This document shows, piece by piece, positions 1 through 54,692 of a DNA stretch of 54,692 nucleotides. Every line of letters starts with the position of its first letter. Position 1 is the stretch's first letter. Both the position numbers and the translations under genes were made by a program. The DNA is from a virus. Under the pieces are notes generated by a model. That model did not search any database, was not told the DNA's origin, and saw only the letters and a list, made by a program, of their open reading frames with translations. The DNA is taken from positions 1 through 54,692 of IMG/VR virus record IMGVR_UViG_3300021375_000034; one strand, given 5' to 3'.

Positions 1-46
1 CGAGATTTGCCTTTAAGAGCGGACCCGAAATACGACCAATTGCCAT
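1..46 (-). CDS. Virion fibre-like protein, N-terminal fragment
   Basis: Only the first 15 codons are inside the window; the gene continues past the left edge. The start MAIGRISGPLLKANL follows a good AGGAG ribosome binding site (51-58). It resembles the start of the next gene (MSQVGRIGGHLL), sharing the GRI(S/G)G-LL pattern, so the two are probably paralogous fibre or appendage proteins. It lies about 90 nt downstream of a late-promoter motif at 141-150. Function beyond a virion protein cannot be judged from this fragment. Confidence 0.7.
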   Translation of the reverse strand, partial: MAIGRISGPLLKANL

Positions 47-140
47 TACGCTCTCCTTTTCACGGGGATCCTGTCCCTCTAGCCACCTTACATTGCGGGC
101 TAACCACAGTAAAAGATCAATGCTTGGTCGGCATCAACAG

Positions 141-150
141 TAGTATTTAG
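141..150 (-). promoter_or_regulatory. Late-type promoter CTAAATACTA
   Basis: On the minus strand this reads CTAAATACTA, close to the T4 late promoter TATAAATA read by gp55 with host RNA polymerase. It sits just after the stop of the 463-residue gene and upstream of the fragment at the left edge, leaving a leader of roughly 90 nt that can form a small stem (TAGCC with GGCTA). Inferred from motif and position. Confidence 0.45.
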
Positions 151-163
151 CAAATTGACTTAA

Positions 164-1555
164 TTAACCGAGGATAAGGCTATATACGTCGCCTAAATCT
201 TCCATTAGTGATTCACTAATTTCAGCACCGCCACCAGTTGCTACTGCGTAGCCATCGCTAGTCTGTGTGCCTACTATCAAAGTAACATCGTTTGTCGGAC
301 TAGATCCACCTGGAAGTCTAGTTCCTGGAATGTTGATCTGGTCTCCTTGTTGGTATCCAATTCCTTGCGATAAGAACTGAACTACTGTTAAACTACCCGC
401 TAATAAATTCATTCTACAACTAAAACCAGATCCGTATACGGAGTTTGTAGTAGTAGTTCCTGAAAGAATATCAGCTGCATCTGCTAATCCTGAAAATGTT
501 CCTGTTACTGTTACTGCTTCAACAATACCTGCAAAACATTCCATAATTTGTAAATCTGTGTTCCATCTAGTATCACCAACTTCTGGTAATGCTGGACGTT
601 GTGCATCTGTGCCTGCTGGCATTTTAAATGCACTGTCACCCATAAATCTTAAATAGCCAATGCCTGTGTTACCAAAACTAAAAGCATTGTTACCAGTATT
701 ATGGATATTATCAGTTTCTATTTTTGTTCCGTCAACATAGTAATCGCCTGTAGCAGAAACTAACATTGTATCTTCGTTTGATTGTGTTGATGTAATAGTT
801 GGAGTAACTAAAACCTGATCGCCTGTTTCACCTCTGAAACTAAGCTGGTTACTAATTAATGCTCCCATAGGGCGAACATTATCTGTGTTTGTTAAATTAT
901 CAGGAGTATGTAATTCTGAAAATCTTCTTGGTGAAGAGTCACGCTCATCTTGTCCAAAACTATATGTGTTATCAGTTTGTGGTACAATGTCTTGTGTTAA
1001 GTCAGGGTTGATAACAACAGTAGAAAAAGAACTATCACCTACTATAACATTACCTGCTAGTGTTACATTACCATCTAGGTTAATGTCTCCTGTTGCAGCT
1101 AGGTTACCTGTCATGTTTGTATTTGCATGAACATTAATAGTACCTGTACCACTTGTATCTAAAGTAATACTGTCGTCTGTGCTTTTACCTTGTATAAAAT
1201 TATCACTAATATCTAAGTTGTCTGTTTGTAACCTTTGCCAAACAATTGAACCTTGGTCTGATGAGGGAACAATATTTAATGGTCCTGTAATCGTTGAAAA
1301 TGTTGCAGGAGCGTTTATAAGAACATTATCTAGTCTTGCTTGACTAGTTGCTTCAGCATTAGTTGTTGAAACATCTGTTTGAATGTCTAGGTCGTATTGA
1401 GGGGAATCTGTTTTAACACCAATTCTATTATTAGTAACATCTAAGTATAATATTGGAGTTGCATCAAAATTGGTATTCTTAAAGGCAAGATCAATTCCTT
1501 GTCTTTCAAGATTTGGATCTAATAAATGTCCACCTATTCGCCCTACTTGTGACAT
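164..1555 (-). CDS. Virion fibre/appendage structural protein (463 aa)
   Basis: A beta-rich, low-complexity protein of the kind that forms trimeric fibres in marine T4-like phages. The N-terminus (MSQVGRIGGHLL) is shared with the partial gene at the left edge. The middle holds short repeats of the GN(L/V)-x-G-(D/N) type (about residues 140-175), typical of fibre shafts. Around residues 315-345 it has an AQRP...G..RWNTD...E.F.G module that recurs in the next gene (AQRP...IRYNTD...EAYVGG). Its start overlaps the stop of the upstream gene (TAATG), implying translational coupling, and no clear ribosome binding site is seen. It is the last gene of the cluster starting at 3845. A virion role is likely; the exact location on the particle is unknown. 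Confidence 0.7.
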   Translation of the reverse strand: MSQVGRIGGHLLDPNLERQGIDLAFKNTNFDATPILYLDVTNNRIGVKTDSPQYDLDIQTDVSTTNAEATSQARLDNVLINAPATFSTITGPLNIVPSSDQGSIVWQRLQTDNLDISDNFIQGKSTDDSITLDTSGTGTINVHANTNMTGNLAATGDINLDGNVTLAGNVIVGDSSFSTVVINPDLTQDIVPQTDNTYSFGQDERDSSPRRFSELHTPDNLTNTDNVRPMGALISNQLSFRGETGDQVLVTPTITSTQSNEDTMLVSATGDYYVDGTKIETDNIHNTGNNAFSFGNTGIGYLRFMGDSAFKMPAGTDAQRPALPEVGDTRWNTDLQIMECFAGIVEAVTVTGTFSGLADAADILSGTTTTNSVYGSGFSCRMNLLAGSLTVVQFLSQGIGYQQGDQINIPGTRLPGGSSPTNDVTLIVGTQTSDGYAVATGGGAEISESLMEDLGDVYSLILG

Positions 1556-2079
1556 TAGTTTGAGAATCCGTAGAAGGTTGTTAGATACTTAGTAGCCGGC
1601 ACCGGAGAATTAAATTTAAAATAATATCCGTCTGCGTATGGCTGATTAGGCCCTGTTAAATTTCCAGCAGTGCTTTGTTCAAGTGTAAAGTTAGTTGTAG
1701 GAATTTGTAATACGTTTTCAATTAAACATAAAACGTTGTTTGCACTTGTTGATTCAAATACTGGTCCAAACACAGTTTCAGTTCCATCTCCTGGTCCTAG
1801 TGTTTGTACTGTAATAGCAGAAGCCGCAGGCTGCACAACTAATTCCCAGTTGCCGCCAACATATGCTTCAATAGCAGTAATGTCAGTATTGTATCTAATA
1901 GTTCCGTCTGCTGTAGCCGGTTGTCTTACACCTACTAAGTCTGGTCTTTGTGCTGACGTTCCTTTAGGTAACATCAAGCCAGCAGTTGTACTCATTACAA
2001 CTCTTCCATAAGGATTAATTGAAATAGAATTATCACTTGGACTGTATCTAGATGTATTCTGGTATTTTAAAAACTTCAT
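1555..2079 (-). CDS. Small virion/fibre-associated protein (174 aa)
   Basis: Contains near residues 38-80 the fibre-type module PKGTSAQRP...IRYNTD...EAYVGGNWE, shared in degenerate form with the downstream 463-residue protein, followed by a beta-rich C-terminal part (about 90-174). The start follows an AGAGGAAA ribosome binding site, and its TAA overlaps the next ATG. The gene sits in a minus-strand run of five structural genes. A fibre or decoration component is the best reading; no enzymatic motif is seen. Confidence 0.6.
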   Translation of the reverse strand: MKFLKYQNTSRYSPSDNSISINPYGRVVMSTTAGLMLPKGTSAQRPDLVGVRQPATADGTIRYNTDITAIEAYVGGNWELVVQPAASAITVQTLGPGDGTETVFGPVFESTSANNVLCLIENVLQIPTTNFTLEQSTAGNLTGPNQPYADGYYFKFNSPVPATKYLTTFYGFSN

Positions 2080-2089
2080 AAGTTTTCCT

Positions 2090-2467
2090 CTACACTTGCA
2101 TTGAACTTACTGTTACAGTAATTAAATCTGCTACAGATGTACCAACCCAAATTTCATCGCCTGAATCTAAAATAATTTTTTCATCACTGAAAAATACTGT
2201 TTCGCCTGCAGGCACAATTAATGTATTAACAATAATGTTATCTGTATCCGGTGTATCACCAGCTTTTACTAGGTACACACTTACATTACATGTATTAACA
2301 GACTCGTCCGTAATAGTTGGAGCACCAAGGTTACAAAGGATCATAGTAGTAATTGCATTTACTTGTCCTGTAACAGCGCCTCCAATAGGAGCACCTGTAG
2401 TTGTACTAGTATAGACTTTTTCCGGAACACTAACACTTGTTGCAGATACTTTTGTACTTTTAATCAT
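2090..2467 (-). CDS. Small beta-rich structural protein (125 aa)
   Basis: A short Thr/Val/Ser-rich protein without signal peptide or catalytic motif. Its pattern (alternating hydrophobic residues, a PAGE turn near residue 90, then ILDSGDEIWVG) suggests one beta-sandwich domain, as in small accessory virion proteins next to fibre genes in marine myophages. An AAGGAA ribosome binding site precedes the ATG. Gaps to its neighbours are about 10 nt, so it is part of the same operon. Function unknown. Confidence 0.6.
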   Translation of the reverse strand: MIKSTKVSATSVSVPEKVYTSTTTGAPIGGAVTGQVNAITTMILCNLGAPTITDESVNTCNVSVYLVKAGDTPDTDNIIVNTLIVPAGETVFFSDEKIILDSGDEIWVGTSVADLITVTVSSMQV

Positions 2468-2478
2468 TTGTTTTTCCT

Positions 2479-3441
2479 TTAAAATATCATACTGTAAAGT
2501 AATGCTCTGTTTCTATTTACTAGTTCTCCAGTTCTAGTACCATTGGTAAAGAACACACCTGTTTGACCTAACTGTTCTTCATTGTGATAAAGAATAGTTG
2601 ATTCGTTTACATATGCTGGAGTAACTGCAATTTTTTCAAGTTCAAGTCCGTAGCTAAGTTTAACTTTACCTGTACCTTGTGTTCTTAAAAAGATATTACC
2701 GTTAGTATCGTTGTTTGTTATTTCGTTGTTAATAAATTCAAGGTTTTGTATTACTGCTCTATTAGAATAAAATTGAGCACCTAGTGACCCATCAACAATT
2801 ACTGAAATAGCACTTTCTCCAAAGGAACTATATCCAGTGTTGTCAACCAAGTAAGTTAATGCACCACTAACATCTTTATCAGTAACAATGACCCTTGTGT
2901 CATTATCAATAATTTGGAATGTTGGATTATCTCTAATAGAATCGTCGACATATCTTTTATTAGGAATATCATCGTCGTGAGTTATTTGATTTTCATAGTT
3001 TGTAGTACCAATAACTTTTACAACACCTATACCTGAACCTATAAGGGTTAAATCTCCCCCATCTGTAGTATCGCTAGTTGTAATAGTTTTTAATCTTAAA
3101 CTACTATCAGTAAAGTTGTAACTACCACTGTTACCTTTTGCAATGTTAAACGTATCATCATTTTCATCGTAAAAGAATGAAGCAGGTGTTTCGGTTCCTC
3201 TATCAATCTGTATACCAGCATATCTTAAAGAAACTCCAGCACCTGATTCACCATAATTTAATTCAATAATGTTATCGTTAACATTTAGGTTTTCAGCTTG
3301 GACAGTTAGTGTATCACCTTCAACAACTAAGTTGCCTGTGATTCGTACTTCACCGATACCTGCTCCAGTATCAAATTTTACATTTGATCCTTCACCTGTC
3401 TTAATCGTATAATCACCGTTGGTTTGTACTAACTGTGCCAT
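2479..3441 (-). CDS. Fibre-like virion protein (320 aa)
   Basis: A fibre-type protein. Residues 30-75 carry a GNLVVEGDT...LNVNDNIIELN segment followed by a GIQIDRG turn. The same layout (GNLVINDGD...VVEDKYIVL...GGGLVIKG) occurs in the 622-residue fibre at 50391, so the two share a shaft module. A KRYVDDSIRD segment near residue 165 matches the (K/T)KEYVDD motif common in phage fibres. Ribosome binding site AGGAAT. It is the second gene of the cluster whose promoter lies at 3934. Likely a tail or neck fibre component. Confidence 0.65.
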   Translation of the reverse strand: MAQLVQTNGDYTIKTGEGSNVKFDTGAGIGEVRITGNLVVEGDTLTVQAENLNVNDNIIELNYGESGAGVSLRYAGIQIDRGTETPASFFYDENDDTFNIAKGNSGSYNFTDSSLRLKTITTSDTTDGGDLTLIGSGIGVVKVIGTTNYENQITHDDDIPNKRYVDDSIRDNPTFQIIDNDTRVIVTDKDVSGALTYLVDNTGYSSFGESAISVIVDGSLGAQFYSNRAVIQNLEFINNEITNNDTNGNIFLRTQGTGKVKLSYGLELEKIAVTPAYVNESTILYHNEEQLGQTGVFFTNGTRTGELVNRNRALLYSMIF

Positions 3442-3452
3442 TAACTATATTC

Positions 3453-3845
3453 CTATACGTCTTCTAATGTTAAAACGTTTGTAGTTGAGTCATCACTAAC
3501 AGACCACTTGTATCTGTTGTTACTAAAGTCTGTAGCAATTCTGTTTGACATCTTCATAACGTTAACTGCTTGACCGTTATAGTAACCAATGATTACCATT
3601 TCGCCTTCAAGCACAGCAGAAGAATCAGTAACTTTATTTACAAGTTTACAAATTGCTTCTTCGCCTGAGTCATTACCGTGAACTAAAAATCTACGTGAAG
3701 ATTTTTGTTTAACGATATAAACATCACTGCCGCCATCTGTAGCATTAACAATAATGCCGCCGATAAACGCTGCTTCAACTGGAATATGAGGTGTTGCGTC
3801 AACACCCAATGCACCGAAATATTTCTTATTAATTGGTCTTCCCAT
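3453..3845 (-). CDS. Small virion protein (130 aa)
   Basis: Starts MGRPINKKYFG after a strong AAGGAG site and is the first gene of the fibre-like cluster. It has a single compact beta-rich domain (residues 25-130), no signal peptide and no recognisable catalytic motif. A late-promoter motif lies 89 nt upstream, so it should be made late with the other structural proteins. Decoration or connector protein are possibilities; nothing in the sequence decides. Confidence 0.6.
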   Translation of the reverse strand: MGRPINKKYFGALGVDATPHIPVEAAFIGGIIVNATDGGSDVYIVKQKSSRRFLVHGNDSGEEAICKLVNKVTDSSAVLEGEMVIIGYYNGQAVNVMKMSNRIATDFSNNRYKWSVSDDSTTNVLTLEDV

Positions 3846-3933
3846 TTTTTTCTCCTTAAGTTTGACGTTCTAGGTCTACGCGGTTGGTTTTCCGCATAAG
3901 TCCGCCGTTGTCAGCGGCACACTTTTGACACAA

Positions 3934-3942
3934 GTATTTATC
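3934..3942 (-). promoter_or_regulatory. Late promoter GATAAATAC overlapping a stop codon
   Basis: The minus strand reads GATAAATAC, close to the T4 late consensus TATAAATA. The TAA inside the motif is also the stop codon of the 89-residue gene (3938-4207). It would drive the five-gene fibre cluster that begins at 3845, with a leader of about 84 nt containing a small CCGC/GCGG hairpin. Confidence 0.55.
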
Positions 3943-4207
3943 TTCTGCTAAGGATTGCTAGAAGTTCTTGTTGGCCAACAGTTTTAAGAAGAACGTTCAT
4001 ATTGTCTATTTCTGCTTGAGCTCGTTCTAAATGTATGTTACGTTTAGTTTGACGATGCATAATCATGTGCTGACTATGATTATCAATGAGCTTTTCTAGT
4101 GCTTTAGATAACTGACGAACATCGTGTTTGAACATAGAATGGTTCTTGTTCCATTTTTTCACTTGTTCTCTTAATAAAGAGAAGTCTTTGTCGTCTTTTA
4201 TCTCCAT
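3938..4207 (-). CDS. Small helical protein of unknown function (89 aa)
   Basis: Predicted almost entirely alpha-helical, with heptad-like hydrophobic spacing (residues 8-80), many Lys, His and Gln, and no transmembrane segment. The ATG has no Shine-Dalgarno sequence. Instead a near-ideal sigma70 promoter (TTGACT, 17 nt, TATAAT) ends 6 nt before it, so the transcript would begin at the A of the ATG and be leaderless. Its stop codon lies inside the late promoter of the next operon. It is therefore separately regulated and probably early, unlike its structural neighbours. Not recognised; a small regulator or host-interaction protein is possible. Confidence 0.6.
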   Translation of the reverse strand: MEIKDDKDFSLLREQVKKWNKNHSMFKHDVRQLSKALEKLIDNHSQHMIMHRQTKRNIHLERAQAEIDNMNVLLKTVGQQELLAILSRR

Positions 4208-4213
4208 GCTAGT

Positions 4214-4242
4214 ATTATATAGTATTTTGGACAGTTAGTCAA
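4214..4242 (-). promoter_or_regulatory. Sigma70-type promoter giving a leaderless mRNA
   Basis: On the minus strand, TTGACT (4242-4237), a 17-nt spacer and TATAAT (4219-4214) are followed by six bases and then the ATG of the 89-residue gene. Five of six -35 bases and all six -10 bases match the bacterial housekeeping consensus. The expected start point coincides with the start codon. Confidence 0.7.
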
Positions 4243-4268
4243 GAAAAAAGACACCGAAGTGTCTTTTT
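4243..4268 (-). terminator. Intrinsic terminator with C(UUCG)G tetraloop
   Basis: A perfect 10-bp stem (AAAAAGACAC paired with GTGTCTTTTT) encloses the loop TTCG as read on the minus strand, giving the very stable C(UUCG)G hairpin, followed by a T run. It ends the candidate ncRNA. The A/T flanks could also terminate plus-strand transcripts. Confidence 0.85.
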
Positions 4269-4487
4269 AATATAAGCAAAATAGGTAGGACTTGGGTACA
4301 CCTACAAGCACGGACCTGAATACCATTCTGTTCCGTACAACCTAACCCCGCTAGTGAATGCGATGTGATACTGCCTATCTCTAGTACAGCACCTGGGTAC
4401 CACCCCTGGTTAGTCAAGTTCAACCCTTCTGGTAAAGGCTTCTTCCTTGCACTATAAACAAAAGTTAATTACTCTTTTGTTGCTATA
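4243..4487 (-). ncRNA. Candidate structured non-coding RNA (about 245 nt)
   Basis: A gene-free stretch bounded by a sigma70-type promoter and a strong intrinsic terminator. The 5' end AATATAGCAA (4489-4480) pairs with TTGCTTATATT (4279-4269) over 10 bp with one bulge, closing the whole molecule just before the terminator. Inside are an AACAAAAG/CTTTTGTT hairpin (4481-4457), an ACGGA...TCCGT hairpin with an inner GAAT/ATTC stem (about 4339-4313), a long-range CTAACC/GGTTAG pairing, a GTAGG/CCTAC hairpin and two copies of a GGTG(G)TACCCA(G/A)GT element. It is richer in GC than its surroundings. It does not read as tmRNA, RNase P RNA or E. coli-like 6S RNA to me. The only open frame would begin with TTG and run through the terminator, so it is unlikely to be coding. 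Confidence 0.6.
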
Positions 4488-4492
4488 TTATT

Positions 4493-4520
4493 AATATAAC
4501 ACAAAATAAGTATTTGTCAA
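4493..4520 (-). promoter_or_regulatory. Sigma70-type promoter of the candidate ncRNA
   Basis: Minus strand: a perfect TTGACA (4520-4515), a 16-nt spacer and TATATT (4498-4493). The predicted start, about 4486, falls at the 5' strand of the closing stem of the ncRNA. The consensus suggests transcription by unmodified host polymerase, probably early in infection. Confidence 0.6.
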
Positions 4521-4541
4521 CCTCTTTTATTTTGGATAAAA

Positions 4542-4736
4542 CTATATATTATTACTTGAAGTAACAGAAATATGTTTTAGTACTTTGCCAGTATTCTCGC
4601 CACTTTTTACAGTATATCCACTAGTACCACTACCATTAATATTTGGCTCAGAACGTGACATCATTAAGATGCGTTCCTTACGAGCTCTCATTTTTGCCTC
4701 GCGGTATGTTTTGTGTAAATGATCGAATCTGTTCAT
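4542..4736 (-). CDS. Small basic protein of unknown function (64 aa)
   Basis: I chose the internal ATG at 4736 (MNRFDHLHKTY) rather than a longer upstream start because a strong AGGAGG site lies just before it. The N-terminal half is basic and helical (REAKMRARKERI); the C-terminal half is Gly/Ser/Thr-rich and probably disordered. A late-type motif (CTAAATAATA, 4811-4820) stands upstream, after the gp23 terminator. No family recognised. Confidence 0.55.
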   Translation of the reverse strand: MNRFDHLHKTYREAKMRARKERILMMSRSEPNINGSGTSGYTVKSGENTGKVLKHISVTSSNNI

Positions 4737-4810
4737 AACACCCTCCTTTTTAAAGTTAGGTGCGTTCCTTCGCATAATGCTACTTCCGTCCCGATTGGGA
4801 TGAACGATAC

Positions 4811-4820
4811 TATTATTTAG
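4811..4820 (-). promoter_or_regulatory. Late-type promoter CTAAATAATA
   Basis: Minus strand CTAAATAATA, a weaker version of the late motif, lies directly after the gp23 terminator and upstream of the 64-residue gene. The leader between them contains a small CCC-aatc-GGG hairpin. Motif match only. Confidence 0.35.
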
Positions 4821-4824
4821 TCAT

Positions 4825-4856
4825 AAAAAAAGGGCGATATAAAAATACCGCCCTTT
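4825..4856 (-). terminator. Terminator of the capsid operon
   Basis: Stem CG-CCCTTT/AAAGGGCG (8 bp) with a 12-nt AT loop, followed on the minus strand by an uninterrupted T run. It begins 27 nt after the gp23 stop codon and should end the operon that starts with the tape-measure gene at 14144. Confidence 0.85.
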
Positions 4857-4882
4857 AGTAGATTTTTTAAATCTATACTTGC

Positions 4883-6055
4883 TTACGCAAATCTTAGGTT
4901 AGCTGAAGTAACTCCAACTTTTCCTAAGTAGTCAGCTGCATTACCAAGAGATGATGCAGTGTTTGTTAACTCTACATAACCATATCTTGTCATGAAACTT
5001 ACAACTGGCTCAAATGTACCTGGATCAAGTACAACACCGCTTGACATCAAAGGAATGTATGGGCAGTAGAACGCAGGTGCGTCTGATTCCGAAGAACCTT
5101 TGTAACCGATCAACACATCGTCGTCAGTTGCATAACCGTTAACGTACACACGCATTGCACTATTTAAAGTTCCTACAAACTTAGTGTTTGTTGGTGCTTC
5201 AAAAGTACCTTCAGTTGTTCTTGCGAACGCTGAAGTTGTAGCAGATTGTAACAACGTTAATACTGTTGGTGAAACAACAGCGTAGTTACCTGCGCCACGT
5301 CTTGTACGCTGTGCAATCAAGTTAGATACTCTGTTGATTTGAACAGCTAAAGCAGCATGTTCGTCACCAACAAAAGTAGCAGTACCTGACACTGCACCTT
5401 GGTCGTAAGTTAAAGCAGCCGTACCAGCAAGTGTTTTCAATGATTGAATAACTTCTTGGTCAATTTCAGCTGTTATTTCTTGTGCTAAAGCAGCCATTAC
5501 TTCTGCTTCGATGTCAATGCCCTGTTGAGCTTGTGCATCTTGTGCAGCTTCAAACGTCCAACGAGCACTCAATTTACGAGTTTTCGCTTCGACAGTTTGT
5601 TTCAAGATTTGAATGCTTAGTCTGTTTCCAGCTACACCTTCTAAAGCTGCTGTAGAAGCTGCTTTATCATTAGTAGCACCAGAATAACCTTCTGCGATCT
5701 TGAAAGGTGATAGTGCTTCGTCACCTGCTGTAGTGTCAGTTCCACTTGCAGAGTTGAATGCATCAGCATAACGTACTCTTAATGTGTGGATTTGACCAAC
5801 AGGTCCAGTCATTGGCTGTACACCAACCAATTCGTTTGCGATGACAGTTGGCATCACACGTCTGATCACTGGAAGGATCACACGGTTTAGTGTTGCAACG
5901 TTACCGGCAGAAGTAGCACCTGCAGTGGCAGACTCGTTCAAATACGTGCGGGTATTCTCTAGAGTTGTTGCCATAACAGTACGCTTGTTACCTTGAAGTC
6001 CTTCTAAAAGGGCATCTTTGGTTTCTGACCAGCGACTTTCTAGTAGTTGTGACAT
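4883..6055 (-). CDS. gp23: Major capsid protein gp23
   Basis: Forms the hexamers of the T4-like head. Recognised from the block with NRVILPVIRR, then ELVGVQPMTGPVGQ and LRVRYADAF (about residues 57-100), which aligns with the conserved T4 gp23 core (GVQPMNSPTGQ). The N-terminal stretch to residue 41 is the probable propeptide: LNE at 39-41 fits the gp21 cleavage rule (L/I-x-E). At 390 residues it is much shorter than T4 gp23 (521), so surface insertions are reduced. AAGGAG site before the ATG; last gene of the capsid operon, behind gp22 and gp21, with its own strong terminator. Confidence 0.95.
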   Translation of the reverse strand: MSQLLESRWSETKDALLEGLQGNKRTVMATTLENTRTYLNESATAGATSAGNVATLNRVILPVIRRVMPTVIANELVGVQPMTGPVGQIHTLRVRYADAFNSASGTDTTAGDEALSPFKIAEGYSGATNDKAASTAALEGVAGNRLSIQILKQTVEAKTRKLSARWTFEAAQDAQAQQGIDIEAEVMAALAQEITAEIDQEVIQSLKTLAGTAALTYDQGAVSGTATFVGDEHAALAVQINRVSNLIAQRTRRGAGNYAVVSPTVLTLLQSATTSAFARTTEGTFEAPTNTKFVGTLNSAMRVYVNGYATDDDVLIGYKGSSESDAPAFYCPYIPLMSSGVVLDPGTFEPVVSFMTRYGYVELTNTASSLGNAADYLGKVGVTSANLRFA

Positions 6056-6066
6056 TGTTTTTCTCC

Positions 6067-7161
6067 TTAAACTTTTAAGCCCGCAAGCCTGCGGATGTCA
6101 AATATCTCAGCAGTTTTTTCTCCACTGCTAATTTGATTGCCTTGTGCTTTATCGCCTGTTATTTCTTTTGCCTCTGTCAACGCCACTTTAGTTGGAGCAC
6201 TTCCTTCCATTACGGAATTAATGTACTTGTCAAAAGCTGCGTGTAATTTATTAGTCTGTACAGATTCTAGTAACTCACCCATTACCTCACGCTTCTCTGC
6301 TGACAATGGTCCTAGCAATTCTGCCATTACTTCTTGTCTAGCTGCGCTATCTTTGATACGAGCAATCTCTGCATCTCGACTTTCTACTAACTCTTTAGAC
6401 TCTGCAACAACTTTCGCTGCTTCTGCTACTTCTGCTTCTTTCTGTTTTACAACTTTAAGAAGTTTTGAAGTTTCAGATTTTTCATTTAAATGGCTAGTAG
6501 CATATTCACTTGCGAATGATTCAAAAAGTCTGCGACCGAAGTCGTTTTCTCTCGCTGCCTGAATATCTTCTTTCAATTGTACCATTTCAGATTTAATACC
6601 TTTCGATACTGTACCTTCAACGATTTTCGATGCTTTATTGATAAAGTCTTTCTTAACTTCTTCAAATTTAGCCTTGCTATCTCTAACAAGTTTAACTTTG
6701 GTTTCTGCTAAGTCTTTCTTATCAGCATGGAATTCTGCAATTTCTTTCGAAAGTGCATCAACAATAAAAGATTCAAGTTTAGCAACATTACCTGCAACTG
6801 CTTTACGATCTTCACGAAGTTCTGCTAATTCATTCTTAAGATTCTTAAGAACAAATGCTTCCATAGCTTTAGAATCTTTTACGATTTTTTCAGCATATTT
6901 TGCTTTAGCTTCAATAAGTCCTTGGCGGTCTTCAGCAAACTCAGAAAGCTCTGCTGTAATTCTGTCAGCCAGCATTTTCTCAACTGCTTCAACCATTGCG
7001 GTCTTATCGTGTTCGTACTTCTGTGCATATTCTTCACGCAATTGTGTAGTAACATTATCACGGTTATCTTGAACGGTTTTTTCCCAAGCGGTCTCAATTT
7101 CCGACTTGACTTCTTCGGAAATCACATTGTTTTCAAATAGTTGTTTTACAAACTCTAGCAT
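6067..7161 (-). CDS. gp22: Prohead core scaffolding protein gp22
   Basis: Major component of the internal scaffold on which the gp23 shell assembles; in T4 it is degraded by gp21 before DNA packaging. The protein is highly charged and almost wholly coiled coil (residues 1-310), with many Glu/Lys/Ala, and ends with a short tail IFDIRRLAGLKV, typical of marine gp22. Several (L/I)-x-E tripeptides fit gp21 processing. AGGAG site; the gene lies 10 nt after gp21 and 11 nt before gp23, in T4 order. Confidence 0.9.
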   Translation of the reverse strand: MLEFVKQLFENNVISEEVKSEIETAWEKTVQDNRDNVTTQLREEYAQKYEHDKTAMVEAVEKMLADRITAELSEFAEDRQGLIEAKAKYAEKIVKDSKAMEAFVLKNLKNELAELREDRKAVAGNVAKLESFIVDALSKEIAEFHADKKDLAETKVKLVRDSKAKFEEVKKDFINKASKIVEGTVSKGIKSEMVQLKEDIQAARENDFGRRLFESFASEYATSHLNEKSETSKLLKVVKQKEAEVAEAAKVVAESKELVESRDAEIARIKDSAARQEVMAELLGPLSAEKREVMGELLESVQTNKLHAAFDKYINSVMEGSAPTKVALTEAKEITGDKAQGNQISSGEKTAEIFDIRRLAGLKV

Positions 7162-7171
7162 TGTGATTCTC

Positions 7172-7804
7172 CTACGTTTTATTAAGACTTGAAATGAAGT
7201 TTTTCAAGCTCTCTGCTATATATCTTTGTGCCTGTGTGTCGCCTTGGACTTCTTGTGCCACTTGAAATGCCTTGTAGCCACCTTGTGCATTCATAAGGTG
7301 TTCGTAAACTGGTGTTGGATATGCTCCCGGGGCAGATGGTTGAGCTACAACATCAACAGTAATAATTTCAAATCCTTGAACATTACCATCTCCGTCAACT
7401 TCACCTGAACCTCTGCTTGAGACTCCCAACTTGACTCCTGATTCCAACATCGATGAAACAATTTGTCCCATCGGCGTTGGTAACATTTTAAGTTTTCCGT
7501 AGCCATTTGGACCATCCATCCACATTTTTGTAATCATGTGACTGACCCTGTCCAAATTGATGCGTAAATCTTGTGGGTGATCAACTTCACCTAGCACTGA
7601 ATACCCCCCAGAAATCTGTTCGTTGAGCGTCTTGACAGCCCTATCAATTTCTTTAGAAGAATAAACACGCTGATTAGCGTTACGAATGTCACCTTGAATA
7701 CAGATTCCACTCAAATGTAACGACTTACCGTCCGCCTGCTCATCACGCTCAATTACGATTTTAGCCTGATCGAAGCTCAGATGTTCTGCTAGTGTAGTTT
7801 TCAC
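7172..7804 (-). CDS. gp21: Prohead maturation protease gp21
   Basis: Serine protease of the T4 prohead that cleaves core and capsid proteins after L/I-x-E. The LGEVDHP segment carries the likely catalytic His (H76) and GVSSRGSG the catalytic Ser (S129/S130), in the spacing expected of the herpesvirus-like prohead protease fold; a DVVAQPSAPGA segment follows (151-161). The length (210 aa) matches T4 gp21 (212). Translation begins with GTG after an AAGGAAGA site. Placed between the gp67-like core gene and gp22 as in T4. Confidence 0.92.
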   Translation of the reverse strand: MKTTLAEHLSFDQAKIVIERDEQADGKSLHLSGICIQGDIRNANQRVYSSKEIDRAVKTLNEQISGGYSVLGEVDHPQDLRINLDRVSHMITKMWMDGPNGYGKLKMLPTPMGQIVSSMLESGVKLGVSSRGSGEVDGDGNVQGFEIITVDVVAQPSAPGAYPTPVYEHLMNAQGGYKAFQVAQEVQGDTQAQRYIAESLKNFISSLNKT

Positions 7805-7822
7805 TTATAGTCTTCCTTTTTA

Positions 7823-15351: not shown

Positions 15352-17819
15352 ACAGCAACTAATTGTTGCTTAATCTTATCTTTTACAGGTTGTTGTAATT
15401 TAGAAATTTCAGTTGCTAATGCTTTCAAGTCAACTGGCTTAGCTGGAGTTGCTGGTTGTTCTCCACCTGCTGCTGGTTGTTCTCCATCTTTACTAACCGG
15501 CATCGGTTCACCGGTTGCATCATTCTTTCCATCGTTGTTAGCATCAACAGGTGCTTCTGGTTCTTCGCCTGCTGCTGTTGCCGGCTGTTGTGCTGTTGCC
15601 GGCTGTTGTGCTGTTGCTGCTGCTGTTGCTGGTGCTTTAATTTTCATAGAATCATATGTACCTTTGATTACATCATCATTAACACCTAAGCCTTTAATTA
15701 TATTATATACTTCATCTGAATCTGTAGGACTTCCTGCTTTTTTCCAAGCAGTCATTAATTTTTCTGCTGTTACTGCTGTTGTAACTTGTTTAGCAGCGCC
15801 TGCAATACCTGCACCTGCTTTTCTTGCACCTTTGCCTATAGCGGCTCCTGCAATTTTAGCACCTTGTGCTGCTTTTGCTCCTGCTGCTTTAGCACCTTTA
15901 GCAACTGCGCCACCTACACCTTTTGCTGCTGCTCCTACTTTTGCTGCTGCTCCGGCAATTGCTCCTAGTGGATTTTCTTCAAGTTCTTGTCTATTGTAAT
16001 GACGAACAGCATCAAATGCACTTTCAAACATAAGTTTGTTTTCAAGCATGTGTGTGTTAACATTTTCTAATCTATTAAACAGTAGGTATACTTGTCCTTC
16101 TGATAATTTTTGACCTTTACTAATTTTACTTTCTTCTTTAGCAACTGCGCCTTCGCCAACAACAGTTTTATCTTGCATTGCTGTACCCATTGCAACCGCA
16201 GTTGCAGCAGCACCAATGCTTTTAGCAATATCTTGTTTAAGTGTATCAACGAGTGTAGCAACATCTGCTTTAGAATCTGCCGCAACACCTGAATACTGGT
16301 CCATAAAATCCATTAACTGTTTAAAGTCATCGTCTGATAAGTTTGCTTTATCAATGTTGTCCCATAAAGGGTGTGTTGGATTTGTAAACACTTCCTTAAT
16401 CATCATTACAGGATTACCATCAGCATCAACACCTTCAACACTAACCGTGCTTGAGAATGTAAGTGGTGGTTCAATATCTCCAACAGTTGAAGTAATTTCT
16501 GATTTAAACATGTCACCAACTTTAATTTCGTTACCATCAGGTAATGTAGTTGATGTTAGTGTTGGAGCATCTCCTGTCCAACTTGTAGCAAGTTCTTTGT
16601 TAGCAGAAATTTCAGTTCCCATAAACTTAGCATCTTGTAGTCCTTTTTCCATTTGAAATATTTTTTGTACATCATCTGGATCAAGTCCTTTACTTTCTGC
16701 CCATGCTTTTACTTCTGGAGAAATATTTGGTTCAGTATCAAAATTAATACCTGCTTCTTTTAATCGATCAGCCGTAACTGTTTCTGCGTCTACTGTTTTA
16801 ACATCAAATGAACTATCTGTACCACTGCTGCCTGCATCTTGATCACCATACTGGCCGTCATCGCCTGGTAGATCAGTTTTTTGTGAGTCAACTGATGTAG
16901 TAGTGGTTGTATCTCTTGCTAGATCTTGTCCTTCTAATCCTGCATAATCAGCAAGTGCATCTCTGCCACCTAGTTCGCCAATTTTCTTTGATGTGTCAGC
17001 AAACTGTTTCATTACAAGTTCTTGTTCTTCGCCGGAAAGATTCTTTGCTGCTGTTTCTAGTGCGTTTTGTGTTTTAAGTAAATCTTCAATTGCTTCTGGT
17101 GAAACGTCTTCAAGGCTAGTTGCACTCATCGCTTCTAGTCCGTTAACGTCAATTGTTTGTCCATCACTAGCAATAATAGCCTGTGAAATGTCTGGATCGA
17201 TAAGATCGCCAACTGCTTGAATTGCAGCACCAGCAGCAAAACCAACTGCACCAGTTTTAACTGATTTACCAATTGATGTTGAAAGTTCTTTACCTTGTAA
17301 AATGTCTTTTGTTGCTCTTGCTAAGAAACCTGCTACAGCACCGCCTAATGGTCCTCCTGCTAGTGCAGCAGCCGAAGTTAAAATAGCAACCGCTACAGTT
17401 GCTTTTCCTGGATTTTCTTTTGCCCAGTCACTAACCGCTTTTACGCCTTGTACTACTTTAGAATCTTTGTCGCCAATTTTTTGTTTAAGTTCATTGAACT
17501 TGGCATCCATGTTTTGTACAGGACCTGCCTTTTGAATAGCACTGCCAAGATCGTCAATTTTTTTGTTGATTGCACTTGCAAACTTACCTACAGCATCAGT
17601 ACCTTTACCTATTGCTGTTCTATTACCGCCTGCGGCAGTAGCACCTTGTTCAATGCTTGTGAATAGATTGTTAATTTGATCTGGTGTAAGTGTTGCTTCA
17701 GCAACCATACGCTCAAGATCTGCTACCCAAGGCTGAATAACCTTTTGCTCCAATAGGAGCATTTCAGGATCATTCCAAGATTCAGTAATATATTTTTGTT
17801 CTAGTTGTGCTAATCTCAT
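15348..17819 (-). CDS. Putative internal (ejected) head protein, 823 aa
   Basis: Unrecognised large virion-type protein. The N-terminus MRLAQLEQKYITE fits a T4 capsid-targeting peptide, with ITE (11-13) as a gp21 cleavage site like IAE in the T4 internal proteins. Residues 141-166 and 189-205 are hydrophobic Gly/Ala stretches that could insert in membranes. A disordered Asp/Ser/Thr-rich centre follows. The C-terminal part holds an Ala/Gly/Lys tract like histone H1 (about 625-680), a small helical AWKKAGSPTDSDEVY domain, Ala/Gln/Pro repeats and a calcium-loop-like DANNDGKND. It overlaps the upstream gene by ATGA. A protein packaged in the head and injected with DNA is my inference; a tail structural protein remains possible. 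Confidence 0.55.
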   Translation of the reverse strand: MRLAQLEQKYITESWNDPEMLLLEQKVIQPWVADLERMVAEATLTPDQINNLFTSIEQGATAAGGNRTAIGKGTDAVGKFASAINKKIDDLGSAIQKAGPVQNMDAKFNELKQKIGDKDSKVVQGVKAVSDWAKENPGKATVAVAILTSAAALAGGPLGGAVAGFLARATKDILQGKELSTSIGKSVKTGAVGFAAGAAIQAVGDLIDPDISQAIIASDGQTIDVNGLEAMSATSLEDVSPEAIEDLLKTQNALETAAKNLSGEEQELVMKQFADTSKKIGELGGRDALADYAGLEGQDLARDTTTTTSVDSQKTDLPGDDGQYGDQDAGSSGTDSSFDVKTVDAETVTADRLKEAGINFDTEPNISPEVKAWAESKGLDPDDVQKIFQMEKGLQDAKFMGTEISANKELATSWTGDAPTLTSTTLPDGNEIKVGDMFKSEITSTVGDIEPPLTFSSTVSVEGVDADGNPVMMIKEVFTNPTHPLWDNIDKANLSDDDFKQLMDFMDQYSGVAADSKADVATLVDTLKQDIAKSIGAAATAVAMGTAMQDKTVVGEGAVAKEESKISKGQKLSEGQVYLLFNRLENVNTHMLENKLMFESAFDAVRHYNRQELEENPLGAIAGAAAKVGAAAKGVGGAVAKGAKAAGAKAAQGAKIAGAAIGKGARKAGAGIAGAAKQVTTAVTAEKLMTAWKKAGSPTDSDEVYNIIKGLGVNDDVIKGTYDSMKIKAPATAAATAQQPATAQQPATAAGEEPEAPVDANNDGKNDATGEPMPVSKDGEQPAAGGEQPATPAKPVDLKALATEISKLQQPVKDKIKQQLVAV

Positions 17820-18688
17820 ATCATCATCGCCAATTGTTTTTTGTCCGCAGGATTTAGCTCGTCAATTTGCTTCTGTATTTCCGCTGGAATTTCACCTGGG
17901 GCTGCTGTTGCTTGTGCTGCGGGTTGATCGCCTGCTGTTGACGCTGTATTCGCGTCTGTGGCACCATCTGTGCCTGTTTTAGCTTTGTTATATGCTTGTT
18001 TAAAACTTGAAGCAAAGCCACCTGCACCTGGCTTACCTGCATCAGCTGGATCTACTTTGCCTGCACTAGGTGCTGCAATGCCACCTTCGTCTGATGCAAT
18101 CTTGTCTTTAGCTGCTGCCATAAAAATTTTGTCTAGTTGTGCACCACTAAAGCCTTCTGCAATAGTTGTCATGCTTGAACGATCAATACTTGCTGCTAAA
18201 TTTGTGTTACCTGCTTTTGCTTGTGCTTGATCTGTTTGTGTTGGAATTGGTGCTGTCTTTGCTGCCGGTTTTGCTGCTACCTTTGCGGCTGCATTTTTTG
18301 CTCCCTGTGCAACGTTAGTTGCGGCGCCAGCCGCCGCGGAAGCTGCTTTTTTAACACCTTTTGCTGCTGCTCCTACTGCTGCACCAGCTTTTTGTGCCAT
18401 AGTAGGATCTTTCATTGCTGCTTCTGCACCTTTAGTAGGATATCCGTTTTTCTTTAAGAAAGAAATTACAAGTTCTGGAGTTGCTCCCTCTGGACCACCT
18501 ACTTTACCTAGAAATAAATCAAACTTGTCTGATATCTCGTTAGCCATAGCCCCAACTTCAAGTTTACCTTGAGCTCTACGCCCAGTTCTACCAGGTACAA
18601 ACGATTGTGCCTTAGCACCAATCTTACCTAATACTCCCATAGGACGTTCATCTAACTGTTGTTCGATAAGTATTTCTTCAAGTCTCAT
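17816..18688 (-). CDS. Putative internal (ejected) head protein, 290 aa
   Basis: Smaller relative in style of the next gene: it starts MRLEEILIEQQ, where LIE (7-9) fits gp21 cleavage after a short capsid-targeting peptide. A basic segment (GKIGAKAQSFVPGRTGRRAQGK, 21-42, given here only as a range beyond its first residues) is followed by a helical PELVISFLKKNGYPT element, an Ala/Lys-rich tract (99-145) and a disordered Ala/Gly/Pro tail that ends in DELNPADKKQLAMMI. The start is the first gene after the 640-nt non-coding region, behind an AATAAATAC late motif 29 nt upstream, and its stop overlaps the next start (ATGA). DNA-binding or injected protein is inferred from composition and N-terminus; no family was recognised. 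Confidence 0.5.
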   Translation of the reverse strand: MRLEEILIEQQLDERPMGVLGKIGAKAQSFVPGRTGRRAQGKLEVGAMANEISDKFDLFLGKVGGPEGATPELVISFLKKNGYPTKGAEAAMKDPTMAQKAGAAVGAAAKGVKKAASAAAGAATNVAQGAKNAAAKVAAKPAAKTAPIPTQTDQAQAKAGNTNLAASIDRSSMTTIAEGFSGAQLDKIFMAAAKDKIASDEGGIAAPSAGKVDPADAGKPGAGGFASSFKQAYNKAKTGTDGATDANTASTAGDQPAAQATAAPGEIPAEIQKQIDELNPADKKQLAMMI

Positions 18689-18715
18689 GCCGATAATTCC
18701 ATGTATTTCATATAT

Positions 18716-18725
18716 GTATTTATTT
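18716..18725 (-). promoter_or_regulatory. Late promoter AAATAAATAC
   Basis: Minus strand AAATAAATAC, directly after the GAACAGC hairpin and about 28 nt before the start codon of the 290-residue gene. Expected start near 18711, giving a leader of about 23 nt. Confidence 0.55.
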
Positions 18726-18728
18726 AAA

Positions 18729-18746
18729 GAACAGCTAAAGCTGTTC
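18729..18746 (-). terminator. Hairpin, possible terminator
   Basis: Perfect 7-bp stem GAACAGC/GCTGTTC with loop TTTA (minus strand), followed by TTTAAA. The short T run makes it a weak terminator; it separates upstream minus transcripts from the late promoter just after it. Confidence 0.45.
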
Positions 18747-18808
18747 TGCGTTTTCGCTATCGCTCAACGCCTGTTGCTTCGCTATTACTTATGCGAAAGT
18801 AAATCAGT

Positions 18809-18825
18809 GTTAAAATTATTTTAAC
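18809..18825. repeat. Palindrome GTTAAAATTATTTTAAC
   Basis: Perfect 8-bp arms around a single central T. Together with the AACTGC-gaa-GCAGTT hairpin at 18830-18844 it makes a run of inverted repeats. It could be a protein binding site. Confidence 0.6.
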
Positions 18826-18842
18826 TATTAACTGCGAAGCAG

Positions 18843-18878
18843 TTTTAACATTATCTAGATTGTATGGTCACAATTAGC
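18843..18878 (+). repeat. Imperfect direct repeat, copy 1
   Basis: Starts TTTTAACATTATCTAGATT and ends GTCACAATTAGC. About three quarters of the positions match copy 2 at 18902-18938. Lies within the non-coding region. Confidence 0.5.
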
Positions 18879-18901
18879 CCGTTGTCGGGGCCAAAGGTGT
18901 G

Positions 18902-18938
18902 TTTTGAACATTATCTGAGTTCGCACAGTCACAATAGC
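18902..18938 (+). repeat. Imperfect direct repeat, copy 2
   Basis: Starts TTTTGAACATTATCTGAGTT and ends GTCACAATAGC. Shares AACATTATCT and GTCACAAT with copy 1, 59 nt apart start to start. Confidence 0.5.
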
Positions 18939-19028
18939 GTTAGATCTACAATGCATTTAATTTTACATAGCGTAGGCGGTTATCCGTTACCTACTCAATC
19001 CGTCTTAGTATCTTATGTACAACGGCAG

Positions 19029-19057
19029 TTTACTATACAAACGCTAACTTATATAAT
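19029..19057 (+). promoter_or_regulatory. Possible sigma70 promoter on the plus strand
   Basis: TTTACT (19029-19034), 17 nt, TATAAT (19052-19057). The transcript would run through the rest of the non-coding region and antisense to the SegE-like gene. No plus-strand gene follows it, so it is either chance or drives a small RNA. Confidence 0.35.
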
Positions 19058-19136
19058 AAACCTGCGAGAATTACTCGCTCATTTAGCCTATTTAAATTAC
19101 TTCTATTAATATACAGCAAACCGGTTCTACGTAGGC

Positions 19137-19176
19137 GTATCCGATCAGCGTCCTGTTAAGGATAGTGCTGTTATAC
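19137..19176 (+). repeat. Long imperfect stem-loop
   Basis: Nested pairings GTAT/ATAC, CAGC/GCTG and TCCT/AGGA around the loop GTTA, with small internal loops. It is the most extended foldback in the non-coding region and downstream of the possible plus-strand promoter. Confidence 0.45.
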
Positions 19177-19330
19177 CTCTGCCGTTAACCAGAATTCCTT
19201 ACCGTCACACATCAGAACGGGCTTAGGGCCACATAATTGCGCCGTGGCGGGCTTATTTAACGGTGTTTGAGCTGTTTTGTTAGCCTTGGGATATATTGTG
19301 TATTAGTTGTGGTTCTGTATAAAATGCAAA

Positions 19331-19771
19331 TTAAGAGTCATTTAATCGTTTAATTTCTTCTTTTAATAGTTTAGAACTGCCTACTCTTACATTGATTATT
19401 CCATTGTAATATTCGTCTGATTCTAATACTCTACGATCAAATTGTTCCTTTGCCTCTATGTAACTAAGTACGCCTCTGCTTGGACAGTAGTGTAATATTT
19501 CTCTGGTAAATTTTTCTTTGCCTAACTTCTCTACATCTGCTAGTAGATGTTCACTAGATCCCCAATAGTCTCTCCAGTCACTTTCTACTTTTGAACGTCT
19601 TTTATTTTTTTTGCCCTTGAGTGGTGGGCGTGTTTTTTTGAATTTTGCTAGTTTTTTGCCTATGTATTTTCTGTCGTTAGTAAGATTTGTAATCAGATAG
19701 ACAAACCCTTCACAGTCTTCTGGAAGTTCTTTAATCTTCTTCTTTTGGTAAGTCCATTCTGACGTCATCAT
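19331..19771 (-). CDS. SegE-like GIY-YIG endonuclease
   Basis: Candidate DNA endonuclease of the free-standing Seg type that helps phages spread DNA near the gene. The GIY-like FVYLI (23-27) and YIG-like KYIG (35-38) are spaced as in GIY-YIG domains. W69/Y69-region residues (RDYWGSS) and a YIEAKEQ segment with the likely catalytic Glu (E106) complete the SegE-like pattern. A Lys/Arg-rich loop (39-62) separates them, as in SegE relatives. The start overlaps the 89-residue gene by 41 nt; ribosome binding is weak. Downstream is a 640-nt non-coding region, often seen with mobile homing genes. Activity is not provable from sequence. Confidence 0.65.
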   Translation of the reverse strand: MMTSEWTYQKKKIKELPEDCEGFVYLITNLTNDRKYIGKKLAKFKKTRPPLKGKKNKRRSKVESDWRDYWGSSEHLLADVEKLGKEKFTREILHYCPSRGVLSYIEAKEQFDRRVLESDEYYNGIINVRVGSSKLLKEEIKRLNDS

Positions 19772-20000
19772 TAGTAGTTACTTTCTTGGGACGTCCGACC
19801 TGGCCTTTTCTGGCTAACTTTCTCTCTGATCGTTTCTCTTGTACTTCTAGCCTTCGTTGACTTGCATGTTTTCTAATTTCACTCAGCCAAAATCTTGCCT
19901 TAATTCCTGCTTCATCACTACCATGATACTCAAAGCGATCCTGCCACTTAAAGTATTTTTGAAATGCTTCAATCATTTGGTCATGTGAATCTGTTGCCAT
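19731..20000 (-). CDS. Small basic protein with AT-hook-like motif (89 aa)
   Basis: The N-terminal half (MATDSHDQMIEAFQKYF...) is a mixed helical domain with aromatic residues; the second half is very basic (RRLEVQEKRSERKLARK) and ends with GRPKK, an AT-hook-like minor-groove motif. It starts just after the gp46 stop and overlaps the SegE-like gene by 41 nt. A DNA-binding accessory of the recombination cluster is a reasonable guess; no family was identified. The long overlap with the next gene is unusual. Confidence 0.5.
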   Translation of the reverse strand: MATDSHDQMIEAFQKYFKWQDRFEYHGSDEAGIKARFWLSEIRKHASQRRLEVQEKRSERKLARKGQVGRPKKVTTNDDVRMDLPKEED

Positions 20001-20002
20001 AC

Positions 20003-21778
20003 CTATTCCACAATTTCAACATCATTACTATAAGATGTAAAACCGTTTTCTTTGATTACTTTTAGTACGTGATTAACACGACTTGTTAAATCATCTCTAT
20101 GACTGATTAAGAACACATTTTTCTGTCTTTCTCTAGTCATTTTCTTAAGGATACCAATACTAGATTCTACTCCAGCACTATCCATACCACTATCTACAAG
20201 CTCATCTATGAATAATAAGTTAATGCTGTGATATAAACTTTCCCATACATCACGGAATGCCCAACTCATAGATAAAATAAGTCTGTTACGTTCACCTCTA
20301 CTTAAATTGTCAAAGTCTAAATCTTGTCCTAGCTGTGTAATTACAACGCTAAGATCATTTTGAAACTCGACAATATGCGGCAAACCAATTTTTGCCAAGT
20401 AATATGTAATACGCTGATTTAGATATGCAAGATTTTGCTCAATAATTTTCTTACGAACAAAACTGTCTTTGTTTGTTAACAGTTTGTACAAAAAGTCCTG
20501 ATGATCTTTTACTTTTGTTAATTCATTAAGTAGATCAAAACTTACTTCCTGTATTGCAGTATCTTTTAATTCTGTAATTTGCTCGCTATAAGGATTAACA
20601 TCATCTTTCTTTGCTTGTAAATCTTTTTCTAATCCTTCAACTGTGCTTCTATGTTGCAATGCTTGTTCAAGTGTGTCATATTGTGTAGGTGGACAACCTT
20701 CTAGCTCACCAATGTCTGCAATAACAGTTTGATGTTCTTCTAGTTGTGTACTATTAGCAAGAATTTGCGCAGCCGCTTCTTGCTTTTGTTCTTCTTTAGC
20801 ACCGAGAATTTCTTCTTGCTTTTTATCATGTAATTCTTGTCCACAAGTATGACACTTGTGTTCTTTAAGCAATACAATTTCATTATCTAATTTTTCAATT
20901 AGTTTTTCTTGTTTAGAATCATCAGCTTCAATGTTAGCAATCCAACGTTTTGCTTCTGCAATCGTTGACTGCTTTTTATTAAAATCGTCTAAACATTTGT
21001 GTGCTTCAATTTCTGCATCAATATCAATTTCTTGTAAAATTTTAATACTTGACTCAAGTTCGTCAATTGCAGATACCTTTTGATCTTCCCACATACGCTG
21101 TTTGCGTTCTAACGATTCGATGTTTTGTTGAATTTTTTCGTTAGATATTTTAACAGTTTCAATTCTTGTATTCTCAGAGCTCATCTTGTCTCTGTTAATT
21201 TTCATTTCTTCTTTAAGACACTCAGCTTTTTCAGATAACAATGTAATACCTAGCAACTGTTCAATAATTGCCCGCTGATCATTATTTTTTAATGCAAGGA
21301 AAGGTTCGGTGTATGTGTTTAGTGCAATGAGATGCTTAAACATATCATGCGACATACCAAATAGTTCTTCAATTACTTTTTGTGTTTCTCTACTATCGCC
21401 TTGACTTTCATCAGAATCTTCTTCAAAGTCTTTACCGTTAATAGTAAACTTTGTAATATTAGGCTTTCTACCACGCTCAATCTTATAGTCAACTCCATCT
21501 TTTTCAAAGTTGATTGTAACAAGCATTCCTTTGCCGTTGATCTTATTAATAAGATTATCACGCTTAATGTTTGTTAATGCATTACCATAGATTGCGTAAC
21601 TAAGTGCGTTGACGATAGTAGTTTTACCAGTGCCGTTTCTAGAACCGCTATCGTCACCACCTAGGTCTAGGTTCTCACCTAGTACAAGCGTTAATTCACC
21701 TTTGTCAAAATTAATTGCTTGAGTCTGGTTGCCCACACTCATAAAATTCTTTACTGTTAGGTCTTTAATTTTTATCAT
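20003..21778 (-). CDS. gp46: Recombination nuclease ATPase subunit gp46
   Basis: SbcC/Rad50-type ATPase that with gp47 resects DNA ends for T4-style recombination-dependent replication. A P-loop region GSRNGTGKTT (45-54) is preceded by an inserted loop (GENLDLGGDD). The coiled-coil arms (about 180-450) are broken by the zinc hook C309-H-T-C312. The ABC signature LSRGER (492-497) and Walker B LLFIDE (521-526) follow. 591 aa, near T4 gp46 (560). Its start overlaps the gp47 stop by ATGA, so the two subunits are translationally coupled. Confidence 0.93.
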   Translation of the reverse strand: MIKIKDLTVKNFMSVGNQTQAINFDKGELTLVLGENLDLGGDDSGSRNGTGKTTIVNALSYAIYGNALTNIKRDNLINKINGKGMLVTINFEKDGVDYKIERGRKPNITKFTINGKDFEEDSDESQGDSRETQKVIEELFGMSHDMFKHLIALNTYTEPFLALKNNDQRAIIEQLLGITLLSEKAECLKEEMKINRDKMSSENTRIETVKISNEKIQQNIESLERKQRMWEDQKVSAIDELESSIKILQEIDIDAEIEAHKCLDDFNKKQSTIAEAKRWIANIEADDSKQEKLIEKLDNEIVLLKEHKCHTCGQELHDKKQEEILGAKEEQKQEAAAQILANSTQLEEHQTVIADIGELEGCPPTQYDTLEQALQHRSTVEGLEKDLQAKKDDVNPYSEQITELKDTAIQEVSFDLLNELTKVKDHQDFLYKLLTNKDSFVRKKIIEQNLAYLNQRITYYLAKIGLPHIVEFQNDLSVVITQLGQDLDFDNLSRGERNRLILSMSWAFRDVWESLYHSINLLFIDELVDSGMDSAGVESSIGILKKMTRERQKNVFLISHRDDLTSRVNHVLKVIKENGFTSYSNDVEIVE

Positions 21779-22797
21779 TGATTACGTCCAAGGTCCCTAT
21801 ATATCTCTACCAGCATACGTTTGTCAACAGTATCACTATCAATTGCTTCGATTTGATTCATAACAATAGTGTCAACACTTTCAAACGTAAGATCAATAGG
21901 ATCAACGTTTGATTCTACTTCTACCTTTTCTGGTATAAGACTTAGTTCTCTAAGTTTGTATTGTGGAATAAAAGTTTCTCTAATAAAGTTTGCTTCTTCA
22001 AAACTAATAGGCACATCAATTGTAACTCGACAGTGCATATTTTCACCTAAGTTAGAATCAGGATCTTCAAGAAGCTGACTTAATTTGTATGTTCTAAACA
22101 CAGGTTGCTTTGGCCATGTTTTATATTCAGGAGTTCCTCCCCAATCTAAAAACATCATGCCACGTTCATCATCCCATGCATCTGCATAGTTGTGTGGAAA
22201 TGCATTACCGATGTATGTTACATTACCTTTAGTTTGTCTTTTATGAAAGTGTCCGCTAAACACATATTCTTGATTTACAAAATGATCTGCCTGAAGTGTT
22301 CCATGGTCAGGCATCTGTACCATAGCATTCATATAAAACAGAGGAAGTTCAAAGTGTCCAAATACATACCTACTTTTAATTTTAGGCACCATCTTCCATT
22401 CTTCACCTACTAACCAAGGAAGTAATGTTACTTCGCCTTCTGTAAAAATATCTGTAATAGGAATGATGTTTGGAAACAATCGCATAAACTCAATAGAGTT
22501 AATTTCACGTTTGTCTTTGTAAAATAAATCATGGTTACCTACCATGAAGTAAGTCTTCTCGAATGTTTCGTTAATTCTTTCTAAATTAGAAACTGTGTAG
22601 TTCATTGTGCTAACATCTGTAGTAGCACGATTATGATGCCAGTCTCCTAAAAATATGCAAGTTTCTGCACCAGCGGCTTTTGCTTCATCACAAAACCACT
22701 TTACGAATTCCTCGCAGTCCATGTTATGCGTTCTGCTGCCACCTTTCATACCAAAGTGTATATCAGTGAAGCAGGCTGCTTTCTTAAATAACGGCAT
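21775..22797 (-). CDS. gp47: Recombination nuclease subunit gp47
   Basis: Mre11/SbcD-type metallophosphoesterase, catalytic partner of gp46. Metal-binding motifs appear in order: D12-I-H14, GDWH with D52 and H54, GNHD (87-90), GHFE with H148 and SGHFH with H183/H185. 340 aa, as in T4 gp47 (339). A strong AAGGAG site precedes the ATG. Its place between gp55 and gp46 suggests one transcript for recombination and late-gene control. Confidence 0.93.
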   Translation of the reverse strand: MPLFKKAACFTDIHFGMKGGSRTHNMDCEEFVKWFCDEAKAAGAETCIFLGDWHHNRATTDVSTMNYTVSNLERINETFEKTYFMVGNHDLFYKDKREINSIEFMRLFPNIIPITDIFTEGEVTLLPWLVGEEWKMVPKIKSRYVFGHFELPLFYMNAMVQMPDHGTLQADHFVNQEYVFSGHFHKRQTKGNVTYIGNAFPHNYADAWDDERGMMFLDWGGTPEYKTWPKQPVFRTYKLSQLLEDPDSNLGENMHCRVTIDVPISFEEANFIRETFIPQYKLRELSLIPEKVEVESNVDPIDLTFESVDTIVMNQIEAIDSDTVDKRMLVEIYRDLGRNQ

Positions 22798-22838
22798 TTT
22801 TACTCCTTATGTTATTGTAACTAACTTTAAGCAGTTTG

Positions 22839-23684
22839 TCAAGTCTTTTTCTTTGCTTTGGAATCTTTATGTTTGTTAGGGTGTGCATCAGCATTTTGTC
22901 TAGTCCAACTAGGATTCATGCCGTTCATCTCTAAAATATCATCTCTGATGTTTTGGTTGCGTTTTTCAATATTAATAATACGAACAAAACTATTTGTTAC
23001 AGCCGCAGTGTAATAGGCAAATGGGTTATTACTTTTTGACTCGTCAAATTGTAAACCTATCTGTGCTAATTGCAAAATTGCCTGACCTTTCATTTCGTCG
23101 TTATATGTATATCCTCTAACATTACCTCTTGTTGCGTACCTATCACACAATTTCATAAACATTCTTGCAAGGTCGTTAGTCATCTGTCCACACTTCTTAT
23201 CGAAGTATCCGTTTTCCATACCACCAACCCAATGGCTTTTGCCTACACAAATCAAATTTCCTTTGTCATCAAACTTCCAATGCTGGAAAGGAGGAAAGTT
23301 TACTTTTTCGTGCTTGTCTGCAACAGTCTTAATTGTTTTCTTGCGACCAGGTTCTTCTGGAACATGATCAAAAGTCATAATTCTAAAAATTAAATCTTCT
23401 TTTTGCATTTTACGGTAGTCTATATCAAACCCTTTTGCAGGCATCTTTTTACCTGCGGCTTCAACTGCTTCAGCATGTGCAAGTTTAGATAGTCTAGCAG
23501 CACGGTTGCGTTTTGCTTCTGCTACAGTTCTAATGTTAATTTTGTCTAATGATGGCAGTATAATATCGTACTGTGCATAGCTATCGTCAGTAAAAGAACA
23601 GAAAGTAGACTTACTGCGGTGTATTTCCGCTAATAAATCCTTATTTGTTAGATATTTTATCTTTTTTGGTTGCCCAATTGTCAT
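22839..23684 (-). CDS. gp55: Late-transcription sigma factor gp55, enlarged
   Basis: Alternative sigma factor that with host RNA polymerase (and in T4 gp33 and the sliding clamp gp45) reads late promoters. The N-terminus IKYLTNKDLLAEIHRSK resembles T4 gp55 (YVNNKELL). The C-terminal half keeps the conserved block GQAILQLAQIGLQFDESKSNNPFAYY...FVRIINIEKRNQNIRDD (about 205-260). Between them it carries roughly 110 extra residues, including a WKFDDKGNLICVG segment, making it 281 aa compared with 185 in T4. CCGGAG ribosome binding site. It fits the late motifs found throughout the window. It is divergent from the baseplate operon. Confidence 0.85.
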   Translation of the reverse strand: MTIGQPKKIKYLTNKDLLAEIHRSKSTFCSFTDDSYAQYDIILPSLDKINIRTVAEAKRNRAARLSKLAHAEAVEAAGKKMPAKGFDIDYRKMQKEDLIFRIMTFDHVPEEPGRKKTIKTVADKHEKVNFPPFQHWKFDDKGNLICVGKSHWVGGMENGYFDKKCGQMTNDLARMFMKLCDRYATRGNVRGYTYNDEMKGQAILQLAQIGLQFDESKSNNPFAYYTAAVTNSFVRIINIEKRNQNIRDDILEMNGMNPSWTRQNADAHPNKHKDSKAKKKT

Positions 23685-23712
23685 ACGTAATTTCTCCGGT
23701 TATATAAGTAAT

Positions 23713-23721
23713 ATAATAGCA
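23713..23721 (-). promoter_or_regulatory. Possible extended -10 promoter for the gp55 operon
   Basis: Minus strand TGCTATTAT, an extended -10 type element about 30 nt before the gp55 ATG; no -35 box matching the consensus is present. Position fits an early or middle promoter for gp55-gp47-gp46. Confidence 0.25.
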
Positions 23722-23733
23722 CATTATTACAGA

Positions 23734-23742
23734 AATAAATAG
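23734..23742 (+). promoter_or_regulatory. Late promoter AATAAATAG
   Basis: AATAAATAG, one mismatch from T4 TATAAATA, 27 nt before the first gene of the baseplate operon. Start expected near 23747. Confidence 0.55.
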
Positions 23743-23768
23743 TATTATTAAAAGGAAATTTTACCAAA

Positions 23769-24935
23769 ATGAGTTTACCAAAAATAGCACCTTTAGCCGT
23801 ACTTGTAGCTGGCGTTGCGGTCGCCGTTGACCAGCAACAGAAGAACCAAGCCAATCTCAAACAGGTTTCGGACCAAGCCAAAGCCGATTTGGACAAGTTA
23901 ACTAGCGAACTAGGCGGTGATATTGGCTCAGCATTAAACCAAGCGTCAGGCGATTTAAACAGTGCCTTGGCGGCAGCAGATGCTGCATTTAGTGTTGACG
24001 GTGTAGTTGGTGCTGCTGGTGCTCCGTTATCTACGATAACATCTAAAGTTGGTAGTGGTTCATTAAGTAATATAGCTGATAATGTTGGAACAGCATTTGG
24101 TGCTGCACAAGATGGACTTAATGCAGTAGCCGGAACCACAGCTGAAATATCATCTGCAATATCTAAATTAGGTATTGGAGGCAACTTAGCATCTGGTTTC
24201 CAAGACTTTGCATCAAATGTTGGCAAAGCAGCTGGTGTTTTAAATAATTTATTAAGTCTCAAAAGAGGCGTAAATCTCCCTGCTGGTGGCGAACTTTTCG
24301 AATTCGAAGAAGGCGCCGGTGTTAAACTAGATCCTCAGAATCCAAATGATTGGCGGGTAAAAATTAATGCTAACTTTGCACACTTTGGTGCAAATCCGTT
24401 ATTTGAACTTCTAAAAAATACCGGTGGAGTAGTTTTTCCATACTTGCCAGAAATATCATTTTCAACAACCGCAAACTATACACAAATAGATCCTGTACAT
24501 AATAATTATCCCTTCCAGGCTTACAAGAACTCACAAGTGGACGAGATATCGATTTCAGGAGACTTTACAGCAGAGTCAAGTAAAGATGCTGCGTACTGGA
24601 TTGCAGCAACAACATTCTTTAAAGCATCAACAAAAATGTTCTTTGGAACAGGTAACCTAGCAGGTAATCCACCTATCATATGTAAACTGTACGGATATGG
24701 TGCAAACGTCTTTGAAGGAGTTCCGGTTGTAGTTAAAAACTTCTCAGTTACACTACCTACTGATGTTGACTATATTAGATGTACAGAAGCAAGTCAAGGT
24801 CCTAAACCAACTTGGGTACCAAGAAAAAGTAATATTACTGTTTCAGTACAGCCAATCTACAACAGAGAAAATTTACGCAAGTTTTCATTGGAGCAATATG
24901 CTAAAGGCTCAATGGGCGGCGGAGGATTTTTATAA
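23769..24935 (+). CDS. gp48: Baseplate tail-tube cap protein gp48-like
   Basis: Joins the baseplate hub to the tail tube. The first 20 residues are hydrophobic (KIAPLAVLVAGVAVAV), and residues 30-180 are Ala/Ser/Gly-rich helix. The second half (200-388) has the tube-like fold pattern with PYLPEISFSTTANY, NYPFQAYKNSQVD and IWIAATTFF-like YWIAATTFFKAST, found in gp48/gp54 of T4-like phages. 388 aa compared with 364 in T4 gp48. It lies immediately before gp53, the usual marine T4-like order. gp54 is the alternative name, since the two T4 proteins share this fold. The AAGGAA site precedes the ATG. Confidence 0.75.
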   Translation: MSLPKIAPLAVLVAGVAVAVDQQQKNQANLKQVSDQAKADLDKLTSELGGDIGSALNQASGDLNSALAAADAAFSVDGVVGAAGAPLSTITSKVGSGSLSNIADNVGTAFGAAQDGLNAVAGTTAEISSAISKLGIGGNLASGFQDFASNVGKAAGVLNNLLSLKRGVNLPAGGELFEFEEGAGVKLDPQNPNDWRVKINANFAHFGANPLFELLKNTGGVVFPYLPEISFSTTANYTQIDPVHNNYPFQAYKNSQVDEISISGDFTAESSKDAAYWIAATTFFKASTKMFFGTGNLAGNPPIICKLYGYGANVFEGVPVVVKNFSVTLPTDVDYIRCTEASQGPKPTWVPRKSNITVSVQPIYNRENLRKFSLEQYAKGSMGGGGFL

Positions 24936-25234
24936 TGGCCATATACAAAAACAATTCTCCATATAGAGATACACCTCAAAATTCTATGTATTTAGAATTA
25001 ATGAATATTAGAGCTGTACCAGCATCAGCAAGTGATGTATTATATACAATTGAACCACACTATAATAATAGACCCGATTTGTTGGCATTTGATTTATACG
25101 AAGATCCTAAACTTTGGTGGGTGTTTGTACAAAGAAACATGGATACAATCAAAGATCCTATATACGATTTCAAAGCAGGAAATTCAATTTACATTCCTAA
25201 ACTATCAAATCTAAAAAAGTTCTTAGGAATATAG
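24935..25234 (+). CDS. gp53: Baseplate wedge protein gp53
   Basis: Small wedge protein that clamps neighbouring wedges around the hub. The single domain is recognised from YTIEPHYNNRPDLLAFDLYEDPKLWWVF and the end GNSIYIPKLSNL (residues 38-95), a LysM-like pattern described for T4 gp53. It is short (99 aa, compared with 196 in T4), keeping only the core domain. Its ATG overlaps the gp48 stop (TAATG). Confidence 0.85.
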   Translation: MAIYKNNSPYRDTPQNSMYLELMNIRAVPASASDVLYTIEPHYNNRPDLLAFDLYEDPKLWWVFVQRNMDTIKDPIYDFKAGNSIYIPKLSNLKKFLGI

Positions 25235-25235
25235 C

Positions 25236-28124
25236 ATGAGTGCTTTTAATAGACCTCCAAGCATACCAGATAATAAGTTAAAGCCTTTCAAAGGAACTTT
25301 GAGGACTGGTGAAAAAATTAGAAACATAAACGGAAAAAGTTTTGTTGTTCCAGCAGAAATAAAAAAGCCGGACGGCTCGCCGACAATTAATGCATCTAAT
25401 ACTTTCCAAGCATCAAATGTTAGTGTAGGCAGTGCAATGCAAAAGATAAGAACCTTTGATCTTGATTCAGGACGTGAAATATTATCTTCAGGTGACATTG
25501 TAGAACTTGCAGAAAAATCAATAGCACAAGTAATAAATGACGAAACTAAAACAGTTGATGCCGCAGTTTCTAATGCAGATGATTTTGCTGATAAGAAAGA
25601 TGATGCACCAGTAGGACCAGGAACACCAAGTCCTAGAAGAGATTTAGAAACACCAAATCTAATTCAAAATCCGTTAGAAAAATTTTCAACAGTTAGTTCG
25701 TTATGGACGATGGCTGTGCTAACACCAATGCAGTATAATGATCCAAGTTCTTATAGGACAGGAGATTTAGGATTTGCAGGACAAGATTTTGAAGGCGGCG
25801 GTATAACAGTTAAATCCGGAATTGTTTTTTCTGCTGCAGGACGTGGCGACAAATATAGAACAAGAATCCAAGGTGGCAAAGCACCTGAATATTTTGTTGA
25901 CAACTTTAGAATGACTACGGTAATGTCAGCAACAAAAAACACAGGTAATACAAATGCAATTAACTTTGACTTTGATATATTTGAACCATACAGTATGGGA
26001 TTGTTATTAGAGTCGTTGCAAGTTTCTGCACTTAAAGCAGGATACCCTAACTACTTAGATGCTCCGTTTGTATTGCGTTTAGACTTTGTAGGATTTAGTG
26101 CAGATGGTACAGAAGAAAAAACTATAGGTACCCAAGGGTTAAATCCAAAATACTTTGTAATGAAATTAAAGAAAGTTACCTTTGATACAAACGAATCAGG
26201 AACCACATACAAGGTTCAAGCATTTCCTTACAATCATTCTGGTTACTTAGACACAGTTAATATGCTGTTCAACGACATTTCAATTACTGCTCCGGAAAAA
26301 GGAACAGTTGAAGAAATGTTAAAAACAGGACCTAAGAGTTTAGAGAAAGTACTTAATGATAATGAACAATTGTTAATAGAATCAGGAGCATATTCAGTTC
26401 CAGATGTTTATATTATTGATTTTCCTGATAAGTCGACAGACTTTATAACAGGTGCTAGAAAAACATCTGACACATTTACTGACGGAGATCCTGGAGCAAT
26501 AGTTGACGCAGACAGCCCGCCAGGCCAATCATTTAAAGCATTTGGAAAAAATGCTGCTGACCCTTCTCAAACAACTAAGACATCTTTTGAATCTAACTAT
26601 ATAGGAAAATCAACGTTTGGTTTTGATTCAACATCAGGTGGTAACTTTAACTGGGAAAGTTCTTCAATGTATAGAGCAGGAGATTCTAAGTACAATGAAG
26701 AAACAGGTCGTATTGATCGTTATAAAATGCAAGTAGATCCTAAGCAGCGTGAATTTTTCTTTACACAGAAACAGCCGTTAACCGATGTTATTACACAGAC
26801 TATTCTAAGTTCAAAATATGCAACAGACGCTATTAGCGGAACTGCTGATAACAATAACCTTACACCAGAAGGATATATTAAGTGGTTTAAAATTGATGTT
26901 CAAGTAGCGTTCTTAGATTACGATCCTCAGATAGGAGACTTTGCTAAACAATATACATTTAGAATTGTTCCGTATTTTGTGCATTACAGTATTTTTAAAG
27001 CGCCTGGCGAAGGAGTTGACACAGCAGCATTACAAAAAACAATTGCTAAAAGATATGACTACATATATTCAGGACAAAACGTTGACGTACTTAAATTTGA
27101 TATCAAGATTAATAATTTATTCTTTGCAGGTTCTGCACCAACTCCTGAAGCTAATACTTCAAGTGAATTTAACAAAAATCTTAACGGTACAGGTGAAAAA
27201 GAAACATCATCTACAAACACTCCAGAAGGTACCGCAGAAGCAAAAGCGCCTAACCTAGGTAAGAAGAAACAAAAACGTGATGTATCTATTTTACACGAAA
27301 GTCAGAAAGGTGGTAGCGGATTTAAAGATGTTGAACAATTAGTTGCTGAAAATTTCCAGAAAGCATTTGTTGACAACGGCTCAGGTGACTTGATCACAAT
27401 TGATTTAGATATACTCGGCGATACTTACTGGATGGTTGAAAGCGGCCAAGCAAATCATATAGACGGAGCATCACCACGTTCGCAGACAACTGATGGCGGA
27501 GAAGCTAATTACACAGGAGGCGAAATTTATATCTTTATTAGTTTTAGAACTCCGATTGATACAAATACTGACACCGGACTTTACGAATTTGCAAATGAAA
27601 ATCCAAGTCCTTTTAGCGGAGTTTACAAAGTATTGAAATGTGATAGTGAATTTAAAGGTGGGCAGTTTACACAAAAACTTAGATGTGTTAGAATGCCAGG
27701 CCAGCCAATTGATTACGGTGGAAAAGTTCCAGCAGGTAGTAAACAGGCATTGCAATCACAAGTTGGACCAGTACAACCCGCAAAAACAGAAGTTGGAAAA
27801 GTTCCGCCACCATCAAAAATTGATAGGACAATAACAATTGAAGAAGTAGAAAAAGCAGGAGAGCAATTTGCTAATAACTTCCTTGCTAACTTTGGCTTGA
27901 GTGTAGAAGGTATAGAAAAATGGGCCGCAAAATTACCTAAGGGTGATGGCGAGTTTAAATCTAAACCTAAGAAACCTATTCTAAAAGAATACAGAAGACA
28001 AGCAAACGGTTCGTTAGTTAACTTTAATATTGACAGAAAACAACCATTTGAAGAAAGCAAAGATAGAGAAGGAAACACTATTAGAGTTTATGATCCTAAA
28101 CTACTTGACGGAGTTAAAACTTAA
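25236..28124 (+). CDS. Baseplate hub protein (gp27-position), 962 aa
   Basis: Large baseplate protein lying directly before gp5, the place expected for the hub that holds gp5. Residues 1-140 are mostly disordered. Residues 150-390 form a folded block with FDFDIFEPYSMGLLLESLQ, FVLRLDFVGF and YKVQAFPYNHSGYLDTVN that is reminiscent of gp27-type hub rings and recurs in marine T4-like baseplates. The middle has a second structured block (about 520-650), then a charged linker, another beta-rich domain (690-830), and a basic tail. It is far larger than T4 gp27 (391 aa). The start codon overlaps none; the stop overlaps gp5 (TTAATG). Hub assignment by context and pattern. Confidence 0.6.
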   Translation: MSAFNRPPSIPDNKLKPFKGTLRTGEKIRNINGKSFVVPAEIKKPDGSPTINASNTFQASNVSVGSAMQKIRTFDLDSGREILSSGDIVELAEKSIAQVINDETKTVDAAVSNADDFADKKDDAPVGPGTPSPRRDLETPNLIQNPLEKFSTVSSLWTMAVLTPMQYNDPSSYRTGDLGFAGQDFEGGGITVKSGIVFSAAGRGDKYRTRIQGGKAPEYFVDNFRMTTVMSATKNTGNTNAINFDFDIFEPYSMGLLLESLQVSALKAGYPNYLDAPFVLRLDFVGFSADGTEEKTIGTQGLNPKYFVMKLKKVTFDTNESGTTYKVQAFPYNHSGYLDTVNMLFNDISITAPEKGTVEEMLKTGPKSLEKVLNDNEQLLIESGAYSVPDVYIIDFPDKSTDFITGARKTSDTFTDGDPGAIVDADSPPGQSFKAFGKNAADPSQTTKTSFESNYIGKSTFGFDSTSGGNFNWESSSMYRAGDSKYNEETGRIDRYKMQVDPKQREFFFTQKQPLTDVITQTILSSKYATDAISGTADNNNLTPEGYIKWFKIDVQVAFLDYDPQIGDFAKQYTFRIVPYFVHYSIFKAPGEGVDTAALQKTIAKRYDYIYSGQNVDVLKFDIKINNLFFAGSAPTPEANTSSEFNKNLNGTGEKETSSTNTPEGTAEAKAPNLGKKKQKRDVSILHESQKGGSGFKDVEQLVAENFQKAFVDNGSGDLITIDLDILGDTYWMVESGQANHIDGASPRSQTTDGGEANYTGGEIYIFISFRTPIDTNTDTGLYEFANENPSPFSGVYKVLKCDSEFKGGQFTQKLRCVRMPGQPIDYGGKVPAGSKQALQSQVGPVQPAKTEVGKVPPPSKIDRTITIEEVEKAGEQFANNFLANFGLSVEGIEKWAAKLPKGDGEFKSKPKKPILKEYRRQANGSLVNFNIDRKQPFEESKDREGNTIRVYDPKLLDGVKT

Positions 28125-29905
28125 TGCCAGTTGAAAAGAGAACCAGATATAATACTCAGGCAGGAGCATTAGGCTCAGGTGCTTATCTTGCTACAGTAAT
28201 TGATGTACTTGATCCTACATTCAATGGTAGACTAAAAGTTTCGTTACTCAGAGAATCTGGTAACGCAGGTAACGTTGACGGACAAACATATCTTGTAAAT
28301 TATGCATCTCCATTCTTCGGACACACACCATACGAATCATTAGGAATGAATCAAAACGACTTTAAAGATACACAACAAAGTTATGGTATGTGGGCAGTTC
28401 CACCAGATGTTGGTGTAACCGTTATGGTAATGTTCATAGAAGGTAATCCATCATCAGGTTATTGGTTTGCTTGTGTTCCTCCAAGGTTTGCTAATCATAT
28501 GGTTCCTGCAATCGGTGCAGCAGATACAGACCCAACAGGTGCTAGGGGCGAAGATCAAACAAGCAATAGAGCGTCATTGGCTGCATTATCAGAAGATGAC
28601 AAGAAAAGGTTTAATACAAAAATGCCTTTGCCAGTTGGCGAAATTAACAAACGATTAAATGGCTCAGGGGATCAAGAAATTGACGCTGAAAAGATTCCAA
28701 AGCCTGTACATCCTATAACAGATAGATTTTTCCTTCAAGGATTATTAGAAGATGATGCAAGAGGGGTTACTACTACAACTAGTAGGCGTAACAATCCTAA
28801 TGCAGTATTTGGTATTAGTACTCCTGGACCTTTAGACTACGGTCCAAACGGTAAACGTATGAGACGTGGTACAAAAGAAAATCTAAGTGTTGAGATTCCT
28901 GTTACAAGATTAGGCGGAACACAGTTTGTTATGGACGACGGTGATGATCGCTATATTAGAAAAACTTCTCCACAAGAAGGCCCAGTAGAATATGTTGAAG
29001 CATCAGATGCAAATACTAGGGCAGGATTGCTTGACTTACCATATAACGAATACACAAGACTTAGAACAAGAACAGGACATCAACTTCTTTTACATAATTC
29101 AGAAGATTTAATTTACATAGGTAATGCAAAAGGAACATCGTGGGTTGAGTTAACATCTAATGGTAAAGTAGATGTGTTTGCAAACGACAGTGTAAGTGTT
29201 CACTCAATGAATGATATTAATATTAAAGCAGATAGAGATATCAACATGGAAGCTGGTCGTAATGTAAACATTAAAGCAACCGCTGAATATCAAGCACCTG
29301 ACAGTTTACATCAAGATGCAAAAATTGAAGATGCTCTTAAACAAGAAAATGGTAGAGTACAAATAGAAAGTGCATTTAATACTAATATACTAATTGGTGC
29401 TAATGGAAAAATTGAAACAAGAATGTACACGAATGCAGAAGATCTTCCTCTTGCTGGAGACTTAGATATTTCAGTTGCTGGCAACCACAGACACTTTGTT
29501 GGCGGAACTACTGATATTCAAACAATTGGTGATAGATCAGATACACAAGCAAATTGGGACATACTTACAGGTGGTTACAATTACTTAACATCAGGTGCTA
29601 ATACAGAAGTTGCATCAGGTGGAGACATTATTATGTCAGCAAGTCCTAACATACACTTTAACGGTCCGGCTGCAACAGGAGCAGCACAAGCTGACACAGC
29701 ACTAACAATTACAGATTTAATTAAATACGATAACCCATTAGTAAACCCATTAAAAGACTGGGCTACTACAAAATGGCAAGACGGAACAATAACATCTATC
29801 ATGAGGCGTATTCCTATGCATGAGCCGTGGTTACTGCATGAAAACCAAGCACCTCAGTTTGTTACAGCACTAGCAACAGATAGAGAGGAGAAACAAGATG
29901 GCTAA
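28124..29905 (+). CDS. gp5: Baseplate central spike protein gp5-like
   Basis: Forms the trimeric needle at the baseplate centre. An N-terminal OB-like domain, residues 18-140, has YLATVIDVLDPTFNGRLKV and WAVPPDVGVTVMVMF, as in gp5/VgrG proteins. The C-terminal part (about 340-540) has short V/I-x-N/D-I-x repeats (INIKADRDINMEAGRNVNIK) and NHRHFVGG-like segments of the spike beta-helix. The lysozyme domain that T4 gp5 carries between them is not seen. 593 aa compared with 575. ATG overlaps the hub stop; its 3' end overlaps gp25 by 8 nt. Confidence 0.8.
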   Translation: MPVEKRTRYNTQAGALGSGAYLATVIDVLDPTFNGRLKVSLLRESGNAGNVDGQTYLVNYASPFFGHTPYESLGMNQNDFKDTQQSYGMWAVPPDVGVTVMVMFIEGNPSSGYWFACVPPRFANHMVPAIGAADTDPTGARGEDQTSNRASLAALSEDDKKRFNTKMPLPVGEINKRLNGSGDQEIDAEKIPKPVHPITDRFFLQGLLEDDARGVTTTTSRRNNPNAVFGISTPGPLDYGPNGKRMRRGTKENLSVEIPVTRLGGTQFVMDDGDDRYIRKTSPQEGPVEYVEASDANTRAGLLDLPYNEYTRLRTRTGHQLLLHNSEDLIYIGNAKGTSWVELTSNGKVDVFANDSVSVHSMNDINIKADRDINMEAGRNVNIKATAEYQAPDSLHQDAKIEDALKQENGRVQIESAFNTNILIGANGKIETRMYTNAEDLPLAGDLDISVAGNHRHFVGGTTDIQTIGDRSDTQANWDILTGGYNYLTSGANTEVASGGDIIMSASPNIHFNGPAATGAAQADTALTITDLIKYDNPLVNPLKDWATTKWQDGTITSIMRRIPMHEPWLLHENQAPQFVTALATDREEKQDG

Positions 29906-30335
29906 GTTATACAATCAGAAAACAGTAGCAGTAGATCAAGCATCAATAGGAGCAACAGGCGCAACAACTTATGCTTACAAAGGATTTAGTTCAGCGAATT
30001 CAGTTGATAACTTCAAGCTCTATGACATAGATTTAGTTAAGCAGGATATTATCAATCATTTTTACATTAGAAAAGGCGAAAAATTAGAAAATCCAAACTT
30101 TGGAACAATTATCTGGGATATGATTTTTGAGCAATTTACACCGCAAGTTAAAGAAATGATTGCTAAAGATGTACAGGATATTATTAATTACGACCCAAGA
30201 ATACAAGTTAATGCTGTAGGAATTGACAGCACTGAGCAGGGAATTAGAATCGAAGCCGATGTAACATACATACCGTTCAATGTTAAGGAGAGAATGAAGT
30301 TTAATTTTGATAGAGATAACTCCGTTATAAACTGA
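29898..30335 (+). CDS. gp25: Baseplate wedge protein gp25
   Basis: Wedge subunit of the gpW/gp25 family that caps the wedge and starts sheath assembly. The signature LVKQDIINHFYIRKGEKLENPNFGT (about 46-70; NPNFGT is the hallmark), DMIFEQFTPQ and DPRIQVN segments are all present. 145 aa compared with 132 in T4. A GGAG-like site within the gp5 end precedes the start, and the overlap indicates coupling. Confidence 0.92.
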   Translation: MAKLYNQKTVAVDQASIGATGATTYAYKGFSSANSVDNFKLYDIDLVKQDIINHFYIRKGEKLENPNFGTIIWDMIFEQFTPQVKEMIAKDVQDIINYDPRIQVNAVGIDSTEQGIRIEADVTYIPFNVKERMKFNFDRDNSVIN

Positions 30336-30352
30336 GCATATTATAAACATTG

Positions 30353-30360
30353 GTAAATAC
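30353..30360 (+). promoter_or_regulatory. Late-type promoter GTAAATAC
   Basis: GTAAATAC, 17 nt before the gp6 ATG in the 41-nt gap after gp25. It would give an extra transcript for gp6 and the giant gene behind it. Confidence 0.4.
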
Positions 30361-30376
30361 AGCATAGGAACTAATA

Positions 30377-33300
30377 ATGAGCACAACGTCAAGACAAAAC
30401 AATTTATTACTTAACGAAGACTGGACAAGAATCTACCAGACTTTCGCTAATGCTGATTTCAAATCTTACGATTTTGAAAATCTAAGACGTGTGATCATCA
30501 CTTATCTAAGAGAAAACTATCCAGAAGATTTTAACGATTATATTGAAAGCTCAGAGTATCTTGCACTAATTGATGCTATTGCGTTTTTAGGGCAAAGTTT
30601 ATCTTTCCGTATTGATTTAGCAAGTAGAGAAAACTTTATTGAACTTGCTGAACGTAAAGAAAGTGTATTACGTATTGCTAAAATGCTTAGTTATAATGCA
30701 AAGCGTAACTTACCATCAAAAGGTTTACTTAAATTTACATCAGTTTCAACTACAGAACAATTAATTGATAGTAATGGGCGTAATTTAGCAAGTCAAACAG
30801 TTAAATGGAATGACCCAACTAATACAAACTGGGCAGAACAGTTTATTTTGCTTCTTGATGCTGCTATGTCTGATAACACAAAGTTTGGCAGAAGTCAAGG
30901 TACAGATGTTATTCAAGGCATCCCAACAGAACAGTACAGATTTAGAACTGCTAGTACTGATGTGCCAATGTTTACTTTTAATAAAAACGTTGCAGGCAGA
31001 CAAATGGTGTTTGAAATCTTAAGCACAACTTTTAAAGGTGCAGAAGAGATTTACGAGGAAGCACCTACACCTGGTAACCAACTAGGATTTCTTTACAGAC
31101 AAGATAACAAAGGTCCAGCAAGTCCTAATACAGGATTTTTCATGCACTTCAAACAAGGTTCTTTGGAGTTAGCTGACTTCACAATTGATGCACCATCAAC
31201 AAATGAAAAAGTTGCAGTTGATGCAAAAGGAATTAACAACGATGATGTTTGGTTGTTTGAATTACTTGCAAATGGAAGCCAAGCTCAAGAATGGACAAAA
31301 GTATCAAACCTTACAGGAAACAATATTGCTTATAACAGTTTGTCAGGAGACATTAGAAATATTTACGCGGTTGAAACTAAACAGCGTGATATGATTGATT
31401 TAGTTTTTGCTGACGGTGTATATGGTAACTTACCTAAAGGATCTTTTAGAACTTACTATAGAATTAGTAATGGATTAAGTTATACAATTTCACCTAATGA
31501 AATGAAAAATGTTAATATCTCAGTTGACTATGTTAACCAAGCAGGTATTGCACATACATTAACAATTGGAATGGCATTACAGTCTACAGTTTCAACATCA
31601 ACACCTACAGAATCAGTTGCATCTATTAAAAGGAATGCACCAGCAAACTATTATACACAAAATAGAATGATTACAGGTGAGGACTATAACCTTGCACCTT
31701 TAGCAACATCACAAAATATTTTAAAAGTAAAAGCATCAAACAGAACATCAAGTGGATTGTCACGTAACTTTGATCTTATTGATGCAAGTGGAAAGTATAG
31801 TTCAGTTAACGTATTTGGTACAGACGGATACATGTATAAAGAAGAAGATGAACAATCTCTTTCTTTTAAATTCTCAAATAGATCAGATATTATTAATTTT
31901 ATTAAACAAAAAGTAGAAGGCGTATTTACAGAAACAGATGTTTATAATTTCTACTTTACAAAATATGACAAAATTTTATTTACAAGTGACAACATTGTGT
32001 GGAATGCATCAACTAACAACATTAATGAAGGCACAGGATACTTTACAAACAAAGTTGATCTGTCGTTGCTTAAAGTAGGAACATATTCTACTAATAACTT
32101 AAAATATATTACTCCAGGAGCAAATGTTAAATTTACTGCTCCAACAGGACAATCATTTAAAGACGGATTACTAGTAACAACAGACGATACAGATTCTTCA
32201 CAAAAAAGTGTTATATGGACAAAAGTTATTAGTGTTGCAGGTGATGGTACAAACGCAGGTACTGGTGCTAACGCAAAAGGCATTGGCCCTATTGTGTTTA
32301 ACGATAATGTTCCTTCAGGCGCAGTTGCTTCTAGAATTGTTCCTAAGTTTGTAACAGATCTTTCAGACGCACTTGAGTCTTCAATGGTTAACCAAGCATT
32401 TGCAAATTTAAACTTTGGCCTAAGATATGATGATAAAGAATCAAGTTGGAAAATTATTCAAAATCAAAACTTAGATTTAACGTCAGCATTTAGTTTAGGT
32501 AAATCCGGTGATGTAACTAATAATAATTTAGATAGTTCATGGATTATGGCATTTGTAAAGGATAATGATCAATACATTGTACGAACACGTACACTTAACT
32601 ATGTGTTTGGTAGTAAAAAACAAAACAGATTTTATTTTGATAAAAGCGAAAAAGCATACAACAGTCTAACTGGTAAAGTTGAAAAAGACGTTGTAAATGT
32701 TTTAGGTATTAATAGTAAAAATGTTGGCACAGGATCGTTGATACAAGATTACCCATTTGAAGTTGCAGACGTAATTAAATTTGATGACGGATATGAAAGT
32801 ACTAAAGAAATTAGATTAGGCTTTAGGGATTCTGACGCAGACGGTGTTATTGACAACCCAGAGTCGTTTGTTAATGTAGTTGGCGAAGATCTTGATTTAA
32901 AATATCTTTTCTTCAAAGCAGAAAAAGACGATTATGGTACAACTGTTTATAACCTAGTTGACACAACAGTAACTCCTATTTTGGTTATTGAAAAAGAATC
33001 ACTGGTTAACGTTAATAACTATAGCGATGGACAATTAATTTATTTTTATGATAGTGCAGAAAATAGAGTTAAAAGAGTTGACAGAACAACAAATACACTT
33101 GTACTAGAAAGCACATACAGAGCAAATATTGGTAGAGACAATATTAAGTTCCAGTACACACATTCAGCAAGTGAAGATAGAAGACTTGATCCTAGTGTAA
33201 CAAACATTATTGATCTTTATCTTTTAACTAGATCTTATGATACAGAATTTAGAAATTATCTAGCAGGTGCACGTACAACAGAACCAACTGCACCAACAAA

Positions 33301-33778
33301 TGACGAACTTAGAGTAACGTTTGGAACAGGACTAAACTCTATTAAGTCAATTAGCGATGAAGTAGTTTATCATCCTGTGAAGTATAAAGTTTTATTTGGC
33401 AGTAATGCTGACACTAAATTACAAGCTCAGTTTAAGGTTGTTAAGAATCCTAATAAAAATGTTAACAATAACGATTTAAAAGTAAGAATTGTAAATGCAA
33501 TGAATCAATTCTTTGATGTAAACAACTGGGACTTTGGAGATAGATTCTATCTAAGCGAACTTACAACTTATATATTAAATGTAGTTTCGCCTGATATATC
33601 AAACATTGTTATATTGCCAAGACAGACATCACAGGCATTCGGAAGCCTGTTTGAAATACAAAGTAAACCAGACGAAATTTTTGTTAGTGGTGCCACTGTT
33701 GATGACATAGAGATTGTATCTTCTATTACGGCTGCTGAAATTAACTCAGCAAATAGTTCAATAGTGAGTGACACATAA
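30377..33778 (+). CDS. gp6: Baseplate wedge protein gp6
   Basis: Backbone of the baseplate wedge, binding gp25, gp53 and gp7. The N-terminus (FENLRRVIITYLRENYPEDFNDY, SSEYLALIDAIAFLGQSLSFRIDLASRENFI in overlapping parts of residues 25-95) is the T4 gp6 hallmark. The C-terminal part has the Baseplate_J-type end VRIVNAMNQFFDVNNWDFGDRFYLSELTTYI near 1035-1070. 1133 aa compared with 660, with an enlarged beta-rich centre (about 430-950). Its TAA overlaps the next ATG (TAATG). Confidence 0.92.
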   Translation: MSTTSRQNNLLLNEDWTRIYQTFANADFKSYDFENLRRVIITYLRENYPEDFNDYIESSEYLALIDAIAFLGQSLSFRIDLASRENFIELAERKESVLRIAKMLSYNAKRNLPSKGLLKFTSVSTTEQLIDSNGRNLASQTVKWNDPTNTNWAEQFILLLDAAMSDNTKFGRSQGTDVIQGIPTEQYRFRTASTDVPMFTFNKNVAGRQMVFEILSTTFKGAEEIYEEAPTPGNQLGFLYRQDNKGPASPNTGFFMHFKQGSLELADFTIDAPSTNEKVAVDAKGINNDDVWLFELLANGSQAQEWTKVSNLTGNNIAYNSLSGDIRNIYAVETKQRDMIDLVFADGVYGNLPKGSFRTYYRISNGLSYTISPNEMKNVNISVDYVNQAGIAHTLTIGMALQSTVSTSTPTESVASIKRNAPANYYTQNRMITGEDYNLAPLATSQNILKVKASNRTSSGLSRNFDLIDASGKYSSVNVFGTDGYMYKEEDEQSLSFKFSNRSDIINFIKQKVEGVFTETDVYNFYFTKYDKILFTSDNIVWNASTNNINEGTGYFTNKVDLSLLKVGTYSTNNLKYITPGANVKFTAPTGQSFKDGLLVTTDDTDSSQKSVIWTKVISVAGDGTNAGTGANAKGIGPIVFNDNVPSGAVASRIVPKFVTDLSDALESSMVNQAFANLNFGLRYDDKESSWKIIQNQNLDLTSAFSLGKSGDVTNNNLDSSWIMAFVKDNDQYIVRTRTLNYVFGSKKQNRFYFDKSEKAYNSLTGKVEKDVVNVLGINSKNVGTGSLIQDYPFEVADVIKFDDGYESTKEIRLGFRDSDADGVIDNPESFVNVVGEDLDLKYLFFKAEKDDYGTTVYNLVDTTVTPILVIEKESLVNVNNYSDGQLIYFYDSAENRVKRVDRTTNTLVLESTYRANIGRDNIKFQYTHSASEDRRLDPSVTNIIDLYLLTRSYDTEFRNYLAGARTTEPTAPTNDELRVTFGTGLNSIKSISDEVVYHPVKYKVLFGSNADTKLQAQFKVVKNPNKNVNNNDLKVRIVNAMNQFFDVNNWDFGDRFYLSELTTYILNVVSPDISNIVILPRQTSQAFGSLFEIQSKPDEIFVSGATVDDIEIVSSITAAEINSANSSIVSDT

Positions 33779-36700
33779 TGGCTGCTGATAACAAAAAGTT
33801 TCCTAATAGCGACATTCCAATTAGAAAGAGTTCAGACTTATTACCTAACGTCTTTCAAACCCCAGCCAATGATAAATTTTTATCAGGCGTACTTGATCCT
33901 TTAATACAGCCGGGTGTTGTTGACAAGACTGTAGGTTATATTGGTAAGCGTTACGGAAAAACTTTTACAGGAAAAGATGTTTATCTTGATACAGACCAAA
34001 CACTAAGAAGTCGTTATCAACTTGAGCCAGCTGTTACAGTTGAAGAAGATCAAAAGATTTTAAAATTTAAAGATTATATTGATCTTAAAAGCATGGTTGA
34101 GTTCTTTGGCAATGCTAATGAAAGAGATGATAAAACTACAGAGCAAGAACATTACAGTTGGAATCCTCCTATTGTATGGGACAAGTTTATTAACTACAGA
34201 GAATATTATTGGATTCCAGGCGGTCCTCCATCTATAGATGTATATGGTCAAGCAGCAAATATTCAAAGTACATATAAAGTAGGAACTGGTATAAACAGTT
34301 GGATACTTACACCAGACAGTGTAACTAATAATCCTGATATTACTTTATATAGAGGACAAGAATATAAGTTTGAAGTTAACTCTCCTGATGAAGGTTTTTA
34401 CATTAGAAACAATTATGATACAGGATCTTTAGAATTTAATCCTAATAAATCATACTTCCCTGGAGAACTAGCAGTATTCGACAAACAACTTTGGAAGTGT
34501 GTTAACGAAACAAGTCCATTAGACGGAAGTAGTATTACAATTGATTCACAAGATTGGCAATTGGTTGCTAACGATGCAGGATTTGCTTCTCTACTATATA
34601 GAGATGGTGTAGAAAATAATGGTGTAAAAGTAGGAACGTTAACATTTAAAATTCCACAAGACTCGCCAGATATATTATATTATCAAAGTGATGTTGAACC
34701 TAATAGGTTAGGTAGATTTATTATTTCAGACATTGATACAAATACTTTTATTGATGTTGAAAAAGAAGTTGTAGGTAAAAAAGAATACACAACCGCAGAC
34801 GGAATTAGTTTTACAAACGGAATGGTTGTAGCATTTAGAGGCCAAGTGCAACCATCAAAGTATGCAGACGGCCAATGGTTAGTTGAAGGTGTTGGTTCAG
34901 AGATTAGATTAATTAATTTTGCTGACTTAGTACCTCCGCCATTAGATACAGATTCGCCTGATATATTATTTGATAATCAAGGATTTGATACACAGCCTTT
35001 TGATGATGCAACACAGTATCCTGGTAATAAAGATTATATTACAATTGCTAGAAACAGTAAAGACTCTAACCCTTGGTCCAGATATAACAGATGGTTCCAT
35101 AGAGCTGTTTTAGAATCTGCATATAAATTTAGAAGTCAAGACTTTGATTCATTAGAATCAGCTAGAGCTAAAAGACCTATTATTGAATTCCAACCTGATA
35201 TACAATTATATAATCACGGTGGCATTGCAAAACAAACAGTTGACTACGTAGATACATTTACAGATGATGTGTTCTCTAAAATTGAAGGATCACAAGGTTA
35301 TAATATTGACGGTGAGTTCTTGTTTGAAGGAGCAAGGATTCTAGTTATTGCAGATACAGATAGTTTAGCAAATAACAGAATTTATGAAGTAAGGTTTGTA
35401 AAACACAATAACACCACACAAATTAATTTAAAAGAAACTGCTGATTCATTATCAGCATTTAATGAAGGTGTTCTAGTAAGACGTGGTACAACTAACGCAG
35501 GTAAGATGTATCATTATGATGGTACAGTTTGGAAATCAAGCCAAGAAAAAACTAGTGCTAACCAAGCACCTAAGTTTGAATTATACGATTCAGCTGGTGT
35601 TGCATTTTCAGACCCAACAATATATCCAGTATCAAGTTTTGTAGGTAGCAATCTTTTAAGTTATAAAGTTGGCACAGGTGTTGCAGATACAGAATTAGGT
35701 TTTGCATTAAGTTATGCAAATATTAATAATGTAGGTGACATTGTATTTGATTGGAACTTTGAAACAGAAAAATTTGTTTACACGCTAACGCAAAAACAAT
35801 ATACCAAGAATACTAACACTGGGTTCTATAAAATTAATGGAAAATATGCAAACGGTTGGATAGCAACAGACAAAAAATTTATTCAGCCAATTATTGATCA
35901 GTACACGTTTACTACAGCAGATTCTATTGCAATATTTAATACTGTTGATTGGGATGTGTTACCAGACGATGCAGTAATTAATTTTTATCTAAACGGCGAA
36001 TATATTAGTGACACATATACTAGAAGTACTAATCAGTTTACGTTTGATAGAACATTTAATATTAATGATGTAGTAACTATAAAAATAGTTGCAGAAATTA
36101 AACCAGACCAAGGGTATTATCAAATACCTGCAGGATTAGAAAAAAATCCTCTGAATGAACAATTAAAAACATTTACGTTAGGACAAGCAACAGATCATTT
36201 AAAATCATCTCTTGAATTTGATAGAAGAGTTGTAGGAACTGTTCCGGGTGTTTCAAATCTAAGGGACTTAGATCAGTATCAAAAACACTCAACAAGGTTT
36301 ATGAAACATTCAGGTTTCGCAGCAGTGTCTACTTTGTTAATTAATGACAAAGATATTAACATTGTTAAATCTTTAAGATATGCTAAGTCAGCATATACTA
36401 TTTTTAAACAAAATATTATTAAGAAAGCAACCGAAGTTGAGTTCAACGAAAATACTTCAGACTTTTTAGATAGTATTATAGAAATTATTACAAAGACTAA
36501 AACTATTGACAGTCCTTTTGCAGACTCTGATATGATTGGTGCTGGAGCGTTTACAAGAACAGATTATGTTGTTGACGATCCAGGTATTAAAACATTTACA
36601 CTTACTGAAGATTTTGATTTAGAAACATTAAGCAGAAGAGCAGTATATGTTTACCTTAATGATGTACAACTTATTGTAAACAAAGATTACACAGTTAATG

Positions 36701-39700
36701 GAGCATTGGGCTTTATTACAATTACAGGTACGTTAGTTGAAGGTGATAGAATTGAGATTAGAGAGTATGTGTCAACAGCATTTAGCCATGTACCACCAAC
36801 TCCAACATCACTAGGACTTTATCCTAAGTACGAACCTACAAAATATTTAGATGACACTTACAGAGTACCTAAAGATGTAATACAAGGACACGATGGTAGT
36901 AAAACTACTGCCTATGGCGATTATAGAGATGACTTACTTTTAGAATTTGAAAAGCGTGTATTTAATAACATCAAACAAGATTACGATGCTAAGATTTTTG
37001 ATGTTCAAAAAGCGTTGGGTGGATATTACGGTAATAGTACATTTGTAAAAGAAGAACTAGATAGCGTAATCAATCAAGAGTTTTTATCATGGGTGCAAAA
37101 TACTAACCTAGGTTATACAACAAACGATTATTTTGTAGAAACAGAACCGTTTACATATACATATTCAGGTATGACAGATCCAACAGGCAAAGAAAACTTG
37201 CCTGGATATTGGAGAGGTGTTTACAAATATTTTTACGATACTGATAGACCGCATACACATCCATGGGAAATGCTAGGCTTTACAATAAAGCCAACATGGT
37301 GGGAGACTGAGTACGGAGCAGCACCTTATACTAATGGTAACTTGGTGTTGTGGGAAGATATTGCTGCTGGTAAGATTGCTCAAGGAGATCGAGCAGGGAT
37401 ATATCCAAGATATGCCAGAACAACAATTCTAAATCATATTCCTTGTGATTGTGACGGTAATTTAGTTGATCCTTTAACTTCAGGTCTTGCAGGTAATTTT
37501 CAACTTGTTAACAATAGAGGTCCTTTTAAACTAGGTGATGATAGTCCAGTTGAAAACGCATGGAAAACTAGTTCAGAATATCCTTTTGCAATAACAACAG
37601 CACTAGCATTATTAAAACCGTTTGATTATCTAGTACTAAACTTTGACAGAGCTGTTACTAAAAGAAACATTATTGACCAGTTAGTAAATGTAACATCGGA
37701 AACATTTTTAACACCAACAGACTTAAAGTTTCCTATCGCAGGAAAGACACAGGTAGCAGGACTTGCAATTTACATTGCTTCATATATTAAGTCAGTGGGC
37801 GGAGCAGTTGCTGATGCTCAGAAAAATATTGATTATATAAATGTTAGATTAACTTCGAGAGTAAGCGGGTTTGTTGATAAGCAGCAACAAAAATATTTAC
37901 TTGATAGTAAAAATCCAAGCTCGGCAAGTGCAAGTGTGTTTATTCCACCTGAGAACTACGATATTATCTTTAATGTAAGTTCTCCAATAGCTTCGGTTAC
38001 TTACAGTGGTGTTATATTTGAAAAAACAACACAGGGTTGGGTAGTAAATGGATACGATGATATTAATCCTTACTTTAATACGTTTGAAGCGTATCCACAA
38101 CAAGCTGATCCTGTAATTTCAGTTGCAGGAACTTCAGAACCTTTTACTGAATGGGATCAAGAAAAAACATTTAACAACGGTGGTATTGTTGAGTACAGAG
38201 GAACATTCTATAGAGCAACACAAACATTTACCTCTGGAGAAACATTTGATAAAAGTAACTTAGTACAGCTACCCGACTTACCAGTTCAGAATGCTGTTGT
38301 TGCTCAACAACGTAGAAACTTTAATAGTTTCAAAGTTAAGAAAGTAAGTTACGGAACAGAGTTTAACAGTATACAAAGTGTAGTTGACTTCTTACTAGGA
38401 TATCAAGCACACTTAAAGAGTCAAGGGTTTGACTTTGCAAACTATGACGGCACTAATCAAGTAGTACAAGATTTTACAACAGCAGCAAAAGAATTTATGT
38501 ACTGGACAGTCCATAACTGGGCAGTTGGTTCTGTATTATCGATGAGTCCAGGTGCAGCAAGTATGGAAATTAATCTTGCTGTCGGAGTTGCTGATAACTT
38601 ATTAGATAGTTTCTATGATTATAATGTGTTGAAAGCAGACGGCTCAGCACTTGATCCTAAATTTATAAATGTATCAAGATCTTTTCAAAAAATTCAAGTT
38701 AACACAACAAACACAACTGAAGGTATCTACTTACTAAAATTAAATTATGTTCTAAAAGAACATGTTGTTGTATTTGATGATAAAACAGTTTTCAATGATA
38801 CTATATTTGATAAAGCAACAGGTTATAGACAAGAAAGAATTAAAGCACAAGGATTTAGAACAACAGATTGGGACGGTGATTATACTAGCCCTGGCTTCTT
38901 ATTTGATAATGTATCATTTGATACTTGGATACCTTATTATGATTATAAATTAGGAGACATTGTATCTTACAGAGCATACAAGTATACCGCAAGATTTAAT
39001 CATACTAGTGATGAAGAGTTTAATGACGCTAACTGGACACAACTAGACTCAACACCTGAGAAACAACTTATTCCTAACTTTGATTATAGAATTAATCAAA
39101 TGGAAGATTATTTTGATGTGTCATCAGAAGGATTAGGAAAGAGCCAGAGAGATCTTGCAAGGCATACAACAGGATACCAAAGCAGAGAATATTTAGAAAA
39201 TTTATCTGAAGATCCAACAACACAGTTTAAATTGTACCAAGGATTTATCAGAGAGAAAGGTACACCAAATGCAATTACTAAACTGTTTACAAAACTAGGT
39301 GATAATACTAGCAATGCCGCTGTTGATCTTAATGAGGAGTGGGGATTCAAGTTAGGACAAGTTGGAGGAGTTGATCAGTCAGAAAGAATTGAAATTAGAT
39401 TAGATACTGACAAGTTTAAATTAAATCCTCAGCCTGTATTAGTACAAGCGTCTGCAGAAGATAAAGTTGATAGGTATTATAGAATTGATTCGACTAATTT
39501 TGAGTTTGGTCCAAGTCCGTTTACAACAGACATTAACCCAACTAGTTATGATTCCAAGCCTGTATTAACAGCAGGATATGTATCAGTAGGTCAAACAGAC
39601 TTTACAGTTACAAACAGAGATGAAATATTAAATCTTGCAATTGCTTCAGTACAAGATAATAATCATATATGGGTTACATTTGATGGACCTTCATGGACCG

Positions 39701-42700
39701 TTCTTAGAGCAAACACAGTATTTGATTTAAAAATTACAAACTTAGAAAGTAATGATGATAACGAAGTGATCTTTACTTTTGAAAAAGCACACTTGTTAAA
39801 AGTTGATGATATATTTGGTATCAAAACAATAGCAGGACTAAGTCAGTTTTGGAAAGTAAAAGCAGCAACAACTAATACAGTTACAGTACAGCATACAGAA
39901 AAGTATGATGCAGATCAAGGATTCGAACCTAGCACAGGCGCTTATCCAATGTTACTAACTGAAGCACGATTTAGTTCTTACGACACTGTTGACCCAGAGA
40001 AGGTAGCACTACTAACTGACGGATCAAAACTATTTGTAGACTCTAATGTAAACTCACACTGGGAAGTTGTTGAAAAGAAAAAACAGTTTACAGGTAATAA
40101 AATTGTTGACTTTGGTATTACTGATCCAACAAGTGTTGGTAAGAAAACAGTTTACAGTGATACACTTAAACAGGTTATAGTTGGCATACCTGATGCAGCA
40201 AGAGTAGGAATTTATATTCAAGGTGCAACAGGCCTATCGTCTAAGCAATTGCTTGAACCACCGTCATGGTTAACAACAGATGTTACAGGATCATTTGGTC
40301 TTGAATTAGCACTTAGCCCAGATAGCCAGTGGTTGATGGTTGGTGCTCCAACAGCAAGTGGAATCCCTAGCAGATATCAAGGTGCATTTGATGTAAATGC
40401 AAACTACTTAATTAATGACATTGTTTTATTTGCAGGTAGACTTTATAAAGCAACTGATAATATTAACGGTGACGGCAGTACAATTGATGTGTACAGCAAT
40501 GAATGGGTTGAAGTACAGAAGATTGATGCAGAAAGCGATGGATCAAACACAGGTGGTTTTGAAACAGGTGTAATATTTATTTACAAGTACCAGTCACAAC
40601 AGTGGAACTTATACGACATACAAGTAAGTCCTAGAACTTATGACAATGAAAGATTTGGTGAAAAGATTGCAGTTAGCCAAGCAACATCAACAGGCCCTTA
40701 TTACATGTCAGTATCAGCACCTGGTTCACAAGATGCAAAAGGTCGTGTATATCTTTACACGTATGATACAACAGATGGTTGGCGCTTAGACTATAATAAA
40801 AATTATAGAGGCATTTATGCTGCTGATGATTCTACTTTTTATCCTAAGGACTCAATAGTATTTTCAAATGGAGATATGTGGAAAGCATTAGTTGATAATG
40901 TTGCAGACGGAAGTTCATTAACAATTTACTCAAACGATTGGGTTAAGATGGACGAAGTAACAACAGGTGCTTCACTTCCGATGTCAATAGCAACTAACGA
41001 TGATGGTTCAACACTTGATGCAGGAATACTTGATGACGAACAACTTGTTGAGTTAGTTAAAGTAGATGATCGTTTTGGTACTTCTTTAGCAATGAACTAT
41101 GACGGTACAGTACTTGCAGTAGGCTCACCAAACAGTGACGGACAATACTTTAATAACTTTAAAGGTCAGTGGAGACCTAACTACGAATATATGCAAGGCG
41201 ATACAGTTAAGTATCAAGGCAGTTATCATCAATTACAAAATTTAGGACCAAGTGCAGTAGGTGCAGATAGTACAATTAGAAGTTATAACGAAGCACCAGA
41301 TGCTGGCGAGCCTTGGGTAAACGTAGGCGATAGCACAGACGTTGCTTCAGGTAAAGTTTACATATACAAAAAGAATGCAGCTGGTGTTTATAGATTACTA
41401 CAGCAAATAAATGCAGACTCTCTTCCATACCTAAGTGATCTTGATCCAAGTGAAGCAATAAGCTCAGGTGACAAGTTTGGTTATGCTATTGGATTAGACT
41501 ATTCAGGTAACACATTAGTTGTTACAAGTCCTTTAGCAGATAAAAACTTCCAGAATCAAGGTAGTGCTTATGTGTTTAAGTTTGATAGTGATTCAACAGA
41601 ATTTGCTTATAGACTAAAACAAAAATTAACAAGTTACTCAGATTATCCAAATGAAATGTTTGGTCAAGATATTTCAATCTCAAGCGGTACTGAAATAATT
41701 GCAATTGGTGCAACTAATTCTCCGTTTACATTACAGACAAGATTTGATGGATCACAAACATCATACGACAGTAACAGAACTACGTTTAGAGATTATGACG
41801 GATTTGCTGGAGCAGTTTATGTGTTTGAGAAAAAAGGTAAGTCTGAGAGATACTTCCTATCAGAGAAAATTGACGAAACACTTTCTTTAAACGAGTCTTT
41901 TGGTTACAGTTTATATGCTACAAGAAACGCTATTGTAGTTGGATCGCCTAACTATATTTCTCCTGCACCGCACGGAGTTGATATTGCATTTGAAGGAGAT
42001 AAAACAGGTACAGTTAGATTGTTTGAAAAAACTGAAGGTCAAAATGCACTAAACGTTATTGGCTCACAACCACAAACAGTTGACATTGATAAGTTTAAAC
42101 GTATTTCACTTTATGATACTGAAGATGATATAAAAATTCTTGACATAGAAATTTTTGATCCTGCTAAAATGAAACTGTTAGCACAAGCAGAAAGAGAACT
42201 TACATATAAAGTTCCATACGATCCTGCAATTTATACAACAGGAACAGCAGAAGGTGCTGTTGTTGATGATTCTATTTGTTGGAAAACTAAAAACGTAGGT
42301 AAACTATGGTGGGATATTTCAACAGCTAAGTGGTATGACTATGAGCAAGGCGAAGTTTCATATAGAGTAGGTGCATGGGGAGCATTGGCTCCTGGAGCAT
42401 CAATTGATGTTTATGAATGGGTACAGTCTAAATTACTTCCTTCGGAGTGGGCAGTAGTTGCAGATACTAATGAAGGTTTACCACTAGGCATATCTGGGCA
42501 ACCATTGTATGCAGATGATAGTGCTTACAGTATAAAAGCAGAATTTAATCCTAATACAGGAGAACAAACAGAAGTTTATTATTACTATTGGGTAAGAAAT
42601 AAAGTTACTGTTCCTGAAGGTAATACTGATAGATCTATTTCAGCAGCAGATGTGTTTAATTTGATTAGTGATCCTTCTGCACTAGGACAAACATATGCAG

Positions 42701-45700
42701 CATTTATTGACAAAGACAAATTTTTATTATTCAATTACAAAGCATCAGTAGCAGAAATCTCTGCTGTACTAAATGTTGAATACTTTACACAAGAAGAAAA
42801 TCAAAACCAAGTACATAACGAGTATCAACTTCTAACTGAAGGTGTTGCAGATAGTTTACCAACTACATCATTAGAAAATAAATGGATTGATAGTTTAATT
42901 GGATACGATAGACAAGGTAATAGAATACCTGATCCTAACTTACCAGCTAAACAACGATATGGTATAAGTTACAGACCAAGACAAAGTATGTTTGTTGATA
43001 GAAAGTCTATCTTAAGAACTTTAATTACAAATGTTAACGCAATCATGCACAAAGAAGCATTTGCTGATTCATTAAACTTTACAACGTTAAACTCAGTAGA
43101 CAGTATTCCAAGTTCTTTATTAAACCTTTATGACACAACAGTTGATAGCTATATTGAATTACTTGAAGTTGGTACATCTAGAATTAAACAATGTAACTTA
43201 CGTGCAAATATTATTGATAATGAAGTCAACTCTATTGATATTTTAGATGCAGGGTTTGGATATAAGATACCTCCAACTATTGAATTTGAAGGTGACGGAA
43301 CAGGTGCAGAAGCAGTTACTACAATTGACAACCAAGGTAGAGTTAACAGTGTAACAATTACTAATAAAGGTAAACTATACACATACATTTCTACTAAACC
43401 AAGACAGTTTAGTGTGCTTGTTAATAACGATTCTACTGCAAATAATTTCTGGAGCATTTATGCTTGGGACGATGTAAGAAAATCATGGTACAGAAGTAGA
43501 TCACAAGCGTATAACACACCGTTATATTGGTCATATGCTGACTGGTGGGACAATGACTTTGGTCCTACTTCAAGAATAGTAAAAGAAATAGTTAGTGTAT
43601 ACGAAGAACCAACTATAAATGTTGAAATTGGAGACTTGATTAGAATCAAAGAATACGGTTCAGGTGGCTGGGCAGTGTTTAAGAAAACTACTGATGTTAG
43701 TACCGAGTCTATGAACAACTACGAGATGATTGGTAGGTACCAAGGAACTATTCAATTCTCATCAGACTTATATGATACAGCAACAAGTGGTGTTGGATAT
43801 GACAACGTAGACTCATTTGATATTGACTTTTATGATAAAGAAGTTTCAAATGAACTTAGATTTATTTTACAAGCATTGAAAGAAGATGTTTTAACTGGAA
43901 ATTATGCAGTTGAGTGGAATAACTTATTCTTTACATCAATTAGATATGTGTTTAAAGAACAAACGTATGTAGATTGGGCGTTTAAATCTAGTTTCTTAAA
44001 TGCAACACACAATGTTGGCACACTAAAACAAAAAACTAATTACAAAAATGACAGTCTTGAAAGTTACTTAGATTATATTAACGAAGTAAAACCTTACAGT
44101 ACAACAGTAAGAGAATATATTAGTAAGTATAACACTATAGATAATACAAATTCTGCTATTTCAGACTTTGATTTACCTCCTTACTATTCAGAAGCACAAG
44201 GAAAAATTGTTCCTGTTGAAAGTACTGACGATATATTAGCAACGTATCCTTATAAATTCTGGAACGATAACAAAGGTTACCAGATTATTGAAATAAGTGT
44301 TGCTGGTAAAGGCGCAGATTACACAGAAGCACCTAAAGTATTAATTACTGGTGGAGGCGGAAGCGGTGCTAAAGCAACTGCATATGTTTCAAACGGTAAA
44401 GTTACTGGAATCAAATTAACAGAACACGGTTCAGGATACACATCAACACCAACTGTTTCCCTTGTAGGCGGTAATGGTACTTCACCATCAGTTGCAAGAG
44501 CAGTTGCAGTGTTAGGTAATGGTAAAACACGTTCTATAAATGTTAATATGAAGTTCGATAGAATTTCTAAAACAGGAATTTATAGTAACTTTACACAAAC
44601 TGAGTCGTTTACTGCTACAGGTTCAACAGCAGTGTTTAATTTAACTTATCCACCAACTAGAGATAAGTCAAATATTTCAATTATTAAAGACGGCCAAGTA
44701 GTTCTTAATAATGAATATGATATTGCTTTGTTTACATTAGAAACAGATGAGTATAAACAACTTAGAGGTAAGATTACTTTTAAAATTCCACCAGCAAAAG
44801 ACGAAGTTATTAATATAACGTATGCAAAGAATGATGAAATCTTAGATAGTGTAAGTAGAATTGAAAAATATTACAATCCATCATCAGGAATGGTAGGTAA
44901 AGAACTGAATCAGCTAATGACAGGTATTGACTTTGGTGGTGTTCAAGTACAAGGTACCACATTTGATGTTACAGGTGGTTGGGACGCATTACCTTGGTTT
45001 ACTGATAGTTGGGATAGTGTTGAGTCAGCAGCAGATTATTACTATGTTGCAGACGGAAGCACAATTAATGTAACACTTCCTTATACTCCTGTAGATGGTC
45101 AAGTTCTTAATATCTACTTAAAACGTGCAGGCACAGTAGTACCTGACGATATTTTAAATTTACAAGTTGAAGAAGGGGTTGAAGAACCGACAACACATAG
45201 AATTGACGATCCTAATTACACTGATAACTGGGATAGCTCAGTTTCAACGAATCCACATGCACAGATGCCAACATTTATCGGTGACGGTAGCACAAACATT
45301 GTTGAAGTTGGTGCTTATGTGTCAACGCAGCCCGGTGATATTTTAATTTTCCGTCCTGCAGAGAGTGATGGTGCTGTAACTATTAATGATAACAACTTAT
45401 TAGATACAAAGTTATCAGGTGGAACATTGTCAGCAATGGAAGGTGCTTATGCAACAGCAACAGGATTAAATGCAGAAGACATTTCAATAGACGGTGGTGA
45501 ATATACTAGCCCAGATCAAGTTCCTGCAACAGAAGAAAATATTCCTGGACAAGTTTTAGATAGTTTAAGTATTAAAGTGTTCCATTCAAACAAAGACGCA
45601 GCAGGAGCAACAGTTAAATCCAATATTAGAATTGGTGACGGATCAACATTAGTATATCCAATAGGACAAAAAATTCTTGAAAACAAATCAGTAATTGTTT

Positions 45701-47562
45701 ATATTGACGGAATAAAATCTGCACCAGCAACTTATACTGTTAATATTTCAAATAGTACAATTGAATTTTCAAGTGTTCCAGCAGAAAATTCTAAAATTGA
45801 AATAGTTTCAATTGGATTAGGCGGCGTGTCAATACTTGATTACCAAGAGTTTATTGCAGATGGTGAGACAACATTATTCTTAACTAACGCAAACTATATT
45901 GATACTTCAAATATTTTTGTATCAGTCAACGGTGTACAATCTGATACAGGATTTATTGACAGCACAGACTTATTACCTGACACGCCAAACAGAACACTTG
46001 TACAGTTTGGTACAAAGCCTGATAGATTAGCAGTGATTAGAATTGTTGCATTTGGCGCAGCAGCAGACGTTGATAGTTCATTGCAATCTTTAATTAGAGT
46101 TAACCAACAAGAATTTACATATGATGGTAGCACTAAGAGTTATGACTTAGATACATTTGTTCAGTTATCTAGAGAAAGTGCATTAGCATCAACTATTGTT
46201 GAAGTAAACAACAAAAAACTAAAAAGTGTTGACACAGTTTACAATGTTTACGATGGTGTAACTAAAAAGTATGTACTAGGTGTTGATCCTATTGCATCAG
46301 CAGGTTCTATTGTTCCAAACAACATTAAAGTTTATATTAACAACGAGCTAAAAACATTTATTACAGACTATGTTTATAATGGTACAACTAAAGAGCTTGA
46401 GGTTACTGCGGAAAATTTGACGGTCGGAGATGTTATTAAAATTGAAAATAACCTAAATGCAGAGTACTCTGTGGTAGGTAACAACATTGTTATTAATGAT
46501 TCAACAGCATTAACACTAGGTGATACAATTGATGTAACTTGGTTTAGTGAATATCCTTCAATGGAAATTGTTAGTGATCAGTATACAGGTGGTAAAGCAT
46601 TTTATCCTATTGCATTTAAACCATTGGGTGTAAGTTATGTATGGGTTTACAGAAACAAAACTAAACTTATACAAGATGTTGATTATCGCTTAGATGTTGA
46701 ACGAGGTGCTGTATATATTGAAGGTTCTAATAAAGATACAGATAGTTTTGAAATTGTAGCGTTTGGGTCTAATGTATTTGCATTACCAAGTGCATATCAA
46801 GTTAGTAAAGATATGTTAAACATCAATCGTTACACTAGATATGCAATTACTGATAATTTAGTATTGGCAAAAGAATTAACTTACTATGATGAAAGTATTA
46901 CACTTGCAGATGCTTCTACATTGTTTGACCCTGTTGCAGGCAAAAATATACCAGGCATTATTGAAATAGATGGTGAGAAAATTGAGTACATGAACAAGAA
47001 TGGTAATGTACTAAGCAACTTGAGAAGAGGTACACAGGGTACAGCAATTAAAACACTGAATCCTGTAGGATCATATGTAGTTGATTTGAGTACAGACCAA
47101 ACAATTCCATATAAAGATACCCAATCAAGAACAGATTTTGTTAGTGATGGTAGCAGTCAACTCATTGGACCACTACCTTTTGTTCCTAAGCTAAGTACTG
47201 TTAGTGATTGGTATGAAGGAACAATTCCAGCAATTTATGGAAGATGTGACTCAATTGAAGTATTTGTTGGCGGTAAAAGACTACGCAAAACATATATTGA
47301 TCAATACAACGAAACTAAAGGTTCAACTAGCCCAGCAGGCGATGAGAAGGTTGAAGCTGAATTTAGTGTTGACGGGTCGTCAGCATATATTAGACTAACA
47401 AATGTACCTCCGGCAGGTACACGAATTAGTATTATAAAACAACAAGGACAAGTATGGTACGATAGAGGCCAAAATACTGCTACATCAGGCGTTACGCTGC
47501 TTAAAAACAGCACTCCAATTAGTCAGTTCATTGCTGCCAATACATCGAAGTTACCTGAATAA
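33778..47562 (+). CDS. Giant baseplate/virion structural protein, 4594 aa
   Basis: One uninterrupted frame of 13.8 kb, in the place of T4 gene 7. The N-terminus (1-130) is a wedge-type anchor. Residues about 1034-1065 (GHDGSKTTAYGDYRDDLLLEF) and 1153-1165 (HTHPWEMLGF) recall large marine phage baseplate proteins. Six modules of the pattern Y-x-x-G-D-x-V-x-x-x-G-x-x-(Y/W)-(K/R)-A resemble chitin-binding modules (about 218, 1452, 1714, 2201, 2341, 2460). FG-GAP-like repeats at about 2115, 2171, 2291, 2431, 2564, 2625 and 2705 suggest a seven-bladed propeller. Gly-rich GYT...P repeats lie near 3156 and 3510. The end (3600-4560) is a row of beta-sandwich units. It starts at TAATG overlapping gp6. 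Probable gp7-like wedge extension and receptor-contact organ. Confidence 0.75.
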   Translation: MAADNKKFPNSDIPIRKSSDLLPNVFQTPANDKFLSGVLDPLIQPGVVDKTVGYIGKRYGKTFTGKDVYLDTDQTLRSRYQLEPAVTVEEDQKILKFKDYIDLKSMVEFFGNANERDDKTTEQEHYSWNPPIVWDKFINYREYYWIPGGPPSIDVYGQAANIQSTYKVGTGINSWILTPDSVTNNPDITLYRGQEYKFEVNSPDEGFYIRNNYDTGSLEFNPNKSYFPGELAVFDKQLWKCVNETSPLDGSSITIDSQDWQLVANDAGFASLLYRDGVENNGVKVGTLTFKIPQDSPDILYYQSDVEPNRLGRFIISDIDTNTFIDVEKEVVGKKEYTTADGISFTNGMVVAFRGQVQPSKYADGQWLVEGVGSEIRLINFADLVPPPLDTDSPDILFDNQGFDTQPFDDATQYPGNKDYITIARNSKDSNPWSRYNRWFHRAVLESAYKFRSQDFDSLESARAKRPIIEFQPDIQLYNHGGIAKQTVDYVDTFTDDVFSKIEGSQGYNIDGEFLFEGARILVIADTDSLANNRIYEVRFVKHNNTTQINLKETADSLSAFNEGVLVRRGTTNAGKMYHYDGTVWKSSQEKTSANQAPKFELYDSAGVAFSDPTIYPVSSFVGSNLLSYKVGTGVADTELGFALSYANINNVGDIVFDWNFETEKFVYTLTQKQYTKNTNTGFYKINGKYANGWIATDKKFIQPIIDQYTFTTADSIAIFNTVDWDVLPDDAVINFYLNGEYISDTYTRSTNQFTFDRTFNINDVVTIKIVAEIKPDQGYYQIPAGLEKNPLNEQLKTFTLGQATDHLKSSLEFDRRVVGTVPGVSNLRDLDQYQKHSTRFMKHSGFAAVSTLLINDKDINIVKSLRYAKSAYTIFKQNIIKKATEVEFNENTSDFLDSIIEIITKTKTIDSPFADSDMIGAGAFTRTDYVVDDPGIKTFTLTEDFDLETLSRRAVYVYLNDVQLIVNKDYTVNGALGFITITGTLVEGDRIEIREYVSTAFSHVPPTPTSLGLYPKYEPTKYLDDTYRVPKDVIQGHDGSKTTAYGDYRDDLLLEFEKRVFNNIKQDYDAKIFDVQKALGGYYGNSTFVKEELDSVINQEFLSWVQNTNLGYTTNDYFVETEPFTYTYSGMTDPTGKENLPGYWRGVYKYFYDTDRPHTHPWEMLGFTIKPTWWETEYGAAPYTNGNLVLWEDIAAGKIAQGDRAGIYPRYARTTILNHIPCDCDGNLVDPLTSGLAGNFQLVNNRGPFKLGDDSPVENAWKTSSEYPFAITTALALLKPFDYLVLNFDRAVTKRNIIDQLVNVTSETFLTPTDLKFPIAGKTQVAGLAIYIASYIKSVGGAVADAQKNIDYINVRLTSRVSGFVDKQQQKYLLDSKNPSSASASVFIPPENYDIIFNVSSPIASVTYSGVIFEKTTQGWVVNGYDDINPYFNTFEAYPQQADPVISVAGTSEPFTEWDQEKTFNNGGIVEYRGTFYRATQTFTSGETFDKSNLVQLPDLPVQNAVVAQQRRNFNSFKVKKVSYGTEFNSIQSVVDFLLGYQAHLKSQGFDFANYDGTNQVVQDFTTAAKEFMYWTVHNWAVGSVLSMSPGAASMEINLAVGVADNLLDSFYDYNVLKADGSALDPKFINVSRSFQKIQVNTTNTTEGIYLLKLNYVLKEHVVVFDDKTVFNDTIFDKATGYRQERIKAQGFRTTDWDGDYTSPGFLFDNVSFDTWIPYYDYKLGDIVSYRAYKYTARFNHTSDEEFNDANWTQLDSTPEKQLIPNFDYRINQMEDYFDVSSEGLGKSQRDLARHTTGYQSREYLENLSEDPTTQFKLYQGFIREKGTPNAITKLFTKLGDNTSNAAVDLNEEWGFKLGQVGGVDQSERIEIRLDTDKFKLNPQPVLVQASAEDKVDRYYRIDSTNFEFGPSPFTTDINPTSYDSKPVLTAGYVSVGQTDFTVTNRDEILNLAIASVQDNNHIWVTFDGPSWTVLRANTVFDLKITNLESNDDNEVIFTFEKAHLLKVDDIFGIKTIAGLSQFWKVKAATTNTVTVQHTEKYDADQGFEPSTGAYPMLLTEARFSSYDTVDPEKVALLTDGSKLFVDSNVNSHWEVVEKKKQFTGNKIVDFGITDPTSVGKKTVYSDTLKQVIVGIPDAARVGIYIQGATGLSSKQLLEPPSWLTTDVTGSFGLELALSPDSQWLMVGAPTASGIPSRYQGAFDVNANYLINDIVLFAGRLYKATDNINGDGSTIDVYSNEWVEVQKIDAESDGSNTGGFETGVIFIYKYQSQQWNLYDIQVSPRTYDNERFGEKIAVSQATSTGPYYMSVSAPGSQDAKGRVYLYTYDTTDGWRLDYNKNYRGIYAADDSTFYPKDSIVFSNGDMWKALVDNVADGSSLTIYSNDWVKMDEVTTGASLPMSIATNDDGSTLDAGILDDEQLVELVKVDDRFGTSLAMNYDGTVLAVGSPNSDGQYFNNFKGQWRPNYEYMQGDTVKYQGSYHQLQNLGPSAVGADSTIRSYNEAPDAGEPWVNVGDSTDVASGKVYIYKKNAAGVYRLLQQINADSLPYLSDLDPSEAISSGDKFGYAIGLDYSGNTLVVTSPLADKNFQNQGSAYVFKFDSDSTEFAYRLKQKLTSYSDYPNEMFGQDISISSGTEIIAIGATNSPFTLQTRFDGSQTSYDSNRTTFRDYDGFAGAVYVFEKKGKSERYFLSEKIDETLSLNESFGYSLYATRNAIVVGSPNYISPAPHGVDIAFEGDKTGTVRLFEKTEGQNALNVIGSQPQTVDIDKFKRISLYDTEDDIKILDIEIFDPAKMKLLAQAERELTYKVPYDPAIYTTGTAEGAVVDDSICWKTKNVGKLWWDISTAKWYDYEQGEVSYRVGAWGALAPGASIDVYEWVQSKLLPSEWAVVADTNEGLPLGISGQPLYADDSAYSIKAEFNPNTGEQTEVYYYYWVRNKVTVPEGNTDRSISAADVFNLISDPSALGQTYAAFIDKDKFLLFNYKASVAEISAVLNVEYFTQEENQNQVHNEYQLLTEGVADSLPTTSLENKWIDSLIGYDRQGNRIPDPNLPAKQRYGISYRPRQSMFVDRKSILRTLITNVNAIMHKEAFADSLNFTTLNSVDSIPSSLLNLYDTTVDSYIELLEVGTSRIKQCNLRANIIDNEVNSIDILDAGFGYKIPPTIEFEGDGTGAEAVTTIDNQGRVNSVTITNKGKLYTYISTKPRQFSVLVNNDSTANNFWSIYAWDDVRKSWYRSRSQAYNTPLYWSYADWWDNDFGPTSRIVKEIVSVYEEPTINVEIGDLIRIKEYGSGGWAVFKKTTDVSTESMNNYEMIGRYQGTIQFSSDLYDTATSGVGYDNVDSFDIDFYDKEVSNELRFILQALKEDVLTGNYAVEWNNLFFTSIRYVFKEQTYVDWAFKSSFLNATHNVGTLKQKTNYKNDSLESYLDYINEVKPYSTTVREYISKYNTIDNTNSAISDFDLPPYYSEAQGKIVPVESTDDILATYPYKFWNDNKGYQIIEISVAGKGADYTEAPKVLITGGGGSGAKATAYVSNGKVTGIKLTEHGSGYTSTPTVSLVGGNGTSPSVARAVAVLGNGKTRSINVNMKFDRISKTGIYSNFTQTESFTATGSTAVFNLTYPPTRDKSNISIIKDGQVVLNNEYDIALFTLETDEYKQLRGKITFKIPPAKDEVINITYAKNDEILDSVSRIEKYYNPSSGMVGKELNQLMTGIDFGGVQVQGTTFDVTGGWDALPWFTDSWDSVESAADYYYVADGSTINVTLPYTPVDGQVLNIYLKRAGTVVPDDILNLQVEEGVEEPTTHRIDDPNYTDNWDSSVSTNPHAQMPTFIGDGSTNIVEVGAYVSTQPGDILIFRPAESDGAVTINDNNLLDTKLSGGTLSAMEGAYATATGLNAEDISIDGGEYTSPDQVPATEENIPGQVLDSLSIKVFHSNKDAAGATVKSNIRIGDGSTLVYPIGQKILENKSVIVYIDGIKSAPATYTVNISNSTIEFSSVPAENSKIEIVSIGLGGVSILDYQEFIADGETTLFLTNANYIDTSNIFVSVNGVQSDTGFIDSTDLLPDTPNRTLVQFGTKPDRLAVIRIVAFGAAADVDSSLQSLIRVNQQEFTYDGSTKSYDLDTFVQLSRESALASTIVEVNNKKLKSVDTVYNVYDGVTKKYVLGVDPIASAGSIVPNNIKVYINNELKTFITDYVYNGTTKELEVTAENLTVGDVIKIENNLNAEYSVVGNNIVINDSTALTLGDTIDVTWFSEYPSMEIVSDQYTGGKAFYPIAFKPLGVSYVWVYRNKTKLIQDVDYRLDVERGAVYIEGSNKDTDSFEIVAFGSNVFALPSAYQVSKDMLNINRYTRYAITDNLVLAKELTYYDESITLADASTLFDPVAGKNIPGIIEIDGEKIEYMNKNGNVLSNLRRGTQGTAIKTLNPVGSYVVDLSTDQTIPYKDTQSRTDFVSDGSSQLIGPLPFVPKLSTVSDWYEGTIPAIYGRCDSIEVFVGGKRLRKTYIDQYNETKGSTSPAGDEKVEAEFSVDGSSAYIRLTNVPPAGTRISIIKQQGQVWYDRGQNTATSGVTLLKNSTPISQFIAANTSKLPE

Positions 47563-47566
47563 ATAC
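47558..47566 (+). promoter_or_regulatory. Late promoter AATAAATAC spanning a stop codon
   Basis: AATAAATAC, with its TAA being the stop codon of the giant gene. Start expected near 47570-47571, at or next to an ATG (47570) and 20 nt before the ATG chosen for the next gene. Confidence 0.55.
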
Positions 47567-47590
47567 ACTATGAAACTGGAAGATAAAAAT

Positions 47591-48232
47591 ATGTCAAACA
47601 AAGAAAACAAAACGCCAAAAGCACCTGGATTGAATGAAACCGGCGGGTTCCATTTTGAAGGGCATATTAAGATTTTTGATCCTGAAACTGGAGAAGTTTA
47701 TCAGGATAAACGCAATGCAATACACTATGAAAATATGAGTGTTGCAATAGTTAACAGTCTTTCAAATCAAGGGGAAGGTACAGTCTACGAAATGGCGTTT
47801 GGTAGCGGTGGTACTACAGTTGACCCTACAGGATTAATTACATATTTGACACCTAATACAGTTGGGTCAAACTCCAGTCTTTATAATCAAACATACACTA
47901 AAGTTATTGATCAAAGCTCTATTGCAAACGCTGATCCAGTGCGTAACAAAATGGAAGTTAGACATATTAGTGGAGCAACATACAGTGACATTGTAATTAC
48001 ATGTACACTTGATTATGGTGAGCCAGATGATCAACAAGCATTTGATAATAGTGTTAATATGGACAGTAACTTTGTTTTCGACGAGCTTGGACTTAAATGG
48101 TATAATCCTAACGGAACAGGCAAACTTTTAACACACGTGGTTTTCCACCCTGTACAAAAGTCTTTGAACAGACTCTTGCAAGTTGATTATACAATCAGAG
48201 TACAGAGTTTAACAGGCTTTACGGAGGTTTAA
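47591..48232 (+). CDS. Virion protein between giant protein and fibres (213 aa)
   Basis: A soluble beta-rich protein, recognised only as one that follows the wedge genes in this phage type. The segment HFEGHIKIFDPETGEVYQDKRNAIHYENMSVAI (25-57, key residues G, DPETGE, NAIHYENM) is a typical adaptor-protein start, and KWYNPNGTGKLLTHVVF lies near the end. I chose the ATG at 47591 because GGAAG lies eight bases before it; an in-frame ATG at 47570 (seven codons longer) sits exactly at the predicted start of the late transcript and could be used leaderlessly. It may fill the gp8-like or adaptor position between wedge and fibres; unproved. Confidence 0.65.
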   Translation: MSNKENKTPKAPGLNETGGFHFEGHIKIFDPETGEVYQDKRNAIHYENMSVAIVNSLSNQGEGTVYEMAFGSGGTTVDPTGLITYLTPNTVGSNSSLYNQTYTKVIDQSSIANADPVRNKMEVRHISGATYSDIVITCTLDYGEPDDQQAFDNSVNMDSNFVFDELGLKWYNPNGTGKLLTHVVFHPVQKSLNRLLQVDYTIRVQSLTGFTEV

Positions 48233-48235
48233 TAA

Positions 48236-50377
48236 ATGCCATATATTGTAAATTTTACAGATAGCGAAAACAAAACTCCGATCACAGTCTTTGATAATAC
48301 ATCAAGCCAAGATACAAGTTTAACATTTCCAGGACGTAACGTTACTGGATACGGACAAATTATTGCTGAAAACTTTTTATCTGTATTAGAAAACTTTGCA
48401 AGTGCAACTGCACCTGTAAATCCAGTTGAAGGACAACTTTGGTATGACACACAAAATGGTGTGCTACAGTTGTTTGACAACACAGCATGGAAAGCAGCAT
48501 CAAACATTCAAAAGAGTGTTACAGAACCTAGTGTTGAAAATTCTAAAGTTGGTGAACTTTGGGTTGATACTACAAACCAACAGTTAAGAATTTACACAGG
48601 TACAAGATGGTTACTAGTTGGACCAGCAGAAAGTTCAATTGACGGTTTACGTTATGGACCAGCAGTAGAAAACATTGCTGACTCAGACAACCAAACAAAA
48701 AGTATTTTAATTTTATATATTGCAGACCAACCGGTTGCAATTGTTTCCAAAGACACATTTACACCTAAAGTTAATATTAAAGGATTTGCAACAGTCAAAG
48801 CAGGACTTAATGTTGCAACGCCAGCAAACGATACTGAGAAAACAGAATTTGCTTCTATATTTTTAGGAGGCGAACTACCTAAACTTATTGGTACTGCTAA
48901 AAATGCAGATGCACTTAACGTTGGTGGTGTTGAAGTATCAGCAGGTAAGTTTTTAAGAAGTGATATTGTTAACACAACTGACCAAGGACTTAATGTAAGA
49001 AACAACGCAGGTTTAACAATTGGTGTTGACGGAAACTTCCAAGTAACAACATCAGCAACTGCTGCGAAACTTTATAATTCATCAGCAGGTAGTTCAGTAG
49101 ATTTACAAGTTAACAGAAACGGTATTCCAACTACAGTACTTAGAGTGCTTGATAACAAAGTTGGTATTAATATTGCAGCACCAGATGAAGCACTTGATGT
49201 TGATGGTAACATTGGCTTAACTGGCGCACTAAAGATTTCAAGTACATCTGAAACAACTAACTTATCAACAGGTAGTATTGTTTCAGCAGGTGGCGCAGCG
49301 TTTTCTAAAAACATTATAATTGGCGGCGCAGCAAATGTTACAGGAACAATTACATCTTCAACTTTAAAACCTCAAGTTAATGATACACATGACTTAGGTG
49401 AACTAACAAATCGTTGGAAAACAGTTTATGCTAAATCAATTCAAGCAGATGAAATTGTTGGTACAATTAACGGTAACATTACAGGTAATGCAAATACTGC
49501 AACTAACTTAAAAAATGTTACAAGTTTTGCACTAACAGGTGACGTTGTTTCACCCGCAATACAGTTTGACGGACAAGTAGGTAGTGCAACTAAGACATTT
49601 ACCACTACATTGACTGCTAACATTGTTAAAGATAGAGATGAACCTGCACCAAACCAATCAGACAAAAATGACTTTGTACTAGTATATAGAGCTTCAGCTG
49701 AAGCAGGCGGAGCAACAGGACTTCTTAAAGAAACACGTGATACATTTGTAGGTGACTTAGGAATTCCGTTGGGAGGTATTCTTCCATATGCAGGTACAAA
49801 TCCACCAACAGGATTTTTATTCTGTGATGGTGGTGAAGTTGAAAGATCTAAGTTTCCAGAATTATTTGACATTATAGGAACAACATATAACGGTTCAGCA
49901 GCACTTAATGGTGTTGGCACATTTAGATTACCAGATTTACGTGGTAGATTTGCACTAGGTAGGCACAACATGGACAACAATATCAACGTACCAAATGCAG
50001 TTGGTGGATTTGTTGATAACGGCGGAGGTGAACCATCGCCAGCAAGAGTTGAAGGTACAGAAGCTCAAACACTTGCAGGTGCAGCAGGCGCAAGTGCGGT
50101 AGCGTTAACATTAGGTAACCTACCAGACCACGAACACGATATGACAGCAAATGGAATACAGTATTCGGCTGTTAGAGTTGATAGTGCTATTAACAGTCCA
50201 GGTACAACAGGTTTAGGACCTACTGCTCCAGGACAAGCACAGTACTTACAACAATCGGGCGGTATTAAGAAACCAAGTACAGACTTTACGTTAGGGTCAT
50301 TAGTTGGTATTATGAATCCGTTCTTGACAATTAACTATATTATACGTTCGGGTCCACCAGCGTTTACAACAACGTAG
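48236..50377 (+). CDS. Tail fibre with tail-collar domain (713 aa)
   Basis: First of three fibres with a common start. Residues 1-90 carry the shared attachment module (GRN-x-x-GYGQ, ENFLSVLENFA, GQLWYDT). The middle is a fibre shaft with GNITGNANTATNL and LGELTNRWKTVYA. Residues 495-560 form a phage tail-collar domain (GGILPYAGTNPPTGFLFCDGGEV, FRLPDLRGRFALG), as in T4 gp12, which binds receptors. The region after it (His-rich LPDHEHDM) resembles metal-binding tips of short tail fibres. GGAGG site before the ATG. Second gene of the group behind the giant protein; it probably attaches to the baseplate through the shared start. Confidence 0.8.
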   Translation: MPYIVNFTDSENKTPITVFDNTSSQDTSLTFPGRNVTGYGQIIAENFLSVLENFASATAPVNPVEGQLWYDTQNGVLQLFDNTAWKAASNIQKSVTEPSVENSKVGELWVDTTNQQLRIYTGTRWLLVGPAESSIDGLRYGPAVENIADSDNQTKSILILYIADQPVAIVSKDTFTPKVNIKGFATVKAGLNVATPANDTEKTEFASIFLGGELPKLIGTAKNADALNVGGVEVSAGKFLRSDIVNTTDQGLNVRNNAGLTIGVDGNFQVTTSATAAKLYNSSAGSSVDLQVNRNGIPTTVLRVLDNKVGINIAAPDEALDVDGNIGLTGALKISSTSETTNLSTGSIVSAGGAAFSKNIIIGGAANVTGTITSSTLKPQVNDTHDLGELTNRWKTVYAKSIQADEIVGTINGNITGNANTATNLKNVTSFALTGDVVSPAIQFDGQVGSATKTFTTTLTANIVKDRDEPAPNQSDKNDFVLVYRASAEAGGATGLLKETRDTFVGDLGIPLGGILPYAGTNPPTGFLFCDGGEVERSKFPELFDIIGTTYNGSAALNGVGTFRLPDLRGRFALGRHNMDNNINVPNAVGGFVDNGGGEPSPARVEGTEAQTLAGAAGASAVALTLGNLPDHEHDMTANGIQYSAVRVDSAINSPGTTGLGPTAPGQAQYLQQSGGIKKPSTDFTLGSLVGIMNPFLTINYIIRSGPPAFTTT

Positions 50378-50390
50378 GATGAGATATTAA

Positions 50391-52259
50391 ATGGCATATC
50401 AGATTAATAAAACAGATGGTACAATAGTTTCAACAGTAGCCGATGGTCAAATTGATAATATCTCTACTGACATTACACTAATTGGTAAAAACTTTAGCGG
50501 ATTTGGTGAAGTACTTAATGAAAACTTTATTAAGATACTAGAAAATTTTGCTAACGTGACTGCGCCTACGGCGCCTATTAAAGGACAGATTTGGTTTGAC
50601 AGCACAGAATCAAAACTTAAAGTATACAGTGGTACAGCATTTGTTCCAGTAAGTTCTGCAACAATTGCTAACTCACAACCAACAACACTTGGTGTTGGTG
50701 ACCTTTGGTTTAATGATACTGCTAAACAGTTATATTTCTTTGATGGTACTAGCACTATATTGCTAGGCCCTGCGTATTCAGACGCACAAGGAACTAGTGG
50801 ACTTATTGTTTCAAGCATACTTGATACACTAAACCAAACTCGTGTTATTACATCACTTTATAACAACGGTATCTTGTTAGGTATATTTGCTAAAGATTCA
50901 TTTACGCCTAAAAATGCTATTGAAGGATTTAGTGGAGACATTGGACCAGGATTTAACCAAGGTACATTGTCAGGCATCAAGTTTGATGTAACTTGTACAA
51001 ACTCAGAAAAACTAGCAAACATTGATTCTACAAACTACGTTAGAAAAGATACTGCTAACTCTTTAACAAACACACTTAGAATTGAAAGTGATCTAGGACT
51101 TGTTGTTGGTTCTGCTTCGCAGGCTAACTTGTCAGTTGATAACGGTAACGTTAAATTATCAAACGCTGCTGAAGATAAACTTTTAATCTTAGATGTTAGA
51201 AAAGGTATCTCGCAGGAGATTGCAGTTAAGATTAGTCCTGATATAAGACAAATTGATTTATATGAAGGCGCACCAGATAGTATAGTTAAGACTGGTGGTA
51301 GCATGGAACTAGCAGGCGACCTTACTATTAGAGGTAACCTTGTTATTAATGACGGCGACCTTGCTACAATTAGACAAACAGAATTAGTTGTTGAGGACAA
51401 ATACATTGTTCTTGCACAAACAGGCGACAGTGGATCTAACTCAGATGAAATTGCAGATGGCGGTGGACTAGTAATTAAAGGTACTACTGACAAAGCAATT
51501 TTATATAGTAAAGACGGCTTAGGCGCAACAGCAGAATATCCTGCACTTGCTTCACAAGCGTTTACAAGTTCAGAACACATTAACCTAGCAACAGGTAAAG
51601 AATTTAAGATTAACGGAGTAACAGTACTAAGTGGAACTTCGTTAGGTACAGGTATTACAAGTATTCCAGGTGTTACAGCCTTTGGTGCTCAGAACGTTGT
51701 TAACATTGGTCCTGGATTACCTCCAGTAGCACAATTAAGACTTGAGAATCAAAAGATTTCAACGCTTGATAACAATGATGATATTCAATTAGAAGCACAC
51801 GGTTCAGGTAACATTGCATTAATAGGTAGTCCAAAAATTACAGGACTTGCTGATCCTACAACAGCACAAGATGCTGCAACAAAAGAATACGTTGATGATA
51901 TTGCACAAACTAGATCATTAGCATTTAGCATGGACTTATCAGATGGTAAACCAAACAGTTATATTGCATCAGAGATTTTAGCCAAGTTGGCTCCACCGGC
52001 TGAATACAGATCCGGTACTTTTGCAAGAATTCTTGTTACACTATTAAGTAACTCAACAGTTAACTTTAATTTAGCACCTGAAATTAGTATTTCAACAGAC
52101 ACATTTAATACACCTTCAGGAACAGCACCTGCTGTTACAGCAGTAAACGGAGCCATTGCATCTATACCAGCATCTGGTATTACAACATCTAGAATTATTA
52201 AAGTATTCCAGTTGTTGTCAGGTAACTGGACACACGTTTCAGATGAGGTATTACCATAA
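50391..52259 (+). CDS. Tail fibre (622 aa)
   Basis: Shares the first 90 residues with its neighbours (GKN-x-x-GFGE, NENFIKILENFAN, GQIWFDS), then diverges. A shaft module GNLVINDGD...VVEDKYIVLAQ...GGGLVIKG (about 312-360) is shared with the 320-residue protein at 2479. KEYVDDIAQTR near 500 is the common fibre joint. The end is a small beta-domain (RSGTFARILVTLLSN, FQLLSGNWTHVSDEV). No collar domain, so its receptor part differs from the previous fibre. AGGATGAGA site. Confidence 0.75.
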   Translation: MAYQINKTDGTIVSTVADGQIDNISTDITLIGKNFSGFGEVLNENFIKILENFANVTAPTAPIKGQIWFDSTESKLKVYSGTAFVPVSSATIANSQPTTLGVGDLWFNDTAKQLYFFDGTSTILLGPAYSDAQGTSGLIVSSILDTLNQTRVITSLYNNGILLGIFAKDSFTPKNAIEGFSGDIGPGFNQGTLSGIKFDVTCTNSEKLANIDSTNYVRKDTANSLTNTLRIESDLGLVVGSASQANLSVDNGNVKLSNAAEDKLLILDVRKGISQEIAVKISPDIRQIDLYEGAPDSIVKTGGSMELAGDLTIRGNLVINDGDLATIRQTELVVEDKYIVLAQTGDSGSNSDEIADGGGLVIKGTTDKAILYSKDGLGATAEYPALASQAFTSSEHINLATGKEFKINGVTVLSGTSLGTGITSIPGVTAFGAQNVVNIGPGLPPVAQLRLENQKISTLDNNDDIQLEAHGSGNIALIGSPKITGLADPTTAQDAATKEYVDDIAQTRSLAFSMDLSDGKPNSYIASEILAKLAPPAEYRSGTFARILVTLLSNSTVNFNLAPEISISTDTFNTPSGTAPAVTAVNGAIASIPASGITTSRIIKVFQLLSGNWTHVSDEVLP

Positions 52260-52280
52260 GATGAAAATAGGAGCGTATAA

Positions 52281-54692: not shown

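Follow-up and report, generated by a model that had tools for sequence, protein, structure and literature searches.

A divergent manA-type RNA in T4-like aquatic phages, predicted to be a free-standing single-copy RNA gene

The window analysed here, a viral stretch of 54,692 nucleotides (IMG/VR record IMGVR_UViG_3300021375_000034), carries on its minus strand a structured RNA that is almost certainly a homologue of manA RNA (Rfam RF01745). We estimate a probability of roughly 0.8 that the locus is a free-standing non-coding RNA gene of T4-like aquatic phages, with a predicted RNA of roughly 220-245 nt, as judged from sequence comparison. The manA family itself is known, whereas the divergent branch and the revised reading of its function are new. 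For more than 15 years, manA has been listed as a regulatory leader and a riboswitch candidate with unknown ligand. Weinberg et al. 2010 (PMC2864571) were certain that manA is an RNA, graded it cis-regulatory (Y) and thought a riboswitch role probable (y). The cis-regulatory label is repeated in recent cyanophage papers (PMC9964418, PMC10665884, PMC12197685), and the literature searched, with incomplete coverage, contained no proposal that manA is a separate RNA. If it is one, the hunt for a ligand has been misdirected. The analysis provides a single locus, expected transcript ends, a strongly supported pseudoknot, and a whole branch of manA that standard annotation misses.

The transcription unit and its surroundings

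The unit consists of a promoter, the predicted RNA and an intrinsic terminator in direct succession (Table 1). The first-pass annotation, which worked from the letters and a list of open reading frames, had proposed a complete non-coding transcription unit here, running from a promoter through a closing stem to a terminator, and the comparative evidence supports it. The promoter is present as described, and so is the C(UUCG)G terminator, which reads AAAAAGACAC-UUCG-GUGUCUUUUUU, with the stem formed by 4268-4259 and 4254-4245 and followed by T's. The proposed 10-bp closing helix corresponds to P0 (AUAAGCAA/UUGCUUAU), which has 10 pairs between 4489-4480 and the 4275-4265 region and one bulged U in the window. 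The RNA has its own promoter at its 5' end and its own terminator, as a free-standing small RNA gene should. The -35 element of the next gene's promoter overlaps the tail of this terminator. A housekeeping-type promoter amid late structural genes suggests, by analogy with T4-like biology, early host-driven transcription, in which host RNA polymerase would transcribe the RNA early in infection.

Several other features were recorded in the window. A strong terminator with a 12-bp stem (4856-4829, minus strand) stands right after the major capsid gene and isolates it from the downstream RNA unit. Between the two lies a glutamine riboswitch (RF01739, 58 bits, 4808-4759, minus strand) before a small ORF; the ORF start listed at 4775 falls inside the riboswitch, and the likely start is an ATG near 4738 after AAGGAGG. 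Only about 7 nt separate the end of the next-gene promoter from the start codon (ATG) of ORF 4207-3938 (4242-4207, minus strand), so the mRNA of this ORF would be leaderless or nearly so. Further on, a freshwater-2 RNA (RF02980, 54.4 bits, 3918-3843, minus strand) directly precedes ORF 3845-3453; at window-type loci, relatives of this ORF (MGRPINK...) occur downstream more often than any other gene. A Polynucleobacter-1 RNA (RF01718, 67.9 bits, 19253-19109, minus strand) occurs here in a T4-like phage contig, although its family is listed for Burkholderiales and freshwater samples. Additionally, a 4594-aa ORF (33778-47562, plus strand) matches the virion structural protein family phrog_10938, and PHROGs assigned no family to the flanking small ORFs, one weak match excepted.

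Table 1. Coordinates of the RNA unit, its structural elements and the adjoining promoter within the window
Feature	Position	Strand	Basis or remark
Promoter, sigma-70-type, TTGACA-16-TATATT	4493-4520	-	11/12 consensus positions; TG precedes the -10 (extended -10)
Predicted RNA, starting near +1 and ending with P0, the outer closing helix	4265-4487	-	Promoter/terminator geometry, P0 and fold; ends approximate and inferred
Match to manA RNA RF01745, model positions 1-192 (full)	4275-4479	-	54.7 bits, E 5.7e-13
Conserved core by model R1 (174 positions)	4281-4458	-	121.2 bits, E 5.2e-24; single match in the record
5' strand of P0 (outer closing helix)	4480-4489	-	Pairs with about 4275-4265
P1 hairpin at the transcript 5' end, ACAAAAG/CUUUUGU	4458-4480	-	Fold; most relatives have a hairpin ahead of the core
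P3 apical-loop strand of the pseudoknot, ACC, with partner GGU 4316-4314	4431-4433	-	Column pair 28-166
P4 multibranch arm CUAACC/GGUUAG, containing P5 (GGG-GUGGUA-CCC), P6 and P7	4342-4413	-	Two-sided changes at 6/6 P4 pairs
P8 arm	4308-4338	-	Five of the strongest covarying pairs
P9 hairpin, conserved 11-nt loop UNNACNNNARU, contiguous with P2	4285-4305	-	100% paired
3' strand of closing helix P2, partner of 4455-4452	4281-4284	-	Alignment, two-sided changes
P0, outer closing helix, 3' strand, directly before the terminator	4265-4275	-	Fold and comparison
Intrinsic terminator	4241-4268	-	10-bp stem, UUCG loop, T-run
Next-gene promoter TTGACT-17-TATAAT, serving ORF 4207-3938	4214-4242	-	11/12 matches

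Relationship to the manA family

The full-length match to RF01745 lies 0.5 bit under the gathering score of 55.2 bits, so a standard Rfam scan misses the window RNA. At that score Rfam did not list it and the RF01745 search of its own record was also empty; a lenient cmscan alone recovered the match. The first-pass annotation had treated the RNA as an unrecognised one, a view that gives way to homology with the known manA RNA just under the cut-off. It had not recognised tmRNA, RNase P RNA or 6S RNA either, and here it was right. Neither Rfam nor ARAGORN found a tRNA or tmRNA, and the 6S and RNase P RNA family models gave no match.

The homologous family is large. A degenerate pattern from the 3' hairpin retrieved about 120 viral contigs, and covariance model R1 was built from an alignment (A1) of 37 diverse sequences with both types, window and cyanophage, mixed. 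This model matched 100 of the 100 pattern loci searched, and it also matched each of the 100 loci that a second, independent pattern of window type had retrieved. In total, manA-type homologues occupy more than 200 loci with strong covariation. Within the branch of the window, relatives fall on both sides of the Rfam cut-off: L001 (64.0 bits) and L113 (57.5 bits) exceed it, and L088, L145, L147, L163, L073 and L066 fail it. The Rfam model in its present form therefore overlooks a large branch. Owing to its score below the gathering threshold, the window RNA is filed as a divergent homologous branch and not as a standard manA member. It shares with manA the full-length alignment, the compensated helices and their order, the conserved loops and T4-like phage carriers. 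It differs by a core with AGUGCAAGGAA instead of AGUGACUGAAU, an extra outer helix P0, a dedicated terminator, and the lack of a leader placement before metabolic genes. Moreover, it does not lie in a 5' UTR as a cis-regulatory element would, since it ends in a terminator of its own and a separate promoter serves the next gene. The wcaG RNA (RF01761), a cyanophage regulatory candidate described together with manA, is a separate, shorter family and is unmatched in the window.

Among named phages, blastn gave one real relative, Pelagibacter phage Mosig, which has its one copy at 108170-108350 and is the closest isolate found for the branch of the window. In P-HM2, the manA RNA occupies 4793-4963 on the plus strand. 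Bacterial genomes provided three clear matches among 70 pattern hits (one Prochlorococcus single-cell genome and two marine MAGs), which may be phage-derived. Very divergent homologues of 33-40 bits were seen at the same place downstream of gp23 in L040, L042, L044, L050 and L054, and capsid relatives without a match may hold still more distant ones.

Fold, covariation and coding potential

The single-sequence fold of the window RNA is only modestly better than its shuffles (z -2.46), so comparison had to decide whether the RNA is real. In A1, which was aligned by sequence only, 95.5% of the cells are paired against 74.2% after shuffling (0/500), and 159 cells changed on both sides against 39 in shuffles (0/500). 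Two-sided changes occur at 19 of its 24 pairs, and slid partners leave at most 52% paired. The window-type set A4 has 98.3% of cells paired versus 80% in shuffles (0/500) and 284 two-sided cells, with such changes at 17/24 pairs, figures that lean towards the model because A4 was fitted to it. The first-pass annotation had staked the RNA on compensatory changes, and these are abundant in both alignments. A chance assembly of promoter-like and terminator-like elements with no conserved RNA would agree with the moderate z value, but it is refuted by the covariation counts and by homologues at more than 200 loci, and its probability is negligible. It is also very improbable that the locus is a DNA-level site, for example for replication, recombination or packaging, with the RNA incidental. 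Such a site would fit the single copy per genome and the frequent placement after gp23; however, RNA pairs including G-U pairs and a pseudoknot are kept by compensatory changes over 160 nt, and promoters abut the RNA 5' end.

Comparison supports the closing helix, four arms and the pseudoknot, and the several internal hairpins noticed at first are borne out. A covariation scan placed P8, P9, closing helix P2 and the stems of P4 and P5 at or near the top. For instance, P2 is AUAG/CUAU in the window and GGGAG/CUCCC, UGUAG/CUACA or GGAAG/CUUCC in relatives. For P0, own pairs scored 6.41 versus 5.68 for swapped pairs (sd 0.13) over 70 distinct RNAs. The sisters L168 and L218 have this helix unbroken. 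Its 2-3 outermost pairs may precede +1. RNAalifold recovered 24 pairs only from the mixed alignment, probably because variable hairpins misalign. Structure corrections to manA were already made in Rfam 14.

The pseudoknot joins the apical loop of P3 to the segment after P8. Its complementarity was 111.6 versus 99.3 (sd 2.5; 0/500 permutations), and the pair variants GGCA/UGCC, GUAAG/CUUAC, GUAGA/UCUAC, CAGU/ACUG and GUCA/UGAC substitute for one another. A figure legend in Weinberg et al. 2010 (PMC2864571) mentions a tentative pseudoknot in manA, and the interaction given a question mark there may be this one. For the kissing candidates, the GUGGUR hexaloop or the P8 loop with the P9 loop, the positions hardly vary across relatives. 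The two reported copies of a GGTG(G)TACCCA element, GGTGGTACCCA and GGTGTACCCA, are real, but they belong to distinct elements: one lies in hairpin P5 and the other in the 11-nt P9 loop. Their counterparts are no longer alike in cyanophage members, so there is no functional repeat.

The view that the locus holds no believable ORF agrees with the present results. The only overlapping frame in the window is 62 aa long with a TTG start, and open frames over 166 relatives measure 50.4 codons versus 50.7 in shuffles. A coding origin was rejected because these frames are no longer than shuffled ones, and a conserved protein, which had been named as grounds against the RNA, left no sign across the same relatives. 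Hypothetical proteins are annotated over the RNA in several cyanophage records (such as PHM1_121, PSSM4_169.1, SSSM5_127 and PHM2_011/012), and these ORFs are probably spurious. The overlying annotations were found at L203 1166-1342, L205 1251-1424, L208 1205-1411 and L210 1256-1430 (P-HM1, P-SSM4, S-SSM5 and P-HM2), with T4 gene-cluster numbers 524, 428, 569 and 570. The main text of the P-HM2 RNA-seq paper (PMC5082946) names neither manA RNA nor PHM2_011/012.

Separate RNA or leader

Promoters and terminators were surveyed around 179 unique flanked RNAs (93 window-type, 78 cyanophage-type and 8 others). A promoter was required to reach at least 9/12 within 90 nt upstream and a terminator hairpin to lie within 60 nt downstream; the controls were random places in the same loci and hence include coding sequence. 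As the RNAs were retrieved by patterns tied to the RNA itself, a promoter or terminator bias is not expected, with diversity limited. A promoter precedes 85 of the 93 window-type RNAs (91%, control 16%) and 76/78 of the cyanophage type (control 18%). The -10 box most often ends 5 nt before hairpin P1, thus P1 starts near +1 in cyanophage types. Terminators follow 48/93 window-type RNAs (52%), all 10-16 nt past the core, versus 0.8% in controls. Their stems vary in sequence among relatives with the pairing kept. Nearly half of the window-type RNAs lack a terminator by the strict rule, and some have imperfect ones (L066, L040). Only 11/78 cyanophage-type RNAs have a terminator hairpin within 60 nt, and 36/78 have a U-tract (at least 4 T's within 12 nt; control 5%), which suggests that the closing helix plus U-tract would end the RNA there. 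A second conserved hairpin (GACCTAAGATGCAACTC...GAGTSGGGCAGATGGTC) with T's trails many cyanophage copies (L086, L108, L111, L116, L122); it had no Rfam match in L086, L108, L111 or L116.

All 15 named phage genomes searched whole contain exactly one copy. The window has a single copy too, and so does each of four IMG contigs, but none occurs in seven other contigs that carry a related capsid gene. The RNA follows gp23 in the cyanophages MED4-213, P-HM1, S-SSM5, MbCM1 and P-RSM4. In other named cyanophages it follows pstS, nrdB-region genes, regA or ferredoxin, or precedes gp32. In the window-type set fetched without a gp23 reference, 21 of the 68 loci with enough upstream sequence have it within 800 nt after gp23. 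Downstream genes belong to 34 families among 72 cyanophage-type loci and to 15 among 24 window-type loci. In most cyanophage members the next gene lies on the same strand at a distance of 20-150 nt, and gp32 is the most frequent one.

Taken with the single copy, varied neighbours, next-gene promoter and tRNA adjacency, the terminator arms, which have no preferred partner in their own RNA, fit a separate RNA better than a leader. In the branch of the window, the sequence evidence makes a stand-alone transcript very probable, and the anatomy of the window unit suggests that manA RNAs are separate RNAs and not switches before genes. The opposing account is a cis-regulatory leader or riboswitch, in which the manA domain senses a metabolite and controls terminator read-through into the downstream gene. 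It is backed by the cis-regulatory class given by Rfam and Weinberg et al. 2010, by the promoter-aptamer-terminator order that transcriptional riboswitches share, and by downstream genes mostly on the same strand; a leader role could also draw on read-through in cyanophage members, which mostly lack a terminator hairpin and lie near a same-strand gene. However, the attenuator search found no alternative pairing of the terminator arms with their own RNA (own versus swapped RNAs 8.27 vs 8.25 and 9.49 vs 9.53), and hence no expression platform of this kind. Moreover, one copy per genome amid highly varied neighbours, a next-gene promoter that overlaps the terminator tail in the window, and some copies that precede tRNAs instead of mRNAs all argue against a riboswitch, which we consider improbable. 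A dual role, in which a stable leader piece set free by termination or processing works in trans and minority read-through expresses the next gene, mainly in cyanophages, is doubtful, if less so. It would suit the cyanophage types, with their shared 5'-end promoter, their usual lack of a terminator hairpin and a gp32-like gene as the largest downstream family (13/72), but the branch of the window has a dedicated terminator and a next gene with its own promoter.

For the separate RNA, action in trans is probable, with the mechanism inferred. The closed, pseudoknotted fold would give a stable RNA that could bind either a protein, from host or phage, or part of the translation/tRNA machinery. For the manA RNAs overall, the balance tilts away from riboswitches and towards a single-copy RNA gene that acts in trans and is widespread among T4-like aquatic phages. 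It would be transcribed by host polymerase from +1, with a large branch that the current Rfam model leaves out and with closing helix and U-tract as its own terminator in many cyanophages.

Other phage RNAs offer a parallel. GOLLD and ROOL are associated with phages and tRNA arrays. Like the window RNA, they are functionally unexplained structured RNAs of phages that sometimes lie among tRNA genes, but they are far larger and unrelated in sequence and fold, and neither has an Rfam match in the window; cryo-EM structures of both are available (PMC12286853).

The arms, the contiguous closing stem and the neighbouring tRNAs point first to a partner from translation or tRNA biology, although this evidence is weak and such a specific partner is a tentative and rather unlikely proposal. 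Like the T-arm of tRNA and tmRNA, a 5-bp arm of the window RNA adjoins the closing stem without a gap, but this RNA has an 11-nt loop and no acceptor end. CMCompare (PMC3692125) reported a weak 13-bit link between manA and tRNA, cloverleaf-like, and the adjacency of manA to tRNAs. In L186, the manA RNA sits between two tRNA-like genes with nearly no spacer (2253-2589), both called by Rfam and not by ARAGORN. Furthermore, a tRNA lies 12 nt downstream of the RNA in L044, L098 and L134, compared with 0/304 control places.
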